A stretch of DNA of 64,000 bases, taken from assembly GCF_031082295.1 (NCBI RefSeq), contig NZ_JAVHLD010000001.1, forward strand, positions 186,001-250,000. Direction: 5' to 3'. Position 1 is the first letter of the stretch. Each line of letters begins with the position of its first letter. Origin of the DNA: Humidesulfovibrio sp. GTDB lineage: Bacteria; Desulfobacterota; Desulfovibrionia; Desulfovibrionales; Desulfovibrionaceae. A program made the position numbers and the translations under genes. The notes beneath the pieces were generated by a model, which ran no database searches, was not told the DNA's origin, and was given only the letters and a program-made list of their open reading frames with translations. Below, one piece after another: positions 1-64,000 of the stretch.

Positions 1-996
1 GTCATCGCCAAGCAGCTGGTGCGCGACGGCCAGGACGTGCGCAAGGGCACCCCGCTCTTCGTCATCGACCAACGCACCTACCAGGCCTCGCTGCAAGAGG
101 CACTGGCCCGCCTGCAAAAAGACCAGGCCCAGTCCAAGAAGGCCGAGGACGACCTCAAGCGCTTCCAGGCCCTGTACGAGCAGGGGGCCGTGAGCCGCGA
201 ACAGCTGGAGCAGATCCAGGCCAACACCATCGGCCTGCGCGCCTCCCTGGCGCTGGACCAGGCCCAGGTGCAGCAGGCCAGGCTCCAGCTTGGCTACGCC
301 AGCATCGCCTCGCCCATCGACGGGCGCGCCGGGCATGTGCTCGTGCAGGAAGGCAACGTGGTCAAGGCCAACGACGACCGCGTGCTCGTGGTCATCAACC
401 AGGTGGAGCCCATCTACGTTTCCTTCGCCGTGCCGGAACGCTATCTGCCGGAGATACAGAAGCAGGCTGCCCTGGGGGAGCTGCGCGTAGAGGCCCAGAC
501 CGCCGAGGGCGTCGTGCTCGACACCGGCAAGCTCGACAGCATCGACAACGCCGTGGACAAGGCCACGGGAACCATCCGCCTCAAGGCCGAGTTCCGCAAC
601 AAGGCCAAGACCCTCTGGCCGGGACAGTTCGTGCGCGCCTTCCTGCGGCTGGCGGAACGCAAGAACGCCGTGGTCATTCCAGCCCAGGCCGTGCAGACCG
701 GCGTGTCCGGCTCCTTCGTCTTCGTGGTAAAGGCCGAGCAGACCGTGGAGCTGCGCAACGTCAGCGTGAGCCCGGCCCCTGAGCAGGCCGTTGTGGTGGA
801 CCAGGGCGTGGCTCCCGGCGAGAAGGTCGTGGTGGACGGGCAGGTCATGCTTGTGCCGGGCGCGATGGTGGAGATAAAGGCCGCGGCGCCGGCGGCACCG
901 GCCAGCGCCACCCAGGCCAACGCCACCCAGGCCAACGCCACCCAGGCCAGCATCACCCAGGGCGTCGCCCCTCCGCTGGCCGGTACAAAGCCGTGA
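1..996 (+). CDS. RND efflux periplasmic adaptor (membrane fusion protein), 5' truncated by window edge
   Basis: This is the periplasmic adaptor that links an RND pump in the inner membrane to an outer-membrane channel. The frame is open from base 1, so the signal peptide and first beta strands lie outside the window. What remains shows a long alpha-helical hairpin rich in Gln, Glu and Lys in the first 90 residues, then the second lipoyl half (SPIDGRAG), a beta-barrel region and a membrane-proximal domain. The C-terminus is an Ala/Pro/Thr tail built on a five-residue repeat. The stop overlaps the GTG start of the pump gene (GTGA), so the two are translationally coupled. The family is clear, but the substrate cannot be read from the sequence. 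Confidence 0.93.
   Translation, partial: VIAKQLVRDGQDVRKGTPLFVIDQRTYQASLQEALARLQKDQAQSKKAEDDLKRFQALYEQGAVSREQLEQIQANTIGLRASLALDQAQVQQARLQLGYASIASPIDGRAGHVLVQEGNVVKANDDRVLVVINQVEPIYVSFAVPERYLPEIQKQAALGELRVEAQTAEGVVLDTGKLDSIDNAVDKATGTIRLKAEFRNKAKTLWPGQFVRAFLRLAERKNAVVIPAQAVQTGVSGSFVFVVKAEQTVELRNVSVSPAPEQAVVVDQGVAPGEKVVVDGQVMLVPGAMVEIKAAAPAAPASATQANATQANATQASITQGVAPPLAGTKP
907..960 (+). repeat. 15-bp tandem repeat in the adaptor C-terminal tail
   Basis: The unit gccacccaggccaac occurs twice exactly, a third time with one change, and a fourth time partially. It encodes ATQAN-type repeats in the low-complexity tail of the adaptor. It stays in frame and probably varies in copy number by slippage. 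Confidence 0.8.
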
Positions 997-3900
997 ACCC
1001 CGCGCGCATATTCATCGAGCGTCCGGTCATGACCACCCTGGTCATGGCCGCCATCCTCATTTTCGGCGTCATGGCCTACTTCAAGCTGCCCGTGAGCGAC
1101 CTGCCAAACGTGGACTTCCCCACCCTGCAGGTCTCTGCCAGCATGCCCGGAGCCAGCCCGGAGACCATGGCGGCCTCCATCGCCACGCCGCTTGAGAAGG
1201 AATTCTCCAACATCTCCGGCATCGACTCCATGACCTCCACGAGCACGCTCGGCAGCACCCGCATCACGCTGCAGTTCAACCTGGAGCGCAACATCGACGC
1301 CGCAGCCCAGGACGTGCAGGCGGCCATCGCCTCGGCCCAGCGCAACCTTCCCTCGGACCTGCCCTCGCCCCCGGTGCTGCGCAAGGTCAATCCCGCGGAC
1401 CAGCCCATCCTGTACCTGGCCGTGTCCTCGCCCACCATGCCGCTCTATCAGGTCAACGAGTACGCCGAGACGCTGCTGGCCCAGCGCATCTCCATGATCA
1501 GCGGCGTGGCCCAGGTCATGGTCTACGGACAGCAGAAGTACGCCGTGCGCGTGCAGCTCGACCCCAACCAGCTGGCCAGCCGGGAGATCGGCGTGGACGA
1601 GGTGGCCGATGCCGTGCGCAAGGGCAACTCCAACATCGCCACGGGCACGCTCACCGGCCCCATGCGCGAGTACACCGTGCAGGCCAGCGGCCAGCTGAAC
1701 GACGCCGCGGCCTACCGCCCGCTGGTGGTCGCGTACCGGGGCGGCGCGCCCGTGCGCCTCTCCGACATCGGCAACGCCATCGACTCCGCCGAGAACAACA
1801 AGCGCGCCAACCGCTTCAACAACGTGCCCGCCCTGATCCTGGCCGTGCAGCGCCAGCCCGGCACCAACACCGTGGGCGTCGTCGACGCCATCAAGAAGGT
1901 GCTGCCGGACTACGTGGGCCAGCTGCCCGCCTCGGTCAAGGTGGAAACGCTCATCGACCGCTCCGAGTCCATCCGCGAGAGCGTGGACGACGTGAAGTTC
2001 ACCCTTGTGCTCACCGTTTTCCTGGTGGTGCTGGTCATCTTCCTGTTCCTCAGGAACGTCTCGGCCACCATCATCCCGAGCCTGGCGCTGCCCATGAGCG
2101 TCATCGGCACCTTCGCCTGCATGCTCCAGTTCGGGTTCAACCTGGACAACATCTCGCTCATGGCGCTGACGCTGGCCGTGGGTTTCGTGGTGGACGACGC
2201 CATCGTGGTGCTGGAAAACATCGTGCGCCACACCGAGGGCGGCCTGCTCCCGCGCGAAGCCGCCCTCAAGGGCTCGAAGGAGATCGGCTTCACCATCGTG
2301 TCCATGACCATCTCGCTGGCGGCGGTGTTCCTGCCGGTGCTGTTCATGGGCGGGGTGGTGGGACGGCTGTTCAACGAATTCGCCGTGACCATCGTCGCGG
2401 CCATCCTCATCTCCGGCTTCGTGTCCCTGTCGCTCACGCCCATGCTCGCCAGCCTGATGCTGAAAAAGGGCGCCCATGCCGAGCACGGCAGGCTCTACGC
2501 CGCCACCGAACGGGCGTTTCAGGCCCTGCTCAGGGGGTACGACACCACCCTCAAGTGGACCATGGTCCACCGAAGGATCACACTCGGCTTTTCGCTCGTG
2601 CTGCTGGTCTTCACCGGCGCGCTATTCGTTTACATTCCCAAGGGTTTCATCCCCAGCGAGGACATCGGCCAACTCACCGGCGTCACCGAGGCCGAGCAGG
2701 GCATCTCCCTTGAGTACATGTTGGAGCACCAGAACCGCGTGGCCGACATCATCGCCAAGGACCCCAACGTGGAGAGCTTCATGTCGCTCGTCGGCGCGGG
2801 CGGGCCGAACCCGGCTGGCAACTCCGGCCGGTTGCTCATCCGCCTGAAGCCCCGCCACGAGCGCAAGATGACCGCCGACGAAACCATGCAGTCCCTGCGC
2901 AAGAAGCTCGCAAGCGTGGTGGGCATCCGGAGCTTCCTGCAGAACCCGCCGCCCATCAACCTGGGCGCGCGCTACACCAAGGCCGAGTACCAGTTCACCC
3001 TGCAAAGCCCGAACACGGCGGAGCTGTTCCAGTACTCCCAGGCGCTGGAGGCACACCTGCGCGAACTGCCGGAACTCCAGGACGTGAACAGCGACCTGCA
3101 GCTGAAGAATCCGCAGCTGAACCTGACCATCGACCGCGACAAGGCCGCCTCCATGGGCCTGACGGCCATGCAGATCGAGGACGCCCTGGGCATCGCCTAC
3201 GGTCCCCGCGAGGTGTCGACCATCTTCGCGCCAAACAACTCCTACAAGGTGCTGCTGGAGCTGGACCCCAAGTTCCAGCGCGATCCCCTGGCCGTGAACA
3301 TGCTCTACGTGCGCGCCTCATCGGGCAAGCTGGTGCCTTTCTCCACCCTGGTGCGCCAGGAGTTGGGAGTCGGCCCCATGGCCGTGAACCACTCGGGCCA
3401 GCTGCCCTCGGTAACCCTCTCCTTCAACCTGCGGCCCGGCGTCTCGCTAAGCCAGGCCGTGGACAAGGTGCAGAACGCCGCGCGCGACCTGCTCCCGGCC
3501 GGGTTCAGCACGACCTTCCAGGGCACGGCCCAGGCCTTTCAGTCATCCTTCAAGGGGCTGTGGATGCTCCTCATCGTCTCCATAGTGGTCATCTACATCG
3601 TGCTGGGCATCCTGTACGAGAGCTTCATCCATCCGCTGACCATCCTCTCCGGCCTGCCGAGCGCGGGCGCGGGCGCGCTGCTCACGCTCATGCTCTTCGG
3701 GCTTGACCTGAACCTGTACGGGTTCGTGGGCATCATCATGCTCATCGGCATCGTCAAGAAGAACGCCATCATGATGATCGACTTCGCCCTGGAGGCCCAG
3801 CGCACGCAAGGCAAGGACGGCGCCACGGCCATCTACGAGGGCGCGCTGGTGCGCTTCCGGCCCATCATGATGACGACCATGGCGGCCCTCATGGGAACGT

Positions 3901-4133
3901 TGCCCATCGCCATGGGCTTTGGCGCGGGGGCCGAGGCTCGCAGGCCGCTGGGCCTGGCCGTGGTGGGCGGGCTCATGGTCTCGCAGCTGCTGACGCTCTA
4001 CTTCACTCCAGTGTACTACGTGTACCTGGACAAGGCGCAAAAGAAGCTTTCCGGGGTGTTCAGACAAAACAAAACCGCCCCGGCGGGGGACCAGGGCAGT
4101 GACGGGGGGGGGACGGTTCCGGGCGGCGGCTAG
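993..4133 (+). CDS. RND multidrug efflux pump, HAE-1 type inner-membrane transporter
   Basis: This is a proton-driven efflux pump of 1046 residues, the normal length for AcrB/MdtB-type proteins. It has the family layout: TM1 at the N-terminus (MTTLVMAAILIFGVMAY), two large periplasmic loops and two blocks of transmembrane helices. The fourth helix contains the proton-relay pair in VGFVVDDAIVVLEN, and the partner region in the second half reads GIVKKNAIMMIDFA. The GTG start overlaps the adaptor stop. No outer-membrane channel gene is visible, so it is either upstream of the window or elsewhere. The TAG stop shares a CTAG with the stop of the convergent regulator gene. Confidence 0.95.
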   Translation: MNPARIFIERPVMTTLVMAAILIFGVMAYFKLPVSDLPNVDFPTLQVSASMPGASPETMAASIATPLEKEFSNISGIDSMTSTSTLGSTRITLQFNLERNIDAAAQDVQAAIASAQRNLPSDLPSPPVLRKVNPADQPILYLAVSSPTMPLYQVNEYAETLLAQRISMISGVAQVMVYGQQKYAVRVQLDPNQLASREIGVDEVADAVRKGNSNIATGTLTGPMREYTVQASGQLNDAAAYRPLVVAYRGGAPVRLSDIGNAIDSAENNKRANRFNNVPALILAVQRQPGTNTVGVVDAIKKVLPDYVGQLPASVKVETLIDRSESIRESVDDVKFTLVLTVFLVVLVIFLFLRNVSATIIPSLALPMSVIGTFACMLQFGFNLDNISLMALTLAVGFVVDDAIVVLENIVRHTEGGLLPREAALKGSKEIGFTIVSMTISLAAVFLPVLFMGGVVGRLFNEFAVTIVAAILISGFVSLSLTPMLASLMLKKGAHAEHGRLYAATERAFQALLRGYDTTLKWTMVHRRITLGFSLVLLVFTGALFVYIPKGFIPSEDIGQLTGVTEAEQGISLEYMLEHQNRVADIIAKDPNVESFMSLVGAGGPNPAGNSGRLLIRLKPRHERKMTADETMQSLRKKLASVVGIRSFLQNPPPINLGARYTKAEYQFTLQSPNTAELFQYSQALEAHLRELPELQDVNSDLQLKNPQLNLTIDRDKAASMGLTAMQIEDALGIAYGPREVSTIFAPNNSYKVLLELDPKFQRDPLAVNMLYVRASSGKLVPFSTLVRQELGVGPMAVNHSGQLPSVTLSFNLRPGVSLSQAVDKVQNAARDLLPAGFSTTFQGTAQAFQSSFKGLWMLLIVSIVVIYIVLGILYESFIHPLTILSGLPSAGAGALLTLMLFGLDLNLYGFVGIIMLIGIVKKNAIMMIDFALEAQRTQGKDGATAIYEGALVRFRPIMMTTMAALMGTLPIAMGFGAGAEARRPLGLAVVGGLMVSQLLTLYFTPVYYVYLDKAQKKLSGVFRQNKTAPAGDQGSDGGGTVPGGG

Positions 4134-4417
4134 CCGTCGATGAAATCCGAGATGAGCTTGACCAGCTTTTCGTAGTGGCCCACGGGATCTCCCGTGGCCA
4201 CGGACTGCTCCTGGCAGCGCATGACATAGCGGCGCATGATCTGGGCCGTGGCCGAACGCAGGGCCGAGCGCACCGCCCGCACCTGGACCAGTATGTCCTC
4301 GCACTCCTTGCCTTCGTCTATCATGCGCTGGATGCCGCGCACCTGTCCCTCGATGCGCTTCATGCGCGCCATGACATCCTTCTTGAGCGCTTCCTGATCC
4401 TTGACTTCCTTAGCCAT
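4130..4417 (-). CDS. CsoR/RcnR/CstR-family (DUF156) repressor, CstR-like thiol pattern
   Basis: This 95-residue all-helical protein belongs to the CsoR family of tetrameric DNA-binding repressors (RMKRIEGQVRGIQRMI near the N-terminus). The family senses Cu(I), Ni/Co, formaldehyde or persulfide. Cys39 and Cys68 are 29 residues apart, the spacing of the two sensor cysteines in both CsoR and CstR. Copper sensors have His four residues before the second Cys; here it is Tyr64, which argues against Cu(I) and for thiol/persulfide chemistry. ATG 4417 was chosen over the longer open frame because a GGAGGCG ribosome site precedes it and family alignment starts there. It lies downstream of a rhodanese and a sulfur-type reductase on the same strand, which fits a persulfide sensor. 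The effector is inferred. Confidence 0.88.
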   Translation of the reverse strand: MAKEVKDQEALKKDVMARMKRIEGQVRGIQRMIDEGKECEDILVQVRAVRSALRSATAQIMRRYVMRCQEQSVATGDPVGHYEKLVKLISDFIDG

Positions 4418-4725
4418 ATCCGCCTCCTTGTGGGCTCCGGGCTCCCTCGCATGTGAGGTGCGGCAGCACGTCGAATGAAACTCATCCAACGGACCAGCGC
4501 ATTCCCCCTGCCTGCATGGGGTACGCCGACCTTGGCTCACATCTTCTTCTATAACTGTGGCATCGAATGCGGCAGTTGGCAAGGGGAGCCTCTCAGCTTT
4601 ATTCTTAGCCCGCACTCCGAACCGACGGATGGCAGATACAGAACATTTCCTACCAATGCAATCTGAAATATCCAATGTTGGAGAAGAGCCGGGAGCGGAA
4701 CTGCCCGCCCCCGGCCCGTGCGGCT
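4418..4725 (-). other. 308-bp gap between the rhodanese gene and the CsoR-family regulator
   Basis: No convincing gene is present. The stretch next to the rhodanese stop is GC-rich with self-complementary GCCGGG/CCCGGC segments and may weaken read-through. A lone half-site resembling the family operator (GGGGTAC, near 4518-4524) is present, but no full palindrome. The best promoter match for the regulator is a weak TTGCAT-N17-TATCTG, so it may have its own promoter or be read through from the reductase genes. Confidence 0.4.
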
Positions 4726-5835
4726 CTACTTCTTCTTGTTGTCGATGATTTCGCAGTTGCCATCCTTCGTGCACTTGGTGGTGGCTTCCAGGTAGTACAC
4801 TTCCTTGACATCCTTGCGCATTTCGCGGGTCATATAGTAGGCCTCACCGCTGCGGGCACCGGTGGCGCACACGAACACGGTGGGCTTGTCGAACTTCATG
4901 CCGGGCAGCTTCTTCTCCAGCTCGTTGACGGTCATGTTGACCGAGCCCTTGATGTGGCCTGCGGCGAACTCGTCAGCGTCGCGCACGTCGATGATGGTGA
5001 TGCTCTCCGGCTTCTCGGCGACGATCTTCTTGAACTGCTCGGTGTTGAAGGCGCCTTCCACGCCGCCGGTCTGTACCTTGAGGCCGCCGCCAGCCGCGCC
5101 ATACGCCTTGGTCCAGGCGGGCTCGCCGGCCTCGAAGACCTTCACGTTGGTGTAGCCCAGGGCCTGGGCCTTCTTGGCGCTGGAGTGGCTCAGGGGACAG
5201 GCGTAGCCGCCGCAGAAGAACACCAGCTCGGTGGCCTTGTCGGCAGGCAGGAGGCCGGTCTTCTTGTCGAAGGCGGAGTCGGGAATGGAGACGGCGGAGG
5301 GGATGCTGCCCTCAAGGAACTTCACCAGCGGGCGGGAGTCGACCAACTGGAAGTTCTCACCCTTGCTGATCTTTTCCTTCACGACTTCCAGGCCAATGGC
5401 CGGGACGTTGCCAGCCTTCACCCATTCCGGGTAGCCGCCGGGGAACACCTTGACGCTCTTGTAGCCGAGCTTCTCGGCCTTCTTGGCGGAAGAGTGCGAG
5501 AGCTTGCACTCCGGTCCTTCGCAGTAATAGACCAGGGTGGTATTCTTGTCCTTGGGCAGCAGGTCGAGGTGCTTGTCGAACTCGCTGTCGGGGATGCTGA
5601 CGGCGGTGGGGATGTATCCCTGGATGTACTTGCCCTTGAACGGGCGGGCATCGATGAGCATGACGCCCTCGGGGTGCGGCACCTTCACCAGGGGCTTCAC
5701 GTAGTCGATGCCGACGAGGTTCTTGTAGAACCAGTCGGGGTTGGCGGCCTGGGCCTGGACCGTGAAGGCCAGAGCCAGGATCAGCGCCAGAAACACCTGG
5801 CCGATCCGGTGGTTGAGAAGCTTGCTGTGACGCAT
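4726..5835 (-). CDS. Exported triple-domain rhodanese (sulfurtransferase)
   Basis: The protein has 369 residues with an N-terminal signal peptide (hydrophobic residues about 12-28, AQA-type cleavage site near 30), so it acts in the periplasm. Three rhodanese domains follow. The first two are near-duplicates with active loops CEGPECKLSHSS (Cys105, Cys110) and CGGYACPLSHSS (Cys208, Cys213). The third has a canonical single-Cys loop CATGARSG (Cys323). A C-terminal tail carries two more Cys (355, 361). Rhodaneses carry sulfane sulfur as a Cys persulfide. Following a Psr/Phs-like reductase, it probably delivers sulfane sulfur to or from that enzyme. The CxxxxC loops in domains 1 and 2 are unusual, because a standard rhodanese loop has one Cys. 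It lies 75 bp after the cytochrome b gene. Confidence 0.92.
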   Translation of the reverse strand: MRHSKLLNHRIGQVFLALILALAFTVQAQAANPDWFYKNLVGIDYVKPLVKVPHPEGVMLIDARPFKGKYIQGYIPTAVSIPDSEFDKHLDLLPKDKNTTLVYYCEGPECKLSHSSAKKAEKLGYKSVKVFPGGYPEWVKAGNVPAIGLEVVKEKISKGENFQLVDSRPLVKFLEGSIPSAVSIPDSAFDKKTGLLPADKATELVFFCGGYACPLSHSSAKKAQALGYTNVKVFEAGEPAWTKAYGAAGGGLKVQTGGVEGAFNTEQFKKIVAEKPESITIIDVRDADEFAAGHIKGSVNMTVNELEKKLPGMKFDKPTVFVCATGARSGEAYYMTREMRKDVKEVYYLEATTKCTKDGNCEIIDNKKK

Positions 5836-5910
5836 GGTTTTCTCCTGTGTGTCGAGGGTTTATGCCTTTTTCAGACCAGAGGGCTTCCCTCTGGCCCGTT
5901 CTTGACCGGT

Positions 5911-6618
5911 CTACTTCGTGCCCGTGTCGCCCTTGTCCAGGGTCTCCACCCACAGGCCGTGGTGATGGCGGGCGTAGTCCTCGGGCACCACGCCGGTGAA
6001 CATGCTTCGGAAGCCGGGCTTTTCCTCCGGCGAGATGGCCGCCATGTAGATGTGCACGAGCAGGCCAGCGAAGACCAGGCCCACGGCCAAATAGTGCACG
6101 GTCACGGCCCAGCCGATGAGAACCGTGGCCGAGGCCGGGAGCAGCTTGTCGGACAGGAGCAGCACCGCGCCCGAAAGCACGATGGCCACACCGCCCGCAA
6201 CCGAGGCCTGGGCAAAGGCCTTCTGGCCCATGTTGTAGTAGCCCTGGGGCGGCAGTTCACCGCCGATGCCCACCGTCATGCGGCCCATCTTGCGGATTAT
6301 CCAGCTCATGTCGCCGGGGCGCACGCTGAAGATCTCCTTCAGGAAGAACCGTGCGCCGCGGGCGTTCACGGCAAGATAGGCGAGGATGCCCAGCACCCAG
6401 AGAACGCCGGCCACCTCGTGGATGACCAGCAGCACCGCTCCGCCAGCGCTGCCGCCGCCGAAAAGGGCGCGCAGGGCGTCGGGCAGCCATGCCCCCAGCG
6501 GGTTCAGGCGCTCGTTCTTGATGAGCCCGAGGCCGGTGATGAGCAGCACCAGCCAGCTGGCCGCGTTGAACCAGTGGATGAAGATGTCGGAAGCGTCGTG
6601 GCGCTTGAGGTTACGCAT
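5911..6618 (-). CDS. Membrane cytochrome b subunit of the molybdopterin reductase (FdnI/PhsC-like)
   Basis: This 235-residue protein is a four-helix diheme b-type cytochrome of the formate dehydrogenase gamma / thiosulfate reductase cytochrome family. It exchanges electrons between the quinone pool and the periplasmic enzyme. Candidate haem-ligating His residues lie in IHWFNAASW (helix 1), VIHEVAGVLW (helix 2) and the last helix, HYLAVGLVFAGLLVHIY. The ATG at 6618 was preferred to an upstream start because AGGAGG precedes it and family proteins begin with this Arg-rich segment before helix 1. It overlaps the ferredoxin-subunit stop by 8 bp, so the two are coupled. A His-rich segment (RHHHG) sits near the C-terminus. 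Confidence 0.9.
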   Translation of the reverse strand: MRNLKRHDASDIFIHWFNAASWLVLLITGLGLIKNERLNPLGAWLPDALRALFGGGSAGGAVLLVIHEVAGVLWVLGILAYLAVNARGARFFLKEIFSVRPGDMSWIIRKMGRMTVGIGGELPPQGYYNMGQKAFAQASVAGGVAIVLSGAVLLLSDKLLPASATVLIGWAVTVHYLAVGLVFAGLLVHIYMAAISPEEKPGFRSMFTGVVPEDYARHHHGLWVETLDKGDTGTK

Positions 6619-7411
6619 GACCGTCCTCCTTCTTGTCGCCTGTCGGCCTCTCGTCCGCCGGCTTGCCGCCATGATCATGCGGACCGGCCCCCGCGAACAG
6701 CTGCCGCCCGAGCATGGCCAGCACGCCGAGGGAGGACAGGCCCACCGCCCACTTCACCACCGGGGCCACAACCCCGGCCAGGAAGTCGAAGGACAGCGGA
6801 TCCACGGGCTGCACGGCCCAGCCATCGGGCGCGGTGGAGGCGATGTAGTACATGTTGGGCTTGGTATCCCGGTTCTTGGCGACGACGCGCACCACCTTGC
6901 CCTGGTTCGCGGCCAGCAGCTTGGCGGCCTCGCTGTTCGGGTCGTTGATGTCGCCGAACACGCGAGCCTTGGTGGGGCAGGTGTCGACGCAGGCCGGGGC
7001 CAGCCCTGCGGCACGCCGCTCAGGGCAGTAGTCGCACTTGTCGGCGATGCGCTTTTGCGGATCGCGGAAACGCGCGCCGTACGGGCAGGCCTTGATGCAG
7101 TTGCCGCAGCCGATGCACAGCTTGGGGTCGATGACCACGGTGCCGTCGAGCGCGTTCTTGTAGGTGGCGCCGGTGGGGCAGGCCTGCACACAGGAAGGTT
7201 CGTCGCAGTGCATGCATGCGCCGGGCTGGAAGTGACCGTGCCCCAACTTCTTGGATCCACCAGGGCCGTTTACAAACGGAGGCACGGCCTCCTTGATCCA
7301 GTTGCGCCAGGCCCCGCGCGAGACGCCGTTGGCCTGCTTGCAGGCGGCCATGCAGCCCTTGCAGTCGATGCACTTGCTGGAATCTATGACCATGGCGAGC
7401 TTCTGGTTCAT
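6611..7411 (-). CDS. 4x[4Fe-4S] ferredoxin subunit of the molybdopterin reductase, membrane-anchored
   Basis: The protein has 266 residues with four cysteine groups typical of the NrfC/PhsB/FdnH electron-transfer subunit: CIDCKGCMAAC (from residue 14), CMHCDEPSCVQAC, CIGCGNCIKAC and CDYC...CVDTC. It passes electrons between the cytochrome b and the molybdenum subunit. A hydrophobic segment near the C-terminus (GVVAPVVKWAVGLSSLGVLAML) looks like a single anchor helix, as in FdnH. There is no Tat signal of its own, so it is probably co-exported with the catalytic subunit. Its start overlaps the stop of the catalytic gene by 4 bp (ATGA). Confidence 0.93.
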   Translation of the reverse strand: MNQKLAMVIDSSKCIDCKGCMAACKQANGVSRGAWRNWIKEAVPPFVNGPGGSKKLGHGHFQPGACMHCDEPSCVQACPTGATYKNALDGTVVIDPKLCIGCGNCIKACPYGARFRDPQKRIADKCDYCPERRAAGLAPACVDTCPTKARVFGDINDPNSEAAKLLAANQGKVVRVVAKNRDTKPNMYYIASTAPDGWAVQPVDPLSFDFLAGVVAPVVKWAVGLSSLGVLAMLGRQLFAGAGPHDHGGKPADERPTGDKKEDGHA

Positions 7412-9615
7412 GCCGCCCCCTTCTTCTTCACGCTGAGGAAGGTCTCATGGATGGCCGAGTTGCCGCAGATGGAGTCGAAGCGGGTCTCCATGAGCTCCAC
7501 GATGCTCGCCCCCACTCCCTTGGTGTGCGACAGGCCACCCGAGATGCTGCCGAAGCCGCTGAGCATGTAGACCGTGTCCTTGCGGATCTTCGGCGTGACC
7601 AGGGCCTTCAGTTCGCCCTTGCCCACCGGGCTCTCCACCAGGACCACGTCGCCCTGCTTGACGCCGAGCTCCTTGGCGGCCTCGTCGTTCAGCCAGAGGG
7701 TGTTCTCCGGCTCGAACTCGCTCAAGAGCGGGTTGTTGGTGCTGCTGCCCTGTGTGACGCAGGCGCTGCGGCCAGCCACCAGCCTGAACTTGCGGGCCGC
7801 GTCGGGCGAGGCCTTGGGCGGGGCGTAGACCGGCAGCGGGTCCAGGCCCATGCCCTCGTAACGCGAGCAGTACAGCTCGATCTTCTGGCTCGGGGTCTTG
7901 AAGGGCTGGCCGTCGGTGCCGCCCAGGGGCGGATTGGGCGGATAGAACACGCCATCGCGCTTGAGGATCTCCGCGGCCTCCGGGAAGGCGGCCAGCTGCT
8001 TCAGCCGATAGGCCGGGATGTCGAAGTCGAAGAACTCGCCCAGGCCGAGCTTGCCCGCCAGAGCCTTCAGGATGTCGAACACCGGACGGCTCTCGTACAG
8101 CGGGGGGATGACCGCGTCGCGCCAGACCAGGCACGCGCCCTCCGCGCCGGACTGCAGCGCCTGCACCGGGTCGGTGCGCTCCATGGCGCTCGGCGCGGGC
8201 AGCACCAGGTCGGCCATCCAGGCCGTGTCGCTCATGGTGATGTCCACCACCATCATGAAATCGAGCTTGTCGATCATTTCGCGGGTCTTCTGCCGCTCGG
8301 GCGCGGTGGCCATGGGGTTGGTCTTGTAAACGAACCAGCCCTTGATGGGGTACGGCGCGCCCTTGATGACCGCGTCGCGGGTGAGCACAAACGATCCCTC
8401 TTCGTCAAAGAGAAGCGGCACGCTGCCCGCGTCCACGCGGCCTGGGGGGTTGTCGTCGTACCAGGGCGGCTCGGCCGGGACCTTCTTGAGCCCCGCGGGC
8501 CGTGCCGGGACCAGTCCGCCCGGACGGTCGTAGTTGCCGAGCAGCGCGTTGACGATGGCGAAGCTGCGCCGGATCTGGGTGGAGTTCTCGTAGTCGGACG
8601 TGCGGCGCCCCGGGTAGACCATGGAGGCCGGCGCCGCGGCGGCCAGCTCGCGGGCGATGCGGGCGATGTCCGCGGCAGGGATGCCGGTCTGTTCCTCGGC
8701 CCACGCCGGGGTCAGCTCCGCCACGTGGGCGGCAAGCTTGTCCAGGCCGCTGACGCGCTCGTCGATGTATTTGGCGTCGTAGAGCTTCTCGGTGATGATG
8801 ACATGGGCCAGCGCCAGCATGAAGGCCATGTCCGTGCCGGGACGGATGGCGTGCCATTCCGAGGCCAGGGCCGCGCTCTTGGTGTAGCGCGGGTCCAGCA
8901 CCACGACCTTGGCGCCTTCCTTCATGATGGTGACGAGGTCCATGCTGTCGGGCGTGACGAGCGCCTCCAAACGGTTGGCCCCGGCCAGGATGACGTACTT
9001 GCTGTTCCTCACGTCCGGCAGGGGCACGTCGCCAAAGGTGTCCACAAAGGCCCGGTTGCCGGAGAGCAGGCAAAGCGACTCGTGGCTGGTGACGTTGAAG
9101 GAGCCGAAGACCTCGGCGAAGCGGTTGACAAAACCGCTCTGCATGTCCGCCCCGGCGCTGAAAAGCATGCCGCAGCGGGTATGCTTGGCGGCGATGTCCT
9201 TCATCTTGGAGGCGGCAAGCTCCAGCGCCTCGTCCCAGGAGATGGACTTCCACTTGCCCTCGCCGCGCTTGCCCACGCGCAGCATGGGGGTCTTCAGGCG
9301 GTCAGGATCGTAGACCTGCGCCACGCCCGCGTTTCCACGCGCGCAAAGCATCCCGCGCGACTTGGTGAACTTGGGGTTCGGGTCGAGCTTGGTGATGACG
9401 CCCTTCTCCACCCGGGCGATGAGCCCGCAGCGGTTGAAGCACATGTCGCAGACGCTGAACTTCGATTCCCAGTTGGGCGCCGTGGCGGCAGGCGCGGCCT
9501 TGGCCTCGGGCGCGGCGACGGCGGTCATGGCCGAGGCCGCCACCGTCGTTGCAGCCGCTCCGGCCAGGCGCATGAAGTCGCGCCGGGAAATCTGACTGGT
9601 GTCGCTATCGCTCAT
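7408..9615 (-). CDS. Tat-exported molybdopterin oxidoreductase, Psr/Phs-like catalytic subunit
   Basis: The protein has 735 residues. A twin-arginine signal (SRRDFMRLAG, residues 10-19) sends the folded enzyme to the periplasm. A [4Fe-4S] site follows with Cys56-x2-Cys59-x3-Cys63-x27-Cys91, and the Cys in SHESLC is a candidate molybdenum ligand, as in polysulfide and thiosulfate reductases. The C-terminal molybdopterin dinucleotide-binding domain is present. Length and subunit set match PsrA/PhsA. Possible substrates are polysulfide, thiosulfate, tetrathionate or elemental sulfur in either direction; the sequence alone does not decide. The neighbouring rhodanese and thiol regulator favour a sulfane-sulfur substrate. 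Arsenate or selenate reductase is less likely from context. Confidence 0.92.
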   Translation of the reverse strand: MSDSDTSQISRRDFMRLAGAAATTVAASAMTAVAAPEAKAAPAATAPNWESKFSVCDMCFNRCGLIARVEKGVITKLDPNPKFTKSRGMLCARGNAGVAQVYDPDRLKTPMLRVGKRGEGKWKSISWDEALELAASKMKDIAAKHTRCGMLFSAGADMQSGFVNRFAEVFGSFNVTSHESLCLLSGNRAFVDTFGDVPLPDVRNSKYVILAGANRLEALVTPDSMDLVTIMKEGAKVVVLDPRYTKSAALASEWHAIRPGTDMAFMLALAHVIITEKLYDAKYIDERVSGLDKLAAHVAELTPAWAEEQTGIPAADIARIARELAAAAPASMVYPGRRTSDYENSTQIRRSFAIVNALLGNYDRPGGLVPARPAGLKKVPAEPPWYDDNPPGRVDAGSVPLLFDEEGSFVLTRDAVIKGAPYPIKGWFVYKTNPMATAPERQKTREMIDKLDFMMVVDITMSDTAWMADLVLPAPSAMERTDPVQALQSGAEGACLVWRDAVIPPLYESRPVFDILKALAGKLGLGEFFDFDIPAYRLKQLAAFPEAAEILKRDGVFYPPNPPLGGTDGQPFKTPSQKIELYCSRYEGMGLDPLPVYAPPKASPDAARKFRLVAGRSACVTQGSSTNNPLLSEFEPENTLWLNDEAAKELGVKQGDVVLVESPVGKGELKALVTPKIRKDTVYMLSGFGSISGGLSHTKGVGASIVELMETRFDSICGNSAIHETFLSVKKKGAA

Positions 9616-9690
9616 GGTGAGCCCCTTATTGGGTCTGGCGGCGGGCCAGAGAGGATATCTCCCGGCCCGCCGCGCGGTCCTGTGCTGCGG

Positions 9691-10008
9691 CTAGTTGCAC
9701 TTGGCCGGCGTAGGAGAATCCTTGGCGTAGTCGTGCAGGTAGGCAAAAATGTCTGCGCGGTCGGCTTCGGAAACAGCCTTCCACTCCTTGACGCACTTGA
9801 CTCCCTCCCACTTGGCGAAGGTCTTCTTCCAGTCGGCCTGTGTCTTGGAGCTGGGGGAAAGGTCGGAGGCGGTGGTTCCGTGGCAGGTGCGGCACTTCTG
9901 CCTGTACAGGAACTTTCCCTTGCGGGCGTTGCCCTCGGCATAAGCCAGGCTGGCTGCGGCCAGGGCCAGGATCAGGGCGGCGATCACGCCAATGCTGCTG
10001 CGCTTCAT
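9691..10008 (-). CDS. Periplasmic monohaem cytochrome c without a Met ligand
   Basis: The protein has 105 residues with a clear signal peptide (cleavage near Ala24) and one haem-binding motif, CRTCH, at residues 39-43. The mature part contains no methionine, so the sixth haem ligand cannot be Met; His92, Cys72 and Cys104 are the available candidates. It is the first gene of the run and sits 75 bp before the molybdopterin gene, so it is the likely soluble electron carrier to or from the reductase. The start follows a good AGGAGA-type ribosome site. The role is inferred from position. Confidence 0.9.
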   Translation of the reverse strand: MKRSSIGVIAALILALAAASLAYAEGNARKGKFLYRQKCRTCHGTTASDLSPSSKTQADWKKTFAKWEGVKCVKEWKAVSEADRADIFAYLHDYAKDSPTPAKCN

Positions 10009-10085
10009 GGTATTCTCCTTTGTTTGCTTTCATACAGCGCGTGCAGCCCACCCGGACTCCACGCCGCTCTTCACTCTGCAATTCA

Positions 10086-10114
10086 TATATACCCATACGG
10101 GGTACCAGTGTCAA
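10086..10114 (-). promoter_or_regulatory. Sigma-70-type promoter of the cytochrome c/reductase/rhodanese run
   Basis: On the minus strand a perfect TTGACA (10114-10109) is followed after exactly 17 bp by TATATA (10091-10086). It reads into the cytochrome c gene 78 bp away. The spacer carries the inverted repeat listed separately, so bound repressor would block polymerase. Confidence 0.8.
10090..10104. promoter_or_regulatory. Candidate operator for the CsoR/CstR-like repressor
   Basis: The 15-bp element reads TACCC-ATACG-GGGTA, an interrupted palindrome with 5-bp arms and a G/C-tract core. This is the shape of CsoR-family operators. It fills most of the promoter spacer and touches the -10 box. 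The only CsoR-family gene in the window is the last gene of the run that this promoter drives, which suggests autoregulation. Binding is inferred, not shown. Confidence 0.72.
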
Positions 10115-10205
10115 GCCTCTGCAATGAACTTTAGCACAAAATAGATCAAAAGTATGGCCACAATCTCATGATTTCTCGCAACGTCGGAACCAGCACCCTA
10201 ACCCC

Positions 10206-10234
10206 TTGACGTCACGCACAAAAATAAATATACA
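10206..10234 (+). promoter_or_regulatory. Sigma-70-type promoter of the kinase-like gene
   Basis: TTGACG (10206-10211), a 17-bp spacer and TATACA (10229-10234) lie in an AT-rich patch. They are followed by GGAGG at 10251-10255 and ATG at 10262. The promoter diverges from the reductase promoter about 90 bp away. Confidence 0.65.
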
Positions 10235-10261
10235 TTAAAATACTCAACCAGGAGGGACAGC

Positions 10262-11209
10262 ATGCCCGAATCTGTGCGAGAACTTGTTGAACGCTTCAAG
10301 CCGCCTGTGAGCGTGCGCACCTACGGAACCGTGTTCACGGACACCACGGAGTTCATGAACATCGGCTACGGGGATGTCATCAAGCTGGGCGGGAGGTACT
10401 ACCTCGTTCTTGGCGACGAGCGCGAGCGCCGCTTCGGCATGGAGGACCCGAAGTTCTGGGTCAAGCGCTGCGTGGAAATGGAATCCGGACAGTACCGAAT
10501 CCTGAAGCTGGAGTTTCAGGAGAGCTTCGACCAACACATCGGGTCGCTGACGATCACCTGCCACCGCAGCGCAGCCAAGGAGGCGCGTATTTTGCGGCTC
10601 GTCGCCGGGGACATGCGCTTCATGCAAGGCCTGGGCGTTCGCGACGAGCGCGGAAACCTTGCGCGCGTGCTCGAGCGCGTGGCCGGGCGCAGGCTGGACC
10701 TCAACATCGAGGACCTGCACCAGAGCCACCGCGAGTACTTCCAGGAGACCTTTCCCGGCATCCTGCAACGCTTCATCGGGGCGTGCAGGGCCATCCACCA
10801 CCTGCACCAGCACGGCGAAACCCACGGCGACATCCGCCGCGACCACCTCTACGTGGACCACAAGACTGGCGAATACTGCTGGATCGACTTCGACTACGGC
10901 TACGACTCGGTGGAGAACCCCTTCGGCCTGGACCTCTTCGGCCTGGGGAACATTCTGTCCTTCATCACCGGCAAGGGCGTGCACACCATCCAGGACGTGG
11001 ACGCCGAGGCCCTGGGCATCACTGAAGCCGACTGCGCCCTGTTCTTCCGGCATCGCGTGGTGAACCTGCGCAAGCTGTTCCCGTACATCCCCGCGGACCT
11101 GAACAACGTGCTCATGCACTACTCGGCGCAGTCGGAAGTCTTCTACGAATCCGTGCCGGAGCTGCTGGCCGACCTCGAACCCTGCCTAGAGAACCTGCGC
11201 CGGGCCTGA
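10262..11209 (+). CDS. Protein-kinase-fold protein of unknown substrate
   Basis: The 315-residue soluble protein has recognisable kinase-like signatures. These are a beta-3-like lysine in YRILKLEF (Lys82), a helix-C-like Glu in AAKEARIL (Glu108), a catalytic loop HGDIRRDHLYVD (residues 188-199, Asp190) and a metal-binding WIDFDYG (207-213), where DFD replaces DFG. It resembles aminoglycoside-phosphotransferase or RIO-type folds more than classical Ser/Thr kinases. A universal stress protein gene follows after 33 bp on the same strand, suggesting a stress-linked pair. Whether it phosphorylates proteins or small molecules is unknown. Confidence 0.75.
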   Translation: MPESVRELVERFKPPVSVRTYGTVFTDTTEFMNIGYGDVIKLGGRYYLVLGDERERRFGMEDPKFWVKRCVEMESGQYRILKLEFQESFDQHIGSLTITCHRSAAKEARILRLVAGDMRFMQGLGVRDERGNLARVLERVAGRRLDLNIEDLHQSHREYFQETFPGILQRFIGACRAIHHLHQHGETHGDIRRDHLYVDHKTGEYCWIDFDYGYDSVENPFGLDLFGLGNILSFITGKGVHTIQDVDAEALGITEADCALFFRHRVVNLRKLFPYIPADLNNVLMHYSAQSEVFYESVPELLADLEPCLENLRRA

Positions 11210-11242
11210 GGGCGCGGCCTCGTGAACGAAACGGAGGGCCTC

Positions 11243-11698
11243 ATGGACATCAAGAACATCCTCATCAGCGTGGACGCCTCTGACAACGCCATGCGCGCCG
11301 TGGATTACGCCGCCAGCATCCTGGCCAACGCCGAGGGCGTGCGCGTGACCCTGCTCTACATCGAGCGCGCGCCCAACCGCGACAAGTTCGACGACGAGGC
11401 GGCCTGGCTGAACCAGTGCAAGCTCGACCACGACCGCGTGTTCGACTTCCTCAAGACCGCGCGCCAGAAGCTTGTGGCGGCAGGCCTCCCGGAAGCGTCG
11501 GTGCATGAGCGCACCGTCTTGTGCAGCGCCGAGCCGAGCATCGCCCAAACCATTCTGGACGTGCAGCAGGCAGAGGGCTTCGGCACGCTGGTGGTAGGCC
11601 GCCGCGGGCTCACCAAGGGCGAGGAGTTCCTGTTCGGCAGCGTCTCCAGCAAGCTGGTGCACAATGCCAAGAACTGCGCGGTCTGGGTCGTGCAGTAG
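11243..11698 (+). CDS. Universal stress protein, UspA family, ATP-binding type
   Basis: The protein has 151 residues, the normal single-domain Usp length. It starts with the typical beta strand NILISVDASDNAMRAVDYA. Near the C-terminus it has the nucleotide-binding pattern G-x2-G-x9-G-S in GRRGLTKGEEFLFGSVSS, so it probably binds ATP. ATG 11243 was chosen over an upstream GTG because CGGAGGG lies just before it and family alignment begins there. It follows the kinase-like gene closely. Confidence 0.92.
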   Translation: MDIKNILISVDASDNAMRAVDYAASILANAEGVRVTLLYIERAPNRDKFDDEAAWLNQCKLDHDRVFDFLKTARQKLVAAGLPEASVHERTVLCSAEPSIAQTILDVQQAEGFGTLVVGRRGLTKGEEFLFGSVSSKLVHNAKNCAVWVVQ

Positions 11699-11783
11699 GC
11701 AGCTGGCCCGCTGGACTACGCATTGCAATTCCGGGCGGTTTGGCTAACATCCCTGGACCTTTCCCCCTGCGAGGTGCCAGTCC

Positions 11784-13604
11784 ATGATTTCGCGCGCGCT
11801 GTCCATGCTGTTCGCCGCCCTTCTGGCCGCCGTCCTGCTGTCATCCCCCGCCCTGGCGTCGGAGCGCCGCACGGCGCTGGTCATCGGCAACAGCGCCTAC
11901 AAGTCAGCACCACTGAAGAACCCCGTCAACGACGCCCGCGACATGGCCGCTGCCCTGAAAGGGCTCGGGTTTGAGGTGCGGCTTTTGACCGACGCCTCGC
12001 ACCAGAGCATGGAGGCGGCTGTGCGGGAGTTCGGCCAGAGCCTGCGCCAAGGAGGGGTGGGCCTGTTCTACTACGCCGGGCACGGCATCCAGGTGTCGGG
12101 GGAGAACTATCTGGTGCCCGTGGACGCGGTGATCCAGACCGAGAGCGACGTAAAGTTCGGCTGCCTGAACGCCGGGCTGGTGCTGGGGAAGATGGAGGAC
12201 GCGGGCAACGGCCTGAACGTGGTCATCCTCGACGCTTGCCGCAACAACCCCTTCGCCCGCAGTTTCCGCAGCGCGGAACGCGGCCTGGCCAAGATGGACG
12301 CGCCCACGGGCTCCCTCATCGCCTACGCCACCGCGCCGGGTTCCGTCGCCAGCGACGGCAACGGCAGGAACGGCGTGTACACGGAACATCTGCTGCGCAA
12401 CATGCGCACCCCGGGCCTGTCCATCACCGACGTGTTCATGCGCGTGCGCATCGGCGTCGTGGCGGCCACCGCCAAGAAACAGGTGCCCTGGGAGGCGAGC
12501 TCGCTCACCGGATACTTCTACTTCAGCGGCGCGCCCGAGGCCAACCAGCCCCTGCCGCCCGCGTCGGCCGAAACCATCGCACCCGCCGCCCCGGCGCCAG
12601 GCCCCGCCCTCGACCCCAAGGCCGAGCGCAAGCGCCTGGCCGAGGAAGCGGCGAGACTCAAGCGCGAGAAGGAAGAGCTGGCCCAACTGCAGTCACTTCA
12701 GTCCGAAAGGGAACGGCTGGAGGCGGAGCGCCACAGCATCGAGCAGGCCAAGCTGCTGGCCCTGGCTCCGCGGCCAAAGCAGCCGCCGACCTCCGAAGCG
12801 CCAGCGGCCAGCCACGCGGCCCAATTCGCGCAGCTCGCCCGCGCGGGCCTGCCCGACGCCCGCGCCTATTTCGAGCAGGCCGTCCAGGCCCGCCCTGACG
12901 ACGCCGACGCCCGCGCAGGACTAGCCATCGCCCTTGTCTTCTCCGGTCGCGCCGGAGATGCGAAGTATCATGTTCAGCGGCTGAGCGAGTCCCGCACGCT
13001 GACCCCCGGGACGCGCGTGGCCAAGGGGCTCATGCTTGGGCTGGAAGGCAACGCCGACAGCGGATATCAACTGAACCGGGCCATGGAGGAAGGCGCGGAC
13101 AAGGCGCTGGTGCTGCTCTGCCAGGCGGTTGCCGCGGAACGCAGAAACGAGATGGAGCGCGCCCAGAAGCTCATGGAAGACTACGCCGACCTTGCGCCCG
13201 AGCCCCAGCGCGGGGACTTCGCCAAGGCTCTCGCGCTGCGGGTCGACCTGCCGGGGCGCCTGGCCGGGTCATACACCTGGATCAACCAGGCGGGCACGGA
13301 CATGGGCGAGTTCACCTTCGTCCGCGACGGCTCGGGAGCTTCCGGGCTTTCCGGCAGCGTGGCCGGGCTTGTGGATCGCGACTACCAGACCCACTCCCCG
13401 CTTGAAAACGTGCGCGTGGAAGGCCAGCGGCTCTCTTTTCAGGTGCGCCGCAGGCTGTTCTTCGCCATGCACACCTACAAGTTCGTGTGCGATCTCTCCA
13501 AGGGCCTGGACAGGCTGACCATCGTCGAGCTGGAATACGCCGGGGACACGCGCTCAAGCTACCTGTACACAACGCTTGTGCGCAAGAGCCAGCCCAGGCG
13601 CTGA
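11784..13604 (+). CDS. Secreted caspase-like peptidase (C14 family) with coiled coil and helical-repeat region
   Basis: The 606-residue protein begins with a signal peptide (hydrophobic to about residue 25) and then a caspase/metacaspase-fold domain starting ERRTALVIGNSAY. The catalytic dyad is visible: His100 in YYAGHG and Cys152 in LDACRNNPF. After a proline-rich linker (about 250-275), a charged coiled coil runs to about residue 325. A TPR-like helical region and a beta-rich C-terminal domain of unknown type follow. It probably acts in the periplasm or at the envelope; the substrates are unknown. A 79-bp gap separates it from the stress protein gene. Confidence 0.87.
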   Translation: MISRALSMLFAALLAAVLLSSPALASERRTALVIGNSAYKSAPLKNPVNDARDMAAALKGLGFEVRLLTDASHQSMEAAVREFGQSLRQGGVGLFYYAGHGIQVSGENYLVPVDAVIQTESDVKFGCLNAGLVLGKMEDAGNGLNVVILDACRNNPFARSFRSAERGLAKMDAPTGSLIAYATAPGSVASDGNGRNGVYTEHLLRNMRTPGLSITDVFMRVRIGVVAATAKKQVPWEASSLTGYFYFSGAPEANQPLPPASAETIAPAAPAPGPALDPKAERKRLAEEAARLKREKEELAQLQSLQSERERLEAERHSIEQAKLLALAPRPKQPPTSEAPAASHAAQFAQLARAGLPDARAYFEQAVQARPDDADARAGLAIALVFSGRAGDAKYHVQRLSESRTLTPGTRVAKGLMLGLEGNADSGYQLNRAMEEGADKALVLLCQAVAAERRNEMERAQKLMEDYADLAPEPQRGDFAKALALRVDLPGRLAGSYTWINQAGTDMGEFTFVRDGSGASGLSGSVAGLVDRDYQTHSPLENVRVEGQRLSFQVRRRLFFAMHTYKFVCDLSKGLDRLTIVELEYAGDTRSSYLYTTLVRKSQPRR

Positions 13605-13620
13605 AGCTGGCCCAGAACAG

Positions 13621-13665
13621 CCCAAGGCCGCCAACAGAAGCCTATCATCCGCCAGCGGCCTTGGG
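13621..13665. terminator. Hairpin between convergent genes (possible terminator)
   Basis: A perfect 11-bp inverted repeat, CCCAAGGCCGC (13621-13631) and GCGGCCTTGGG (13655-13665), with a 23-nt loop lies just after the caspase-like gene and before the end of the convergent lipoprotein gene. It has no T-run on either side, so termination would be weak or factor-dependent. Confidence 0.4.
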
Positions 13666-13750
13666 CCAAGGGTATGTTCTTTCGAGAGGTCACTCTCGCC
13701 AGTTGCCTTCTCTTCGGACGAGTCGGGCGAAAGCTTTAGCCTCCGGGCCG

Positions 13751-14233
13751 CTATTTCGCCGGTGCCGCGTCAGCAGCCTTGCGGTTGAAGGTCATCTTGG
13801 TGATGATGCCGGTCTTGGCCTTGTAGCTGACGAGCACGTTGTAGTCCTGGGCCGGGGCGTAGATGAGCTTCTCCTCGGCGGCCTCAAAGGCCTTGATGAA
13901 GATGGAGAAGATCTCCGTGATCAGTCCGCGGCCTGGTTCCGGCTCGGCCTGAATCTCAACTTTTCCGCCAAATTTCTCCACCTTGGACAGCCACTTGTCA
14001 ATGCGTTCGGGAATGTTGTTCAGCGTGATCACAGCCGGGAAGAGCACATCCACGCTCGGCTGCTTGGCCTCAAGGGAGGCCGAGAGCTTGTAGTCGAAGC
14101 CGGTGGTGTCCATGAACTGGACTTCCTTCAAGGGCGCGGTCCCGGCTGCCGGGTTCCTGGCGGCGCAGGCCGCGAGCAGCAGAAACGCCAGGCAAGCAGC
14201 GCACAGAAACGAGATTGATTGTTCTCGCGACAT
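13751..14233 (-). CDS. Lipoprotein of unknown function
   Basis: The 160-residue protein has a lipoprotein signal ending in the lipobox LLAAC, so it should be lipid-anchored at Cys22. The mature part is a mixed alpha/beta sequence with no motif I recognise. The start is supported by GAGGGGA just upstream. It lies alone between the caspase-like gene and carB, convergent with the first and divergent from the second. Confidence 0.8.
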
Positions 14234-14437
14234 GTTCCCCTCCGCTCTGATTGGAAATTATGCCATGTAAACGGCCTAGGATATCTAAGCAATCCTGTCA
14301 ACACCCGGCCCCTCATCGCTTTCCCCCTGCGGGGAGCACCAGAGGCTTGCCCCTTGCCTGCTGGCGACGAATGGCGTACATCACACCCGTTTCAACGCCC
14401 TGCATACAACCACTCAAACTCACAAGCGGCGGAATCA

Positions 14438-17674
<3,237 letters not shown>

Positions 17675-17713
17675 CAGTCCGCTTGCGGGCTGCGGCAAGA
17701 GCCGGGGGGCGCT

Positions 17714-17755
17714 GTGTCCTCCGGCGGATATCGTATTTGCTCAACCGGCGGACAC
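17714..17755. other. Hairpin in the carB-purF interval
   Basis: GTGTCC-T-CCGG (17714-17724) pairs with CCGG-C-GGACAC (17745-17755), with one mismatch and a 20-nt loop. It ends 21 bp before the purF start. It could be a terminator remnant or a leader structure; it has no T-run. Confidence 0.4.
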
Positions 17756-17776
17756 AAGCCCCGGACAGGACACCCA

Positions 17777-19180
17777 ATGAAGCGTGAGTATTGCGGCCTC
17801 TTCGGCATCTACGGACACCCTGAGGCCGCGCGCATGGCCTATTTCGGCCTCTACGCCCTGCAGCACCGCGGGCAGGAATCCGCAGGCATCGTCACCTGGG
17901 ACGGCCAGGGCATCCGCGAGCAGCGCGGCATGGGCCTGGTCAACGAGGTCTTCAACGAGCGTCACCTGGGCAAGGAACTCAAGGGAACCGTCGCCCTGGG
18001 GCACATCCGCTACTCCACCACAGGCGTCTCGCTCATCAGAAACGCCCAGCCCTTCCTGGTGCGCTTCAAGGATTGGCACATCGGCGTTGGCCACAACGGC
18101 AATCTGGTGAACACGCTGGAGCTGCGGCGCGAGCTGGAAAACGACGGCTCCATCTTCCAGACCACCATGGACACCGAGGTTTTCGTCCACCTCATCGCAA
18201 AGCACATGAACGGCAGCACCATCGAGGAAGCAATCATCAAGGCCTGCTCGCGGGTCAAGGGTGCGTATTCGCTGCTCATTCTCGCCAACAACAAGCTCAT
18301 CGCCGTGCGCGATCCCCACGGAATCCGCCCCCTGTGCCTGGGCCGCCTGAACGACAACTACGTCTTCGCCTCCGAAACCTGCGCCTTCGACCTCATCGAG
18401 GCCGAGTACATACGGCAGGTGGAGCCCGGCGAAATGATCGTCATCGAGAACGGCAGGCTGACCAGCCACCGCCTGCTGGAAAAAGCCCCAAAACGCCAGT
18501 GCATCTTCGAGCTCATCTACTTCGCCCGGCCCGACTCCATGGTCTTTGACGAGGGCGTGTACGAACGCCGCAAGGCCATGGGCGCCAGGCTGGCTGTGGA
18601 AGCTCCCGTGGACGCGGACTTCGTCATGCCCTTCCCCGACTCCGGCAACTACGCCGCCGTGGGATATTCCCAGGCTTCCGGCCTGCCGCTGGAGCTGGCC
18701 ATGATCCGCAACCACTACGTGGGCCGCACCTTCATCCAGCCCAGCCAGGACATGCGCAACTTCAGCGTGCGCGTGAAGCTGAACCCCGTGCGCAGCATGA
18801 TCGAGGGCAAGCGCATCCTCATCGTCGAGGACTCCATCGTGCGCGGCACCACCATCCGCACCCGCGTGAAGAAACTGCGCGAGATGGGCGCACGCGAGAT
18901 CCACATGCGCGTGTCCTGCCCGGCCATCCGCTTCCCATGCTTCTACGGCATCGACTTCTCCAGCAAGGGCGAGCTCATCGCCGCCACAACCCCGGTGCAC
19001 GACATCGCCCGGTTCATCGGCCTGGACAGCCTGCACTACCTGTCCATCCCCGGCCTGCTTGATTCCGTGGTGGAAAAAGATGCCCACTGCCTGGCCTGCT
19101 TCGACGGCAACTACCCCATTGCGCCCTGCGCGCACCAGGGCAAGATGTGCCTTGAGGCCGAGTCCAAGGTGGTAGGCTAG
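17777..19180 (+). CDS. purF: Amidophosphoribosyltransferase, [4Fe-4S] type
   Basis: PurF performs the first committed step of purine synthesis, converting PRPP and glutamine to phosphoribosylamine. The 467-residue protein starts MKREYCGLFGIYG. A short propeptide must be removed to expose Cys6, the N-terminal nucleophile of the glutaminase domain. The PRPP loop reads LIVEDSIVRGTT. Cys in QCIFE, RFPCFYGID and the pair CLAC near the end match the four iron-sulfur ligands of the Bacillus subtilis-type enzyme, so this is the oxygen-sensitive [4Fe-4S] form. ATG 17777 was preferred to an upstream start from the conserved N-terminus. kdsD begins 8 bp later. Confidence 0.96.
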   Translation: MKREYCGLFGIYGHPEAARMAYFGLYALQHRGQESAGIVTWDGQGIREQRGMGLVNEVFNERHLGKELKGTVALGHIRYSTTGVSLIRNAQPFLVRFKDWHIGVGHNGNLVNTLELRRELENDGSIFQTTMDTEVFVHLIAKHMNGSTIEEAIIKACSRVKGAYSLLILANNKLIAVRDPHGIRPLCLGRLNDNYVFASETCAFDLIEAEYIRQVEPGEMIVIENGRLTSHRLLEKAPKRQCIFELIYFARPDSMVFDEGVYERRKAMGARLAVEAPVDADFVMPFPDSGNYAAVGYSQASGLPLELAMIRNHYVGRTFIQPSQDMRNFSVRVKLNPVRSMIEGKRILIVEDSIVRGTTIRTRVKKLREMGAREIHMRVSCPAIRFPCFYGIDFSSKGELIAATTPVHDIARFIGLDSLHYLSIPGLLDSVVEKDAHCLACFDGNYPIAPCAHQGKMCLEAESKVVG

Positions 19181-19188
19181 GAAAAGCC

Positions 19189-20208
19189 ATGAACGACTGC
19201 CCAGGCAGCGGCACACACCCGCTTTCCGCTTCCGGCGACTGGCTTGAGCTGGCCCGCGAGGTCCTGGACATCGAGATGGAGGGCCTGGCGGCCGTTCGCG
19301 GCCAGCTGAACGGCGGCTTCACCGAGGCCCTGGGACGGCTGGCGGCCTGCACGGGACGCGTGGTGGTCACGGGCATCGGCAAGTCCGGGCTCGTGGCCCG
19401 CAAGATCGCGGCCACCCTGTCGAGCACCGGCACCCCGGCCTTCTTCCTGCACCCGGTGGAGGGTGCCCACGGCGACCTGGGCATGATCCGCAAGGAAGAC
19501 GTGGTGCTGGCCCTGTCCAACTCCGGCGAGACAGACGAGCTGAACAACCTGCTGCCCGCACTGCGCGCCCTCGGCGTGTCCGTCGTGGGCATCACCTCCG
19601 GCGCGGACTCCACCCTGGCGCGCATGTCCGACGTCATCATCGAGGCCAAGGTCCCGCGCGAGGCCTGCCCCATGAATCTGGCGCCAACGGCCAGCACCAC
19701 CGCGGCCCTCGCCGTGGGCGACGCGCTCGCCGTGTGCCTCATGCGCATCAAGGACTTCGGCACCAAGGACTTCAAGCGCGTGCACCCGGCAGGAGCCCTG
19801 GGCGCCCGCCTTTCGCAGCCGGTTGCGTGCCTGATGCACGCGGAGAACCTGCCCGTGGTAGACGTCACCGCGCCCGTTTCCGAAGCGCTGGCCAGGCTGA
19901 ACAGCGGCGGCTTCGGGCTGGCGGCGGTGACCGATGCTACCGGACAGCTGGCTGGCGTGCTGACCGACGGCGACGTGCGGCGCATGCTCTGCAAGGCTGG
20001 CTTCGACCCCGCCCGCCCCGTGTCCGAGGTCATGACCAGGAATCCGCAAAGCGCTCCGGCCACCGCCACCGCCGCACAGGTGCTGGACCTCATGGAGGCC
20101 AGGCAGATCACCGTGCTGCCGGTGCTCACCGAAAACGGCTCGCTGGCCGGACTCGTGCACGTGCACGACCTGCTGGGCAAGGGCCGAGTGCGCTTCGCTC
20201 CGGAGTAG
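19189..20208 (+). CDS. kdsD: Arabinose-5-phosphate isomerase (KdsD/KpsF family)
   Basis: The enzyme interconverts ribulose-5-phosphate and arabinose-5-phosphate, the first step of Kdo synthesis for lipopolysaccharide. The protein has 339 residues with an N-terminal SIS sugar-isomerase domain (GRVVVTGIGKSGLVARKIAATL, SNSGETDEL) and two C-terminal CBS domains (about 210-330). The length is typical. It starts 8 bp after purF and ends in a TAG directly followed, in the same frame, by the next reading frame. Confidence 0.94.
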   Translation: MNDCPGSGTHPLSASGDWLELAREVLDIEMEGLAAVRGQLNGGFTEALGRLAACTGRVVVTGIGKSGLVARKIAATLSSTGTPAFFLHPVEGAHGDLGMIRKEDVVLALSNSGETDELNNLLPALRALGVSVVGITSGADSTLARMSDVIIEAKVPREACPMNLAPTASTTAALAVGDALAVCLMRIKDFGTKDFKRVHPAGALGARLSQPVACLMHAENLPVVDVTAPVSEALARLNSGGFGLAAVTDATGQLAGVLTDGDVRRMLCKAGFDPARPVSEVMTRNPQSAPATATAAQVLDLMEARQITVLPVLTENGSLAGLVHVHDLLGKGRVRFAPE

Positions 20209-20211
20209 CCT

Positions 20212-20757
20212 CTGGACGCAATCGCCACAGAACCTGTCCGCGACGCGGACGCCTGCAGCCGCTGCGCGGAATACTCCGGCACCTGCTGCACGCTTTCGAC
20301 CGGATCAGAGGAATTCTGCTTCCCGCTCTCAGCGCGCGAGCGCAAGGAAATGGAAGCCGCCGGGGCCACGCCCGAGGTGTTTTTCAGCCAGCCCAACACG
20401 GCTGGCTTCGTGGACAACTTGAGCCGCCTGTTCCCTGGCGAGGGCGTGCACATTCATGAGCTGTTTCCGCCCGAGGGCGTGCACGACCGCCTGGCTGTCG
20501 ACGCAGACGGCGCGTGCCTGCTGCTGGGGCCAGAGGGCTGCCGCCTCCCGCGCGAGGCGAGGCCGTACTACTGCCGCCTGTTCCCCTTCTGGATACGCTC
20601 AGGCCGCCAGATGTATTTCGAGTTCAAGGAATGCCAGGCCCTGCGCGAAAGCCGCGGCGGGGCAGGCCTGCTGAAACGCCTGGGCATGACCGAAACGGGC
20701 GTGTTCGATCTGTACCACCGGTTGCGCGAGGCCTGGGGCCTCCTGGAGCGCAGATAG
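20212..20757 (+). CDS. YkgJ-family Cys-rich protein, apparent CTG start
   Basis: The protein matches the YkgJ/UPF0153 family of putative zinc- or iron-binding proteins, defined by an N-terminal cysteine cluster. That cluster (CSRCAEYSGTCC) lies upstream of the first ATG in frame (20350). Between the kdsD stop at 20206-20208 and 20350 the frame has no ATG, GTG or TTG. The only near-start is CTG at 20212, with GGAG at 20202-20205, 6 nt before it. From CTG the product is 181 residues. Starting at 20350 would lose the family-defining cysteines. Alternatives are another non-standard start or read-through of the kdsD TAG. Later Cys residues in EGCRLPREARPYYC also fit the family. Confidence 0.72.
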   Translation: MDAIATEPVRDADACSRCAEYSGTCCTLSTGSEEFCFPLSARERKEMEAAGATPEVFFSQPNTAGFVDNLSRLFPGEGVHIHELFPPEGVHDRLAVDADGACLLLGPEGCRLPREARPYYCRLFPFWIRSGRQMYFEFKECQALRESRGGAGLLKRLGMTETGVFDLYHRLREAWGLLERR

Positions 20758-23157
20758 ATGCCGCCGAAAAGCACAAGCAAAAATGCCAAGAAGAAGCCCA
20801 GAAGGGACTCATCCATGAGACGCAGCAAACGATTCAAGCGCAGGGTTCTCTGGACTCTTTTGGCCCTGCCAGCCATTGGCCTCGCCATGGTGGTCGCGGC
20901 CTTCTGGTGGCTGTCCCACGACCTGCCGGGATTCCGCACCATCACCGACTACAAGCCGCCTCTGGTGACCACCGTGCTGGCGCGCGACAACCAGGTGCTG
21001 GGCTACTTCTACAAGGAGAAGCGCTTCCTGGTGCGCCTGCAGGACATGCCCGAGCACCTGCCCAAGGCGTTCCTCGCGGCCGAGGACTCCGGCTTCTACA
21101 AGCATGACGGCATCGACCCTTGGGCCATCATCCGGGCCATGTTCATGAACCTCAAGGCCGGCGGCATCAAGCAGGGCGGCAGCACCATCACACAGCAGGT
21201 GGTCAAGCGCCTGCTTTTGACCCCGGAAAAGAGCTTCGAGCGCAAGATCAAGGAGGCCATGCTCTCCTACCGCCTGGAGCAGTATCTGACCAAGGACGAG
21301 ATCCTGACCATCTACCTGAACCAGATTTACCTGGGGTCCAAGGCCTACGGGGTCGAGGCGGCGGCGCGCGAGTATTTCGGCAAGCACGTCCAGAACCTGA
21401 CCCTGGCCGAGAGCGCCATTCTGGCTGGCCTGCCCCAGGCCCCCAGCCGCTACAACCCCTACTCCGACCTCCCGGCAGCCAAGGCACGCCAGAAGTACGT
21501 GCTTGACCAGATGCTGACGCAGGGCTTCATCACCAACGCCCAGCACGAACAGGCCCTGGCCCAGAAGCTCGTGTTCAAGAGCATGGAAGACCATTCCTGG
21601 AAGGTCGGCGCATACTACCTCGAAGAGGTGCGTCGCTTCCTGGTTGACAAGTACGGCGAGGACGAGGTGTACCAGGGCGGGTTGACCGTCGAGACCGCCT
21701 GCGAAATTCCGCACCAGATCGCCGCGGACAACGCCATGCGCCGGGGACTGGCCGACATCGCCAAGCGCAAGGGCTGGGAAGGTCCGGCCGGGCATCTGCA
21801 GCCGGAGGAATACGCCCGCTTCCTTGAGGACAGCCGCAACGGCGAGCCCGTGAAGCCCGGCGGCTGGCTGCGCGCCCTGGTGGTGGAAACCGCCAAGGAC
21901 AAGGCCCAGGTACGCTTCGGCCAGTACACCGGCGAGATCCTGGCCAGCAGCACCACATGGTGCCGAAACGCCATCAAGGGCGTCACCGGCGCCGCGGCGG
22001 CAGTGCCCGGCGATCCGTCGCGCATCCTGCACAAGGGCGACCTGGTGTGGGTCTCCGTGCGCGAGGCCAAGGGCAACAACCACTTCATCCTCAACCTGGA
22101 GCGCGAGCCCGGCCCCGAGGGCGCGCTGGTCTCCATGATGCCCGAGACCGGCGAGGTCGTAGCGCTTTCCGGCGGCTTCAGCTTCGAGAAGAGCCAGTTC
22201 AATCGCGCCACCCAGGCCAAGCGCCAGCCCGGCTCGTCCTTCAAGCCCATCGTCTATTCCGCCGCGCTGGACAACGGCTTCACCCCCGCCTCGGTGATCA
22301 TGGACGCGCCCATCGTCTTCGCCAACGTGGAGCAGGGAACCATCTGGCGGCCCGAGAACTACGAGGACATCTTCTACGGCCCCACCCTGCTCTCCACCGC
22401 GCTGGCCAAGTCGCGCAACCTCGTGACCATCCGCGTGGCGCAGAAGATCGGCATCAGAAACGTCATCGAGCGCGCCAAGGCCATGGGCATCGAGAGCGAG
22501 CTGCCGGAGAACCTGTCCATCGCGCTGGGGTCCTCCGCCCTCACCCTGATGAACCTCTGCCAGGCCTACACCACCTTCCCGCGCGGCGGCTCCTATGTGA
22601 AGCCGCGCATGGTGCTCTCCGTGCGCAGCGCCTGGGGCGAGACCCTGTTCAAGTCCGAGCCGGAGTACTTCGAGGCCATGAGCCCGCAGACCGCCTTCAT
22701 CATGGTGTCCATGCTCAAGGAAGTCATCAACGTGGGCACCGGCGCCTCCGCCAAGGTCCTCGGTCGCCCGCTGGCGGGCAAGACCGGCACCACCAACAAC
22801 GAGCAGGACGCCTGGTTCATGGGCTTCACCCCGTACCTGCTCACCGGCGTGTACGTGGGCTACGACCAGCTCCAGAGCATGGGCCGAGGCGGCACCGGCG
22901 CCGGGGCGGCCCTGCCCATCTGGCTGGCCTACCGCCAGGCTGTGGAGGACCGCTACCCGCCCCAGGACTTCACCCCGCCCGAGGGCATCGTCTGGTCGCG
23001 CGTGGAGAACAGCCAGGCCATCAGCTCCAAGGGCGAGCACGTGTCCGAGAGCTACTTCCTGCCCTTCGTGGAAGGCTCGCAGCCCACTGTCACCGACGTG
23101 GGCGCGGCCAGCGGCAGCGCCACCTCGGACGCGGACCTGATGAAGCAGGCGTTCTAG
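20758..23157 (+). CDS. mrcA: Class A penicillin-binding protein 1A (transglycosylase/transpeptidase)
   Basis: This bifunctional peptidoglycan synthase has 799 residues: a short basic cytoplasmic N-terminus, one membrane anchor (about 29-52), a GT51 transglycosylase domain with catalytic Glu109 in AAEDSGFYKHDGID, an OB-like insert around 300-430, and a transpeptidase domain with Ser493-x-x-Lys496 (SSFK) and KTGTT from Lys675. The first ATG directly abuts the preceding stop; an ATG at 20815 has a better-spaced GAAGGGA and is a real alternative. Confidence 0.95.
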   Translation: MPPKSTSKNAKKKPRRDSSMRRSKRFKRRVLWTLLALPAIGLAMVVAAFWWLSHDLPGFRTITDYKPPLVTTVLARDNQVLGYFYKEKRFLVRLQDMPEHLPKAFLAAEDSGFYKHDGIDPWAIIRAMFMNLKAGGIKQGGSTITQQVVKRLLLTPEKSFERKIKEAMLSYRLEQYLTKDEILTIYLNQIYLGSKAYGVEAAAREYFGKHVQNLTLAESAILAGLPQAPSRYNPYSDLPAAKARQKYVLDQMLTQGFITNAQHEQALAQKLVFKSMEDHSWKVGAYYLEEVRRFLVDKYGEDEVYQGGLTVETACEIPHQIAADNAMRRGLADIAKRKGWEGPAGHLQPEEYARFLEDSRNGEPVKPGGWLRALVVETAKDKAQVRFGQYTGEILASSTTWCRNAIKGVTGAAAAVPGDPSRILHKGDLVWVSVREAKGNNHFILNLEREPGPEGALVSMMPETGEVVALSGGFSFEKSQFNRATQAKRQPGSSFKPIVYSAALDNGFTPASVIMDAPIVFANVEQGTIWRPENYEDIFYGPTLLSTALAKSRNLVTIRVAQKIGIRNVIERAKAMGIESELPENLSIALGSSALTLMNLCQAYTTFPRGGSYVKPRMVLSVRSAWGETLFKSEPEYFEAMSPQTAFIMVSMLKEVINVGTGASAKVLGRPLAGKTGTTNNEQDAWFMGFTPYLLTGVYVGYDQLQSMGRGGTGAGAALPIWLAYRQAVEDRYPPQDFTPPEGIVWSRVENSQAISSKGEHVSESYFLPFVEGSQPTVTDVGAASGSATSDADLMKQAF

Positions 23158-23229
23158 ACGAGACATCTTCCGCAGGCCGGGGAGCCCTTCCTTGGGGCAC
23201 GCCCCGGCCCTAGACATGGGAGGCCAGCC

Positions 23230-24042
23230 ATGCCCAAGTCCTGTCCGCTGTTCCAGGTCGACGCCTTTGCCGAGGGCGTGTTCTCCGGCAACCCGGCGGC
23301 CGTCGTGCCGCTGGACGCCTGGCTGCCCGATGCGACGCTCGCCGCCATCGCGGCGGAGAACAACCTTTCGGAGACCGCCTTCTTCATACCGCTCGGCGGC
23401 GAACGGGGCTATCACCTGCGCTGGTTCACCCCCACCTTCGAGATCGACCTCTGCGGCCACGCCACCCTGGCAGCCGCTTACGTGCTCTTCCACGAGCTCG
23501 GCTTTTCCGGCCCGCGCCTGCGTTTCGAGTCGAAAAGCGGCCCGCTCTATGTGGAGCGCGTCGTTGATCAGAACGGCGAGATGCTGGCGCTGGACTTCCC
23601 GTCCTGGCCGCCCAAGCCCGTGGCCATCACCGAGACCATGGCCAGGGCCTTCGGCGCGACGCCGCTCGAGGCCTATGCCGGACGCGACCTGCTCTGCGTG
23701 TTCGCCGACGAGGACACGGTCCGCAACCTCTCGCCGGACCTGCCCGCCTTCCACGAGATGCCCTACGTCTGCAACATCGCCAGCGCCGCCGGGCGGCCCG
23801 GCGGGGAATTCGACTTCGTGTCGCGCGTGTTCTGCCCGGAGGTGGGCATCCCCGAGGATCCGGTGACGGGCTCGGCGCACAGCCTGCTCACGCCCTTCTG
23901 GGCCGAGCGCCTGGGCAAGACCCGCCTCGACGCCTACCAGGCGTCTTCAAGGGGAGGACGCCTGTTCTGCGAGTTGAGGGGCGACCGCGTGCGCATCGCC
24001 GGCCGGGCCGCGCTGTACCTGCGCGGGACGATCTACGTGTAG
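23230..24042 (+). CDS. PhzF-family isomerase/epimerase-like protein
   Basis: The 270-residue protein has the diaminopimelate-epimerase-like fold of PhzF proteins. Family marks are QVDAFAEGVFSGNPAAV at the start, the active-site Glu in NNLSETAF, FTPTFEIDLCGHATLA, and PVTGSAHSLL late in the chain. Its reaction is unknown; most PhzF homologues outside phenazine producers are uncharacterised. A clear GGAGG precedes the ATG. Confidence 0.9.
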   Translation: MPKSCPLFQVDAFAEGVFSGNPAAVVPLDAWLPDATLAAIAAENNLSETAFFIPLGGERGYHLRWFTPTFEIDLCGHATLAAAYVLFHELGFSGPRLRFESKSGPLYVERVVDQNGEMLALDFPSWPPKPVAITETMARAFGATPLEAYAGRDLLCVFADEDTVRNLSPDLPAFHEMPYVCNIASAAGRPGGEFDFVSRVFCPEVGIPEDPVTGSAHSLLTPFWAERLGKTRLDAYQASSRGGRLFCELRGDRVRIAGRAALYLRGTIYV

Positions 24043-24182
24043 CTTTCCGCACTCCGACCTGCGCTCTGGCTCTGCGCAGCGTCAGGGGCCGCCCACCTCT
24101 CAATCCTGCCCTTTCCTCCTATTCCCTTGCCAATTTACACGCTGGTAACGTAAGCCCTCTCAAGGGACAACCACCAACAACC

Positions 24183-24758
24183 GCAGGCTTCTACATGCCC
24201 ACCGAGGGCCAGATTCTGCTCGATGGCCGGGACATCCGGCGCATGGCCGCCAATGAGCTGCGGCGCAACTACGGCGTGGTGCCGCAGGAGACCATGCTCT
24301 TTTCCGGCAGCATCTACGACAACCTCATCGCCGCGCATCCGCACGCGGACTTCAAGGACATCGTGCAGGCCTGCAAGTTCGCGGAAATCCATGACGTCAT
24401 TGAGAAACTGCCACAGGGGTATCAGACCGAGCTGGGCGAGCACGGCGTGGGGCTGTCCGGCGGGCAGCGCCAGCGGCTGGCCATCGCCCGCGCGCTGTTG
24501 AAGCGCCCGAAGATCCTGATCTTCGACGAGGCCACCAGCAACCTGGACGCCGAAACGGCCGAACATTTCGCGCGCACCATCAACCGACTCAAGGGTCAGA
24601 CCACCATGCTCTTCATCGCCCACATGCTACCCAAGGCGCTGCTGGTGGATGAAGTCGTGCGCTTCGGCCCGCCGGAGAGCGTGAACCAGGGCTCTGGCGG
24701 GGGAGCGGGGCAGGCGACCGGACCGAGGAAGGATGGCAAGGGGCTGGATGGGGCGTGA
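24183..24758 (+). pseudogene. Remnant of an ABC exporter ATPase (type I secretion type), Walker A lost
   Basis: The readable sequence begins in mid-domain at AGFYMPTEGQILLDGRD. It keeps the Q-loop (VVPQETMLFSGSIYDNL), the signature LSGGQRQRLAIARALL, Walker B (ILIFDEATSNLD) and a His-switch-like FIAHM. The membrane domain and Walker A are absent and no start lies upstream, so this is the 3' end of an HlyB/LapB-like exporter gene. The tail after VDEVVRFG is Gly-rich and non-homologous. It is probably non-functional. Confidence 0.82.
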
Positions 24759-24814
24759 GGGCGGGGAATCTGCATGAGCTGGAATAGTGTGCCGCGGACA
24801 GGTAAGGAGAAATC

Positions 24815-25486
24815 ATGGTCGCTTTGATGTTATTTGGAGCAATTGCTGTTTATGCCTTACTTGCTATTGTGATTGTACGGTTCGCAACTTCATTTGCGGC
24901 TACAGAAAAGTGGAAGAAACGAACAAAAATTTTTACACTCATAGTTGCATTATATTTTCCAGTACTTGAGCCACTTGGCTCATTTTTAGTTTATCAAACA
25001 TATGGCTTGGTTCTTGCGAGGGCAACAGTCTATAGTACTGCGCGTGATGTAAATAGAATATTATTAGATGGCAATGCACTTGGAGATATGATTATGATGA
25101 AACAACGTGGTGATGGTGGTGCATCGAGGAAGTTTGCAGGGTATGCATATTTTGAGTACTACAGACACGAATCAAACAAATATGTTGAGGTTGACACAAA
25201 GCATGTTGGGAAAGGGGTTGTCATTGACAATCAATGTGCAAAGTACATCATCGCAGAAAACGATTCTCCGCTCACTCCATTTTGCAAAAAGCGCACCATA
25301 ACAATTAGAGATAATTCAGGCGCGGTGTTCGGTGAATATGTTGAGATCCTGTGGTTTGGCAGTCATCTGAGCCAATGGTTGGCCTCGATGACTCATGGCC
25401 GTGATCATTCCGGAACGTATTCGCCTGATCAACCGTTCCGTCAGTTCATTCAGTCCGTGCTCGTACCGGCAGAACAATCTGAATAG
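24815..25486 (+). CDS. AT-rich gene for a membrane protein of unknown function
   Basis: The 223-residue protein has two hydrophobic segments near the N-terminus (about 3-28 and 39-62), then a soluble mixed domain I do not recognise. Base composition is visibly AT-rich, with TTA, ATA and AGA codons that the surrounding genes avoid, so it was probably acquired. AAGGAG sits before its ATG, and another AAGGAG lies in the 14-bp gap before the lipase-like gene, so the two form an operon. An immunity or membrane-partner role is possible but speculative. Confidence 0.7.
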   Translation: MVALMLFGAIAVYALLAIVIVRFATSFAATEKWKKRTKIFTLIVALYFPVLEPLGSFLVYQTYGLVLARATVYSTARDVNRILLDGNALGDMIMMKQRGDGGASRKFAGYAYFEYYRHESNKYVEVDTKHVGKGVVIDNQCAKYIIAENDSPLTPFCKKRTITIRDNSGAVFGEYVEILWFGSHLSQWLASMTHGRDHSGTYSPDQPFRQFIQSVLVPAEQSE

Positions 25487-25500
25487 CTAAGGAGAGCTAT

Positions 25501-26142
25501 ATGGCGACGATCGACAGCAGATACTACACGATGTCCATCTTGAGCGGGGCCGCCTATGCTACGGACACCAATTATTCCACAACTCTTGGGGCTACACTCG
25601 GTGGCCTTGTCGGAGATGGAAAACAGTACTACACGATCGATCAGAAAGACACCGGAACCACTAAATATGGTTTCGCAGCGTATGTCTACGGGGACACGTC
25701 CAATCCGGGCGTTAAGACCATTGCCTTCCGGGGTACTGAGCTCAGTGATCCCCTTGATCTCGCTGCCGACACGGACATCCTCACCCACGGCGTGGCCATG
25801 CAGCAGATTGTGGACATGTACAACTACGTGAGCAGCCTGCGCACGGGCTCCCAAAGTCAATACCGGCTTGTAATGAGCGCGAATCCGCCGCTTGACAACA
25901 CGCCCTGTGTGCAGGCCATGGGCTCACTTATTCCAGGTGCCCCTCCCTCGCTGGTCTATTATTCTCTTGAGCTTTCCGGCACGGTCGTGGGCAGCGGCGT
26001 TATCCAGCCCGGCGACACAGTGAACCTCACCGGACATTCCCTTGGCGGCCACTTGGCGCTGGATGTCAACGGCTTTGCCGAGGCCACTGGCTGGGTCGGG
26101 CCGGACAACTCCCTCAATCTGTCCACACTACATTTCTCCTAA
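25501..26142 (+). CDS. Lipase-like alpha/beta-hydrolase, C-terminally shortened
   Basis: The 213-residue protein resembles the N-terminal part of class-3-lipase-like secreted hydrolases (VKTIAFRGTEL, then the nucleophile elbow LTGHSLGGHLALD with Ser about 30 residues from the end). The chain stops soon after the nucleophile, so the acid and His of a catalytic triad are missing, as are any RTX repeats. There is no signal peptide, which fits a type I secretion substrate whose exporter remnant lies 0.7 kb upstream. It is probably a decayed gene, though a short active form cannot be excluded. Confidence 0.62.
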   Translation: MATIDSRYYTMSILSGAAYATDTNYSTTLGATLGGLVGDGKQYYTIDQKDTGTTKYGFAAYVYGDTSNPGVKTIAFRGTELSDPLDLAADTDILTHGVAMQQIVDMYNYVSSLRTGSQSQYRLVMSANPPLDNTPCVQAMGSLIPGAPPSLVYYSLELSGTVVGSGVIQPGDTVNLTGHSLGGHLALDVNGFAEATGWVGPDNSLNLSTLHFS

Positions 26143-26157
26143 CCCCCAGAGTCACCC

Positions 26158-27081
26158 GTGGACAGCATCTTCATCGCCGCCATCAGCCTCATCGCGGGCG
26201 TTCTGCTGCGCCTTTCCGGGCGGCTGCCCGCCGACGCCGACCGCGTCCTCGCCGTGGTGGTCATCCAGTTCTGCGTGCCGCCGGTGGCCTTCCTGGCCGC
26301 GCGGGCCATGCCCCTCACGCCCGAGATACTCCTGCCCGGCAGCATGGCCTGGATCATGTTCGCCGGGGCCTTCCTGTTCTTCGGGCTTTTTGCGCGGCTG
26401 CTCGGCCTGTCGCGCCAGACCTTCGGCTGCCTGATGCTCACAGGCGGCCTGAGCAACGTCATCTTCATCGGCCTGCCCATGATCGAGGCCTTTTTCGGGC
26501 CGAACATGGCCTACGTTGCCTTCCTGTGCGACAACCCCGGCACCAGCGTTGTCCTGGCCGTGCCCGCCGTGCTGCTGGCCTCGCACCTGTCGGGCCAGAA
26601 CGACGCCCGGAGCCGCCGCGAAGCGCTTCTGGACGCGCTGAAGCGGATGCTGCTCTTCCCGCCCTTCCAGGCCCTGGTGCTGGGGCTGCTGCTGCGGCCC
26701 GTGGCCCTGCCGGACTTTGTGCTCTCCGGCCTTTCGCGCATCGGCACGACCCTTGTCCCGCTGTCGCTGGTGACCGTGGGCCTGGGGCTGACCCTGCGCC
26801 TGCCGGGTTCACGCACCAAGGCCCTCACCGTGGGGCTGGCGTACAAGCTGGCGCTGGCCCCGGCGCTCATCTGGCTGGTGGCGGCCCAGGGCTTCGGCAA
26901 CACGGGGCTGGTGGCCCAGGTGACGGTGTTCGAGGCGGCCATGCCGCCCATGGTGCTGGGCGCCATCCTGGCCACGGAGTCCGGGCTCGATGCCGAACTG
27001 GCCTCGCTCATGGTGGGCATCGGCACCTTGCTGTCCTTCGCCACCCTGCCGGTGTGGCGCTGGCTGCTGGGCGGGCTTTAG
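26158..27081 (+). CDS. AEC-family (auxin efflux carrier type) permease
   Basis: The 307-residue integral membrane protein has about ten predicted helices in two halves and matches the bacterial AEC/malonate-transporter-like family. Clear stretches include GGLSNVIFIGLPMIEAFFG and the C-terminal VTVFEAAMPPMVLGAILA. The substrate is unknown; relatives move small organic anions. The start is GTG 26158, 15 bp after the lipase-like stop, with no strong ribosome site. It converges with the DUF401 gene. Confidence 0.88.
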   Translation: MDSIFIAAISLIAGVLLRLSGRLPADADRVLAVVVIQFCVPPVAFLAARAMPLTPEILLPGSMAWIMFAGAFLFFGLFARLLGLSRQTFGCLMLTGGLSNVIFIGLPMIEAFFGPNMAYVAFLCDNPGTSVVLAVPAVLLASHLSGQNDARSRREALLDALKRMLLFPPFQALVLGLLLRPVALPDFVLSGLSRIGTTLVPLSLVTVGLGLTLRLPGSRTKALTVGLAYKLALAPALIWLVAAQGFGNTGLVAQVTVFEAAMPPMVLGAILATESGLDAELASLMVGIGTLLSFATLPVWRWLLGGL

Positions 27082-27090
27082 GGCAGGCGC

Positions 27091-28377
27091 CTAGGCGAAG
27101 CGCAGGAGCACGAAGAACCAGGCCACGCCGAAGCAGAGCAGCAGCGCGCAGGGCGCGACGAGCCGCCGCCAGGCCTGGGCCAGATCGACGTGGAAGAACT
27201 GGCAGGACAGAATGAAGCAGACGTGCAGGGGCGAGACCATGACCCCGGTGAACCCGGCGAAAAGGCCCAGCACAAGATAGGGCATGAGCTGCGCGCTGGC
27301 GCCGGTGTTGTCGATGATGCCGAACAGGATGGGGAAGGTGGAGCCCACGAAGGCCATGGTGATGCCGGAGATGGCCCCCACCAGGAAGGGCAGGGTCAGC
27401 GTGAGCACGAAGAGCGCGCCCGGCCCGGAGGCCACCTTTGTGAGCTGCTTCACCGCGCCGGAAGCCCCCAGCACGTCCTTGAACATCAGGATGGCCAGCA
27501 CCAGCCCCACCACCTGGTAGAGTTCCCTCTTGCGCAGCACCCCGGCCACGAATCCCGGCCCCACGCGATTCTGCAGCAACGCGCAGAGTATCGCCAGGAA
27601 AAGCGCGGTCATGATGCCCAGTTCGAAGGGCTGGCCCGGCGCGTAGAGGGTCATGCCCACCTCAAGCCCCAGCCCGCCGATGATGGCCACCAGCATGGGC
27701 AGCCCGTCCACCAGCGCCGTCTTGAGATCGCGCGGGGCGTCCGACGGCGGGGCGTCCTTCAGGTGCGCCACGGCAGGCCGCAGGATGAACACCCAGCCGA
27801 GGGCCATGCACACGCCGATGCACGGCAACGTGTACACAACGAGCCGCGCCAGCGGAATCGCCGCCAGGGACGAGGCCAGGATGATGCCGGGGTACAGCGG
27901 CCAGCAGAGTTCCCAGAGGTGCCGGAACCAGTAGTTCACCAGGGCCGTGTCGCGGGGGGTCAGGCTGAGGTCGTCGGCCATGTCGCGCACCATGGGCGCG
28001 GAGAACACCGCCCCGCCGGGCATGGGCAAAAATCCCACAAGGGCCGGGAAGAAGGCCAGGCGCAGGCGCGGATCACGCAGGAAGCCAGAGGCCGACTGCA
28101 TGAGCCGGGCGGTCTGGCCGGTCTTGTCCAGCACCTCGCTCAGGAACAGGATCAACGCCAGGATGATGACCAGGAACACCGTGTCGCGCTGGATGATGGA
28201 GGCCGCCGAGACCTGGAGCCATTCCAGCGGCGCCATGCCGAAGAGCAGGGCCAGGGCCAGGCCTCCCGCCAGCACGGAAAGCCACAAGGGCTGGCGCAGC
28301 CGCAGGCCCAGCAGCATGATGGCAAAGGCGGCGAAGACCTTGGCCAGAGGCAGGTACGTGGCGAGGAGTTCCGTCAC
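27091..28377 (-). CDS. DUF401-family integral membrane protein (putative permease)
   Basis: The 428-residue, highly hydrophobic protein has roughly ten to twelve helices. It belongs to DUF401, found mainly in archaea and anaerobic bacteria and distantly related to ion/organic-acid permeases. The conserved core includes FLPMPGGAVFSAPMVRDMADDL and a late GLFAGFTGVMVSPLHVC. GTG 28377 was chosen because GGGAG precedes it and the first helix follows directly; ATG 28407 is an alternative. The substrate is unknown. Confidence 0.85.
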   Translation of the reverse strand: MTELLATYLPLAKVFAAFAIMLLGLRLRQPLWLSVLAGGLALALLFGMAPLEWLQVSAASIIQRDTVFLVIILALILFLSEVLDKTGQTARLMQSASGFLRDPRLRLAFFPALVGFLPMPGGAVFSAPMVRDMADDLSLTPRDTALVNYWFRHLWELCWPLYPGIILASSLAAIPLARLVVYTLPCIGVCMALGWVFILRPAVAHLKDAPPSDAPRDLKTALVDGLPMLVAIIGGLGLEVGMTLYAPGQPFELGIMTALFLAILCALLQNRVGPGFVAGVLRKRELYQVVGLVLAILMFKDVLGASGAVKQLTKVASGPGALFVLTLTLPFLVGAISGITMAFVGSTFPILFGIIDNTGASAQLMPYLVLGLFAGFTGVMVSPLHVCFILSCQFFHVDLAQAWRRLVAPCALLLCFGVAWFFVLLRFA

Positions 28378-28526
28378 AAGCTCTCCCGTAGAGGCACGCT
28401 GGCGCATGAGGCGTTGCCAGCGGCAAGTGCGGGTGATACTCCCTTTGCGCGCGGACGAAAAGCCCGGAGCGCCCACCCGCTTCCGTCCACAACGCGCACG
28501 ACACAGCATCATCAGGAGGAATTTCC

Positions 28527-28994
28527 ATGCCCATGACCGCAGACGACGCCCGCGCCCACATCACCGCCCTGCTCCTGGAGCGCACGTCCCAGGACGAGGC
28601 CCGGCGCAAGGAAGCCCTGCGCGACTACCTCGACGTGACCCAGGCCACCACCGACCAGGCCACCTCCGAGGCCCTGGCGGGCCTGATCCCGGCGCTGATG
28701 CCGACACTCTACGCCAAGTGGATCGGCATGTTCGCCGACAGGCTGCTCGAAACCGTGCCTCTCAACCAGGTGGAACTGGTGTGCGACGGCAGCGCGGAAA
28801 ACGCCGCGGCCCTGACGCTGGCCTATGTGATGTTCCTGGAATCCGCGCGCATGGAGAAGCAGATCGACGAGGATCTGGCCGCGCTGGGCGCAGGCGCCGC
28901 AGCGGAGAGCCAGGACCAGGAACTGGCCGACATGGCCGCCAGCTACATCCGCGCGCGCCTGAGCGTCCTGGCGGAGAAGGCGAAAAAGCAGTAG
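28527..28994 (+). CDS. Conserved-looking hypothetical protein, helical, cytosolic
   Basis: The 155-residue soluble, mainly alpha-helical acidic protein has no signal peptide and no motif I recognise. AGGAGG lies 7 nt before the ATG and codon use matches the neighbours, so it is a real gene. It stands alone, divergent from the DUF401 gene and convergent with the TPR gene. Confidence 0.75.
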   Translation: MPMTADDARAHITALLLERTSQDEARRKEALRDYLDVTQATTDQATSEALAGLIPALMPTLYAKWIGMFADRLLETVPLNQVELVCDGSAENAAALTLAYVMFLESARMEKQIDEDLAALGAGAAAESQDQELADMAASYIRARLSVLAEKAKKQ

Positions 28995-29028
28995 TCGGCC
29001 GTTTGCCGGACCCCTAGAGGAGCCGGCC

Positions 29029-29595
29029 TCAGGCCTTGGCGGATAGGGCCCGTTCCACGGCCTCGGCCATTATCACCGGATCAGGCAGTTTCGACGCGTC
29101 GACGCCGTCCCCGTCATCCCCTTCCGCTTCCTGCGCAATGGCGCTCTCCACCAGGGCTATCTGAAGATTCAGCTCGCGCTGGAGCGGCACGTTGTGCGGG
29201 TCGAAGTGCAGCTTCCAGACCACGGCGGCCTTCTGCACCCGCTCCAGCCGCACCATGACCAGTCCCAGGTACACGATGGCGCGATTGTTGTTGCGGTTCT
29301 TCTGCATGATGCGCTCGAACTCGACCTTGGCCGGGATGTAGCGCCCCAGGTTGTACAGGCACTCGCCCAGGCGCTGCCGGGCCTCGACGTTCTCGCGCTC
29401 GGCCTCGAGGAATTTGCGGTACGAAGCGATGGCGGCCTCCCAGGATCCGGCGGCGAAGGCGGCGTTGGCCTCGGCCAGGACGGGCGCGGTCTCCGAGGCG
29501 CTGGCCACGGGCGCGGATTCCGGAACGCCGCGAAGCTTGTCCATGAACCCGAACAGCAGCTTGCGCCGCTTGACGTCGATCTCTTCCTTGGCCAC
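29029..29595 (-). CDS. TPR-repeat protein
   Basis: The 188-residue cytosolic protein has tetratricopeptide-like helices from about residue 38 to 130 (AEANAAFAAGSWEAAIASYRKFL, then RLGECLYNLGRYIPAKVEFERIM). Such repeats bind protein partners. The start is GTG with GAGG upstream. It is divergently oriented to the aldehyde oxidoreductase gene with a 119-bp shared promoter interval. The partner is unknown. Confidence 0.82.
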   Translation of the reverse strand: MAKEEIDVKRRKLLFGFMDKLRGVPESAPVASASETAPVLAEANAAFAAGSWEAAIASYRKFLEAERENVEARQRLGECLYNLGRYIPAKVEFERIMQKNRNNNRAIVYLGLVMVRLERVQKAAVVWKLHFDPHNVPLQRELNLQIALVESAIAQEAEGDDGDGVDASKLPDPVIMAEAVERALSAKA

Positions 29596-29714
29596 GCGTT
29601 CCTCCCTATCAGCACTTGGCGCCCTTTTGGGCCTTGCGATTCCTGGCGGCAGAGCATACTTCTTTCGGCCACGGGGTCAAGGCCCCAATTCTCGCGAAGC
29701 AAGGGAGCAGACGC

Positions 29715-31529
29715 ATGGCTGGGCCTAGACTCTTCGGGTGGGCAGGCAAGATACTGCGCGTGGACCTGGGCGCAAAGACCCAGGACGTGCTGCGCCTGCC
29801 AGAATCCGTGTATCGCGACTACCTGGGCGGCAAAGGCCTGGGCGGCTATCTGCTGCGCGACCACGCCACCCTGCCTCCGGGGCACCCGGACCTCCCGCTC
29901 GTCATCGCCGTTGGCCCGCTTAACGCCACCATCGCGCCCACCTCGGGCCGCTGCCACCTGACCACCCGCTCACCCCTCACCGGGGCCGTGGCCGACTCCA
30001 GCGCGGGCGGCCGCCTGGGAACGGAGCTGGCCCGCGCGGGCTGGGACGCCATCGTGATCGTGGGCCGGGCGGAACGCCCCACCGGCATCGAGATCGACGA
30101 CGAGGCCGTGCGCGTGGTGGATGCCAGCGCCCTCACCGGCCTGGACACCCACGAAGTCTTCGCGCGCCTGCGCGAGCGCCGCAAAGGCGGGTCCATCGCC
30201 GCCACCGGCCCGGCGGCGGAATCGGGCTGCCTGTTCGCGAGCCTCATCGTGGACACACACCACGCGGCCGGGCGCTGCGGCCTGGGCAGCGTGGCGGGGG
30301 GCAAGAACCTCAAGTACCTGGCCGTGCGTGGCACGGGTCGGCGCAAGGTCGCGGATTTGCCCGGCCTGAAGACCGCGCGCGAGGACATCCTGCGCCTCAC
30401 GGCGGCCTCCCCTGTGCTGCTCGGCCAGCACGGCTTCTCCTGCTTCGGCACGGGCAGCATCTTCGACCTCATGGACTCCCGGCGCATGATGCCCACGGAC
30501 AACTTCCGGCGCACGCGCTTCCCCGGAGCCGAGGGCCTGAACGCCTACGCCTACAAGCAGCGCTACCAGCCGCGCCGCCACGGCTGCCAGGGCTGCCACG
30601 TGCTCTGCAAGAAGATCGCGGCGGACGGCCGCTCCATGCCCGAGTTCGAGACCATGAGCCACTTCACCGCGCTCATCGGCAACACGGACCTGGAACTGGT
30701 GCTCAAGGCCAACGACCTGTGCAACCGCCTGGGGCTCGACACCATCAGCGCAGGCTCCACCCTGGCATGCCACCGGGAGATTTCCGGCCAGGACCTCACC
30801 GGCGAGCGCGTGCTGGAACTGCTCACCGGCATGGGCACGGGCGTGGGGCCGGGCGCGGAGTTGGGGCTCGCATTGGCAAAAGGCTCCGCAAACTACGCCG
30901 CGAGCATGGGCCGCCCGGAGCTCTCCATGAGCGTGAAGGGGCTTGAGCTGCCCGCCTACGACCCGCGCGGGGCCTACGGCATGGCGCTGGCCTACGCCAC
31001 CAGCGCGCGCGGCGGCTGCCACCTGCGGGCCTACCCCATCAGCCATGAGATCCTGCGCAAGCCCGTTGCCACGGACCGCTTCAGCTTTTCCGGCAAGGCG
31101 CGCATCGTGAAGATCGCCGAGGACGCCAACGCCTGCGTGGACTCGCTCATCGCCTGCAAGTTCCTGTTCTTCGCCGCCAGCCTGGAGGAATACGCACGGG
31201 CCTTTTCCTCGGTGACGGGCGTCGCCGCCACCACCCACGACCTGCTCGTCATCGGCGAGCGCGTGGACTACCAGGAGCGGCTCATGAACGCCCGGAACGG
31301 CTTCAGCGCCAAGGACGACGACCTGCCCGCGCGCTTCTTCAACGAGGAAGGCACCAGCGGCCCGGGCCTGCCCATCCCGCCCGTCCCGCGCGAGGACTTC
31401 CTGGCCGCCCGCAGCGCGTACTACCGCATCCGGGGCCTGACTCCGGACGGCCTGCCCACGCGAGAGACGGCGGAGCGGCTGGGGCTGCCCTGGCCGTCCG
31501 GCCTGGCCAGCGGGGAGGTTGGCCGATGA
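29715..31529 (+). CDS. aor: Aldehyde:ferredoxin oxidoreductase (tungstopterin enzyme)
   Basis: The cytosolic enzyme oxidises aldehydes to acids with ferredoxin as acceptor, using a tungsten-bis-pterin and one [4Fe-4S] cluster. The 604-residue protein opens with the family motif GKILRVDLGAKT and the domain-1 signature YLGGKGLGGYLL. The cluster ligands are CQGCHVLC and a distal Cys in VDSLIACKFLFF. AAGGGAG at 29701-29707 supports ATG 29715 over a longer frame. Its last codons overlap the aldolase gene (ATGA), so the products are made together and may share a substrate. Confidence 0.93.
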   Translation: MAGPRLFGWAGKILRVDLGAKTQDVLRLPESVYRDYLGGKGLGGYLLRDHATLPPGHPDLPLVIAVGPLNATIAPTSGRCHLTTRSPLTGAVADSSAGGRLGTELARAGWDAIVIVGRAERPTGIEIDDEAVRVVDASALTGLDTHEVFARLRERRKGGSIAATGPAAESGCLFASLIVDTHHAAGRCGLGSVAGGKNLKYLAVRGTGRRKVADLPGLKTAREDILRLTAASPVLLGQHGFSCFGTGSIFDLMDSRRMMPTDNFRRTRFPGAEGLNAYAYKQRYQPRRHGCQGCHVLCKKIAADGRSMPEFETMSHFTALIGNTDLELVLKANDLCNRLGLDTISAGSTLACHREISGQDLTGERVLELLTGMGTGVGPGAELGLALAKGSANYAASMGRPELSMSVKGLELPAYDPRGAYGMALAYATSARGGCHLRAYPISHEILRKPVATDRFSFSGKARIVKIAEDANACVDSLIACKFLFFAASLEEYARAFSSVTGVAATTHDLLVIGERVDYQERLMNARNGFSAKDDDLPARFFNEEGTSGPGLPIPPVPREDFLAARSAYYRIRGLTPDGLPTRETAERLGLPWPSGLASGEVGR

Positions 31530-32773
31530 ACACGCTGATGGCAAAATACGCCGCCAAGCTGTCCGCCACGGGCCTGTGCGCGCCGGGAGACGTGCTCATG
31601 GCCGCCCTGGACGACGAACTGGCCTGGAGCCAACCGACGGACACGGGCGACCCGCGCCGAAAGCTCATGGGAGCCGTGTTCGCGGGCATGAACATCAGCG
31701 CGCTGCTCCTGGCGCGACCGGCGGGCGTGTACCAGGCGGTCATGGTCGAACTGGCCCGACAGGCCCTGGCCGACGGCACCACGAGTGGATGGGGGTCCAT
31801 CACCCCCGGCGACTGCGAAACGCGCACCTTCCTGCACGACCTGCCCGTGGTGGACTCCATGGGCGCGGATGTCGTCATCCAGGCGCTGCGCCAGCGCAAG
31901 GGCTGCGTGATCCTGAACGGCGACGAGGTTCTCGTGGCCGCCTTCGGCACCGTGAGCCCGGAACAGGCTTATGTCACCTTCAGCTCCATGTGCTTCGCCT
32001 GCTTCGTGGCCTACTTCGCGGACCACCTGCTCCGCGCGCGCCAGGGCAGCCTTACGCCGGAGCGCCAGGCGGCCTTCGAGCGCATCAAGGCCTTGCTGCC
32101 GGAAGACCGCGACGACCTGCCGGACCTGCTGCCCGGCCCCTTCGAGAGCGAGGACGCCGCGCGCGAGGCTCTTATCCAGGCAGGCCGCCACACGGTGGAG
32201 TACGGCCTGGTGGACTCCTACTTCGGCAATATTTCGTATCGGTTGGGCGACACCATCCTCATCAGCCAGACCGGCAGCTCGCTGGACGAGCTCGGCGCAT
32301 GCATCGACCCCTGCCGCATGGACGGCAGCTCCTGCGCTGGCATCACCGCCTCCAGCGAGTACTCCGCGCACAAGGCCGTGTACGAGGCCGAGGACAACGC
32401 GCGGGCCATCCTGCACGGCCACCCGCGCTTCTCGGTGATCCTGTCGCTGGACTGCGAGCGGCTGGACTGCCCGAAGCTGGGCGAGTGCCACCGCGCCTGC
32501 GACACCCCGCGAGCCGTCACCGACCCCAGCGGCGGGCTCGGCGTGCCCATCGTGCCGGGCGAGGTCGGCACCGGTCCCTTCGGCCTGTGCAACACCCTTC
32601 CCGCGGCCCTCACCGGCACCAGCGGCGAAAAGCGCGGGGCCATCGTCTACGGGCACGGGCTGTTCACCCTGGGCGCGGTGGACTTCCGCGACGCCTTCGC
32701 CACCCTCATGGGGGTGGAGCACTTCTGCCGGGCGGAGTATTTCCGGCGAGTGGCCCGGCTCGGCGGAGAATAA
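31526..32773 (+). CDS. Cys-rich class II aldolase/adducin-domain protein with an extra N-terminal domain
   Basis: Residues about 210-410 form a class II aldolase domain. Glu278 in SSEYSAHK, the zinc ligands His297 and His299 in LHGHP, and His377 in YGHG are all present. These enzymes cleave or rearrange sugar phosphates, often releasing an aldehyde. The first 200 residues are a domain I do not recognise. The aldolase part is unusually rich in cysteine: Cys259, 263 and 270, and Cys310-x4-Cys315-x5-Cys321-x3-Cys325 placed in an insertion, perhaps for an Fe-S cluster or second metal. The overlap with the tungsten aldehyde oxidoreductase suggests that the aldehyde product is oxidised at once. The exact substrate is unknown. 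Confidence 0.82.
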   Translation: MNTLMAKYAAKLSATGLCAPGDVLMAALDDELAWSQPTDTGDPRRKLMGAVFAGMNISALLLARPAGVYQAVMVELARQALADGTTSGWGSITPGDCETRTFLHDLPVVDSMGADVVIQALRQRKGCVILNGDEVLVAAFGTVSPEQAYVTFSSMCFACFVAYFADHLLRARQGSLTPERQAAFERIKALLPEDRDDLPDLLPGPFESEDAAREALIQAGRHTVEYGLVDSYFGNISYRLGDTILISQTGSSLDELGACIDPCRMDGSSCAGITASSEYSAHKAVYEAEDNARAILHGHPRFSVILSLDCERLDCPKLGECHRACDTPRAVTDPSGGLGVPIVPGEVGTGPFGLCNTLPAALTGTSGEKRGAIVYGHGLFTLGAVDFRDAFATLMGVEHFCRAEYFRRVARLGGE

Positions 32774-32890
32774 ATCCAGGCGGGTGAGGACTCCCGCGCC
32801 ACATTATCCCCATCCATGCATTCCCATCCGCGAGCAGGGGTGATACCCCTGCCTTCCTGCCAGTGACGGCAGACAAAACGGGGTGAACAC

Positions 32891-33817
32891 ATGACAGACC
32901 TTGAACGTCGGCAGCGGCGCGCCGCCCTTTTGCCAGTGCTGGCGCTCACCGCGGCCAGCATCCTCTGGGCCAGCGCGTTCATCGCCTTCAAGCTGGCCTT
33001 CCAGGCCTACGACCCCATGTTCGTGCTCTTCGCGCGCATGCTCGTGGCGTGCCTGTGCTTTCTGCCGCTGGCCGCGCGCTTCCGCAATCAGGTCTACCTG
33101 CCCGGCGACTGGAAACCCATCCTGCTCATGAGCCTGTTCGAGCCGTGCCTGTATTTTCTCTTCGAGACGGCGGCCATCAAGAACACCGAGGCCGCCCAGG
33201 CGGGAATGATCGTGGCCATGCTGCCGTTGCTGGTCGCCATCGGCGCGCACTTCTTCCTCAAGGAAAAGGTGACGCCGCGCACCTGGACCGGGTTCGCCCT
33301 GGCCGTGGGCGGGGCCGCAATGCTCTCGCTCCAGTCGAGCGCCACGGAGAACGCACCCCATCCGGCCCTGGGCAACTTCCTTGAGTTCCTGGCCATGTGC
33401 TGCGCCATGGGCTACACGATCCTGCTCAAGAAGCTCTCGGCGCGCTACTCGCCCCTGTTCCTGACCGCCAGCCAGGCCCTCATCGGCTGCCTGTTCTTCC
33501 TGCCGCTCATGTTTCTGCCCGGCCAGCGCCTGCCCACGGAGTTCGTGCTCATCCCCGCCCTCTCGGTCATCTACCTGGGCGCCGCCATCACCCTGGGCGC
33601 CTATGGCCTGTACAGCTACGGCGTGAGCAAAATCCCCGCCAACCAGGCCTCGGCCTTCATCAACCTCATCCCCGTGGCAACCGTGCTCATGGCGCGCTTC
33701 GCCCTGGGCGAGGTCTTCGGGCTGGGGCAATATCTGGCCTCGGCCCTGGTGCTCGTCGGCGTGGTGGTGAGCCAGGACAAGAAGGGCAGGCAAGCCGAGG
33801 CCGAAGCCGCAGCCTAG
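32891..33817 (+). CDS. EamA/DMT-family transporter
   Basis: The 308-residue integral membrane protein has ten helices in two EamA repeats, typical of drug/metabolite transporters that export amino acids or other small molecules. The first repeat begins LALTAASILWASAFIAFK and the second contains AMGYTILLKKLSARYS. GGGGTG precedes the ATG. The substrate is unknown. The metalloprotease gene follows after about 30 bp. Confidence 0.92.
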   Translation: MTDLERRQRRAALLPVLALTAASILWASAFIAFKLAFQAYDPMFVLFARMLVACLCFLPLAARFRNQVYLPGDWKPILLMSLFEPCLYFLFETAAIKNTEAAQAGMIVAMLPLLVAIGAHFFLKEKVTPRTWTGFALAVGGAAMLSLQSSATENAPHPALGNFLEFLAMCCAMGYTILLKKLSARYSPLFLTASQALIGCLFFLPLMFLPGQRLPTEFVLIPALSVIYLGAAITLGAYGLYSYGVSKIPANQASAFINLIPVATVLMARFALGEVFGLGQYLASALVLVGVVVSQDKKGRQAEAEAAA

Positions 33818-33849
33818 ACAAGCACCCGGCTCCCGTGAGAATTGCGGAC

Positions 33850-34566
33850 ATGCTTGAACTGCTGGAGATCACCCACGCGGGCCAGCGCATCCTGGTGCAG
33901 GTCCGTTACGACCGCTTCCGCACGCTGCGCCTCTCGGTGCGTCCGGAAGGCACGGTCCTGGTGCGCGCGCCGCGCCGAGCAAGCCAGACGCAGATCCGCG
34001 CCCATGTGGAGACCAAGGCCGGGTGGATCATCCGGCACCTGGAGCGCTTCCGCGTCCTGCGCGAGGCCGCGCCGCAACCGCTTACCTATCTCAGCGGAGA
34101 GACCCACGCCTTCCTCGGGCGAGAGTACACCCTGGAGGCCCGGCAGGACGAGCGCAACGCCGTGCGTCTGGAAGACGGCTGCCTGGTCGTGACCACCCTC
34201 TTCCCCCCCACCCCGGAAAAGGTGCGCAAGCTGCTCGACACCTGGCACCTGGAGCAGGCGCGGGAGCTGTTCCATCGGTTTCTCCGCGCCTTGCAGCCGC
34301 AGTTCGACGCCCTGAACGTGCCGCGCCCGGCGTGCCTCAAGATTCGGGCAATGACCAGCCGCTGGGGCACCTGCTCGCGCTCGGGCACCATCACCCTGAA
34401 CCGGCATCTCACCCGGGCTCCGCTGGAATGCGTGGAATACGTCGTGGCCCACGAGCTCTGCCATTTGCGGCATTTCGGCCATGATGCGCATTTCTATGGT
34501 CTGCTGGAGCGCGTCGTTCCTGACTGGAAGGCGCGCCGGAGGCGGCTGCGGAGCGTGCCGCTGTAG
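33850..34566 (+). CDS. YgjP/DUF45-family metal-dependent hydrolase
   Basis: The 238-residue cytosolic protein has a zinc-protease-like C-terminal domain carrying the HExxH motif in VVAHELCHLRHFGHDAHFY and the family-typical TSRWGTCSRSGTITLN just before it. It is related to SprT/WSS1-type proteases. ATG 33850 was chosen inside a longer open frame because homologues start at this beta strand. The physiological role is unknown. Confidence 0.88.
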   Translation: MLELLEITHAGQRILVQVRYDRFRTLRLSVRPEGTVLVRAPRRASQTQIRAHVETKAGWIIRHLERFRVLREAAPQPLTYLSGETHAFLGREYTLEARQDERNAVRLEDGCLVVTTLFPPTPEKVRKLLDTWHLEQARELFHRFLRALQPQFDALNVPRPACLKIRAMTSRWGTCSRSGTITLNRHLTRAPLECVEYVVAHELCHLRHFGHDAHFYGLLERVVPDWKARRRRLRSVPL

Positions 34567-34575
34567 AAGCAGGCG

Positions 34576-35418
34576 CTATGCCTCCAGAAACACGTCCGGC
34601 GGCAGGTCGCCCAGTCCTTCCGCGCGGCGAGCCTCGGCCAGGAGTGCCAGAGTGGCGGCCTCGCCTTCCGGCCCGATGTCCAGGCTGGCCTCGGTGACGA
34701 AGGTCTCGATATGCCGGGCGATGACGCCCTCGTCCATCTCCTGGGCGTGCTGCCGGATGTAGCCGAGGCTGGCCTCGGGGTGTGCGCGTGCGTGCTCCAG
34801 GCTGGCGCGGATGCCAGCGTTGACGGCCCGGGCAAGATCAAGCCCGAGCGACCGGCGCAGGATGATGCAGCCCAGCGGAATGGGCAGGCCGCGGTCCTCC
34901 TCCCACCAGGCGCCCAGGTCGAGCAGCCGCGTGAGGCCGTGCTCGGCGTAGGTGAAACGCCCCTCGTGGATGACCACCCCGGCTGCGCACCCGCCGCTGG
35001 TGACGGCGGGCATGACCTGGTCGTACACCAGCTCGACGAGTTCAGGCCTGATGCCGCGCTCCCGGCAGAGCAGGCCGAAGATGAGGTTGGCGGTGGTGCG
35101 TCGGCCCGGGATGGCCACGCGCTTGCCATGCAGATCTTCCAGGCGCTGCCCCTGGCTGGACACCAGAATCGGCCCGACGCCGCGCCCCAATGCCCCGCCC
35201 GCGCGCAGCAGACGGTATTCGCCAAGCACACCGGCGGCCGCCGCCACGGAAACCTTGCAAACATCCGGCAGCCCGGCGCTCGCGGCCTCGTTCAGGCGCT
35301 CCACATCGGCCAGGGTGATGCCGAACTCCACCCCCGGGACGCGCACAAGGCCGGCGGCCAGCGCATGGAAGATGAACGTGTCGTTGGGGCAGGGCGAGTA
35401 GTGGAACTGCAGGCGCAT
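34576..35418 (-). CDS. mqnD: 1,4-dihydroxy-6-naphthoate synthase, futalosine pathway
   Basis: MqnD releases dihydroxynaphthoate from cyclic dehypoxanthinyl futalosine in menaquinone synthesis. The 280-residue protein has the periplasmic-binding-protein-like fold of MqnA/MqnD and starts LQFHYSPCPNDTFIFHAL, the MqnD signature. A GGAGG precedes ATG 35418. It is transcribed away from tetR-mqnE-mqnC-mqnA, sharing a 135-bp control region that holds an inverted repeat. Confidence 0.94.
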   Translation of the reverse strand: MRLQFHYSPCPNDTFIFHALAAGLVRVPGVEFGITLADVERLNEAASAGLPDVCKVSVAAAAGVLGEYRLLRAGGALGRGVGPILVSSQGQRLEDLHGKRVAIPGRRTTANLIFGLLCRERGIRPELVELVYDQVMPAVTSGGCAAGVVIHEGRFTYAEHGLTRLLDLGAWWEEDRGLPIPLGCIILRRSLGLDLARAVNAGIRASLEHARAHPEASLGYIRQHAQEMDEGVIARHIETFVTEASLDIGPEGEAATLALLAEARRAEGLGDLPPDVFLEA

Positions 35419-35446
35419 GGAATCCTCCGGCTGGGCCGCCTGTTCA

Positions 35447-35475
35447 TTGACACGGAGCGGACGCGGGCATAGAAG
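35447..35475 (+). promoter_or_regulatory. Promoter of tetR-mqnE-mqnC-mqnA
   Basis: TTGACA (35447-35452), a 17-bp spacer and TAGAAG (35470-35475) lie upstream of the regulator gene. The palindrome starts at the very next base, which puts it across the transcription start. Confidence 0.6.
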
Positions 35476-35489
35476 TGACCACCTGGTCA
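35476..35489. promoter_or_regulatory. Palindromic operator candidate for the TetR regulator
   Basis: TGACCA-CC-TGGTCA is a perfect 6-bp inverted repeat with a 2-bp centre, directly after the -10 box. TetR proteins bind such palindromes beside their own genes. It sits between divergent mqnD and mqnECA and could control both. Confidence 0.62.
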
Positions 35490-35553
35490 TTCCCACGCAG
35501 ACTACCCAACCATGCCCCGGGAGGCAAGCGCCTTCCGCAAGGAAACCCGGCAG

Positions 35554-36225
35554 ATGAACCTTTCGCGCTCGACATTCGACAACCTGGACCCGCAAAAACA
35601 GCGGCGCGTGCTGGACGAGTCCCTGCGCGAGTTCGCCGAGCGGGGCTACAACCAGGCCAGCATCAACCGCATCGTGGCGCGGCTGGATATCGCCAAGGGC
35701 TCGCTCTTCCAATACTTCGGCAGCAAGGAAGGGCTGTTCAAGCATCTCTTCCGCAAGGCCGTGGACGAGATCAAGGCCCCGCTCCGCGCGATCCGCGACG
35801 CCAGGGGAGCGGAGAGCTTCCCCGAGCGCCTGAAGCGCGTCTTTTCCGCCAGCGCGGCCTTTGCCCAGGCCCACCCGTTCCTCTGGAGCATCTACCGGCG
35901 CATGCTGACCCAGGAGGACTTTCCGCTCCGGGCCACCCTGCTCACCGAGGTCCGCGCCGAGGCTTTGACTTTTTTCCGCGAGCTGGTCGAGCTTGGCCAG
36001 CAGCGCGGGGAGGTTCGCGCCGACCTGGACCCGGCCCTGGCGGCCTTTGTCATCGAGGCCACGCTGGACCGCGCGCTGAGCGCCCAGGACTCGTCCGTGC
36101 TCGACGCGGGCCTTGGGCTTTCCGCCGATGCCGACACGCGCCAGGCACGCCTGGACGCCCTGGCCGAGGCCCTGTGCCTGGGCTTTTCGCAATCCGCAGC
36201 AGTCGAAGGAGTGACGCATGTCTAA
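35554..36225 (+). CDS. TetR-family repressor of the menaquinone gene cluster (inferred)
   Basis: The 223-residue protein has an N-terminal helix-turn-helix typical of TetR (NQASINRIVARLDIAKGSLFQYFGSKEGLFKHLF) and a C-terminal ligand-binding helical domain. ATG 35554 with AAGGAA upstream fits the family length; an ATG at 35512 would add 14 unconserved residues. Its end overlaps mqnE by 8 bp, so it belongs to the menaquinone operon and probably controls it. The ligand is unknown. Confidence 0.85.
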   Translation: MNLSRSTFDNLDPQKQRRVLDESLREFAERGYNQASINRIVARLDIAKGSLFQYFGSKEGLFKHLFRKAVDEIKAPLRAIRDARGAESFPERLKRVFSASAAFAQAHPFLWSIYRRMLTQEDFPLRATLLTEVRAEALTFFRELVELGQQRGEVRADLDPALAAFVIEATLDRALSAQDSSVLDAGLGLSADADTRQARLDALAEALCLGFSQSAAVEGVTHV

Positions 36226-37357
36226 GATATTGGGCCATGACCTGAAACGATACGAGGCGCTGGGCCTGGGCGCGATCGCCCGCAAGGTCCACGCCGGGGA
36301 GCGCCTGAGCCTTGCCGAGGGCCACGCGCTCTTCGACTGCACGGACGTGACCGCCGTGGGCGCCCTGGCGCACGCACGCCGCACCGCCCTGCACGGCGAC
36401 CGCACCTTCTACGTGGTCAACCGGCACATCAACTACACGAACGTTTGCATCAACGGCTGCGCCTTCTGCGCCTATCAACGCGAAAAGGGCCAGGACGGCG
36501 GCTTCGAGCTTTCCGTGGCGGATGCCGTGGAGCGCCTGCTGGAGGCGCCCCTGCCTCCGCGTGAAGTGCACATCGTGGGCGGCTGCCACCCGGACCTGCA
36601 CCTGTCGTTTTTCGTGGAGCTGCTCTCCACTGTGCAAAATGCCCTGCCGGACGCCGCGCTCAAGTGCTTCACGGCGGTAGAAATCGCCCACTTCGCCAGG
36701 CTTGAGGGCATCAGCACCAGGGAGGTGCTGCAGGTCCTGAAGAACGCCGGATTGGCCATGCTGCCGGGCGGCGGGGCCGAAATCTTCGCGCCAGAGGTGC
36801 GCCGCCGCATCTGCCCCAAAAAGTCCAGCGCCGAGGAATGGCTGCGCATTCACGGGGAGGCGCATGCGCTCGGGCTGGCCACCAACTGCACCATGCTCTT
36901 CGGGCACCTGGAGAGCATCGACGACCGCCTGGACCACCTGGACCGCCTGCGCACCCAGCAAGACAAGACCGGTGGCTTCACCTGCTTCATCCCCCTGCCC
37001 TTCCAGACCGAGAACAGCGCCATCAAGGTGGAGCGCCCGCTCACGGGGCTGGACGAGCTGCGGACCATCGCCGTGTCCCGCCTCATGCTCGACAACATCC
37101 CGCACGTGAAGGCCTACTGGGTCATGCTCACGGTGAAGCAGGCCCAGGCCGCGCTGTTCTTCGGTGCCGACGACCTGGACGGAACCGTTGTGGAGGAGAA
37201 GATCGGACACATGGCCGGGGCAACCAGCAGGCAAGAGCTCACCAAGTCCCAGCTACAGGACATGATCCGTGGCATGGGCCTGACCCCGGTGGAACGCGAC
37301 GCGCGATTCAAGCCCATCAGCGACGAGGAGCGCCGCTCCGCGCTTCAGGAGGCCTAG
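36218..37357 (+). CDS. mqnE: Aminofutalosine synthase, radical SAM
   Basis: MqnE joins the chorismate-derived enolpyruvyl benzoate to S-adenosylmethionine to give aminofutalosine. The 379-residue protein has the radical-SAM cluster motif CINGCAFC (CxxxCxxC) after YVVNRHINYTNV, and the family pattern MLPGGGAEIF. GGAG lies 7 nt before the ATG. It is followed 3 bp later by mqnC. Confidence 0.95.
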   Translation: MSKILGHDLKRYEALGLGAIARKVHAGERLSLAEGHALFDCTDVTAVGALAHARRTALHGDRTFYVVNRHINYTNVCINGCAFCAYQREKGQDGGFELSVADAVERLLEAPLPPREVHIVGGCHPDLHLSFFVELLSTVQNALPDAALKCFTAVEIAHFARLEGISTREVLQVLKNAGLAMLPGGGAEIFAPEVRRRICPKKSSAEEWLRIHGEAHALGLATNCTMLFGHLESIDDRLDHLDRLRTQQDKTGGFTCFIPLPFQTENSAIKVERPLTGLDELRTIAVSRLMLDNIPHVKAYWVMLTVKQAQAALFFGADDLDGTVVEEKIGHMAGATSRQELTKSQLQDMIRGMGLTPVERDARFKPISDEERRSALQEA

Positions 37358-37359
37358 GC

Positions 37360-38433
37360 ATGAGCCAGATCATCCAGCAGATTCTCGACGAGGCGGCGGA
37401 GGGCCGCAGGCTGACCCTGGACGAGGCCAGACTGCTTCAGCGCGAGGCCGGTCTGCACGACCTTGGCCATGCCGCCCACCGCGTGCGGTTGCGCAAGCAC
37501 CCGGAGCCGGTGGTCACCTACGTGGTGGACCGGAACATCAACTACAGCAACGTCTGCGTTTGCGCCTGCCGCTTCTGCGCCTACTTCCGAGCGCCCGGCA
37601 ACGACGAGTGCTTCGTGCTCAGCTTCGAGGAGATCGGCAAAAAGATCGAGGAGACCATCGCCCTGGGCGGCACCCAGATCCTCATGCAGGGCGGGCACCA
37701 CCCGGACCTGCCCCTGTCCTGGTACGAGGACATGCTGGCCCACATCAAAGCCAATTACGACATCCACGTGCATGCCTTCTCGCCCCCGGAGATCGTGCAC
37801 TTCGCCAAGATCTCCGGGCTCACCACGGCCCAGGTCATCGAACGCCTGAAGGCCGCCGGGCTCGACTCCATCCCGGGCGGCGGGGCTGAGATCCTCGTGG
37901 ACCGCGTGCGCGCGACCGTCTCGCCGAACAAATGCCCGGCAGGCCAGTGGCTGAGCGTCATGGAGGAGGCCCACAAGCAGGGGCTGCGCACCACCGCCAC
38001 CATGATGTTCGGACATGAGGAAACCGAGCTAGAGCGCCTGGAGCACCTGTTCGCCGTGCGCGACAGCCAGGACAGGACGGGGGGCTTCACGGCCTTCATT
38101 CCCTGGACCTTCCAGCCGGACAATACGAGCATCGAGGCCCGGCCCCTCAGCAGTCCGGAGTACCTGCGCATGCTGGCGCTCTCGCGCCTGGTGCTGGACA
38201 ACGTGGACAACGTGCAGGTGTCCTGGGTCACCATGGGACCGAAAATCGCCCAGCTGGCGCTCTACTTCGGCGGCAACGACTTCGGCTCCACCATGATCGA
38301 GGAGAACGTGGTGCGCGCCGCCGGAGTCAGCTTCCGGTTGTCGCAGCACGAGATCGACACCCTGGTGCGCGCCGCCGGGTTCGAACCGCGCCAGCGGCGC
38401 ATGGACTACCGGCTTGTGGAGGCGCAGGGCTGA
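37360..38433 (+). CDS. mqnC: Cyclic dehypoxanthinyl futalosine synthase, radical SAM
   Basis: MqnC cyclises dehypoxanthine futalosine. The 357-residue protein has the cluster motif CVCACRFC within YVVDRNINYSNV and the pattern LDSIPGGGAEILVDRVR. It is a paralogue of the preceding MqnE. ATG 37360, directly after the mqnE stop, was chosen over a longer upstream frame. The stop overlaps the mqnA start (TGATG). Confidence 0.95.
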   Translation: MSQIIQQILDEAAEGRRLTLDEARLLQREAGLHDLGHAAHRVRLRKHPEPVVTYVVDRNINYSNVCVCACRFCAYFRAPGNDECFVLSFEEIGKKIEETIALGGTQILMQGGHHPDLPLSWYEDMLAHIKANYDIHVHAFSPPEIVHFAKISGLTTAQVIERLKAAGLDSIPGGGAEILVDRVRATVSPNKCPAGQWLSVMEEAHKQGLRTTATMMFGHEETELERLEHLFAVRDSQDRTGGFTAFIPWTFQPDNTSIEARPLSSPEYLRMLALSRLVLDNVDNVQVSWVTMGPKIAQLALYFGGNDFGSTMIEENVVRAAGVSFRLSQHEIDTLVRAAGFEPRQRRMDYRLVEAQG

Positions 38434-39281
38434 TGCCGGAAAATGATCGCGCTCCGATCCGGCTTGGCCGCATCGGCTATCTGAACGTGCTGCCCCTGCA
38501 CTATCCCCTAGAGACCGGGGTGCTCAGCGGCAACTTCGAGCTTGTGTCCGGTCCGCCAGCGGAGCTCAACCAGCTCATGGACCAGGGCAGGCTGGACCTT
38601 TCTGGCTGCTCGTGCATCGAGTACGCACGGCACCCGGAGAAGTACTACATCGTGCCGGACCTGGCCATCGGCAGCCGGGGACCGGTGCAGAGCGTGCTGC
38701 TGCTCTGCCGCACCCGGCCTGAGGACCTGCACGGCAAGACCATTCTTGTCAGCGCCCAGACGCACACCTCCGCGGCGCTTGTAGACCTCTTGCTCAAACG
38801 CCACGTCGGGGTGGCCCCGCGCTACCAGACAGGCGACGCCACTGGGTTGCTGGCCGCAGGGGAACGGCCCGAGGCCATCCTGTGCATCGGGGATGAGGCG
38901 CTGAACCTGAGGAGGCATCCCGACTACCCAGGCCGCATGGACCTGGGTGACGCCTGGCGCCAGTGGACGGGCCAGCCGTTCATCTTCGGGCTGTGGATCG
39001 CGAACAGGGAGACTGTACGGGCGAGGCGAGGCGAGGTTCAGGCCGGCGCCAGGCTGCTCATCGAGGCCAAGCGCTGGGGACAGTCGAATCTGACGGAAAT
39101 CTCAGCGGTTGCAGCACAGAACAGCATCCTCACCGAGCAGGAGATGCGCTCCTACTTCGAGGGGCTGGTCTACGACTTGGGTGCGGAGGAACTGGCGGGG
39201 CTGAAGCTGTTTTACAAAATGCTCGCAGGGGCTCGCGTCATCGATGCAGCCCCGCCACTGGAGTTCCTGCCCCTTGACTGA
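38433..39281 (+). CDS. mqnA: Chorismate dehydratase
   Basis: MqnA dehydrates chorismate to 3-[(1-carboxyvinyl)oxy]benzoate, the entry step of the futalosine pathway. The 282-residue protein has a binding-protein-like fold, starts RLGRIGYLNVLPLHYPLE and contains DLSGCSCIEYARHPEKY. It is the last gene of the operon. With MqnC, D and E present, only the MqnB hydrolase or its nucleosidase substitute is missing from the window. Confidence 0.94.
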   Translation: MPENDRAPIRLGRIGYLNVLPLHYPLETGVLSGNFELVSGPPAELNQLMDQGRLDLSGCSCIEYARHPEKYYIVPDLAIGSRGPVQSVLLLCRTRPEDLHGKTILVSAQTHTSAALVDLLLKRHVGVAPRYQTGDATGLLAAGERPEAILCIGDEALNLRRHPDYPGRMDLGDAWRQWTGQPFIFGLWIANRETVRARRGEVQAGARLLIEAKRWGQSNLTEISAVAAQNSILTEQEMRSYFEGLVYDLGAEELAGLKLFYKMLAGARVIDAAPPLEFLPLD

Positions 39282-39292
39282 AATCGCTGGGC

Positions 39293-40189
39293 CTAGCCGC
39301 CAGCGGAATTCCGCACGTGCTCGATGAAGAGGTTTGCGGCAGGCAGGAGTTCGCGCCCCTGACGCTGGATGAGGTAGAAGGAACGCTCCAGAACCTGGGG
39401 CATGACCTCAAGCGCCACAAGCTCGCCGCGCTCAAGATATGGCTGGGCCGCCAGCCGCGAAACCACGCTCACACCAAGGCCCGCGCGGGAGCACTGCAAG
39501 GCGGCCTCGGTGCTTTCCACCCACAGAGAGACCTTGAGTTCGCCGATGGACATGCCTGCGCCCTTGAGCAGGGTCTCGAGGTAGCGCCGCGTGCCGGAAC
39601 CACGCTCGCGCAGGATCCACGGCCAGGGCCGAAGGTCCTTGAGGCTTTTGGGAGCTGGCCTGGCGGCAGCGATGTCGGCTGCTGCGACAAGCACAAGTTC
39701 ATCACGACGCAACGGGTAGAAGGCGATACCCTGCTGCTCCGGCTGGGAGCCGACGACGCCAAGCTCAAGGCGCCCCTGGCCGACCTGGCGGATGATGGAA
39801 TCCGTGTCGCCAATGGTCAAATGAACGCGCAGGGAGGGATACAAGGCGAGAAAAGTCTTGAGCAGGTTTGGCAGGATGTAATTGGCCGGGATGGTGCTGC
39901 CGCCCAAAAGCAGGTCGCCAACAACCATGTCACGCAACAATCCGATCTCCGAGTTGATGCGACCTACCTGCTGAAAGACCTGCTTCGCCCCTCTATAGAG
40001 AACCTCACCAGCTTGCGTTGGCAACACTGTACGTCCCAGACGATCAAACAAAGGGACTCCGAGTTCTTCTTCCAGGTTGGCGACATGAGCACTTATGGTC
40101 GGCTGGGAGAGCTGCAACTCCAAACCAGCCTTGGAGAAACTTTTAAGTTCATAGACCTTGCAAAAGGCCTCTAGCTTACGAAAGTCCAT
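39293..40189 (-). CDS. LysR-family transcriptional regulator
   Basis: The 298-residue protein has the LysR helix-turn-helix at the N-terminus (FCKVYELKSFSKAGLELQLSQPTISAHVANLEEELG) and an effector-binding domain resembling CysB/CysL-type regulators. It also resembles LysR proteins annotated near selenium genes in sulfate reducers, but I cannot prove that. ATG 40189, 6 nt from a GGAGG, is a better start than a TTG six bases upstream. It converges on mqnA with an 11-bp gap, so it need not control the menaquinone genes. Confidence 0.9.
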   Translation of the reverse strand: MDFRKLEAFCKVYELKSFSKAGLELQLSQPTISAHVANLEEELGVPLFDRLGRTVLPTQAGEVLYRGAKQVFQQVGRINSEIGLLRDMVVGDLLLGGSTIPANYILPNLLKTFLALYPSLRVHLTIGDTDSIIRQVGQGRLELGVVGSQPEQQGIAFYPLRRDELVLVAAADIAAARPAPKSLKDLRPWPWILRERGSGTRRYLETLLKGAGMSIGELKVSLWVESTEAALQCSRAGLGVSVVSRLAAQPYLERGELVALEVMPQVLERSFYLIQRQGRELLPAANLFIEHVRNSAGG

Positions 40190-40243
40190 TGACAACCTCC
40201 GATGTTTGGAGTGTCATACATTGGTCATCCCGATAGCGCAAGC

Positions 40244-40271
40244 AAAAAAAGAGGGTGGACAAGCCACCCTC
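40244..40271 (-). terminator. Intrinsic terminator of the ribosomal protein operon
   Basis: On the minus strand, stem GAGGGTGG, loop CTTGT and stem CCACCCTC are followed by seven T residues, a textbook rho-independent terminator 22 bp after rplQ. It also insulates the lysR promoter just downstream. Confidence 0.92.
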
Positions 40272-40293
40272 TCGATTACTCATAGATATAGCT

Positions 40294-40848
40294 CTATTCA
40301 GCTGCGGGCTCTTTCTTTGCCTTGGGGGTCTTTGCCTTGGGAGCAGCCTTTTCACCTTCTGCCTTGGGGGCTTTGGGGGTCTTGGGCTTTGCAACCTTGG
40401 CAGGCTTCTCAGCCTTTTCCTCGGCCTTGTCCTCGCTCTTGGCAGCAGCCTTCGGCGCTTCCACAGCGGGTTCTTCAACCTTCTTTTCAGCCAGCTTGGT
40501 CAACTCGAAGATGACCATGGGAGCGGCATCGCCAGGACGCACAGTGGAGAGCTTCACGATGCGGGTGTATCCACCCTGACCGCCAGCGTAGCGCGGTCCG
40601 ACGTTGTCGAACAGGTGCTGCACCAGCTTGTGGTTGCCAAGAATTTTGAAGGCCTGGCGACGAGCCGGGAGGTCGTTCTTCAGGGCCAGAGTGATCAGCC
40701 CATCTACCACGCCGCGAAGCTCCTTGGCCTTGGCCTCGGTCGTGCGGATGGTTTCGTGAGCCATGACGGCACGCGCCATGTTCTTGAACATGGCCTTACG
40801 GTGCGAGCTGTTCCGGTTCAGCTTTCTTCCGGACTTATTATGCCTCAT
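40294..40848 (-). CDS. rplQ: 50S ribosomal protein L17 with long Lys/Ala/Pro tail
   Basis: L17 sits near the peptide exit side of the large subunit. The 184-residue protein has a normal L17 core ([20 protein letters not shown] to about residue 118) and then some 65 residues of low-complexity Lys/Ala/Pro/Glu, rich in KTPKA-like repeats. Most L17 proteins stop near 120-130 residues. It overlaps the rpoA end by 11 bp and is the last gene of the block. Confidence 0.96.
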
Positions 40849-41878
40849 TTCTGTCTTTCCTCTTGAGCAATTCCTGGAATTTCTTCTCGGAGGTCTCGTC
40901 GGTCATGCCGAAGCGCAGGTCCATGCTTTCGAGCACACGACGGATCTCGTCCAGGGACTTGCGGCCAAAGTTCTTGGTCTTGAGCATGGCGTTCTCTGTG
41001 CGCTGAACCAGTTCGCCAACGTATGCGATGTTGGCGGCCTTAAGGCAATTGGTGGCGCGCACAGAGAGCTCAAGCTCGTCAATGCTCTTAAGCAGGTTCG
41101 GGTTAAGATCAAGATCGTTATCGGCGCTCTTTTTCTTATCCGAAGAAGTCTCATCGAAGTTGATGAAGACGGAGAGCTGATCCTTGAGGATCTTCGCGCT
41201 GTATGCCACGGCGTCCTCGGGGGACAGCGAGCCGTCAGTCCACACTTCGAGCAGAAGCTTGTCGTAGTTGGTCATCTGGCCGACGCGAGCCTGCTCCACC
41301 ATGTAGGCAACTTTCCGCACTGGCGAAAAACTGGCGTCCAGGGTGATGAGACCAATCTCGTCGTCCAGGCCCTCGTGCATCTCGGAGGGCACATAGCCCT
41401 TGCCCATACGGATCTCAAGTTCCATGCGGAACTCGCGGTCCTCGGACAGGGTGGCGATGTGCTGCTCAGGGTTGAGCACGCGGACGTTCTGGTTCTCCTT
41501 GATATTTCCAGCCGTCACCGGCCCCTTCTTCTTGGCCTCGAGGACAAGCTTCTGGGGTTCGACGCTGGTCATGGCCAAGCGAACCTGCTTCAAGTTGAGG
41601 ACGATCTCGGTGACGTCCTCAAGCACACCTTTGACGGTGGTAAACTCGTGCTGCACTCCTTCGATCTGGGCGGCGACGATAGCCGCGCCCTGGAGGGAGG
41701 ACAGGAGCACCCGGCGCAAGGAGTTGCCAATGGTGGTGGCAAATCCGCGCTCCAGGGGCTCACACACAAACTTACCATACATCTCGGTGGACTTGGGGTC
41801 GCGCGCGAGCTGTTCCGGCTTTACCAGCTCGGACCAGTTGCGTGTGTTGATAAGCTTGTCGCCGTTTTGAATAAGCAT
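40838..41878 (-). CDS. rpoA: RNA polymerase alpha subunit
   Basis: The protein has 346 residues. The N-terminal domain drives assembly ([22 protein letters not shown]), and the C-terminal domain contacts UP elements and activators ([31 protein letters not shown]). A short linker rich in Asp and Lys joins them near residue 245. It lies 12 bp after rpsD. Confidence 0.97.
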
Positions 41879-41890
41879 GCTTACCCCTGC

Positions 41891-42517
41891 TTATTTGGAG
41901 TACAGTTCGACGATGAGCTGCTCGTTGATCGGGAACTGGATATCCTCACGGGTCGGCAGCGCCTTTACCACGCCCTTGAAGGCTGCGCCATCGCTTTCGA
42001 GCCAGGAAGGGCATCCGCGACGAGCAACAACCTGCTGGGCCTCGGTAATGACAGGAACCTTGCGGCTCTTTTCACGCACCTCGATGACGTCGCTCGGGCG
42101 CACCATCAGGGACGGGATATTGACCTTTCGGCCATTGAGCACGAACAGGCCGTGACGCACCATCTGGCGGGCCTGATCCCGGGAATTGGCAAAGCCAAGG
42201 CGATAGACGACATTGTCGAGGCGGCGCTCAAGGAGAATGAGCAGGTTGGCGCCAGTGACGCCTTTCTGCGCTTCAGCACGCTCGAAGTAGTTGCGGAACT
42301 GGCCTTCGAGAATGCCGTACATGCGGCGCACGCGCTGCTTTTCACGCAGCTGAACGGCGTAGTCGGTGAGCTTCTTGCGAAGCTTGCCGGCAAAACCAGG
42401 AGCGTACGGACGGCGCTCATAGGCGCACTTATCCGTGAAGCAACGGTCGCCCTTGAGGAAAAGCTTCTGGCCTTCGCGGCGGCAGAGCCTGCATTTCGCT
42501 TCGGTGTAACGAGCCAA
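41891..42517 (-). CDS. rpsD: 30S ribosomal protein S4, zinc-binding type, TTG start
   Basis: The 208-residue protein has an N-terminal zinc motif with four Cys (CRLC, then CFTDKC) and a C-terminal S4 RNA-binding domain. S4 nucleates 30S assembly. The start codon is TTG, with GGAGG well placed upstream. Confidence 0.96.
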
Positions 42518-42535
42518 GTTGATTCCTCCTTGATC

Positions 42536-42922
42536 TTAGACGCGACGGCGTTTGGGAGGCCGGCAGCCGTTATGCGGAATGGGGGTCACGTCGCGGATGA
42601 AGCTCACTTTCATTCCAACGTTGTTGATGGCGCGCATGGCAGCCTCGCGACCGGAGCCGGGTCCCTTGACGAAGATGCCGACAAGACGCATTCCGCAATC
42701 CTGCGCCTTGCGGGCGGCAGTTTCAGCGGCGATCTGTGCGGCAAAGGGCGTGCTTTTGCGGGAGCCCTTAAAGGAAGCGCCAGCGCTAGCGCAGCTCACC
42801 ACATTCCCCTTCAGGTCAGTGAAGGAAATAATGGTGTTGTTGAAGCTGGCATGCACGTGGACCAAGCCCACCGGAATGCTCTTCTTCTCTTTCTTTTTCC
42901 CAGTGCGACGGGGTTTAGCCAT
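42536..42922 (-). CDS. rpsK: 30S ribosomal protein S11
   Basis: The 128-residue platform protein has the family pattern [26 protein letters not shown] and ends PPKRRRV. It follows rpsM after an unusually wide 108-bp gap that holds a hairpin. Confidence 0.96.
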
Positions 42923-42974
42923 GTCTGTCCTCGCTTCGCCCGGAGGCGATTATGTGCTTCTTTCAGGAAATGCC

Positions 42975-43003
42975 GATGCGCCATGATCGCTCATGGCGTC
43001 ATC
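42975..43003 (-). promoter_or_regulatory. Strong hairpin between rpsM and rpsK
   Basis: GATGCGCCATGA (42975-42986) and TCATGGCGTCATC (42991-43003) pair along 12 bp with one bulge around a TCGC loop. It sits in the longest untranslated gap of this part of the operon and has no T-run. It may be an mRNA processing or ribosomal-protein-binding structure, for example for S4. Confidence 0.5.
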
Positions 43004-43030
43004 CGGCGTAGTCCGAGCCTTAAGCCGTGA

Positions 43031-43408
43031 CTACTTGGTGGGCTTTTTCTTGCCCATCACGGTGCGCCGCGGCCCCTTGCGGGTGCGGGCATTGGTGTGG
43101 CTGCGCTGTCCGCGGACCGGCAGGCCCTTGCGGTGACGCAGGCCACGGTAGCAGCCAATGTCCATGAGGCGCTTGATGTTCTGCGTCACATCACGGCGCA
43201 GGTCACCTTCGACCTTGTGGTTGGCCTCGATCTCAACACGAATGAGGTTCACGTCCTCATTGGAGAGATTGTCGGTATTTTTGGTCCAATCGATCCCGAC
43301 AGTGTCAAGGATCTTAAGCGCCGTCGTATGGCCAATGCCATAGATGTACGTCAGCGCGATGTCCAGCCGCTTGTTTCTGGGCAGATCAACGCCAGCAATG
43401 CGAGCCAC
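43031..43408 (-). CDS. rpsM: 30S ribosomal protein S13
   Basis: The 125-residue head protein contacts the large subunit and P-site tRNA. It starts [21 protein letters not shown] and has a basic tail with [21 protein letters not shown]. The start is GTG with GAGAGGGG upstream. It follows rpmJ by 15 bp. Confidence 0.96.
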
Positions 43409-43423
43409 TCTCGTACCCCTCTC

Positions 43424-43537
43424 TTAACCCTGACGCTGCTTATGACGGGGATCTTCACAGATAACCCGCAAAACGCCGCGCCGACGGATGATTTTGCACT
43501 TGGGACACATCTTCTTTACCGAAGGCCGAACTTTCAT
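43424..43537 (-). CDS. rpmJ: 50S ribosomal protein L36, zinc type
   Basis: This 37-residue gene was found by reading the gap between map and rpsM. It starts [15 protein letters not shown] and ends DPRHKQRQG. The zinc ligands Cys11, Cys14, Cys27 and a His make it the C+ form. infA, which usually lies between map and rpmJ, is absent. Confidence 0.95.
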
Positions 43538-43673
43538 GCCCTACTCCACTTTGCTTGGCACCTAAGAACCAGCGCCATTCTTCAGCATTATGCCAGGCCT
43601 TGGGCCAAGCGTTTTACACACAAACTTGAGACGGAGGAAAATATATGCCTTATCAAGGAAAGGCAAGCTTTTT

Positions 43674-44444
43674 CTAACCACTCACAGTCAGAATAATCGG
43701 TCCTTCCGTCGTCACCGCCACAGTATGCTCAAAATGAGCTGCCAATTTGCGGTCCTTGGTCACTGCTGTCCAGCGATCCTCAAGAACCTCAACGTCGAAG
43801 CTGCCCTCAGTGACCATGGGTTCAATGGCCAAAACCATTCCAGGCTTAAGAGTGACCCCTGAAAGCCCCCTGGGCACGAAATTCGGAATTTCCGGTTTCT
43901 CGTGCAGTTTCACTCCAATTCCATGCCCCACAAAACGCCGAACAACACCGAATCCGGCACCCTCAACACAATCCTGAACAGCTGCGCTGATGTTATAGAG
44001 GTTGTTGCCGCTCAAGGCTTGGGCAATACCCAACTCAAGAGACTCGCTAGTCACATCCATGAGTCGGCGAGCAACAGGACTGACTTCGCCAACAGCGAAT
44101 GTGCGTGCGGAGTCTCCATGAAACCCGGCAGCTATTACCCCCATGTCTATGCTCACGATGTCACCTTCCTTCAGGATGTGCTCCCTGGAAGGAAAACCGT
44201 GCACAATGACCTCATTCACTGAGCAACAGATCGCGAAGGGAAACCCAAGATACCCTAAAAATGCCGGGCGAACCTTGAATTGATCGCACATCTTGCGGGC
44301 AATGTCTTCAAAGAGCATGGTCGGCACGCCTGGTTTAACAGCCTGGCCGATTTCGTCCAAAATCAGGGAGACGATGCGACCGGCCTCACGCATGAGACCG
44401 ATCTCCTTCTCGTTCTTGAGAAAGATCCCTCTGGCTTTTTTCAA
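43674..44444 (-). CDS. map: Methionine aminopeptidase type I, TTG start
   Basis: Map removes the initiator Met from nascent proteins. The 256-residue protein has the metal-binding pattern in DIVSIDMGVIAAGFHGDSARTF, VGHGIG and IEPMV. It starts at TTG 44444, 4 bp after the secY stop, because the open frame contains no ATG before the conserved KNEKEIGLMREAG; GGCAGGT lies upstream. The 136-bp interval down to rpmJ contains no gene. Confidence 0.93.
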   Translation of the reverse strand: MKKARGIFLKNEKEIGLMREAGRIVSLILDEIGQAVKPGVPTMLFEDIARKMCDQFKVRPAFLGYLGFPFAICCSVNEVIVHGFPSREHILKEGDIVSIDMGVIAAGFHGDSARTFAVGEVSPVARRLMDVTSESLELGIAQALSGNNLYNISAAVQDCVEGAGFGVVRRFVGHGIGVKLHEKPEIPNFVPRGLSGVTLKPGMVLAIEPMVTEGSFDVEVLEDRWTAVTKDRKLAAHFEHTVAVTTEGPIILTVSG

Positions 44445-44448
44445 GCCG

Positions 44449-45762
44449 CTACCTGCCCTTGGCACGGGCCTTGTTGCCCATGAGACCTTCATACTGACGG
44501 GATATCAGGTAGGACTCGATCTTCCCCATAAAGTCCATGGCAACGCCAACCACGATAAGCAGGCTGGTACCGCCAAAATAGAAAGGTATGTTGAACTGGC
44601 TGATGAGCATCATCGGCAGCACGCAGATGAGAGACATGTAGAGCGCTCCCCACAACGTGATGCGCGCCAGAACACGGTCAATGTATTCACGGGTTTTGGC
44701 CCCAGGACGAATTCCCGGTATGAAGCCACCCTGCTTCTGAATATTCTCGCTGATACCCTTGGGGTCAAAGAGAATTGCGGTGTAGAAGTAAGAGAAGAAC
44801 AGGATAAGCCCGATGAAAGCCACATTGTAGATGACAGACGAGGGGCTCATGTACTGGGATATGTTCTGCAACCACTCGACACTGGAGAAATTCGCCAAGG
44901 TCGCAGGGAAGAGCAGGATGCTCGATGCGAAAATGGGAGGAATGACGCCAGCGGTGTTGATACGCAGAGGCAGATGCGTGGTCTGTCCACCGACCATCTT
45001 CCGACCGAGCATGCGCTTGGCATAGTGGATGGGGATGCGGCGCTGGCCACGCTCAACAAAGACGATGAAGGCAAGGGTGGCGGCCATGAGCACACCGATG
45101 AGCAGCAGGATGATGAGCGAAAGCTCGCCAGCCGTCATCAGGCGCACTGTGTTCATCACAGCCGAGGGAAGCCCGGCCACAATGCCCGCGAAGATGATCA
45201 TGGAGATGCCGTTGCCGATGCCCTTCTCGGTCATCTGCTCGCCAAGCCACATGAGAAAGACGGTACCGGCTGTAAGGGTGATCATCGTCACCAAGCGGAA
45301 GCCCCAGCCAGAGAACAGCACAAGGGACGCGCCAGTCGGGCTGGACATGCTCTCAAGGCCAACGGCGACGCCGAGTCCCTGAACACACGTGATGAGGACC
45401 GTCCCATAACGGGTGTACTGGGTGATCTTCTTGCGCCCCTCGGCGCCATCATCCTTGCTCAAACGCTTCAATTCGGGGCTGACCACGGACAGAAGCTGCA
45501 GGATGATGGAGGCCGAGATGTAGGGCATGATGCCCAGTGCGAAAATGGACAGTTTCTTCAAGCCGCCGCCGGAGAACATATCGAACAGGCCGAACAGGGT
45601 GTTCGAGGCGCTGTTGAAGAATTCCGTCAGCGCGTGGCTGTCCACGCCCGGCACCGGGATGTGAATCCCGAGGCGGTAAACGGCCAGAAGAACGAAGGTC
45701 CAGATGAGCTTCTTCTTCAGCTCAGGCAGTCGGGCGAGATTTTCAACACCGGAGAGTGCCAC
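44449..45762 (-). CDS. secY: Preprotein translocase subunit SecY, GTG start
   Basis: SecY is the channel of the Sec translocon. The 437-residue protein has ten helices; it starts ALSGVENLARLPELKKKLIW, carries helix 2 motifs near SIFALGIMPYISASII and ends in a basic tail. GTG 45762 is preceded by AAGGA and follows rplO by 5 bp. Confidence 0.96.
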   Translation of the reverse strand: MALSGVENLARLPELKKKLIWTFVLLAVYRLGIHIPVPGVDSHALTEFFNSASNTLFGLFDMFSGGGLKKLSIFALGIMPYISASIILQLLSVVSPELKRLSKDDGAEGRKKITQYTRYGTVLITCVQGLGVAVGLESMSSPTGASLVLFSGWGFRLVTMITLTAGTVFLMWLGEQMTEKGIGNGISMIIFAGIVAGLPSAVMNTVRLMTAGELSLIILLLIGVLMAATLAFIVFVERGQRRIPIHYAKRMLGRKMVGGQTTHLPLRINTAGVIPPIFASSILLFPATLANFSSVEWLQNISQYMSPSSVIYNVAFIGLILFFSYFYTAILFDPKGISENIQKQGGFIPGIRPGAKTREYIDRVLARITLWGALYMSLICVLPMMLISQFNIPFYFGGTSLLIVVGVAMDFMGKIESYLISRQYEGLMGNKARAKGR

Positions 45763-45767
45763 AGATA

Positions 45768-46214
45768 CTATCCTTCCAGAGCTTTGACGGTTCCGCCAGC
45801 CTTGGTGATCTTCTCCGCGGCAGCAGCGCTGAAGCGGTGGGCCTCGATGGACACCTTGACGGTGACATCGCCACGGGAAAGGACCTTCAGCGGCATGCCG
45901 CCCTTGCACAGGCCACGGGCGTACACGGCTTCCATGGTGATCTCTTCGACACCGGGGAAGGCAGCCAGAAGCTGGTCAAGGTTGATGGCCTCATAAACGA
46001 CGCGGTGCGGGTTCTTGAAGCCACGCTTGGGCAGACGGCGGGCCAGAGGCATCTGACCGCCTTCGAACCAAGCCGGACGACCACCGCCGGAGCGGGAGTT
46101 CTGGCCCTTGTTGCCGCGCCCGGAGGTGCAGCCGGAGCCGGAGCCGGGACCGCGACCAACGCGCTTGCGCTGGGCGTACTCTTCCGGGAAGGGATACAGT
46201 TCGTGCAGTCTCAT
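45768..46214 (-). CDS. rplO: 50S ribosomal protein L15
   Basis: The 148-residue protein has the Gly/Arg-rich N-terminal stretch typical of L15 (RKRVGRGPGSGSGCTSGRGNKGQ). Its ATG overlaps the stop of rpmD (ATGA). Confidence 0.96.
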   Translation of the reverse strand: MRLHELYPFPEEYAQRKRVGRGPGSGSGCTSGRGNKGQNSRSGGGRPAWFEGGQMPLARRLPKRGFKNPHRVVYEAINLDQLLAAFPGVEEITMEAVYARGLCKGGMPLKVLSRGDVTVKVSIEAHRFSAAAAEKITKAGGTVKALEG

Positions 46215-46384
46215 GACTTGGTGACCTCAATCAGGTGATTCACTTTCGCGATCATGCCCGCGACGGCGGGAGCTTCCTCAAAAGACTTTTCCTGCCGGAT
46301 GCGCTTGAGGCCCAGCGCGTCCAGAGTCTGGCGCTGTTTGGGCGTACAACCGATGCGGCTGCGGACGAGTTTAATCTTGTACAC
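46211..46384 (-). CDS. rpmD: 50S ribosomal protein L30, GTG start
   Basis: This 57-residue gene was found by reading the gap between rpsE and rplO. The sequence runs from YKIKLVRSRIGCTPKQRQTL to HLIEVTKS. GTG 46384 has GAGG upstream. The length is that of bacterial L30. Confidence 0.93.
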   Translation of the reverse strand: MYKIKLVRSRIGCTPKQRQTLDALGLKRIRQEKSFEEAPAVAGMIAKVNHLIEVTKS

Positions 46385-46416
46385 GGTGGACCTCGCTTAT
46401 CAGACCCGGGAAGGGT

Positions 46417-46908
46417 CTACTTCCTGGGGGTGGAAACCGTCTTGCCGCGCACGTCGGAAACGCTTTCTGCGCTGCGCAGGGCGGCCAGGCCACACATGGT
46501 GGCACGCAAGACGTTGTGCGGATTGCTGGTGCCGATGGCCTTGGTCAGGATGTCGTGGACGCCCACGGCCTCCATGACCGCACGCACCGGGCCGCCGGCA
46601 ATGATGCCGGTACCACGGCTGGCGGGCTTCAGCATGACGCGACCGGCGCCGAAGCGTCCCAGGACCTCGTAAGGCAGGGTTCCGTCCAGCACGGGAACGG
46701 TGATCATGTCCTTGCGGGCGCGATCCGTCGCCTTGCGAATGGCCTCGGGCACTTCGTTGGCCTTGCCCAGGCCGAAGCCGACCTTGCCCTGACCGTCGCC
46801 GACGACGACCAGGCAGCTGAAGCTGAACCTGCGGCCGCCCTTGACGACTTTGGCAACGCGGTTGAGATAAACGATCTTCTCGATGAAGCCGGAATCATTC
46901 TGTTCCAT
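46417..46908 (-). CDS. rpsE: 30S ribosomal protein S5
   Basis: The 163-residue protein is involved in decoding accuracy and 30S assembly. It has the N-terminal S5 domain ([22 protein letters not shown]) and the C-terminal fold ([21 protein letters not shown]). ATG 46908 was chosen because AGGGGTGGG lies just upstream and homologues start MEQN; a GTG at 46920 is the alternative. Confidence 0.95.
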
Positions 46909-46922
46909 TTTTAGACCCACCC

Positions 46923-47282
46923 CTAGAATTTGAGGCCGCCCTCGCGGGCGCCATCGGCAAGGGCCTTGATTCGGCCGTGGTAAAGGTACCCGTTGCGATC
47001 AAAGACGCAGGCTTCGATATTCTTGGCCTTGGCCTTCTCCGCTATGTCCTTGCCCACACTGGCGGCGCCCTCGCGGTTGGCCCGGGCGGCACTGCCAGCG
47101 CGGGTCATGGTCAGCGTGGAAGAGCTGACAAGGGTGCAGCCGGTCTCGTCGTCCACGAGCTGGGCGTAAATGTGCACGTTGGAGCGGAACACCACAAGCC
47201 TGGGCTTGCTCTCGGTTCCGTTCACCTTCTTGCGGATGCGCAGCTTCCTGCGATGCCGCGCTTGTTCTTTGGTCATCTTCAT
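46923..47282 (-). CDS. rplR: 50S ribosomal protein L18
   Basis: The 119-residue protein binds 5S rRNA. It has a basic N-terminus ([16 protein letters not shown]) and core [19 protein letters not shown]. It lies 12 bp after rplF and 15 bp before rpsE. Confidence 0.96.
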
Positions 47283-47294
47283 CGCCGCACTCCG

Positions 47295-47834
47295 CTATTT
47301 TTTGGAACCGGACTTGCCGGCCTTACGCCTGATGTGTTCTTCGATGTACTTGATGCCCTTGCCCTTATACGGCTCAGGCGGACGCACACGTCGAATCTGC
47401 GCGGCCACTTCACCCAAAAGCTGCTTGTCGATGCCGGTGAGGTGCAACTTGTTGCCCTCAATGGCGGCGTCGATGCCCTGCGGCAGAGGGTACTCCACCG
47501 GGTGAGAAAAGCCCACAGTGAGCACAACGCTCTTACCCTGAACAGCGACCTTGTAGCCGACGCCGATAACCTCAAGGGTCTTCTGGAAGCCCTTGGTCAC
47601 GCCCTCAACGCAGTTGGCGAGAAGGGTGCGGCGCAGACCGTGCTGAGCGCAGGCGACACGGGACTCATCGACCCGGGAGACCAGCATTTCATTTCCTTCC
47701 ATCACGTAGGTGACGGCAGGATGCACGGGGGTGGACAAGGTACCCTTCGGGCCCTTGATCTGCACGGCGTCAGCGCCGACTTTCACCTCCACCCCGGCAG
47801 GGATGGGAACAGGTTTTTTCCCGATACGAGACAT
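47295..47834 (-). CDS. rplF: 50S ribosomal protein L6
   Basis: The 179-residue protein with two related domains starts MSRIGKKPVPIPAGVEV and carries the C-terminal RRVRPPEPYKGKGIKY motif. It lies near the factor-binding site of the large subunit. Confidence 0.96.
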   Translation of the reverse strand: MSRIGKKPVPIPAGVEVKVGADAVQIKGPKGTLSTPVHPAVTYVMEGNEMLVSRVDESRVACAQHGLRRTLLANCVEGVTKGFQKTLEVIGVGYKVAVQGKSVVLTVGFSHPVEYPLPQGIDAAIEGNKLHLTGIDKQLLGEVAAQIRRVRPPEPYKGKGIKYIEEHIRRKAGKSGSKK

Positions 47835-47845
47835 GTTTACCTCTT

Positions 47846-48229
47846 CTACCAGATTTCACAAAGGAGTTCGCCGCCGATCTTATCGGCGGTGGCCTGGTCA
47901 CCAGCGAGCAGACCGCGAGAAGTGGAGATGATGCAGATACCCAGGCCGTTCTGAACCTTGGGGATATCTTCAACGCCCACGTAAACGCGACGCCCGGGGG
48001 TGCTGACCTTCTTGAGCCCGCTGATGGCGGACTTGCCAGACGCGTACTTCAGGGTCAGCTTCAGCTTGCCCTCGGCACTGGCGCACTCGGAAATGTAACC
48101 CTCAGCCTTGAGGATCTCGGCGATGGCCGCCTTCATCTTGGACGCGGGCATTTCCACAGTGGAGTGGAAGGCGCCGTGCGCGTTGCGGATGCGGGCGAGC
48201 ATGTCGGCAATGGGATCAGAAACAGACAT
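47846..48229 (-). CDS. rpsH: 30S ribosomal protein S8
   Basis: The 127-residue central-domain binder starts MSVSDPIADMLARIRNAH and ends with GLGICIISTSRGLLAGDQA. In the E. coli spc operon S8 is the feedback regulator acting on the L5 mRNA; no such site was identified here. Confidence 0.96.
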   Translation of the reverse strand: MSVSDPIADMLARIRNAHGAFHSTVEMPASKMKAAIAEILKAEGYISECASAEGKLKLTLKYASGKSAISGLKKVSTPGRRVYVGVEDIPKVQNGLGICIISTSRGLLAGDQATADKIGGELLCEIW

Positions 48230-48247
48230 AGTCAGATCTCCTTGGAC

Positions 48248-48433
48248 TTACCAGCTGGATTTACGCACGCCGGGGAGTTCGCCGGCCAGGGACTTGTTGC
48301 GGAAGCAGATACGGCAGCAGCCGTACTTGCGCAAATAAGCCCTGGAGCGTCCACATATGGGGCAGCGATTGTAAGCCCGGACCTTGAACTTCGGCTTGCG
48401 TTGGGCTTTCACCCTGAGACTTGTCCTGGCCAA
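48248..48433 (-). CDS. rpsN: 30S ribosomal protein S14, zinc type Z
   Basis: The 61-residue short zinc form of S14 has two CxxC pairs (CPIC and CRIC) and the end PGVRKSSW. The longer zinc-free form seen in E. coli is not encoded here. Confidence 0.96.
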
Positions 48434-48445
48434 ACCGGTTTCCTC

Positions 48446-48985
48446 CTATTTTTTGAAAGGCATGCCAAGGAGGTCGAGCAGAAGCTTGCCTTCCTTGTCC
48501 GTCTTCGCGGTGGTGGAGATGGTGATATTCATGCCCTTGACCTTTTCCACTTTGTCGATCTCCAACTCAAAGAAGATCGTGTGTTCCTTGATACCCATGG
48601 TGAAATTGCCACGGCCATCAAAGCCTCGGTCGGGCACACCGCGGAAGTCGCGGACACGGGGCAGAGCGAAGCTCACCAGCTTGTCGTAGAAGTCCCACAT
48701 GCGGTCACCGCGAAGGGTCACGCGGCAGCCGACTGGCTGGCCTTCGCGCAGCTTAAAGGCGGCGATTGACTTCTTGGCCTTGGTGACAACGGCCTTCTGA
48801 CCGGCCAGCTTGGTCAACTCAATGACAGCCTCGTCGATGAGCTTGGCGTTCTGGCTGGCTTCACCCAGACCGATGTTGAGCGAAATCTTGGTGATCTTGG
48901 GGATCTCCATTGTGCTCTTGTAGCCGAACTCTTTCTGGAGTTCGCCGGCAATCTTCTCGTTGTAAACTGTTTCAAGGCGTCTCAT
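48446..48985 (-). CDS. rplE: 50S ribosomal protein L5
   Basis: The 179-residue protein binds 5S rRNA and contacts P-site tRNA. The pattern [20 protein letters not shown] and the end [11 protein letters not shown] are typical. Confidence 0.96.
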
Positions 48986-48993
48986 GGCGCAAC

Positions 48994-49314
48994 CTACTGG
49001 ATGGTTTCGTTACACTTCTTGCAGAAGCGAACTTTCTTGCCGTCTTCATTCACCCGGTAGCCGACGCGCGTGGCCTTGGTGCAGGCATTGCACACCACGG
49101 CGACGTTGGAGACATGCACGGGGGCTTCCTTTTCCACGATGCCGCCGGGCTGGTTGGCGTAGGGGTTAGCCTTGGTGTGGCGGCTAACCTTGTTGGCGCC
49201 CTCGACAAGGATGCGGTCCTTCTTGCGAAGGATCTTGAGCACCTTGCCGATCTTTCCCTTGTCTTTGCCGGCAAGGATCATCACCTTGTCGTCTTTACGA
49301 ATCTTGCAGTTCAT
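48994..49314 (-). CDS. rplX: 50S ribosomal protein L24 with zinc-ribbon-like cysteines
   Basis: The 106-residue protein has the KOW motif near the start ([19 protein letters not shown]). The C-terminal half contains CNAC and CKKC, a zinc-ribbon pattern not found in E. coli L24. ATG 49314 was chosen because AAAGGA precedes it; an in-frame start 21 bp upstream is less likely. Confidence 0.94.
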
Positions 49315-49345
49315 GATGCTATCCTTTCGTCCCAATACCGGCAGC

Positions 49346-49714
49346 CTAGAGGACTTCCGGGGCCAGGGAGACGATCTTCATGAAGTTCTTCAGACGCAGC
49401 TCGCGCGCAACGGGTCCGAAAATACGGGTACCCAGCGGCTCGTTTGCATTGTTCAGCAGAACGGCAGAGTTGGTGTCGAACCGAATGAAGGAACCGTCAG
49501 GACGGCCAACTTCTTTCTTGGTGCGCACAACAACGGCCTTCATCACAGCGCCCTTCTTCACTTTGGAATGGGGCATGGCTTCCTTGACGGAGACGACGAT
49601 GATGTCGCCCACCGAGGCGTAACGGCGCTTGGAGCCACCGAGCACCTTGATGCAGCACAACAGCTTGGCGCCGGAGTTATCGGCGACGTCGAGATTGGTT
49701 TCGCTCTGGATCAT
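49346..49714 (-). CDS. rplN: 50S ribosomal protein L14
   Basis: The 122-residue protein starts [17 protein letters not shown]. It is a core subunit-interface protein of normal length, 8 bp after rpsQ. Confidence 0.97.
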
Positions 49715-49722
49715 AACTGTAC

Positions 49723-49989
49723 CTACACCGCTTTCTCAACGATTTTGGACAGGTGCCAACGCTTGCGCGCGCTCAAAGGGCGGTGCTCGACGATGGTGAC
49801 CGTATCCCCAATCCCGCAGTCGTTGTTGGGATCATGGGCCATGAACTTCTTGCGGCGGCGGATGTATTTCTTGAACAGCGGATGCTTGATGAGCGTCGCG
49901 ACGCTGACCACGATGGTCTTGTCGCCCTTGTCGCTCACCACGACGCCGGTGAGAGTCCGCCTGTTTGATTCGTGAGTCGTCTCGGACAT
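49723..49989 (-). CDS. rpsQ: 30S ribosomal protein S17
   Basis: The 88-residue OB-fold rRNA binder has family patterns [18 protein letters not shown] and [17 protein letters not shown]. Confidence 0.96.
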
Positions 49990-49992
49990 GGC

Positions 49993-50186
49993 CTATGCTC
50001 CCATTGCGCGCTGAGTCTGAATGGTCAGAATGCGCGCGATGACTTTCTTGACAGCGGGGATGCGCTGAGTGTTCTCCAGCTGCGCGGTGGCGTGCTGGAA
50101 ACGAAGGTTGAAAAGCTCCTTGCGCAGGTCGGCCAGCTTGTTGCTGAGCTCGGCCGCGTCCAGGGCCCGCAGTTCCTTGGCGTCCA

Positions 50187-50187
<1 letters not shown>
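49993..50187 (-). CDS. rpmC: 50S ribosomal protein L29
   Basis: The 64-residue two-helix protein lies at the exit tunnel ([28 protein letters not shown]). Its ATG shares a base with the rplP stop, so the two are coupled. Confidence 0.96.
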
Positions 50188-50603
<416 letters not shown>

Positions 50604-50604
50604 G

Positions 50605-51243
50605 TTACTTTCCTACCTTGTCAAGAATCTCACCCTTGAAGATCCAGACCCGGACGCCGATGATGCCGTACGTGGTCTTGGCGGTCGCGTAACCGTAGTC
50701 GATGTCGGCGCGCAGGGTGTGCAGGGGCACGCGGCCGTCACGGTACCACTCGGAGCGGGCGATTTCAGCACCGGCCAGGCGGCCAGCGCAAGCGACCTTG
50801 ATGCCCTCGGCCCCGAACTTGCGGGACAGGGCGACGGTGCGCTTCATGGCGCGGCGGAAAGCCACGCGGCGCTCCAGCTGGGTGGCGATGCTTTCAGCCA
50901 CAAGCTGAGCCTCAACCTCGGGACGACGGATTTCGTTCACCTCGATGGTGATGTCCTGTCCGAATTCCTTCTTGAGGTCGTCACGCAGCTTCTCGATCTC
51001 CGCGCCCTTGCGACCGATGACGATGCCGGGACGTGCGGTGTGCAGGACAAGGCGAACCTTGCCGCCGGCGCGCTCGATCTCGATTTTGGCGAGACCGGCG
51101 TGATACAACTTTTTCTTAACCCACTTACGGAGCTGATCGTCCTGGAGCACGAAGGCCGGATAGTCCTTCTTGCTGAACCAGCGGGAAAGCCAGTTCTTGG
51201 TATACCCCAGGCGGAACCCGATCGGATGTACTTTCTGACCCAT
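50605..51243 (-). CDS. rpsC: 30S ribosomal protein S3
   Basis: The 212-residue protein has an N-terminal KH domain ([18 protein letters not shown]) and a C-terminal S3 domain. It helps form the mRNA entry channel and starts [12 protein letters not shown]. Confidence 0.97.
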
Positions 51244-51252
51244 GGCGCCCCC

Positions 51253-51585
51253 CTACTTTTCCTTCACGATGACGGTTATGTGGCTGGTGCGCTTCTTGAT
51301 CCGGTAGGCGCGGCCCATGGCGCGAGGCATGATGCGCTTCTGCGTCGGACCTTCGTTCACCATCACATTCCCCACCACGAGGGCGTCCACGTCGCAGCCG
51401 GGCATCTGTCCGGCATTGGCGATGGCCGAGTACAGCACCTTGCTGATCATCTGGGCCGATTTCTTGGGCGTGAACTTCAGGATGTTGAGCGCATCCTCAA
51501 CCGGCTTGCCCTTGATGTTCTCCGCCACGATTCGCACCTTGCGCGCGGAAATGCGCAGGTACTTGGCGATAGCTTTGGCTTCCAT
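51253..51585 (-). CDS. rplV: 50S ribosomal protein L22
   Basis: The 110-residue protein has its beta-hairpin lining the exit tunnel (GPTQKRIMPRAMGRAYRI). It starts EAKAIAKYLRISARKVR. Confidence 0.97.
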   Translation of the reverse strand: MEAKAIAKYLRISARKVRIVAENIKGKPVEDALNILKFTPKKSAQMISKVLYSAIANAGQMPGCDVDALVVGNVMVNEGPTQKRIMPRAMGRAYRIKKRTSHITVIVKEK

Positions 51586-51596
51586 TGCTGCGCTCC

Positions 51597-51875
51597 CTAC
51601 TTGCCCTTGGATTTCTTGTCCGCAGCGTGTCCGAAGAAGGTGCGGGTGGGCGAAAATTCACCCAACTTGTGCCCGACCATATTCTCCGTCACGAACACGG
51701 GAATGAACTTCCGGCCATTGTGGACCGCAAAGGTGAGTCCAACCATCTCGGGAAGAATGGTGGACCTGCGGGACCAGGTTTTGATGACACGACGGTCCTT
51801 GTTTTCGTTGGCGGTATCGGCCTTCTTCTGAAGGTGTCCGTCCACGAAGGGACCTTTCTTGATTGATCTGGCCAT
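51597..51875 (-). CDS. rpsS: 30S ribosomal protein S19
   Basis: The 92-residue head protein starts [14 protein letters not shown] and has [20 protein letters not shown], both typical. Confidence 0.97.
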
Positions 51876-51884
51876 GTGCTACTC

Positions 51885-52715
51885 CTACTTCTGCCCGCGG
51901 CGCTTGACGATAAGCTTGGAGGACGACTTCTTCGGCTTGCGGGTCTTGTAACCCTTGCTCGGCATGCCCCAAGGGGAACACGGATGCCTGCCGCCGGAGC
52001 TTCTGCCCTCGCCGCCGCCCAGAGGATGGTCGACCGGGTTCATTGCCACGCCGCGTACTTCAGGGCGACGGCCCTTCCAGCGATTGCGGCCGGCCTTGCC
52101 CAGGGTGATCTTCTCGTGGTGGATGTTGCCCACCTGGCCGATGGTGGCCATGCAGTGGGAGAGCACCTTGCGCACCTCGCCAGAGGGCAGGCGAAGCAGG
52201 GCGTAAGCGCCCTCCTTGGCCACCAGCTGGGCGTAGGCTCCGGCTGCGCGGCAGAACTGGCCGCCACGGCCGGGGTGCAGCTCTATATTATGGATGACAG
52301 TACCAACCGGGATCTTGGACAGCACAAGCGCGTTGCCGGGCTTGATGTCAGCGGACTCGCCGGAGAGGATCTGATCGCCAACCTTGAGGCCCAGAGGAGC
52401 CAGGATGTAGCGCTTCTCGCCATCGGCGTAGTGCAGAAGGGCGATGCGCGCGCTGCGGTTGGGGTCGTACTCCACGAACGCAACCTTGGCCGGAATCCCG
52501 GTCTTGTTGCGACGGAAGTCGATCTCACGGTACAGGCGCTTATGCCCGCCGCCACGGCGACGAGAAGTGATGCGGCCGAAGTGATTGCGACCGGACTTTT
52601 TGCACAGACCACTGGTGAGGGACGGTTCCGGAGTGCTCCGGGTGATCTCCTCAAAGGTGGAGATGGTCTGGAACCGGCGTCCAGCCGAAGTGGGTTTTAC
52701 CTTGCGGACGGACAT
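51885..52715 (-). CDS. rplB: 50S ribosomal protein L2
   Basis: The 276-residue protein is needed for subunit joining and peptidyl transfer. The conserved [20 protein letters not shown] with the key His is intact. The basic C-terminus is normal. Confidence 0.97.
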
Positions 52716-52717
52716 GT

Positions 52718-53008
52718 CTAAACTCCCTCGAAGAACTCAATTTTGTCGCCCTTGGCCAGGGTGACGAAGGCCTTCTTGTATCCCGACACCTTGCCAATGG
52801 TCCGCCCATGGCGGATGCGGCGGGAGGGACGCCTGCGGACGATGTTCACAGCCTCGACCTTGACGTTGAAGGCGGCCTCAACGGCGCGCTTGACCTCGAT
52901 CTTGTTGGCGGTATTCGCCACCACGAAAGACACCTGATTCAGGTACTCCTTCGCGAGGTTGGCCTTCTCGGTGATGACCGGGCGGATGATAATTTTAGTG
53001 TAGTCCAT
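52718..53008 (-). CDS. rplW: 50S ribosomal protein L23
   Basis: The 96-residue docking site for trigger factor and SRP at the tunnel exit has patterns [15 protein letters not shown] and [17 protein letters not shown]. It lies 1 bp after rplD. Confidence 0.96.
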
Positions 53009-53009
53009 G

Positions 53010-53630
53010 CTACTTCAACCTCTCCTGAACGGAAACAGCGGCGCTCTCAAGCATCACCAGCTTCGGGTACAGCAACACATCGTATGCGTTGAGTTTATCA
53101 GCCGGGAGCAGCTTGATGCCAGGCAGATTACGCGCCGAAAGAAGGAGGTTATTATCCACTTCCTTAAAAACAATCAAGGCTTTTTCCAATCCGAGGGTCT
53201 TGGCGACCTCGGCGAAGCGCTTGGTTTTCACGTCAGGAAGGTCGATCCCCTTCAGCACCAGCAGATTGTCTTCGCTCAAACGCGCGGACAAGGCCATCTT
53301 CAGCGCGAGGCGGCGGACCTTGCGGTTCACCTTGAACTCGTAGCTGCGGGGAGAAGGCCCGAAGATGATCGCGCCGCCGCGCCAAATGGGCGAACGGCTG
53401 GAACCGGCACGGGCGTGGCCCGTCCCCTTCTGCTTCCAGGGCTTCTTGCCGCCGCCGGAAACGAAGGCGCGGGTCTTGGTGGCGTGAGTGCCGACGCGCT
53501 TGGCGGCCAGCTGGGCACGCACCACCAGGTGCATGATCTCGGGGCGGACTTCCACCTCGAAGATCTCCGGGGACAGATCGAGGCTGCCCACTTCCTTTTT
53601 GCTCTGGTCGAACACGGTAACAGTTGCCAT
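53010..53630 (-). CDS. rplD: 50S ribosomal protein L4
   Basis: The 206-residue protein has the tunnel loop with KKPWKQKGTGHARAGSSRSP. In enterobacteria L4 also represses the S10 operon by binding its leader; a leader with hairpins exists here but the mechanism is unproven. Confidence 0.97.
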   Translation of the reverse strand: MATVTVFDQSKKEVGSLDLSPEIFEVEVRPEIMHLVVRAQLAAKRVGTHATKTRAFVSGGGKKPWKQKGTGHARAGSSRSPIWRGGAIIFGPSPRSYEFKVNRKVRRLALKMALSARLSEDNLLVLKGIDLPDVKTKRFAEVAKTLGLEKALIVFKEVDNNLLLSARNLPGIKLLPADKLNAYDVLLYPKLVMLESAAVSVQERLK

Positions 53631-53642
53631 GATTGTGTCCTT

Positions 53643-54275
53643 CTACCCGGCCTTGCGGATCATCACCAAGCCGTTTCTGCAGCCGGGCACCTGGCCCTTG
53701 ACCACGATGATGTTTTCCTCGGGACGGACATCGACGATCTCCACGCTGGACAAAGTCACGCGCTCATCGCCCATGTGACCGGCCATCTTCTTGCCCTTGA
53801 ACACGCGGGAGGGCTCGGTGTTGGTGCCGATGGAACCGGCGGAGCGGTGAACCTTCTCGGCGCCGTGGGATGCCTTGAGGCCCTTGAAGTTGTAACGCTT
53901 CATGACGCCCTGGAAGCCCTTGCCCTTGGAGGTGCCGGTGACCTTCACCTTCTCGCCAGGCTGGAAGATGTCGACAGTGATGTCCTGACCGACCTCATAG
54001 CCTTCGACCGCCTCCAAAGGGAACTCCTTCAGGTGGCGGTAGAAGCCCTTGCCGGCCTTGGCCTGATGGCCCTTGGCGGGCTTGGTGAGCTTGCGCTCGG
54101 GGATGACGTCGAAGCCGACCTGCAGCGCGTTGTAGCCTTCCTTCTCCGAGGTCTTGACCTGGAGAACCGGGCAGGGTCCGGCGCTGATGACCGTGACGGG
54201 CACAACGGTGCCGTCAGGGGCAAAGATGCGGGTCATGCCGAGTTTGCGGCCGAGGAGTCCGAGAGTCTTTGACAT
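53643..54275 (-). CDS. rplC: 50S ribosomal protein L3
   Basis: The 210-residue protein starts [20 protein letters not shown] and has the pattern [14 protein letters not shown] near the peptidyl-transferase-facing loop. It lies 14 bp after rpsJ. Confidence 0.97.
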
Positions 54276-54289
54276 ATCTCTCCCCTCCC

Positions 54290-54607
54290 CTACAGCTTGA
54301 TCTCGACGTCCACGCCAGCGGGCAGCGAAAGCTTGCCCAGGGCGTCGACCGTCTGCTGAGTGGGCTCCAGAATGTCGAGAAGGCGCTTATGGATGCGCAT
54401 CTCGAACTGCTCGCGGGACTTCTTGTCCACGTGCACGGAGCGGTTCACGGTGGTCTTCAGGATGTTGGTGGGCAGGGGAACAGGCCCGGCGATAGCCGCA
54501 CCGGTGTTCCGGGCGGTATCAACGATTTCCGTCACAGCCTTGTCAAGGATGCGGTAATCGTAGGCCTTGAGCTTGATCCGAATACGGTCGCTCGTCATCG
54601 CAGCCAT
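54290..54607 (-). CDS. rpsJ: 30S ribosomal protein S10 (NusE)
   Basis: The 105-residue head protein is also a transcription antitermination partner of NusB. ATG 54607 has AAGGAG 7 nt upstream; a second ATG three codons in would give the common short N-terminus. It is the first gene of the S10 cluster, after a 204-bp leader with a promoter candidate. Confidence 0.96.
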
Positions 54608-54626
54608 ACACTCTCCTTCGTTTCCG

Positions 54627-54729
54627 GGGGTTTACACCCCTCGCGGCGGGCTTGCGTTTGCCTGCCGCTCTACGGAAATGCTGGGGTTATCTGGTTATCT
54701 CTATACGTTCCGTGGGACACCCCCACGGA
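54627..54729 (-). promoter_or_regulatory. S10 operon leader with two hairpins
   Basis: The untranslated leader of rpsJ holds an 8-bp stem TCCGTGGG/CCCACGGA (54709-54716 and 54722-54729) and, next to the ribosome site, a short GGGGT-TTAC-ACCCC stem (54627-54640). Neither has a T-run in the direction of transcription, so they look like RNA control elements rather than terminators. Confidence 0.5.
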
Positions 54730-54751
54730 CATTTTTCAGAGGCGGAACGTT

Positions 54752-54781
54752 GCCTTACTTGTTTGGCTCTTCTCCTGTCAA
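54752..54781 (-). promoter_or_regulatory. Promoter candidate for the S10 operon
   Basis: Minus-strand TTGACA (54781-54776), an 18-bp spacer and TAAGGC (54757-54752) lie in the fusA-rpsJ gap. The -35 box is perfect and the -10 is weak. It places the start about 140 nt before rpsJ. Confidence 0.55.
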
Positions 54782-54811
54782 GGGAAAAGTGCCGCCGGAA
54801 CCGCCCGGCGA

Positions 54812-56890
54812 CTATTTCTTCTTCATGATCTCTTCAGCGATGTTCCCGGGAACCTGCTCGTAGTGGTCGAACTGCATGGTGAAGGTGGCGCGGCCCTGGG
54901 TGCGAGAACGCAGGTCCGTGGCGTAGCCGAACATGTTCGACAGGGGCACCTGGGCGGTGATGACCTGGGAGGACACACGCGCCTCCAGGCTGCTCACGCG
55001 GCCACGGCGGCCGTTCAGGTCACCCATGACATCGCCGAGGTATTCCTCGGGAGTGACCACTTCGACACCCATGATGGGCTCAAGCAGCACGGGACCGGCC
55101 TTCTGGGCGGCTTCCTTGACGGCCATGGAGCCCGCCACGTAGAAGGCCTGCTCGCTGGAGTCGACTTCGTGGTAGGAGCCGAAGACCAGCTTGACCTTGA
55201 TGTCCACGGCGGGGAAGCCGGCCAGGATGCCGTTTTTCAGGGCGTCCTCGATGCCGCGACCGACCGGGGCGATGTATTCCTTGGGGATGATGCCACCCTT
55301 GATCTCATCCTCGAAGACATAGCCGCCCGCCGGGTTGGGCTCGATCTCGATGACGACGTGGCCGTACTGGCCGCGGCCACCGGTCTGCTTGGCGTGCTTC
55401 ATGTCGCACTTGGCAGGCTTGGTGATGGTCTCGCGGTAGGCGACGCGGGGCGCGCCGACGTTGGCGTTGACGTTGAACTCACGCAGCAGGCGGTCGACGA
55501 TGATCTCCAGGTGCAGCTCGCCCATGCCGGCGATGAGGGTCTGACCGGTTTCCTCGTCACCCTTGACGCGGAACGAGGGGTCTTCCTTGGTCAGCTTGGC
55601 GAGGGCGGCGGAGAGCACGTCGCGGTCGGCCTTGGTCTTGGGCTCGATGGCGACCTCGATGACGGGCTCCGGGATATCCAGGGACTCGAGGACCACGGGG
55701 GCCTTCAGATCGGCCAGGGTGTCGCCGGTGGAGACGCTCTTGAGGCCGACGGCGGCGACGATGTCGCCAGCCAGGGCTTCCTTGATCTCCTCACGCTTGT
55801 TGGCGTGCATCTTGAGCAGACGGCCGATGCGCTCCTTCTTGCCATTGCCCGCGTTGACCACGGTTGCACCGGATTCGATGCGGCCGGAATAGACGCGCAG
55901 GAAGGTCAGGTGGCCGACGAAGGGGTCGGTCATGAGCTTGAAGGCCAGGGCCGCCAGCGGCTTGGAATCGTCGCAGGGGCACTCGATCTTTTCTTCCTCG
56001 TTGTCGGGGTTGGAGCCGATCATGGCCGGAATGTCGATGGGGGACGGCAGGTAGTCGATGACGGCGTCGAGCAGGGGCTGCACGCCCTTGTTGCGGAAGG
56101 CCGTGCCGCAGAGCACCGGGCAGATCTTCATGGCGATGGTCGCCTTGCGGATGCCCAGGATGATTTCGTCTTCGGTGAGCTCCTCGCCAGCGAGGTACTT
56201 CTCCATCAAGGCTTCGTCTTCCTCAACGACCGCTTCCAGCATGACCAGGCGCAGTTCGTCGTACTTGGCCTTGAGATCGGCGGGAACCTCGACCACGTCG
56301 AAGGCAACGCCCTTGTCTGCGGCGCGGTCGACGTAGACGATGGCGTTGCCGCGCACCAGGTCGACCATGCCCACGTATGAGTCTTCGGATCCGATGGGGA
56401 TGTGCAGAGGCACGGGCTTGGCGCCCAGGCGATTCTTGATCATGTCCACGCAGCGGAAGTAGTCGGCGCCGACGCGGTCCATCTTGTTGACGAAGGCGAT
56501 GCGCGGGACGTTGTAACGGTCGGCCTGGCGCCAGACGGTCTCGGACTGGGGCTCGACGCCGGCGACGGCGTCGAAGACGGCCACAGCGCCGTCAAGCACG
56601 CGCAGGGAGCGCTCGACTTCCATGGTGAAGTCGACGTGACCGGGAGTGTCGATGATGTTGATGCGGTGCTCACGCCAGAAACAAGTCGTGGCCGCACTGG
56701 TGATGGTGATGCCGCGCTCCTGCTCCTGGACCATCCAGTCCATGGTAGCCTGGCCGTCGTGCACTTCGCCAATCTTGTGAGAGACGCCGGTATAATAGAG
56801 AATGCGCTCGGTGGTCGTGGTCTTGCCGGCATCAATGTGGGCCATGATGCCGATATTGCGCTGCTTCTCGCTGGGGACAACTTTGGACAC
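54812..56890 (-). CDS. fusA: Elongation factor G
   Basis: EF-G drives ribosome translocation using GTP. The 692-residue protein has G1 [16 protein letters not shown]3 DTPGHVDFT and G4 NKMD, then domains II to V. It lies 18 bp after rpsG. In many bacteria tuf follows directly; here there is only a 204-bp gap, then rpsJ. A GC-rich 5-bp stem and T4 just after the stop may terminate weakly. Confidence 0.97.
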
Positions 56891-56908
56891 TGTTCTAACT
56901 CCCCGTGA

Positions 56909-57406
<498 letters not shown>

Positions 57407-57778
57407 TTACTTCGGACGCTTGGCGCCGTACTTGGAACGGCCCTGGCGACGATCGGAAACACCGGCGGTGTCCAGAGTGCCACGGACGATATGGTAGCGG
57501 ACACCGGGAAGGTCCTTCACGCGGCCGCCGCGAATGAGCACAACAGAGTGCTCCTGAAGGTTGTGGCCTTCGCCGGGAATGTACGCGGTAACCTCGATGC
57601 CGTTGGTCAGCCGCACGCGGGCAACCTTACGGAGCGCGGAGTTCGGCTTCTTGGGCGTGGTGGTGTACACGCGCGTGCACACGCCACGGCGCTGCGGACA
57701 TTCGAGCAGTGCCGGGGTCTTTTTGCGCTTGCCGATCTTTTTGCGCGACTTGCGGATCAACTGGCTGATAGTAGGCAT
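57407..57778 (-). CDS. rpsL: 30S ribosomal protein S12
   Basis: The 123-residue decoding-centre protein has the conserved [18 protein letters not shown] and [19 protein letters not shown]. Lys residues tied to streptomycin resistance in other species are wild type in the KPNS motif. It has its own promoter candidate upstream. Confidence 0.97.
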
Positions 57779-57820
57779 GAACCCTCCGAAAAAGTGCTTA
57801 TAAACAATGCAAGAGGACCG

Positions 57821-57849
57821 CTCTTATTCCCAAAGCGACCTGTTGTCAA
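57821..57849 (-). promoter_or_regulatory. Promoter of the rpsL-rpsG-fusA operon
   Basis: Minus-strand TTGACA (57849-57844), a 17-bp spacer and TAAGAG (57826-57821) lie 43 bp before the rpsL ATG, with a GC-rich discriminator after the -10. Confidence 0.7.
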
Positions 57850-57863
57850 GCCCCCTGCCACAT

Positions 57864-57940
57864 CCCCGGTCACGGGGAAACAGGTGGACGCCCTACTCTG
57901 GCGCCCACCCTTGGTGTATCGCGCGTCCGGGGACGGACGC
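57864..57940 (-). terminator. Three tandem hairpins after rpoC
   Basis: Directly after the rpoC stop lie a perfect 7-bp stem GCGTCCG/CGGACGC (57923-57940), an imperfect 10-bp stem GGTGGACGCC/GGCGCCCACC (57883-57909) and a CCCCG/CGGGG stem (57864-57877). None has a T-run. They may end or process the rpoBC transcript before the rpsL promoter. Confidence 0.5.
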
Positions 57941-57941
57941 A

Positions 57942-62099
<4,158 letters not shown>

Positions 62100-62180
62100 G
62101 GATTTTCCTCGTAAGTTTGACAGTTCCCTTAGAACCCGCGCATGCGGGTCAACCCACCAACGGTCGGGGTGCGCCCCGTC

Positions 62181-64000
62181 CTACTGCCTTCTGGCGGGCC
62201 TCTTCTTCTCGTCCTGGATCAGGTTCACATCCAGGCCCAGGGACATCAACTCCTTGATAAGCACGTTGAAGGACTCGGGCAGGCCGGCCTCCAGGAAGTT
62301 GTCGCCCTTCACTATCTTCTCGTACATCTTCACGCGGCCAGCCACGTCGTCGGACTTGACCGTGAGGAATTCCTGGAGCAGGTACGCCGCGCCGTAAGCC
62401 TCGAGCGCCCAGACTTCCATTTCACCCAGACGCTGTCCGCCGAACTGGGCCTTGCCGCCCAACGGCTGCTGGGTGACCAGGGAGTATGGGCCCGTGGAAC
62501 GGGCGTGGATCTTCTCGTCGACCAGGTGGTGCAGCTTCAGCATGTACATGACGCCCACGGTGACGCGACTGTGGAAGGTCTCGCCGGTGCGGCCGTCGTA
62601 CAGGGTGATCTTGCCGTCGTCCGGCAGGCCCGCGCGCTCCAGCCAGCCCCAGATCTCTTCCTCGCTCGCGCCGTCGAAGACCGGGGTCTTGGTGATGATG
62701 CCGTGGCGCAGGTTCTTGACCGCCGTGGTCAGCTCCTCGTCGCTCAGGCCCTTGATGAGCTCCACGGTCTCCTTGGCGGAGAACACGTCGTTCAGCTCAC
62801 TGCGCACCTGCTTCATGGCTTCGCCGGACTCGATGAGGGCGTTCATCTGCGCGCCCAGCTCGCGGGCGGCCCACCCCAGGTGGGTCTCCATGATCTGCCC
62901 GATGTTCATACGCGAAGGAACGCCCAGCGGGTTCAGCACGATGTCCATGGGGGTGCCGTCTGCGAAGAAGGGCATGTCCTCTTCCGGCAGGATGCAGGAG
63001 ACGACGCCCTTGTTGCCGTGACGGCCGGCCATTTTGTCGCCCACGGAGAGCTTGCGCTTCACCGCAACGTAGACCTTGCACATCTTGATGACGCCCGGAG
63101 GCAGATCGTCGCCCTCGGTGACCTTCTCGCGCTTCACGTCGTAGACGGTCTTGATGAATTTCACCTGGCGCTCGTAGTCGGCCAGGATGTTCTTGATCTG
63201 ATCGTTGACATCCTTGGAGGAGAACAGCCCGGCCAGCTTCTTGAGCGGCAGGTCGTCCAGTACTTCGCGGGTCAAGGGGCGGTCGCTCTCCACGAGCACC
63301 TCGCCCTTCTTCTTGCCCATCAGCGGCTGGGAGATGGTCTTCTTCTCGACCACTTCCCAAACGCGCTCGCGCACGTTGTCGGTCAGCGCGGCGATGTGCT
63401 TCATCTCCTTCATGTCGAAGGCGGAAAGCGCCGACTGCTCGATGGACAGGGTGCGATCGTCCTTCTCGCCGCTTCTGCGGTTGAAGACCTTGACGTCGAC
63501 CACGGTGCCCTCGATTCCAGGCGGAACCTTGAGGCTGGTGTTTTTCACGTCGCGGGCCTTGTCGCCGAAGATGGCCCTCAGGAGCTTCTCTTCAGGGGTC
63601 AGCTGGGTCTCGCCCTTGGGGGTGATCTTGCCGACCAGGATGTCATCGGGCACCACGCGGGCGCCCAGGCGGATGATGCCGCAATCGTCGAGGTTGCGCA
63701 GCATCTCCTCGCTCACGTTCGGGATGTCGCGGGTGATTTCCTCGGGTCCGAGCTTGGTGTCGCGCGCCACGACTTCGAACTCCTCGATGTGCACGGAGGT
63801 GTAGACGTCCTCCTTGACCACGCGCTCGGAGATGAGGATGGAGTCTTCGTAGTTGTAACCGCACCAGGGCATGAAGGCGACCAGCAGGTTCTTGCCCAGG
63901 GCAAGCTCGCCGTTCTTGATGCCGGGGCCGTCGGCCATGACCTCGCCCTTCTTGACGCGCTGGCCGACCTTGACGCAGGGGCGCTGGCCGAAGCAGGAGT
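62181..64000 (-). CDS. rpoB: RNA polymerase beta subunit, 3' part only (gene runs off the window)
   Basis: About 605 C-terminal residues of RpoB are present and the frame is still open at the window end. Visible marks include [46 protein letters not shown] and the C-terminal clamp [24 protein letters not shown]. The rifampicin-binding region lies outside the window. Confidence 0.98.

Follow-up and report, generated by a model that had tools for sequence, protein, structure and literature searches.

The window, a 64,000-nucleotide stretch of the genome of a Humidesulfovibrio species that we take to be a sulfate reducer of the Desulfovibrionaceae, carries on its minus strand a run of genes resembling Phs/Psr-type reductase operons, led by a gene for a small c-type cytochrome and closed by one for a CsoR-family regulator. 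The features, from the promoter to the end of the run, are the following:

10109 to 10114, minus strand: -35 element TTGACA, read from the sequence; perfect consensus
10108 to 10092, minus strand: spacer CTGGTACCCCGTATGGG, 17 bp between TTGACA and TATATA
10090 to 10104, minus strand: predicted operator TACCC-N5-GGGTA, TACCCCGTATGGGTA, read from the sequence and conserved in the operon loci
10086 to 10091, minus strand: -10 element TATATA, whose first TA is part of the operator's right arm
9691 to 10008, minus strand: first gene, small c-type cytochrome (PF13442, 1.5e-07), signal peptide judged by eye
7408 to 9615, minus strand: PhsA/PsrA-like molybdopterin oxidoreductase (NCBIfam PRK15488 PhsA, 547 bits; 2vpw, 392 bits)
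6611 to 7411, minus strand: 4Fe-4S electron-transfer subunit (PF13247, 7.4e-27)
5911 to 6678, minus strand: cytochrome b561-type membrane subunit (PF01292, 6.4e-22)
4726 to 5835, minus strand: triple-rhodanese protein (three PF00581 stretches, 1.6e-43), export judged by eye
4509 to 4523, minus strand: second, degenerate site TACCCCATGCAGGCA with two mismatches, 106 bp upstream of the regulator ATG
4130 to 4417, minus strand: putative CsoR-family repressor, CstR-like by motif (C39, Y64, C68; PF02583, 4.2e-24)
4074 to 4100, minus strand: terminator-like hairpin with a T-rich tail after the regulator gene, from a hairpin scan (weak)

The A subunit falls short of the curated cut-off of the PhsA model (547 against 694 bits), and its best solved relative, 2vpw, was deposited as a thiosulfate reductase; from these two matches, we infer that the enzyme would act on thiosulfate or polysulfide. 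The best model for the cytochrome b subunit is formate-dehydrogenase gamma, below cut-off. In the sulfate reducer Oceanidesulfovibrio marinus, phsA is reportedly upregulated with thiosulfate (PMC10989961). Between the triple-rhodanese gene and the CsoR-family gene lies a gap of 308 bp. The hairpin beyond the latter is weak evidence for a terminator, because the region holds 5 hairpins where 4.3 would be expected from shuffles.

On the plus strand, a divergent promoter-like sequence, TTGACG-N17-TATACA, occupies window positions 10206-10234 before a gene at 10262, and it has no operator. That gene gives a weak Kdo/WaaP-kinase match, below cut-off, and similar promoter-like sequence was seen by eye at two other loci (L006 and L007).

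The promoter-operator element

Read across the whole element on the plus strand, positions 10086 to 10114 are TATATACCCATACGGGGTACCAGTGTCAA. The promoter TTGACA-N17-TATATA and the palindrome TACCC-N5-GGGTA at 10090-10104, both proposed in the initial annotation, are confirmed base for base on the minus strand, and their assignment to the reductase gene run is supported; the operator lies 96 bp before the ATG of the cytochrome c gene. Two of the original descriptions call for some trimming. The operator had been placed exactly inside the spacer; in fact 13 of its 15 bp lie there and 2 bp overlap the -10 hexamer, because the right arm supplies the first two bases of the latter. The promoter had likewise been called near-consensus, which does justice to the perfect -35 and to an overall match of 10/12, but not to the weak -10, at only 4/6 and without its final T. 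Because our consensus scan requires that final T, it does not list this promoter.

A palindrome with C/G-run half-sites, situated between -35 and -10 of a promoter, is what is expected of a CsoR-family operator. A repressor bound there would most naturally act sterically.

Within its own genome, the bare palindrome is by itself unremarkable, because the exact pattern TACCC-N5-GGGTA, which occurs once in the window, is found at 3 places in 3.45 Mb and its reversed control at 2. On these counts one might suppose a chance palindrome that happens to lie in a promoter. The site in the window is, nevertheless, the genome's only exact palindrome preceded by TTGAC at 5 nt; neither of the other two (L002 and L003) has a hexamer resembling TTGACA at the appropriate spacing, and when the 250 bp upstream are shuffled 20,000 times by mononucleotide, an exact match arises in 0.015% of cases. 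Stronger proof than this rarity comes from conservation across genera (below), which makes a chance origin of the element very unlikely; with the site kept in 50/50 operon loci of the regulator-bearing kind, that explanation is untenable.

Equally overstated was the expectation that the whole regulon could be found by searching for this operator. With up to one mismatch allowed, the bare pattern matches 24 places in the genome and is outnumbered by its reversed control at 89, so that a regulon search needs promoter context or conservation. A near-match at window positions 5419-5433 falls inside the triple-rhodanese gene. When the context of the 24 places was checked, two beyond the site described here seemed meaningful, one at a rhodanese gene (C36:5109) and one at a HlyD-type adaptor (C66:128615).

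Conservation of the site and its probable regulator across the order

Our comparison sample comprises 297 genomes of the order. In 44 of them we find the motif TTGAC-N5-TACCC-N5-GGGTA, at 46 places in all, as against 1 match for the reversed control; at 39 of these places, a match to the operon's cytochrome gene follows within 300 bp. The remaining seven are in genomes G183, G191 (a second site), G287, G251 (two), G110 and G146. The G183 match (L062), in a genome without the regulator, was taken as chance.

In 50 operon loci, the cytochrome gene is readable (48 stretches from genomes of the order, plus L010 and L031). Their best upstream match is exact in 44 and has one mismatch in 6, and the operator begins 72-246 bp before the aligned start of the cytochrome gene. 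TTGAC stands at its usual distance, five bases before the operator, in 48/50, at the best match itself in 46 and via another site with one mismatch in G170 and G236; in the G148 and G138 operon loci, the palindrome lacks a TTGAC at that distance. Among the chosen sites the arms TACCC and GGGTA are invariant, partly by virtue of best-match choice, and the -35 is strongly conserved. Of the -10, only TA(T) is kept to a similar degree, with T 50, A 50, T 45, A 32, T 30 and G 28 of 50. Conservation declines gradually on either side; a T 24 bases before the operator still carries 1.1 bits, and positions out to 28 bases before it retain 0.3-0.7 bits. The combination of a strong -35, a kept operator and a poor -10 fits a promoter under repression; an activator, for which so weak a -10 would allow, perhaps aids it.

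The cytochrome gene was found in 78/297 genomes (E <= 1e-12). The 48 of these that also have the regulator, from 11 genera, all carry the upstream operator at <=1 mismatch (47 from the upstream survey, plus G289, which was pieced together from split contigs). In the other 30, no regulator was found, and only G250 has the operator; with G250 set aside, the operator was found in 0/29 genomes on searching 700 bp upstream of each of 31 gene copies at <=1 mismatch. Fifteen operon loci without a neighbouring regulator match (L015-L028 and L032) likewise have no operator in 400 bp at <=2 mismatches, a comparison that is not independent of the first, as 12/15 coincide with the 29 regulator-less genomes.

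A profile search of the window's genome finds only one PF02583 protein, the product of 4130-4417. Its orthologue was found in 66/297 genomes at a cut of E 1.5e-17, chosen after the list had been inspected; the next match stands at 8.1e-16, and G293, G120 and G148, among the lowest members of the set, deviate at position 64 or 68. The weakest regulator counted in the 48-versus-29 comparison has an E of 2.5e-21 (G138). The exact promoter-operator motif is present in 42/66 genomes with the regulator, leaving 24/66 that lack it, and in 2/231 without the regulator. Because the genomes are related and genome-level p-values overstate their independence, the count by genus, 9/13 with the regulator versus 1/42 without, is the fairer one.

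That the operator is kept where the repressor accompanies the reductase-like operon makes the palindrome very probably the landing site of the CsoR-family repressor. The suggestion that the 4130-4417 protein is its reader thus gains considerably from the co-occurrence (48/48 versus 0/29, G250 aside) and from the lack of any second PF02583 protein found in the genome. One could imagine instead that a different, unlinked regulator reads the palindrome and that the CsoR-family gene is a bystander, as the presence of the site in G250 would allow; that genome, in which the operator and the start of the operon are present, is a draft 87% complete, and its contig ends in the FeS gene. The co-occurrence makes such a bystander highly unlikely, as do the CsoR-family kind of the pattern and the exact sites that stand directly before the regulator's own gene in G094, G114, G251 and G293.

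More generally, 32/69 regulator genes have a match at <=2 mismatches within 220 bp, compared with about 9% in mononucleotide shuffles, and TACCCCATGCAGGCA at 4523-4509 is a possible weak autoregulatory operator. Where the operon is not close by, the surroundings of a regulator gene often show no clear site. In G211, of the window's genus, there are two regulator copies (on C85 and C2), 89% and 83% identical to that of the window, only one of which adjoins the reductase operon.

The predicted signal and other candidate targets

The regulator, at 95 residues, belongs to the CsoR/RcnR family PF02583 (85.2 bits against a gathering score of 22.8). Copper CsoR proteins are defined by a Cys-His-Cys set of copper ligands. 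Across 69 aligned regulator sequences, the two cysteines are kept (C39 in 69/69, C68 in 68/69), and the position of the ligand His, Y64 here, is Tyr in 66/69 and His in 0/69. The original label of CsoR-type is therefore apt as to the protein family and the kind of operator, but the motif is C-Y-C and not C-H-C. A copper CsoR was accordingly rejected as first choice, His being missing in 69/69. Two cysteines at the CsoR ligand places with no His between them, encoded next to sulfur-transfer genes (here the adjoining triple rhodanese), are what one expects of a CstR. To judge by these residues, with C-Y-C in place of C-H-C, the regulator is unlikely to be a copper sensor and probably responds to reactive sulfur.

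A copper (or other metal) CsoR, by which the metal would switch the operon, does find some footing in whole-sequence scores. The closest solved relative is the copper CsoR 4m1p, at 61 bits as against 41 bits for 7mq1, a weak test in that a single CstR sequence was compared; 7mq2, its sequence twin, is called CstR in a review (PMC9774590). The best NCBIfam match is RicR, at 66 of 175 bits and so far below cut-off, and the operator arms are similar to those of CsoR operators. The absence of His from every orthologue, however, makes a metal sensor quite improbable, and so does the comparison with a second set of CsoR-family genes. The shorter-gap pattern TTGAC-N4-TACCC-N5-GGGTA has 11 sites in 10/297 genomes, 8/11 of them with a CsoR-family gene at most about 110 bp away, and the genes beside these sites (L035, L038-L040, L042-L045) have the His in 7/8, L045 being cut short. 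The comparison included a ninth sequence, L070, which is the regulator of G251 itself and carries Tyr. Nor is there a copper pump among the identified targets, the pump of the HlyD adaptor being of unassigned substrate.

Copper-type and sulfur-type regulators may, then, use different registers of operator and -35, TTGAC-N4 and TTGAC-N5, respectively.

The other candidate targets are for the most part sulfur genes. A one-mismatch site lies 41-45 bp before the aligned start of a rhodanese gene in 3/10 loci (the window's own genome, G084 and G005); a second rhodanese copy in the window's genome has no site. In G084, DsrE2 is a candidate target through a site with one-base-shorter spacing; in G191, it is a DUF4405 membrane protein, and in G146 a tetrathionate-reductase-family octaheme cytochrome behind an exact promoter-operator motif. 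This octaheme c-type cytochrome (L187, about 7675-9400; TIGR04315, 596 bits) has an in-frame TGA, SVNNF-U-INIQ.

The HlyD-type adaptor loci are not at obvious sulfur genes. Of the nine orthologous loci (L197, the adaptor of the window's own genome, L069 and L228-L234), 7/9 have TTGAC at the same distance, with 0-2 mismatches in arms that are degenerate but palindromic, such as TACTC...GAGTA, and these sites are perhaps read by the same or a sister regulator.

An in-frame-TGA rhodanese lies between the triple rhodanese and the regulator in 32/47 operon loci (for example L146, 7248-8256 reverse-complement, as well as L135 and L152). The context of the TGA is conserved, as in YCRSFR-U-LRSSIAA, and the L135 protein extends into a thioredoxin-like domain. 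This gene probably encodes a selenocysteine rhodanese; in the operon of the window, no such motif was found.

Granted that the site belongs to this regulator, its signal might be another thiol-reactive cue (disulfide stress, oxygen or an electrophile) and not persulfide specifically, since the two cysteines alone are diagnostic. In Thermus thermophilus, the CstR-like TTHA1953, the nearest functional precedent, is weakened by disulfide formation with Cu(II) or H2O2, and NaHS did not abolish its DNA binding (PMC10318464); this insensitivity counts against release by sulfur. The candidate targets, which include rhodaneses, a sulfur carrier and the Phs/Psr-type reductase, nonetheless point toward sulfur, and we regard a cue of the more general kind as a serious but rather unlikely alternative.

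A candidate sulfur switch and its known relatives

From what is directly visible, namely the anatomy of the element, its conservation, its co-occurrence with the regulator and the missing His, we infer binding, repression, effector and transcription start as follows. With a probability that we put at about 0.72, the palindrome serves as operator for the CstR-like repressor of the CsoR family encoded at the end of the run, and reactive sulfur species relieve the block. The repressor, its thiols reduced, would bind TACCC-N5-GGGTA, the half-sites of which are about one helical turn apart, and from its position between -35 and -10 would exclude RNA polymerase. As sulfane sulfur (persulfide or polysulfide) accumulates, C39 and C68 of neighbouring subunits would become cross-linked or persulfidated, and the modified repressor would let go of the DNA. 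The released promoter would then give rise to the thiosulfate or polysulfide reductase of Phs/Psr type, together with the rhodanese sulfur-transfer protein. Through the weaker site before its gene, the regulator may in addition adjust its own expression.

The candidate switch consists of one 95-residue protein, one 15-bp operator and one operon, in eleven sampled genera, with sulfane sulfur and not copper as the predicted signal. To our knowledge, how sulfate reducers choose thiosulfate or polysulfide over sulfate is poorly understood. That CsoR-family operators lie in promoters, and that sulfur-sensing members of the family control oxidation or detoxification, is already known. Full-text searches of the open-licence literature turned up no title or abstract opening that connects a regulator of the CsoR/CstR kind with a Phs/Psr operon. 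It is perhaps an even bet that, in eleven genera or more, the C-Y-C proteins of the Desulfovibrionaceae form a CsoR-family subclass that acts as a sulfane-sulfur switch; the operon under its control would be of Phs/Psr type, reductive and energy-conserving, and would in many cases include a probable selenocysteine rhodanese. If so, a regulator class known from detoxification and sulfur oxidation would now be placed on the respiration of sulfur compounds.

The copper CsoR proteins of M. tuberculosis and Geobacillus are members of the same family, but have a Cys-His-Cys site (with His in the 4m1p alignment) where no His is found here. The M. tuberculosis CsoR operator also overlaps the -35/-10 region (PMC10318464), and the copper CsoR operators quoted there are longer and more G/C-rich than the operator described here. 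The PhsABC and PsrABC enzymes share with this run the A-subunit family, the FeS subunit and the cytochrome b subunit; the run differs in its extra cytochrome c and triple rhodanese and in an A subunit that stays below the PhsA cut-off.

Nearer to the regulator itself is CstR of Staphylococcus aureus (cst operon), a CsoR-family protein that is said to sense per- and polysulfides (PMC5480029) and whose cysteines, Cys31 and Cys60, are 29 residues apart (PMC9774590), the spacing of C39 and C68 here; each has one main sulfur operon. In S. aureus, the operon serves sulfide oxidation and detoxification, whereas here it encodes a Phs/Psr-type reductase in sulfate reducers. TTHA1953 likewise has C39 and C68, both needed for its redox response, and represses energy-linked Sox genes and cytochrome c genes; its authors place it nearest CstR by function and closer to CsoR than to CstR by sequence (PMC10318464). 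Its consensus TACNNTACNNNNGTANNGTA, with half-sites that differ from those here, its location far from its targets and the oxidative pathway under its control set it apart from the present regulator, which is encoded at the end of the reductive operon it is predicted to govern.
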